From Ardenticatenales bacterium (GTDB lineage: Bacteria > Chloroflexota > Anaerolineae > Ardenticatenales > Ardenticatenaceae): a DNA stretch of 11,912 bases. A program made the translations under genes and the position numbers. Positions 1 through 11,912 of this stretch are shown piece after piece. How positions within the stretch are numbered: the stretch's first letter is position 1; every line of letters begins with the position of its first letter. The notes under the pieces are model-generated. The model did not search any database. It worked only from the letters and a program-made list of their open reading frames with translations, and had not been told where the DNA came from. Location: contig JACCSL010000856.1 in the NCBI GenBank assembly GCA_013812995.1, positions 1 to 11,912 of the forward strand, given 5' to 3'.

Positions 1-250
1 GGATACGCCGCGCCACGAGAGCAGCAAAGCCTGTCTGCGCTAGCCCCTCGCTGAGGACGAAGACCGACCCAAGTACGATCACGGCACTGTTGCTAAACGC
101 GCCAAACGCCGTGTCGGTGTCGATGAACCCTGTCAGAAGCAGGAGGGACAGAACACCCATCGCCACCACATCGGGTCGCACCTTCTCCGTGGCAAACAAA
201 ATCGCCGCACCAATAAGCAACGCGAAGACAAAGGCAATCTCTGGGGTCAT
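1..250 (-). CDS. SLC13-type (DASS/citrate-transporter-like) permease, N-terminal part
   Basis: Partial gene that runs off the left edge; 83 residues are visible. The peptide starts MTPEIAFVFALLIGAAILFA, continues with a short basic turn (TEKVRPDVV) and a second hydrophobic segment (roughly residues 28-42), then FIDTDTAFGAFSNSAVIVLG and a third hydrophobic segment ending FVLSEGLAQTG. The alternation of helices with the 'AFxGFSNxAVI' and 'VLSEGLxxTG' signatures is typical of the N-terminus of SLC13/ArsB-NhaD-like permeases, which move di- or tricarboxylates, sulfate or other anions by coupling to Na+ or H+. The substrate cannot be told from this part. The start is the ATG read at 250-248; the Shine-Dalgarno signal is weak. 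It is divergent from the esterase gene at 457. Family assignment is by recognition and reasonably firm. Confidence 0.8.
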   Translation of the reverse strand, partial: MTPEIAFVFALLIGAAILFATEKVRPDVVAMGVLSLLLLTGFIDTDTAFGAFSNSAVIVLGSVFVLSEGLAQTGFAALVARRI

Positions 251-285
251 GTAGCAGCCCGATCCAGGTTGTGAAATGTGATTGA

Positions 286-319
286 GTAAACGTAATGCGT
301 AAAACGTGAAACGTAAAAC
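286..319. repeat. Short tandem heptamer repeat (GTAAAAC type)
   Basis: Five consecutive 6-7-base units lie in the divergent spacer: gtaaac (286-291), gtaatgc (292-298), gtaaaac (299-305), gtgaaac (306-312), gtaaaac (313-319). Degenerate related copies (gtgaaat at 271-277) precede it. The stretch is AT-richer than the flanks. A second short pyrimidine repeat with the core ttgcc lies at 401-419. Neither codes for anything convincing; the remainder of 251-456 holds no gene I can support. Confidence 0.6.
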
Positions 320-456
320 GGAATGACCGGAGCAGAAAAAGCACGTTCCATGCCCCACATTATGTCATACAAGGCTGGGGCTGAACCATTGTCGTTATTG
401 TTGCCCTTTGCCTTTTGCCTGTCCGTCTGACCTGCCGTCCATCGAAAGGAATATCT

Positions 457-1131
457 ATGCCGCAACCACCCTTCTCCCTCACTCATGTTTCCCGCCCCCC
501 GTTGCAGCCCGGCGAGGGCAAGGCCCCAAGCGCGCTGCTCCTGCATGGCTTCGGCTCGAATGAGGAGGACCTGATGGGCCTTGCGCCCTTCATGGACCCG
601 CGCCTGCATCTCCTCTCGGCACGCGCCCCCGTCGCGATGGGCGCGCGCATGTATGGCTGGTACATGATTCAGATGTTGTCCAGCGGAGAGTTCCACTTCA
701 GCGAGGAGGAAGCACGGCATAGCCTGCGTCTGATCCATGCCTTCATCGACGAGGCTATGGCCCACTACGATCTAGACCCAACGCGGCTCTTCCTGGTGGG
801 CTTCTCCCAGGGAGCGATTCAGAGCAGTGCCACGCTGCTTATGGCCCCGGAGAAAGTCGCGGGCATTGCGGCGATGAGCGGGCGCTGGCCGGAGCCCGCC
901 GAGCGTGAGCGCGCCCCGGACGCGCAGCTGGTAGCCAAGCCCGTGCTCGTGGTGCATGGCCTCTACGATGACGTGATTCCCATCCGCTATGCTCACACCG
1001 TCAAGGAGAAATTCGAGGCGCTGCCCGTCACGTTCACCTACCAGGAATTCCCGATGGGGCACACCGTCAGCCTGGAGAGCGCCACGCTGCTCAACCAGTG
1101 GCTGGCGGCGCGGCTGGACGAGCTGGAGTAA
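457..1131 (+). CDS. Alpha/beta-hydrolase carboxylesterase (phospholipase/carboxylesterase family)
   Basis: A 224-residue serine hydrolase of the small cytosolic carboxylesterase/lysophospholipase type (YpfH/Est-like), hydrolysing ester bonds of unknown natural substrate. It has the whole family skeleton: oxyanion-loop motif HGFGSNEEDLMGLAP (about 30-44), nucleophile elbow GFSQG with Ser117, the acid in HGLYDDVIP (Asp171 by alignment position), and the base His202 in PMGH. Length is normal for the family and there is no signal peptide or membrane segment. I chose ATG 457 because a good Shine-Dalgarno (gaaagga, 444-450) sits 6 bases upstream; an in-frame ATG at 415 would add 14 residues that look non-native and has no such site. 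The stop codon directly abuts the stop of the convergent phosphoesterase gene. Confidence 0.9.
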   Translation: MPQPPFSLTHVSRPPLQPGEGKAPSALLLHGFGSNEEDLMGLAPFMDPRLHLLSARAPVAMGARMYGWYMIQMLSSGEFHFSEEEARHSLRLIHAFIDEAMAHYDLDPTRLFLVGFSQGAIQSSATLLMAPEKVAGIAAMSGRWPEPAERERAPDAQLVAKPVLVVHGLYDDVIPIRYAHTVKEKFEALPVTFTYQEFPMGHTVSLESATLLNQWLAARLDELE

Positions 1132-1764
1132 TCATAGCCCATAGTCGAAGACGATGGGCGGGTTGGTGGCGGTATACTTGAACGTGCAACTGCTGGCGTT
1201 GATGAACGTCGTATGCTCATTGCGAGTCACGCCGTACGCCTCATGGATGTGCCCAAAGAGATGATAGCGCGGGCGAAGGCGCTGCACGGCCTCCAGGAGG
1301 TCCGCGCAGCCCACCACCTCGTTGAGCGTGGTTCTATCGCCATGCCCCAGCGGCGGGCCGTGGGTGATCAGGATGTCTGTGTCAGGCGGAATGAGCGCCC
1401 ACTTGCGGCGGAGCGGCTCGCCGCGCGCCAGGTTGAAGGCCCAATCGTGAAACCAGGGCTGCCAGGGACTGCCATAAATTTTGATTCCCTCCAACGTGAC
1501 GGATTCATCCTCAAGATAGATCGCATTCGTGAGAAGCTGCCTGCACCGATTTGGTAGCCTCTCGAAGCAAAAATCATGGTTCCCGGCAATCACGACCTTG
1601 TGACGGTGGGGCAGTGTGCCCAGAAACGCGTTGAACTCGACTACATCGGCAATATCGCCCTGCCGCGTAATGTCGCCCGCGTGCAGCAGGATGTCCCCGT
1701 CCGGAATGGCAAGTTGCCCGTGGAGGCTGTGGGTGTCGCTGAGGGCGACGATTGTTAGGGTCAT
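1132..1764 (-). CDS. Metallophosphoesterase, UPF0046/MPPED (239AB) type
   Basis: A 210-residue calcineurin-like phosphoesterase. All metal-binding blocks are visible in order: D10-x-H12 (LSDTH), GD at 30-31 (HAGDIT), GNHD at 61-64, His135 in ITHGPP, and GHIH at 171-174. The segment GSPWQPWFHDWAFNL (98-112) together with HGPPLGHGD (135-143) is characteristic of the MPPED1/MPPED2-like branch, whose studied members hydrolyse cyclic nucleotides or model phosphodiesters with a two-metal centre. The true substrate here is unknown. There is no signal peptide, so it is probably cytosolic. The start ATG (1764-1762) is preceded by AGGGA about 10 bases upstream. Its stop (TGA, read at 1134-1132) touches the stop of the convergent esterase with no spacer. 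Confidence 0.92.
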   Translation of the reverse strand: MTLTIVALSDTHSLHGQLAIPDGDILLHAGDITRQGDIADVVEFNAFLGTLPHRHKVVIAGNHDFCFERLPNRCRQLLTNAIYLEDESVTLEGIKIYGSPWQPWFHDWAFNLARGEPLRRKWALIPPDTDILITHGPPLGHGDRTTLNEVVGCADLLEAVQRLRPRYHLFGHIHEAYGVTRNEHTTFINASSCTFKYTATNPPIVFDYGL

Positions 1765-1816
1765 TCAATGTATTCCCTGGTAAAATTTCAGCTCTGGAAT
1801 GGCTACCAAACAACTT

Positions 1817-1837
1817 GAACAAATCATGGTTTTGTTC
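1817..1837. promoter_or_regulatory. Operator-like inverted repeat upstream of the phosphoesterase gene
   Basis: gaacaaa (1817-1823) and tttgttc (1831-1837) form a perfect 7-base inverted repeat with a 7-base spacer, 53 to 73 bases upstream of the phosphoesterase start codon. Size and spacing fit a dimeric repressor site, but no convincing -35/-10 pair can be placed beside it, so a regulatory role is only a guess. Chance occurrence in this locally AT-rich stretch is possible. Confidence 0.3.
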
Positions 1838-1846
1838 GCGATGCCC

Positions 1847-1954
1847 GCCTGCCCCTAAAGGGAGCAGGCTACATTAGCAAAGCCCCCGCTGGGGGCTGGG
1901 CTGTTAGCCCCAAAGGGGCTTTGCTAATGTAGCGCGGTGGCTTCAGCCCCGCGC
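1847..1954. repeat. Composite palindromic element: three abutting hairpins (REP/MITE-like)
   Basis: Three inverted repeats lie end to end without spacer. Hairpin A (1847-1869) pairs gcctgc with gcaggc plus an inner ccc/ggg. Hairpin B has perfect 18-base arms, ctacattagcaaagcccc (1869-1886) and its exact complement (1915-1932); its 28-base loop can fold again (ggggct 1892-1897 with agcccc 1906-1911, or alternatively agccccc 1881-1887 with gggggct 1891-1897). Hairpin C (1932-1954) pairs gcgcgg with ccgcgc, then ggc with gcc around ttca. The element is non-coding. Such architecture is typical of multi-copy intergenic palindromes mobilised by REP-associated or IS200/IS605-type transposases; copy number cannot be seen from one window. 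It is the main content of the 342-base gene-free stretch 1765-2106. Confidence 0.75.
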
Positions 1955-2106
1955 GGTCATGGCAAACGTAAGGGTCTGTGTTATTCTTCGAGACTACACC
2001 ATCACATACAACCATTCCAGCTAATGAAAGACCATCGCACTATGGAGGAAACAGGCAAATCATCCGCAGGTTCTAAATAGCAAGGGTATGTAATAGGAGG
2101 CTAAGC

Positions 2107-2865
2107 ATGAATCCCATTGAACAAATGTATTATGCATGCATAGGAACATTACTTATTATTGGCGCATTGTTCATAATATCTATAGGAAAGTCACTCTGGA
2201 TGAGTATCCAATACATCGCGTATTGGATAAAAAACCCCAGATGGTGCCCAAAGTGCAAATCTCCTCGCATAAGAATACAAAGCAGAGAGGTTATAAGCAC
2301 CACCACAGCTAAGGCAACCAGTATTTTAGACAAACGGCCAATATATAGGGATTCATATGAATATAGGTGGCAAACCACCATCAATCAACTAACGATATAC
2401 AAAATATCTTTAATGTGCGGCAAATGCTCCCACAGATGGGTTGGAAAAGAACCTCAAAATCGCGAGATATTCAGACATCTTGGCGACTACACTACGGGTA
2501 ATTATATTGAGCCTGCCGAATTAAAAAGTTACTCGAACTCCAGTCTTGATGACCCGCACTATAATAAACCCATTGAACTCAGCGAATTTCTACGAAATAA
2601 ACAAGATGAATCCTACAGCTCCTCCTCAAATGCCATTGGTAGCCATTCAAATCAACATCCCTCTTCAACCGATAAAACATCGTCCCGAAATGCAGCAAAT
2701 AGTGCCAAATCATACCTTAAAACGGAATCAACTTCACACAAAAAATGCGACGCAAAAACCCATCAATTCGTCAAATCTGAGATATGGTGGGTAGAGTCTC
2801 AAAGATATATAAGAGAAGAATGCAAATTATGTGGTGAAGTGAGAGAAAGGCCGTTTTTCGAATAG
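2107..2865 (+). CDS. AT-rich orphan: membrane-anchored protein with split Cys-pair zinc ribbon
   Basis: A 252-residue protein I do not recognise. Residues about 10-27 form one hydrophobic segment (an N-terminal anchor), followed by IAYWIKNPRW and the pair C47-P-K-C50; a second pair C104-G-K-C107 completes a plausible four-Cys zinc ribbon with a 53-residue insert. Residues about 140-210 are Ser/Asn/Lys-rich and probably disordered. The C-terminus has C214, H220 and C239-K-L-C242, a second possible metal site (CxxxxxH...CxxCG). A strong Shine-Dalgarno (aggagg, 2095-2100) lies 6 bases before the ATG, so it is probably expressed. Base composition and codon use (many AAA, ATA, AAT, AGA) are clearly AT-rich against every neighbour, suggesting recent acquisition. 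It ends 42 bases before ade and points the same way. Function unknown. Confidence 0.8.
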   Translation: MNPIEQMYYACIGTLLIIGALFIISIGKSLWMSIQYIAYWIKNPRWCPKCKSPRIRIQSREVISTTTAKATSILDKRPIYRDSYEYRWQTTINQLTIYKISLMCGKCSHRWVGKEPQNREIFRHLGDYTTGNYIEPAELKSYSNSSLDDPHYNKPIELSEFLRNKQDESYSSSSNAIGSHSNQHPSSTDKTSSRNAANSAKSYLKTESTSHKKCDAKTHQFVKSEIWWVESQRYIREECKLCGEVRERPFFE

Positions 2866-2907
2866 TTTCGTCCAACAAGAGCAAATCCGAAGAAAGGATA
2901 CTACCAT

Positions 2908-4635
2908 ATGAAACTCAAGGAAATCATCGACGCCGCGCGTGGCCTGCACCCCGTAGCGCTGCTGCTGAAGAATGGCACGCTCGTCAATGTGCTTAGCGGA
3001 GAGATGTACCAGACGGACATCGCCATCCACGATGGGCGTGTCGTCGGGCTGGGCGAGGGCTATGAGGGTAAAGAAGAGGTGGACTGTGCAGGCAAATGGA
3101 TCGCACCGGGCTTCATTGACGGGCACATGCACGTCGAGAGCACGCTGGTGACGGTGCCGGAGTTCGCGCGCGCCGCCATGCCGCATGGCACCGTTGCGGC
3201 AGTCTTCGACCCGCACGAGATCGCCAACGTGCATGGCATCGAGGGGATTCGCTACATTTTGGAGAGCCGCAAGGGTGTGCCGCTGAATGCCTTCATCATG
3301 GCTTCCTCCTGCGTGCCCGCGACGCACATGGAAACGGCGGGGGCCGCGCTGGAGGCCAGCGACCTGGCCCCGCTCTTCAACGAGGAGGGTGTCATCGGGC
3401 TGGCAGAGGTGATGAACTTCCCCGGTGTTGTCTATGGCGACCCCGGCGTGCTGGCAAAGTTGGAGGCGGCGCAGCGCGATGGCGTGGTTATTGATGGACA
3501 CTGCCCCGGCCTCACCGGGCGCGACCTGAACGGCTACATCGCGGCGGGCGTGGGCAGCGACCATGAGTGTACCCGCGTGGAGGAGGCGCAGGAGAAGCTG
3601 CGCAAGGGAATGCGGCTGATGATCCGCGAGGCGAGCACCGCCGAGAACCTGGAAACCCTGCTACCTCTCGTGACGCCGGAGAATGCGCGCCGCTGCTGCT
3701 TCGTCACAGATGACCGCCACCCGGCGGACCTGCTCACGGAGGGCCATATCGACAACGCGGTGCGCAAGGCCATCGGCCTGGGCCTGGACCCCATGACTGC
3801 CTATCGTATGGCGTCGATCAATACCGCCGAGGCGTTCCGTCTGGACGACAAGGGGTTTGGGGCCATCGCTCCCGGCTGGCGCGCCGACCTGCTCGTGCTG
3901 AGCGACCTGAAGGCAGTAGAAATCGAGCGCGTCTATGTGGGCGGCCAGCTGGTGGCGCAGGCGGGCGAGGTCGTCGTGGAGCTGCCGCACGCGCGCTCGT
4001 CGCTTCCCCCCAGCGTTCATGTGGAACTCGACAAGCTGGATTTCACCATCCCGGCAGAGGGCAAGCGGGTCAAGGTCATCACCATTATCCCCGGCCAGAT
4101 TGTGACGAAGCGCGCCACAGACGAGGTGACGATTGAGGGCGAGGCGGCCGTGGCCGACCCCACGCGCGACCTGCTCAAGATGGCGGTGGTGGAGCGGCAT
4201 GGCAAGGGCGGCGGGACGGGCCTCGCCTTCGTGCGCGGCTTCGGACTCAAGGATGGGGCTATCGCGAGCAGTGTGGCGCACGACTCCCACAACATCGTCA
4301 TCGCCGGGGCCAACGACGCGGACATGCGTTGCGCTGTCGAGGCCATTGCGGCGATGAACGGTGGGCTGGTCGTGGTTCTGAATGGCGAGGTACTCGCCTC
4401 GCTGGCGCTGCCCATCGCGGGGCTGATGAGCGACCGCCCGCTCCACGAGGTTCGTGACGCCGTCGACGCACTGCACGAGGCCTACCATCGGCTGGGCGGC
4501 GAACTCTCCGACCCCTTCATGGCGCTCTCGTTCCTGGCGCTCCCGGTCATCCCCACGCTCAAGCTCACCGACAAGGGGCTTGTGGACGTGGAACTCTTCC
4601 AGATCGTCAGCCTGTGGGAGTTAGACCCGGCATGA
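2908..4635 (+). CDS. ade: Adenine deaminase (AdeC type)
   Basis: A 575-residue amidohydrolase converting adenine to hypoxanthine and ammonia in purine salvage (EC 3.5.4.2). It is full length for the family. Visible signature blocks are PGFIDGHMHVES (67-78; metal ligands His73, His75), the DPHE box (101-104), Glu167 in GLAEVMN, His198 in DGHCPGL, SDHE (217-220) with His219, and TDDR (267-270) carrying the catalytic Asp. A beta-sandwich part precedes and follows the barrel (APGWRADLLVLSDL at about 321-334). The C-terminal domain has the family-typical HGKGGGTGLAFVRGFGL and VAHDSHNIVIAG stretches. Start ATG 2908 follows agaaagga (2891-2898). The upstream neighbour is the AT-rich orphan, and its 3' end overlaps the convergent maf gene by 29 bases. 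Confidence 0.97.
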   Translation: MKLKEIIDAARGLHPVALLLKNGTLVNVLSGEMYQTDIAIHDGRVVGLGEGYEGKEEVDCAGKWIAPGFIDGHMHVESTLVTVPEFARAAMPHGTVAAVFDPHEIANVHGIEGIRYILESRKGVPLNAFIMASSCVPATHMETAGAALEASDLAPLFNEEGVIGLAEVMNFPGVVYGDPGVLAKLEAAQRDGVVIDGHCPGLTGRDLNGYIAAGVGSDHECTRVEEAQEKLRKGMRLMIREASTAENLETLLPLVTPENARRCCFVTDDRHPADLLTEGHIDNAVRKAIGLGLDPMTAYRMASINTAEAFRLDDKGFGAIAPGWRADLLVLSDLKAVEIERVYVGGQLVAQAGEVVVELPHARSSLPPSVHVELDKLDFTIPAEGKRVKVITIIPGQIVTKRATDEVTIEGEAAVADPTRDLLKMAVVERHGKGGGTGLAFVRGFGLKDGAIASSVAHDSHNIVIAGANDADMRCAVEAIAAMNGGLVVVLNGEVLASLALPIAGLMSDRPLHEVRDAVDALHEAYHRLGGELSDPFMALSFLALPVIPTLKLTDKGLVDVELFQIVSLWELDPA

Positions 4636-5269
4636 CATCCTCCGCGATGGTACAGTAGTAGCCGTACTGGACGCGACATTCCAGGGGGGGGCTGGGCGGC
4701 AACTCGACGCCCTGGCGGCGCAGTGAGCGAACAACATGGCAGAGAGGTAGCCCCATCACATTCGCCGGGCAGCCCACCACCTGCGCGACGGGCGCAAACT
4801 CAATGTTCTGGATGCCATAAGCGGCGGCCTTGTCCATCGTCTCCCCGCTGGCGATGTAGGCGTCGATCTCCTCGTCGCTCATGTCGCGCATCGTGACCTT
4901 GGTATCGCAGAGGTCCGTCAGCGTCTTGCCCGTGGCCCCATCGCGGACAGAGACCCCCGTGAGCGCCCGGTGGCTCTGGCCGCGTAGCCGCTGGAGCATC
5001 TCCCGGGCGTGCGCCTCGTCGCGCGGCTTGCCCATGATTTCCCCCAGGTACACCACGATGGTATCCGCCGCAATCACAACGGCCTCCGGGTGATGCACGG
5101 CTCCCGCCTCGGCCTTCTCACGACTGAGGCGCTGAACATAGTCCGCCGGGGCCTCGCGGGGCTGCACGCTCTCGTCGGTGTCTGTTTTTTCGACCTCGAA
5201 GGGCAGCGCCAGCATCGCCAGGAGTTCCCGGCGACGAGGACTGGCGCTGGCCAGAACAATCTCCGTCAT
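4607..5269 (-). CDS. maf: Maf-family nucleoside triphosphate pyrophosphatase
   Basis: A 220-residue Maf/Ham1-superfamily enzyme that hydrolyses nucleoside triphosphates (dTTP/UTP or modified nucleotides) to monophosphate and pyrophosphate and is linked to septum inhibition. Visible blocks are the N-terminal LASASPRRRELL (6-17), TDES (31-34), AADT (67-70) with Asp69, GKP (80-82), TG at 104-105, and KAAAYGIQ (147-154). Arg13, Lys52 and Gln154 agree with the dTTP/UTP-type subgroup. VGCPANVMGLPL (165-176) replaces the common VGDYxNVxGLPL. An extra tail of about 30 residues after the core contains C198 and C206. The ATG overlaps the stop of the receiver gene (ATGA, 5269-5266), and a purine-rich Shine-Dalgarno lies just upstream, so translational coupling is likely. 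The 3' end runs 29 bases into ade on the opposite strand. Confidence 0.94.
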   Translation of the reverse strand: MTEIVLASASPRRRELLAMLALPFEVEKTDTDESVQPREAPADYVQRLSREKAEAGAVHHPEAVVIAADTIVVYLGEIMGKPRDEAHAREMLQRLRGQSHRALTGVSVRDGATGKTLTDLCDTKVTMRDMSDEEIDAYIASGETMDKAAAYGIQNIEFAPVAQVVGCPANVMGLPLCHVVRSLRRQGVELPPSPPLECRVQYGYYCTIAEDVMPGLTPTG

Positions 5270-5706
5270 TTACTTTCCCCCTCTCCCTCCTGAAGCCAGC
5301 CTGCGCCCATCAAGGCTTCCCGCACCTGGCTGAGCAGGTGATCGGGGTCGAAGGGCTTGAGCATGGTTCGCACATTGAGGGTCGTGAGTTGCGCCTCCAG
5401 ATCCTGCATAAGGCGCACGTTGGTGGTCATGAAAATCAGCGGCGTCTCCTTCAGGTCGCGGGCAAGGCGAATCTTCTGCACCAATTCCCAGCCGCGCATT
5501 TCTACATCGCTAAAGGGTTGATCGACCAGCACAAGATGGGGTTTCTGCTCTCGGATGGCGTCCACATGGTGGATGTCGGCGAGGGAGCGCAGGGCGCAGA
5601 AATATTTCCCCTCGCCAAACTCCTCAAGGAGTTCCCGAAACAACTCCAGCAACTCCTGGGACCCATTGATGATCATGATCGTGCAGGGCGGGGCGTCCTT
5701 GCTCAT
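5266..5706 (-). CDS. Stand-alone receiver-like protein lacking the acidic pair
   Basis: A 146-residue single-domain CheY-like protein with no output domain. Strand 1 reads CTIMIINGSQE: where active receivers have two acidic residues that bind Mg2+, this one has Asn14-Gly15. The candidate phospho-acceptor Asp62 (LVLVDQPFSD), the switch Thr94/Thr95 (IFMTTN) and Lys117 (MLKPFD, with the usual cis-Pro) are present. Helix and strand spacing and total length match the family. Loss of the acidic pair suggests weak or no phosphorylation, hence a pseudo-receiver acting by protein contacts; this is inference. No histidine kinase is in the window. The gene starts 4 bases after the M48 protease stop and overlaps maf by 4 bases, so the three are very probably one transcript. 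The tail after residue 138 is Glu/Gly-rich. Confidence 0.85.
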   Translation of the reverse strand: MSKDAPPCTIMIINGSQELLELFRELLEEFGEGKYFCALRSLADIHHVDAIREQKPHLVLVDQPFSDVEMRGWELVQKIRLARDLKETPLIFMTTNVRLMQDLEAQLTTLNVRTMLKPFDPDHLLSQVREALMGAGWLQEGEGESK

Positions 5707-5710
5707 ACAA

Positions 5711-6871
5711 CTACCAACTTTCTATGGGGGCGGGAACGCGCGAGGCACCGAAGCGGTACGCTGCCTCGATACGCTCTTTGAGAGGAGGATGGCTGTGCAG
5801 AAACCAGACGACCCAGCGTGGCGGATCGACCTCCGCCAGGTTCTGGTTAGCGAGGCGCGTCATCACGCGGACGAGACTCTCGCCCTCTTCCATACTCTCC
5901 AGAGCATAGCGATCCGCCAGCCGCTCCCGCCAGCGGGAAAATCCATTGCTCAGGGGCATCGTGAGCAAGAAAAAGAGTGCCATCGCCAGCAGGAAAAGCG
6001 GAAACGCCCCGATATCCGCTATCGAGGCGAAGCCGAGGCGGGCCACGCCCCAACGTAGAAAGCCATCGGCCAGCCAGAGCCCTCCCAGCGTCAACAGGCT
6101 CTGCACAGCAATGAGTTTTGGCACATCCCCATGCACATGATGCCCCAATTCGTGCGCAAAGATGGCCTCGATCTCGTCGTGGGAAAAGTCCCGGTAGAGC
6201 GTATCGCCCAATGCGATGCGGCGCGTCTTCCCCAGCCCCATGACTAGCGCATTGGCGGCCTGGCTCTTGGCACTCAGGTGAATGGTGTAGATGCCCTCCA
6301 CGTGCGTGCCCGCTTTCTCCCCCAATCGTTCCAGGCGGAGGCGGAGTGCCTCGTCTTCCAGGGGGCTTAACTTGTAGAAGAGCGGCAAAATCAAGATGGG
6401 AGCCAGTTGCCCCATGAGCACCGTGAAGAAAAGCAGGAACAACGCAGCGAGCAGCCACCACCAATCCGGCTGCCAGCGGAGTAGCACGTAGATGATCTCG
6501 CCCATCACGCCAGCCACCAGCGCCGTGAGCAGCGCCCCCTTCGTCTGATCAGTCGCCCACGACGCCAGGTTCTGGTTCGACATGCCATAGTGATGCGCCA
6601 GGCGAAAGCTGCCCAGATACCCGAAGGCTACGCTGAGGAGCGTATAGCCCAGGAAGAGCATTGCCCCGTAAAGCGCAACGGTGAGCCAGGGGGTGCCACT
6701 GCTGGTGCGCTCGCTCCACCCAGCCAGCCGGGCGGAGGTTCCACTGAACAGGAAGAGAAGAAGCAGGAAGAGAGTCGTCAGTGACTCCACGACCATCCAA
6801 CGCCGGGACGCCGTGCTGTAGCGGCGCGCCTCCTCTTGCCGTACCTGATCCAACACGACTGTTTCGGTCAT
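5711..6871 (-). CDS. M48-family (Ste24-like) membrane zinc metalloprotease
   Basis: A 386-residue integral-membrane protease. The zinc site HELGH is at 240-244 and the third ligand Glu316 lies in SRWRERLADRYAL (312-324), with the accompanying Asp320. The stretch NALVMGLGKTRRIALGDTL (207-225) is the Ste24/CAAX-protease-type block upstream of HExxH. SHPP (360-363) near the C-terminus is also family-typical. Hydrophobic segments lie at about 27-44, 63-86, 112-131, 137-166, 253-270 and 288-308, matching the multi-helix cage of Ste24 enzymes. In bacteria such proteases are usually tied to membrane-protein quality control; prenyl-protein processing is not implied. The stop (TAG, 5713-5711) is 4 bases from the receiver start; the Thr/Pro-rich gene lies 31 bases upstream on the same strand. 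The Shine-Dalgarno (AGAAAG) is weak. Confidence 0.93.
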   Translation of the reverse strand: MTETVVLDQVRQEEARRYSTASRRWMVVESLTTLFLLLLFLFSGTSARLAGWSERTSSGTPWLTVALYGAMLFLGYTLLSVAFGYLGSFRLAHHYGMSNQNLASWATDQTKGALLTALVAGVMGEIIYVLLRWQPDWWWLLAALFLLFFTVLMGQLAPILILPLFYKLSPLEDEALRLRLERLGEKAGTHVEGIYTIHLSAKSQAANALVMGLGKTRRIALGDTLYRDFSHDEIEAIFAHELGHHVHGDVPKLIAVQSLLTLGGLWLADGFLRWGVARLGFASIADIGAFPLFLLAMALFFLLTMPLSNGFSRWRERLADRYALESMEEGESLVRVMTRLANQNLAEVDPPRWVVWFLHSHPPLKERIEAAYRFGASRVPAPIESW

Positions 6872-6902
6872 GCGATGCTTTCTAGCCTGGAAAGGGGATG
6901 GC

Positions 6903-7865
6903 TTAGGGGATAATCACTCGAATATCGCAGGGTGGAGGAAAATTGCCCGTCTCATCTACCACTGTCAGGCGCAGGGTCCAGATGCCTGAAGCAAGGCCGC
7001 TGGCCGCCCAGCTCGCCAAAAACCCATTCTGGACCGGCTGGCGAACGACATCGCCGATCACGGAAAATGAGCCGGGGCTGCCGCCCTGCCCAAATTCTAC
7101 CTTGTAGAACTGGAAGCGGTCAATGTCTGCTGTCCCAACGATAGAAACATTGCCGCTCACGACCTGTCCATGCGACGGCGAAGTAAGTCGGACACCCGGT
7201 GTGGTGCAGCTCGCGGCGGGCACCGGGGGCGTGGTCGGCTCAGGGGGGCGCGTGGGGATGGGCGTCGCGGGAATAGAGGTAGCCGTGAACGTCGGCGGGA
7301 AAGTGGGAAAGCGTGTGGCAGTCGGTGCAAAGGTCGCCGTAGGAGCAAACGTGGCTGTGGCCGCGACAGTTGCGGTCGACTCCGGCGGGGCCGTGGGTGC
7401 TGGCGTCGCGGTTGCCTCTGGCGTCGCGGTTGGTTCTACAGAAGGCGTGAGTTCCGTAGAACTCGCTGTGGGAGCGGGGGGGGGCAGCTCAATGGTCGCT
7501 GTTACTTCCACCGTTGCTACAGGGGTCTCAGGCGGTGCGGCCCCAATGGCGGGCGAGGTGGGTGTGACCGTGGGAGGCTCCTCTACCACTACGCCTCCCT
7601 GCGGGCTCTCTGAGGTGGGCAGCAGGATGCGGTCAATGTAGAAGGTGGTGGCGAAAATAGCGAACAGAATGGTAAAGATAACCAGAGAGTCGCGCAGCAT
7701 GGCGCTGGCCTCTTCCCGCTCGATGGGAAAGGGGTTATAGCGCCGGATACGATTGGCCTCCCGAGCACGAAAGAAGTAGAGCAGCATGCCCACAAGGCTG
7801 GCGGCATAGAAGCCATGCGGATAGGTATCGACGAAGAGCAGGGCGCTTTTCAGGAAATCTTCCAT
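6903..7865 (-). CDS. Two-TM protein with long Thr/Pro-rich stalk and C-terminal beta domain
   Basis: A 320-residue membrane protein without a known function. Hydrophobic segments at about 18-32 and 60-78 are separated by a basic loop (RAREANRIRRYNPFPIEREE), which by the positive-inside rule is cytoplasmic, so both ends would face outside. Residues about 98-218 are a low-complexity stalk of Thr, Pro, Ala and Val with a near-exact duplication (TATFAPTATFAPTAT, about 170-184). Residues 220-320 form a compact domain starting CTTPGVRLTSPSHGQVVSGN and containing VSIVGTADIDRFQFYKVEFG and GIWTLRLTVVDETG, an Ig-like/beta-sandwich pattern seen in surface proteins; C220 and C313 could form a disulfide. 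It is first in the probable operon with the M48 protease, receiver and maf, behind a near-consensus promoter. The stalk may be glycosylated (inference). Confidence 0.85.
   Translation of the reverse strand: MEDFLKSALLFVDTYPHGFYAASLVGMLLYFFRAREANRIRRYNPFPIEREEASAMLRDSLVIFTILFAIFATTFYIDRILLPTSESPQGGVVVEEPPTVTPTSPAIGAAPPETPVATVEVTATIELPPPAPTASSTELTPSVEPTATPEATATPAPTAPPESTATVAATATFAPTATFAPTATRFPTFPPTFTATSIPATPIPTRPPEPTTPPVPAASCTTPGVRLTSPSHGQVVSGNVSIVGTADIDRFQFYKVEFGQGGSPGSFSVIGDVVRQPVQNGFLASWAASGLASGIWTLRLTVVDETGNFPPPCDIRVIIP
7401..7432. repeat. Direct repeat inside the Thr/Pro-rich stalk
   Basis: The 14-base string tggcgtcgcggttg occurs at 7401-7414 and again at 7419-7432 (period 18 bases). On the coding (minus) strand it encodes the Ala-Thr-Pro repeats of the stalk. 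The stalk is therefore expanding or contracting at the DNA level in multiples of three, typical of such linkers. Confidence 0.7.
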
Positions 7866-7961
7866 TGAATGAGGGCTCTCTCTGCCCCTGGAGGCCGTGC
7901 AACAGGAGGAGGGTGGGGTGAATTCAGGATGGTCCTACGGGGACTATCCGAGGAATAGCGC

Positions 7962-7990
7962 ATTCTAGCTCGCCTAGGCGGGGCTGTCAA
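7962..7990 (-). promoter_or_regulatory. Near-consensus sigma-70 promoter of the minus-strand operon, with spacer palindrome
   Basis: On the minus strand TTGACA (7990-7985) is followed after exactly 17 bases by TAGAAT (7967-7962), 97 bases upstream of the Thr/Pro-rich gene's ATG. The spacer contains the perfect palindrome CGCCTAGGCG (7971-7980), a possible repressor-binding site placed where it would block RNA polymerase. The match is five or six of six bases in both boxes. Confidence 0.75.
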
Positions 7991-8070
7991 AGGAGTCTGT
8001 GAACTTTGCCACCAGCGAACAGCCAAAATCATCTTTTTAACACTAATCTAAAGTTTATTGAATTATGGGG

Positions 8071-8099
8071 TTGACAATGTTTAATAATTTTACTATATT
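8071..8099 (+). promoter_or_regulatory. Near-consensus sigma-70 promoter of the DUF2089 cluster
   Basis: TTGACA (8071-8076), a 17-base AT-rich spacer and TATATT (8094-8099) form an excellent sigma-70-type promoter. The expected transcript start is near 8106, giving a leader of about 29 bases that contains only the ribosome binding site ggagga (8121-8126). It is divergent from the promoter at 7962-7990, so 7866-8134 is a bidirectional control region. About 80 bases lie between the two -35 boxes, with no clear inverted repeat. Confidence 0.82.
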
Positions 8100-8134
8100 A
8101 TACATACAGTTCAATCTTATGGAGGACTACCTGA

Positions 8135-8554
8135 ATGAATCGACTTCCCACATCCTGTCCGTTCTGTGAGGGCGAGTTGAGCGTCGAGAGTCTGCACTGC
8201 CGCCAGTGCGACACAACCATCACCGGGCATTTTTCGCCGGGCCCCCTTGGCGAGTTCGAGGAAGATCAGCTTCCCGTTCTGCGCCGCTTCGCCCGGCTCA
8301 ATGCAGAGCAGCTTCGCTTTCTGGAAGCCTTCGTGCGCTGCGAGGGCAAGCTCAATCGTCTCCAGGAAGAGATTGGTCTCTCCTACCCCACGCTGCGCTC
8401 GCGGCTGGATGACCTGGTGCGGGATCTGGGCTTTACCCCGCGCGAGGAGGAGCAGAGCCAGGCCGTCGACCGACGCCAGGTGTTGGCTGACCTTCAATCC
8501 GGCAAGATCTCGGCCACGGAGGCGGCCCGCCTGCTACGGGAGTCCCGCCCCTAG
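8135..8554 (+). CDS. DUF2089-family zinc-ribbon/HTH protein with C-terminal SHOCT-like module
   Basis: A 139-residue protein of the DUF2089 family, likely a transcription regulator. The N-terminus is a zinc ribbon (C8xxC11 and C22xxC25, read as SCPFCEGEL...LHCRQCDTTI). Residues about 54-95 (RLNAEQLRFLEAFVRCEGKL...LSYPTLRSRLDDLV) are a helix-turn-helix-like region that aligns with the family core. Residues 112-136 (DRRQVLADLQSGKISATEAARLL) are a SHOCT-like helical module that reappears in the next two genes. The start has a good Shine-Dalgarno (ggagga, 8121-8126) 8 bases upstream. It is first in the cluster, 50 bases before the next gene. DUF2089 genes are known neighbours of LiaX/YvlB-type genes in Firmicutes. 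Regulation of its own cluster is an inference. Confidence 0.9.
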   Translation: MNRLPTSCPFCEGELSVESLHCRQCDTTITGHFSPGPLGEFEEDQLPVLRRFARLNAEQLRFLEAFVRCEGKLNRLQEEIGLSYPTLRSRLDDLVRDLGFTPREEEQSQAVDRRQVLADLQSGKISATEAARLLRESRP

Positions 8555-8604
8555 CTGTCATACTCGATATCCCATTCGACCATTCAAACAAGGAGTCGTA
8601 GACG

Positions 8605-9015
8605 ATGAAAGAAGAACGATTGCAGATTCTGCGCATGATTCAAGATGGCACCATAACGCCCGAGGATGGGGCCAAGTTGCTCGCGGCGCTGACCGAGGGG
8701 CGCGGCGGCATCCCGCCGGTGCCGCCGATGCCGCACATGCCGCCCGGCCCTGGTGCCCTGTTCAACCCCTTCCAGGAGACGCCAATCTCGAACCGCCGCT
8801 GGCTGCGCATCCGCGTGACGGACACCACCAACGAGCGTGTGCGCGTCAATGTGACCATCCCTATCGGTCTGCTGGATTGGGGGCTCAAGATGGCTCAGAT
8901 GAGCGGTGTCAACCTCGCCGCGATTCGCGAGGCCATTCATGGCGGGGCCGAGGGCAAAATCCTGGAAGTGGACGAGAGTGAGTCCGGCGACCGTGTAGAA
9001 ATCTTTGTGGAGTAA
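8605..9015 (+). CDS. Small LiaX/YvlB-like protein with N-terminal SHOCT-like module
   Basis: A 136-residue protein. Residues 1-32 (MKEERLQILRMIQDGTITPE..., ending LLAALTEG) are a SHOCT-like module; residues 33-60 are a Pro/Met-rich linker (PPVPPMPHMPPGPG); residues 64-136 form a compact domain with RRWLRIRVTDT, RVRVNVTIPIGLLDWGLKM, IREAIHGGAEGKILEVDE and the terminal GDRVEIFVE. This domain is recurrent next to DUF2089 and LiaX/YvlB-like genes in other bacteria; its biochemical role is not known to me. There is no signal peptide or membrane segment. The Shine-Dalgarno aaggag (8590-8595) is 9 bases before the ATG. Only 8 bases separate its stop from the next start, indicating one transcript. 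Confidence 0.88.
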   Translation: MKEERLQILRMIQDGTITPEDGAKLLAALTEGRGGIPPVPPMPHMPPGPGALFNPFQETPISNRRWLRIRVTDTTNERVRVNVTIPIGLLDWGLKMAQMSGVNLAAIREAIHGGAEGKILEVDESESGDRVEIFVE

Positions 9016-9023
9016 GGAAACTC

Positions 9024-10364
9024 ATGACAACAATACTGAACAATCTGGAAGTGGCGGAGCGTGTTACCCTGGAACTCTCCGGTGGTGATGTGGTGGTAAA
9101 AGCAGCAGAGGGCGCCGCCCGACTCATCGGGAAAGCCAAAGTAGAGCAGCGCGAGGGCGAAACGGTGATCCGCGCAAAAGACGATGTGGTTCTCACCCTG
9201 CCTGGCCGCGTGACTCTCACCTTGCGGGGCCGCACCAATGACGTGGCGTTGAACGGCCTGGGGGAGGTGCTTCTGGCCAATGGCTGTGGCGGCGATCTGT
9301 CCGCGAGCCATATTCGCGTGCTGCGCTCGGAGGGAGAGCTGACCGGCGATGTCGCGCTGCGACAGATCAGCGAGGATGTGACGCTGGGGCAAATCTATGG
9401 GGACCTGGTTATCAGCCACGGCGCGGGGATCACCCTGGCGCAGGTTCACGGGGATATCACGCTGCGCCATGTGGGCAGCGTCCAACTCAATCAGGTGCAT
9501 AGTGATCTTACCATCACGCAGGCGGCTTCCGTGCAGATAGCTATGGTCTCCGGCGATGTGCGCCTGGATGCCATTGCGGGGGCCATTGTCGTCCAGCAGG
9601 TTGACGGCGACCTTATCGTTCATCAGCCTGGTTCCTCGCTGGTGGCCCCTGCCGTGGCCGGGGATGTGCGCCTTGCGGGAACGCTGAAGGGCAACACGGA
9701 GTATCTCATCAAGGCCGATGGGGATGTCGAGCTACGGGTGGATGGCAACGCGCATTTCACCTTTCGCTCGGTGGATGGAGAGCTTCACCTGGGCGAGGGA
9801 CTGGAGCAGGAGCAGGGCGAGGATGGCACCATCCACGTCTACATGGGGCAGCGCGAGGGTGCCGCGCAGGTCACCATCGAGGCAGGGGGGGATGTTTCCA
9901 TCGACTTCCTTGAGCGCGAGCGCGAGCACCGACGCGGCCATCGCAAGCATTGGTCGGGCGACTTCCACTTCGAGGGTCCAGGGGTGCGCGTCCATGTGGA
10001 CCCCGAGATTCGCCAGGCGATGGAGCAGGCGCGAGAAGAGGTCAAGCGCGCCCAATACGAGGTCAAAGAGGAGCTCAAGCGCGCCAAGCAGCACATCCGC
10101 GAGGAGATGAAGCACGCCTTCCGTGACGCCGATACGCATGGTATGGCCGGAGCCGCCATCGGCGAGATCATTCGCGGCAGCCTCGGCGAACTTCTGACGG
10201 CGCTGCGCCCCGCGCCGCCTGCACCCCAGGCCCCCGCGCGCCCATCCGCGCCGCCCGCGCCCACGCCGCCCTCCAGCGAGGAGATCAAGCTGATCCTCAG
10301 CATGGTCCAGGAGGGCAAGATCACCCCCGAAGAGGCCGAACAGCTCATCCGCGCAATGGAGTAA
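9024..10364 (+). CDS. Beta-solenoid repeat protein with coiled coil and C-terminal SHOCT-like module
   Basis: A 446-residue protein, broadly similar to DUF4097/LiaX-type beta-repeat proteins. Residues about 90-258 consist of consecutive 17-20-residue units opening with Gly/Ser-Asp/Glu-hydrophobic (for example GDLVISHGAGITLAQVH at 126-142 and GDITLRHVGSVQLNQVH at 143-159), the pattern of a beta-solenoid with one coil per unit. Residues about 296-310 are Arg/His-rich (REREHRRGHRKHW); 327-366 form a charged coiled coil; 396-416 are a Pro/Ala linker; 418-445 (EEIKLILSMVQEGKITPEEA...) are a SHOCT-like module. There is no signal peptide or TM, so a cytoplasmic, possibly polymerising or membrane-associated protein is likely. 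In LiaX/YvlB the module is N-terminal; here it is C-terminal. The Shine-Dalgarno taagga (9013-9018) decides the start. A terminator follows at once. Confidence 0.88.
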   Translation: MTTILNNLEVAERVTLELSGGDVVVKAAEGAARLIGKAKVEQREGETVIRAKDDVVLTLPGRVTLTLRGRTNDVALNGLGEVLLANGCGGDLSASHIRVLRSEGELTGDVALRQISEDVTLGQIYGDLVISHGAGITLAQVHGDITLRHVGSVQLNQVHSDLTITQAASVQIAMVSGDVRLDAIAGAIVVQQVDGDLIVHQPGSSLVAPAVAGDVRLAGTLKGNTEYLIKADGDVELRVDGNAHFTFRSVDGELHLGEGLEQEQGEDGTIHVYMGQREGAAQVTIEAGGDVSIDFLEREREHRRGHRKHWSGDFHFEGPGVRVHVDPEIRQAMEQAREEVKRAQYEVKEELKRAKQHIREEMKHAFRDADTHGMAGAAIGEIIRGSLGELLTALRPAPPAPQAPARPSAPPAPTPPSSEEIKLILSMVQEGKITPEEAEQLIRAME

Positions 10365-10378
10365 TCGGTTAATTCAAT

Positions 10379-10413
10379 AAAAAGCCGCTGCCAGTCGTTG
10401 TCAGCGGCTTTTT
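10379..10413 (+). terminator. Intrinsic terminator of the DUF2089 cluster
   Basis: aaaaagccgctg (10379-10390) pairs perfectly with cagcggcttttt (10402-10413) around an 11-base loop, and the T-run continues (ttttttattt). It begins 14 bases after the stop of the solenoid-repeat gene. The A-run on the left arm means it could also act on the opposite strand. Confidence 0.9.
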
Positions 10414-10445
10414 TATTTCTCTCGCTCAGCTCCCTAGGACAAACA

Positions 10446-10473
10446 AAAAGCAGCCCGCTTGGGGCGGGCCGCT
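10446..10473 (-). terminator. Intrinsic terminator of the zinc-ribbon membrane gene
   Basis: Read on the minus strand, a 9-base stem with one mismatch (arms 10473-10465 and 10459-10451) closes a 5-base loop and is followed by TTTTT (10450-10446). It lies 33 bases beyond the stop of the minus-strand gene ending at 10507 and faces the terminator at 10379-10413. Confidence 0.82.
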
Positions 10474-10506
10474 CTCTGAGTTCCGCTGACAAAGGCCGCT
10501 GCTACG

Positions 10507-10935
10507 CTACGTTCCGCAGTAGGGGCAGATGTTCCAATCAAGCTTCATCATACGGGTACAGTTGGTGCAACGATTTTTCAGACGGGTGGAGCAGTTGGGG
10601 CAGAGCAAAAAATCGTCCTCCACCGACTCGTGGCAGGCCGGGCACACGTTGCGCTCCTCGATCTCTTGGAGCAGTGCCTCCTCCTCCAGCGAGCGCTCGT
10701 ACTGCTCGGCCAGCGTCTCGCGGGGGCGCAGCAGCAGATAGAGCAGCATACCCGCAAAGGGCAGCAGGAGGACCAGCAGGAGCGCGAGAAGCACCGCAAA
10801 GATGTCGCGGGTGCGCGCCCGAATGTCACGGAACACCCAGATTGCCGTGCTCAACCAAAGCGCGAGCCCAAAGGCCCCTAAAAAGACGAGTGCCGCCCGG
10901 AGAGCGGTCCCTAGCTGTTCGACAATAGCGTCCAT
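10507..10935 (-). CDS. Two-TM protein with C-terminal double zinc ribbon
   Basis: From the ATG at 10935 this is a 142-residue protein. TM segments lie at about 13-34 and 46-69, with a short basic turn between (RDIRARTRD). A charged segment PRETLAEQYERSLEEEALLQEIEER (71-95) follows, then four Cys pairs: C98xxC101, C112xxC115, C123xxC126, C137xxC140, i.e. two tandem zinc ribbons ending CPYCGT. Both zinc ribbons should lie in the cytoplasm. I have seen this architecture chiefly in Chloroflexota; its function is not known to me. The frame is open further upstream to an ATG at 11052, but a good promoter (11040-11012) lies inside that stretch and the added 39 residues look unnatural, so 10935 is the better start. 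The Shine-Dalgarno (AAGGGA) is 11 bases upstream, which is rather far. Confidence 0.85.
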   Translation of the reverse strand: MDAIVEQLGTALRAALVFLGAFGLALWLSTAIWVFRDIRARTRDIFAVLLALLLVLLLPFAGMLLYLLLRPRETLAEQYERSLEEEALLQEIEERNVCPACHESVEDDFLLCPNCSTRLKNRCTNCTRMMKLDWNICPYCGT

Positions 10936-11011
10936 AACCAGCAGAATCCCTTGTAGTGCTTTTTTCTTGATGAGGATAATAGGCCCACCAGCGGGGGGGC
11001 AAACGGGCGGC

Positions 11012-11040
11012 AGTATATCACCGCTATCAGGCAATGTCAT
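11012..11040 (-). promoter_or_regulatory. Promoter of the zinc-ribbon membrane gene
   Basis: On the minus strand ATGACA (11040-11035), 17 bases, then TATACT (11017-11012): five of six consensus matches in each box with ideal spacing. A transcript starting near 11005 would have a leader of about 70 bases and could not include the upstream ATG at 11052, which supports the start at 10935. Confidence 0.7.
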
Positions 11041-11065
11041 ATTATCCCCCAACCCGCCGATGCTT

Positions 11066-11094
11066 TTGGTATCGCCCCCACGCTGCGTTATACT
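11066..11094 (+). promoter_or_regulatory. Possible promoter toward lepA
   Basis: TTGGTA (11066-11071), 17 bases, TATACT (11089-11094). The -10 box is good, the -35 box moderate. It is back to back with the minus promoter at 11012-11040. A transcript from here would cross the HTH remnant and the stem-loop before reaching lepA, giving a leader of more than 350 bases. Confidence 0.45.
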
Positions 11095-11126
11095 TCAACA
11101 ATGCCATCGTCCCAGGAAAACCCCCG

Positions 11127-11420
11127 TTGAGCCGACCCACGCTAACCGAGGCCATCCTCCGCGATCTCTATGAGGGTCAGTAGCTCTCTGCCGCTGAAAT
11201 TGCAGCGCCGTTTGGCTACACACGGCCAACGATCTACGCAAAGATGAAGCAATGGGGCATCCCAGTGGGGCCAAAATCGGAGGCAATGCGGCTCCGCAAA
11301 TCTGGAGGCTCCCAACTGCGACCTCCAGATTTCAGAGGAGGAGCTGCGTCCTCTCTATGTGGGGTTGGGATGGATAACCGGTGACAGGATATGGAAAAAG
11401 TGCGCCTGAACATCGAAGAG
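11127..11420 (+). pseudogene. Decayed helix-turn-helix gene
   Basis: From a possible TTG start at 11127 the frame reads LTEAILRDLYEGQ, then an in-frame TAG (11181-11183), then LSAAEIAAPFGYTRPTIYAK and MKQWGIPVGPKSEAMRLR. This is the pattern of short HTH repeats (LYxxxGLSxxEIAxxFGxxRxTIYxxxKxxGIP) found in some DNA-binding and endonuclease-associated proteins. About 30 codons later a second, similar unit opens in another frame ([18 protein letters not shown], from 11329) and soon ends at a TGA. A stop, a frameshift and truncated units argue for a dead remnant of a multi-repeat protein. No downstream domain is left. An intact short gene starting after the TAG is unlikely, since no good start or ribosome binding site follows it. 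Confidence 0.5.
11298..11332. repeat. Stem-loop upstream of lepA
   Basis: aaatctggagg (11298-11308) and cctccagattt (11322-11332) pair perfectly over 11 bases around a 13-base loop. No T-run follows on either strand, so it is a poor intrinsic terminator. The right arm carries cctcc, which could alternatively pair with aggagg at 11336-11341. It sits at the frame break of the HTH remnant and 127 bases before lepA. Confidence 0.55.
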
Positions 11421-11458
11421 CGAAACAGACGCTACCCAACAAGAGGTTGGACCGACAA

Positions 11459-11912
11459 ATGACGGATACACCACAGTCAAAGATTCGAAATTTCTCGATT
11501 ATTGCCCACGTCGATCATGGGAAAAGTACGCTGGCCGACCGCCTGCTATCGAAGACAGGCACCATCACTGCTCGCGACATGAAGGAACAGGTTCTCGATA
11601 ATATGGACCTGGAGCGCGAGAAGGGCGTCACCATCAAGGCCAGCGCGGTACGCCTCAAATACACAGCTAATGACAACGAAACTTATCAATTAAATATGAT
11701 TGACACCCCTGGACACATTGACTTCAGTGAGGAGGTCGAGCGCGCCCTTCAATCTTGTGAGGGAGTCATTCTGGTGGTGGATGCCGCTCAGGGGGTGCAG
11801 GCGCAAACGCTCGCCAATCTCTATCTTGCGGTGGAGCACAATCTCGAAATTATCCCCGTTCTTAACAAAATCGATCTGCCCAGCGCCCAGCCCGATCTGG
11901 TTGCCGAGGAGA
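11459..11912 (+). CDS. lepA: Elongation factor 4 (LepA), N-terminal part
   Basis: The first 151 residues of the ribosome-associated GTPase LepA/EF-4, cut by the right edge. The G1 motif AHVDHGKST is at 16-24, G2 Thr58 in GVTIK, G3 DTPGH at 82-86 and G4 NKID at 136-139. [28 protein letters not shown] distinguishes LepA from TypA/BipA and EF-G; the segment [15 protein letters not shown] departs slightly from the usual DFSYEVSRSLAACEG. LepA acts on the ribosome during initiation or elongation, by back-translocation or relief of stalled complexes. The ATG at 11459 gives the canonical short N-terminus; a GTG at 11381 is in frame but adds non-native residues. The Shine-Dalgarno (agagg, 11442-11446) is weak and 12 bases away. 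Confidence 0.95.

What the first reader, a model, noticed from the sequence alone, without database searches (positions are those of the whole stretch)
8071..10413. Three-gene unit in which every protein carries the same SHOCT-like module: a split, rearranged LiaX/YvlB-like system
One promoter and one terminator enclose three genes. Each protein has one copy of a ~28-residue module of the form ILxxxQxGxITPEEAxxLL: residues 112-136 (C-terminal) of the DUF2089 zinc-ribbon/HTH protein, 1-32 (N-terminal) of the small protein, 418-445 (C-terminal) of the solenoid protein. In LiaX/YvlB of Firmicutes the module sits N-terminal to a beta-repeat domain in one chain. Here it is distributed over a regulator, an adaptor-sized protein and a scaffold-like protein, as if the module pairs them. 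A possible reading is a cytoplasmic envelope-stress complex in which the regulator is held by, or released from, the beta-repeat protein. The sharing and layout are seen; the mechanism is inference.
Basis: partly seen in the sequence, partly recalled or inferred. Interest (0 to 1): 0.72.

Follow-up and report, generated by a model that had tools for sequence, protein, structure and literature searches.

The report
Membrane-less DUF2089–toastrack operon variant
Three neighbouring genes in a Chloroflexota bacterium, a zinc-ribbon DNA-binding regulator, a small protein and a beta-repeat scaffold, really do share one short two-helix module; this is a trimmed variant of an operon type already outlined in print, without the membrane-anchored partner that many relatives have.

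Summary
Pfam assigns one family, PF22746 (SHOCT-like_DUF2089-C), to all three proteins; for the regulator the score is below the curated cut-off. Profiles of protein ends chosen by position match each other; controls do not. Genes A (DUF2089 regulator), B (small protein) and C (toastrack) sit in one unit with promoter- and terminator-like sites.

Ravi et al. 2024 already outlined DUF2089–toastrack–SHOCT-like neighbourhoods. Of 80 Chloroflexota loci fetched with B, 63 hold A, and 60 of those 63 carry at least three module genes. Module position is fixed by protein type, and modules resemble the same protein type elsewhere, not their operon mates, so this is no recent split of LiaX/YvlB.

In 39 of the 63 a further gene encodes B's domain with transmembrane helices; none was found in this genome. 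The five other genomes assigned to the window's family keep A–B without C, though their B proteins are distant from the window's. A TTGACA-N4-TTGA repeat over the –35 box upstream of A suggests self-regulation; the window's copy is imperfect.

Best reading: an autoregulated envelope-stress-type unit with a soluble B in place of the membrane twin. Docking through the module is inferred.

The parts
8071..8099 (+). sigma-70-type promoter (TTGACA-17-TATATT); -35 box overlaps the candidate regulator site
   Evidence: consensus 11 of 12; TTGACA-N4-TTGA in 8 of 30 TTGACA sites upstream of DUF2089 genes vs 0 of 300 other TTGACA sites in the same loci; the window reads TTGACAATGTTTAA, one base off
8135..8554 (+). 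gene A: DUF2089 regulator (zinc ribbon, HTH, C-terminal SHOCT-like module)
   Evidence: PF22747 residues 8-37, PF09862 residues 55-100 above cut-off; PF22746 residues 113-136 E 1.8e-4 below cut-off
8471..8545 (+). module of A (C-terminal)
   Evidence: PF22746 22.4 bits in the six-frame genome search, below cut-off
8605..9015 (+). gene B: small protein, N-terminal module + linker + beta-beta-alpha-alpha-beta-beta domain without Pfam hit
   Evidence: PF22746 residues 3-32; model pLDDT 78, pTM 0.44, helices 2-14 and 19-31, strands 66-73, 78-86, 117-124, 129-135
8611..8700 (+). module of B (N-terminal)
   Evidence: PF22746 42.7 bits
9024..10364 (+). gene C: toastrack (DUF4097) beta-solenoid, long charged helix, C-terminal module
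   Evidence: PF13349 residues 136-293, PF22746 residues 419-446; model pLDDT 87, strands to residue 295, helices 327-371, 418-429 and 435-445; Foldseek/VIA matches to beta-solenoids incl. putative adhesins
10278..10361 (+). module of C (C-terminal)
   Evidence: PF22746 44.1 bits
10393..10409 (+). intrinsic-terminator-like hairpin with T run
   Evidence: consensus scan; a 172-base copy of the end of C including this hairpin, 83% identical, lies elsewhere in the assembly

Best explanation
An autoregulated DUF2089-toastrack operon of the envelope-stress kind, in a variant that has no membrane-anchored partner. A is a zinc-ribbon/HTH transcription factor that binds a TTGA repeat over the -35 box of its own promoter. 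B and C are its operon partners. The shared two-helix SHOCT-like module is a docking element through which A is held in, or released from, a B- (and, where present, C-) containing assembly, so that scaffold state sets operon output. In many relatives a twin of B with transmembrane helices ties the assembly to the membrane; here only the soluble B is found. Shown: gene layout, module homology, B/membrane-twin homology, fold of C (predicted), A-B pairs without C in other genomes. Inferred: DNA binding, docking through the module, direction of regulation and the stress signal.
For: Module homology with controls. Linkage: 60 of 63 A-bearing loci, of 80 fetched, have at least three module genes (loci were fetched with B, so B is present by construction). 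B's C-terminal domain is homologous to that of the membrane protein T: hhalign E 4.6e-20 against controls of 0.21 and 0.59 (alignment). T was not found in any of the six family genomes. Candidate operator. C is modelled as a beta-solenoid and has no transmembrane segment by hydropathy. Published context: Ravi et al. propose that these DUF2089 contexts send membrane signals to transcription; in B. subtilis YvlB interacts with PspA, LiaH and Yvl proteins in two-hybrid tests (PMC9239133, passages); short DUF2089 proteins are listed in leaderless-bacteriocin gene clusters beside membrane proteins (PMC7332713, PMC10707071, PMC9484092; one passage each).
Against: The only experimental test I read of a SHOCT domain as an oligomerisation element was negative, though that was a PF09851 domain fused to rat CD4 (PMC3581485, abstract and passages). 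Modules of one operon are not more alike than modules of different operons in five of six type pairs (A-B p 0.024, uncorrected), so there is little sign of partner matching. The window's operator copy is imperfect, 22 of 30 sites lack the repeat, and an unbiased k-mer ranking gave nothing that survives correction. Lack of T is not special to the window: 24 of 63 A-bearing loci show none in the stretch held (some stretches are cut short). No complex could be modelled. The stress role rests on relatives only.
Confidence: 0.5

Rival explanations
1. The module is a membrane-surface anchor, not a protein-protein docking element: each of the three proteins is recruited on its own to the inner leaflet (the proposal of Ravi et al. 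2024 for SHOCT-like domains), and the shared module only co-localises them.
For: Authors' proposal. Little partner matching between modules of one operon. One SHOCT domain failed an oligomerisation test.
Against: In 44 proteins the module sits on a chain that already has one to three predicted transmembrane segments, two in 37 of 44, where a second anchor is not needed. A DNA-binding regulator with a constitutive membrane anchor is awkward unless release is regulated (inference).
Confidence: 0.25
2. A and B form a two-gene regulator/co-regulator pair with a function of their own; C is an optional passenger acquired or kept only in some lineages.
For: Five of five other family genomes keep A-B and gave no toastrack match by window C, PF13349 or the 40-row C alignment. 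Twelve close A and B database relatives have longest contigs of identical length (co-location inferred), and none of the nine C relatives other than the window's own does (candidate-capped; most of these contigs are under 6 kb, so C could lie outside).
Against: 53 of 63 A-bearing loci in other Chloroflexota have C downstream of A. In the window, B and C are 8 bases apart. The five family B proteins lie at tree distance 2.1-2.6 from window B, farther than all 60 lone B proteins of the other loci (1.0-1.9), so the family may not speak for the window's unit; I lowered this rival from 0.20 to 0.17 for that.
Confidence: 0.17
3. A true split LiaX/YvlB: one ancestral module-toastrack protein was broken up and its module spread over three genes in this lineage.
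For: Same domain set, module plus toastrack.
Against: C still carries a module; position is fixed by type; modules cluster by type across the loci.
Confidence: 0.05

Closest known systems
DUF2089-Toastrack four-gene context of Ravi et al. 2024 (mSystems, PMC11237479; abstract, passages and section 27 read)
   Same: Zinc ribbon-HTH-SHOCT-like regulator in one context with a toastrack gene; SHOCT-like domains at both ends of various domains incl. toastrack; a stress-to-transcription role is proposed there
   Different: The window has three genes and no LiaI-LiaF-TM, PspC, B-box or other membrane partner in the unit; the text read does not mention a small soluble B or its membrane twin (figures and supplements not seen)
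LiaX / YvlB (liaXYZ, yvlABCD)
   Same: SHOCT-like module plus toastrack, for CAB15517.1 (taken to be YvlB, recalled); LiaX has an alpha-helical N-terminal domain and a beta C-terminal domain PF13349 (PMC10269926, passages)
   Different: Module N-terminal there, C-terminal here; the liaXYZ partners are PspC- and YvlD-type genes, here a DUF2089 regulator and B. Whether LiaX itself matches PF22746 was not tested
Chloroflexota A-C-T-B operons (e.g. L013, L018, L040)
   Same: Same module proteins A, B, C with the same module positions
   Different: They add a ~210-aa membrane twin of B between C and B; the window has none
A-B1-C-GNAT-B2 operons (e.g. L036, L067, L076)
   Same: No membrane twin of B; order regulator, small module protein, toastrack as in the window
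   Different: They carry a GNAT-type gene (one member tested) and a second small protein; the window's B is nearer to lone and last B proteins (72 proteins, distance 1.0-2.1) than to first-position B1 (12 proteins, 1.6-2.8, median 2.5)

Membership tests
DUF2089 regulators | zinc ribbon (PF22747) and HTH (PF09862) above cut-off | tested here: met
   42.0 and 68.7 bits against 27.6 and 33.4
DUF2089 regulators | C-terminal SHOCT-like domain (PF22746) | tested here: inconclusive
   21.5 bits, E 1.8e-4, below the 27-bit cut-off; the profile of relatives' C-termini matches B and C modules
DUF2089 regulators | binds DNA / regulates transcription | not testable with these tools
   only a candidate operator
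SHOCT-like PF22746 | score above cut-off in B and C | tested here: met
   39.7 and 37.5 bits against 27
SHOCT proper (PF09851) | match to PF09851 | tested here: inconclusive
   not listed for A, B or C at E <= 1; HMMER filters drop weak short matches
Toastrack / DUF4097 | match to PF13349 and beta-solenoid fold | tested here: met
LiaX/YvlB | module N-terminal to the toastrack in one chain | tested here: not met
   module at 419-446 of 446 residues, toastrack at 136-293
LiaX/YvlB | operon with PspC/YvlD-type membrane genes | tested here: not met
   unit holds A, B, C only; the two flanking genes are on the opposite strand and neither lists PspC at E <= 1
LiaX/YvlB | works through LiaFSR | not tested
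   no search for LiaF, LiaS or LiaR was made; one PspA homologue lies on another contig
DUF2089-toastrack context of Ravi et al. | DUF2089 gene in one unit with a toastrack gene | tested here: met
   (B lies between them)
DUF2089-toastrack context of Ravi et al. | fourth, membrane gene in the unit | tested here: not met
   no membrane twin of B found by alignment A4 in this genome (83.6% complete) or the five others of the family

The most novel reading that the evidence does not exclude
The SHOCT-like module is a common plug that lets a DUF2089 regulator choose between a soluble (B) and a membrane-anchored (T) copy of the same receiver domain, with the toastrack as the switch; the window lineage has lost the membrane branch and runs a purely cytoplasmic form whose output is autoregulation through a TTGA repeat over the -35 box.
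Probability: 0.15. Interest if true: 0.62.

Novelty: new variant of a known kind. Interest (0 to 1): 0.36.

Why it matters
PF22746 modules occur in 259 of 400 genomes drawn from the window's phylum, and among the seven papers of the library that name DUF2089 the passages I saw report no experiment on a DUF2089 regulator (the Pfam accessions are named in no paper of the library). This unit and its relatives reduce the question to a testable core: a small regulator (A), a small partner (B), a membrane twin of that partner in relatives (T), a shared ~27-residue module, and a candidate operator. Genomes with A-B and no toastrack, and units with a toastrack but no membrane twin, are natural deletion experiments.

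Tried and rejected

Family caveat: window A is 74-78% identical to the best database relatives (first rows) but 45-55% to the other family genomes, window B is farther from the family B proteins than from all 60 lone B proteins of the other loci, and the assembly has 4% contamination; a misplaced contig or horizontal transfer cannot be excluded.

Full report
OBSERVATION. The three ORFs are as described: A 8135-8554, B 8605-9015, C 9024-10364, all on the + strand, with gaps of 50 and 8 bases and purine-rich stretches before each start. A consensus promoter (8071-8099) and a terminator-like hairpin (10393-10409) enclose them (consensus scans, not proof). Pfam gives A a zinc ribbon, the DUF2089 HTH and, below its cut-off, PF22746; B PF22746; C DUF4097 and PF22746. 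To test it without using module hits, I took protein ends by position: C-termini of 113 A relatives, N-termini of 120 B relatives, C-termini of 61 toastrack-cluster proteins. Profile comparison gave E 1.6e-9 (A-B), 4e-12 (A-C) and 1.3e-15 (B-C); six control pairings with other segments gave 0.019 to 0.63.

RARITY IN THE GENOME. The assembly is 5.03 Mb in 1069 contigs, 83.6% complete. Of ten PF22746 matches listed at E <= 10, four are at E <= 1e-3: the three here and one on contig C636. The C636 match is a 172-base, 83% identical copy of the end of C with its hairpin and without C's stop codon at the same place; the C profile found no further toastrack part on that contig at E <= 0.01.

NEIGHBOURHOODS. 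A scan of named bacterial and archaeal genomes with the B alignment confirmed 497 relatives; the best 80 were kept. Of these 80, 63 hold a DUF2089 gene; of the 63, 53 have a C gene downstream, 39 a membrane module protein (T), 34 both, and 60 at least three module genes. B is present by construction. Module position, window included: A C-terminal 66 of 66, C C-terminal 69 of 69, B N-terminal 88 of 88, T N-terminal 44 of 44; 7 more of the 274 module proteins fell outside these types. The commonest orders are A-C-T-B (15 loci) and A-C-T-x-B (9), where x is a cluster whose one tested member is an MFS transporter. Order A..B..C occurs in 12 of 80; ten of the twelve lack T and all ten contain B-C-G-B, G being a cluster whose one tested member is a GNAT acetyltransferase. 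In all, 24 of 63 A-bearing loci show no T in the stretch held, so the window's lack of T is not unique. In the phylum, 259 of 400 drawn genomes have a PF22746 match at E <= 0.01 and 191 of 400 one over the cut-off.

B AND ITS MEMBRANE TWIN. T is the module, then one to three hydrophobic segments (two in 37 of 44, simple hydropathy scan), then the same C-terminal domain as B (alignment; hhalign E 4.6e-20, controls 0.21 and 0.59). B is thus T without its membrane part. The T alignment found only B ends and modules (one of them the weak G401:C140 segment) in the window genome and the five other genomes of its family.

THE FAMILY. All six family genomes have A. In the other five, A is followed by B and the next gene is on the opposite strand, with no C. 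Window C, PF13349 and the 40-row C alignment found no toastrack in these five; the alignment's matches at E < 0.01 there are at the module end only, and three rows at E 0.15-0.43 elsewhere are of chance level. Those genomes are 86-99% complete. This would make B the constant partner of A and C an optional one. Caveat: window A is only 45-55% identical to them against up to 78% to database relatives, and the family B proteins lie at tree distance 2.1-2.6 from window B while 60 lone B proteins of other loci lie at 1.0-1.9, so the family may not represent the window's unit.

AGE OF THE MODULES. Of 267 typed modules, the nearest module in another locus is of the same protein type for 259, and for none is an operon mate of another type closer than all same-type modules elsewhere. 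The modules are old, separate lines, not a recent break-up of one protein.

CANDIDATE OPERATOR. Upstream of A in 64 loci (window and five family loci included) there are 30 TTGACA sites in 28 loci; 8 of 30 have TTGA starting exactly 10 bases on, and 4 have TCAA at 9. Of 300 other TTGACA sites in the same loci, 0 have the former, nor do the 76 AT-rich ones among them. In 5000 shuffles the best offset-word count never passed 5. The window has TTAA at that place. The test was framed after viewing the sequences and loci are partly related; an unbiased k-mer ranking did not survive correction. I treat it as a lead for self-regulation.

LITERATURE. Ravi et al. 2024 (PMC11237479; abstract, passages and section 27 read) report a four-gene context with DUF2089 (zinc ribbon, HTH, SHOCT-like) and toastrack, SHOCT-like domains at both ends of various domains including toastracks, and propose stress signalling to transcription; they suggest the module anchors proteins to the membrane. 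The SHOCT paper (PMC3581485; abstract and passages) found no oligomerisation for one SHOCT domain. LiaX work (PMC10269926; passages) and the B. subtilis two-hybrid data (PMC9239133; passages) give the relatives' roles. The library holds seven papers naming DUF2089. In the six besides Ravi et al. I saw the passages naming it: gene lists of leaderless-bacteriocin clusters (PMC7332713, PMC10707071, PMC9484092), one gene in an iron-stimulon table (PMC10434189), an HTH-fold assignment (PMC2686095), and a plant histone deacetylase domain list (PMC2671507). None reports an experiment on a DUF2089 regulator in those passages. SHOCT domain/SHOCT-like gave eleven papers, of which two were opened; the Pfam accessions gave none. 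The library lacks most subscription papers.

MECHANISM. I commit to an autoregulated stress-type unit in which the module docks the regulator to B and C (confidence 0.5). Shown: parts, homology, layout, A-B pairs without C, no membrane twin found. Inferred: DNA binding, docking, signal. The membrane-anchor reading of the module (0.25) and an A-B pair with C as passenger (0.17, lowered) remain open.

VERDICT. A sound observation of a known kind of operon, in a variant without the membrane partner; interest moderate.

Noticed in passing
L140 (G000:C636) 5014-5172: A 172-base partial copy (83% identity) of the 3' end of gene C with its module and hairpin; the reading frame runs on past the place of C's stop, and GAGGAGGG lies before an in-frame ATG. 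Remnant or free-standing module gene, unresolved.
   Followed up: partly
L161 (G401:C140) 726-1526: A protein beside a LarE-like gene (it looks like LarB; both names recalled) starts with a module-like two-helix segment that scores 26.2 bits to PF22746, below cut-off. A DUF2089 relative, P0184, is listed with PF09861 as well. Possible wider use of the hairpin.
   Followed up: no
window 10507-11052 (-): Convergent gene: protein with two hydrophobic segments, a PLDc_N-like stretch below cut-off and a C-terminal double zinc ribbon.
   Followed up: no
window 7962-7990 (-): A strong promoter-like site (11 of 12) facing away from the trio, upstream of gene 6903-7865, which has one hydrophobic segment and a Big_7 match below cut-off.
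   Followed up: no
L027, L028, L033, L043, L061, L064, L069, L071, L074: In nine of 80 loci a transporter-cluster gene (the L043 member is MFS by Pfam) lies between T and B (A-C-T-x-B), suggesting a linked transport output.
   Followed up: no
L146 (G000:C523) 1408-2241: The one PspA homologue found in the assembly lies between an AAA-ATPase-like gene and a transposon-like gene, both on the opposite strand (gene types read by eye).
   Followed up: no
PMC7332713, PMC10707071, PMC9484092 (papers): Short DUF2089 proteins (89 and 98 aa where given) are listed with small membrane proteins in leaderless-bacteriocin clusters; whether they carry the SHOCT-like module was not tested.
   Followed up: no
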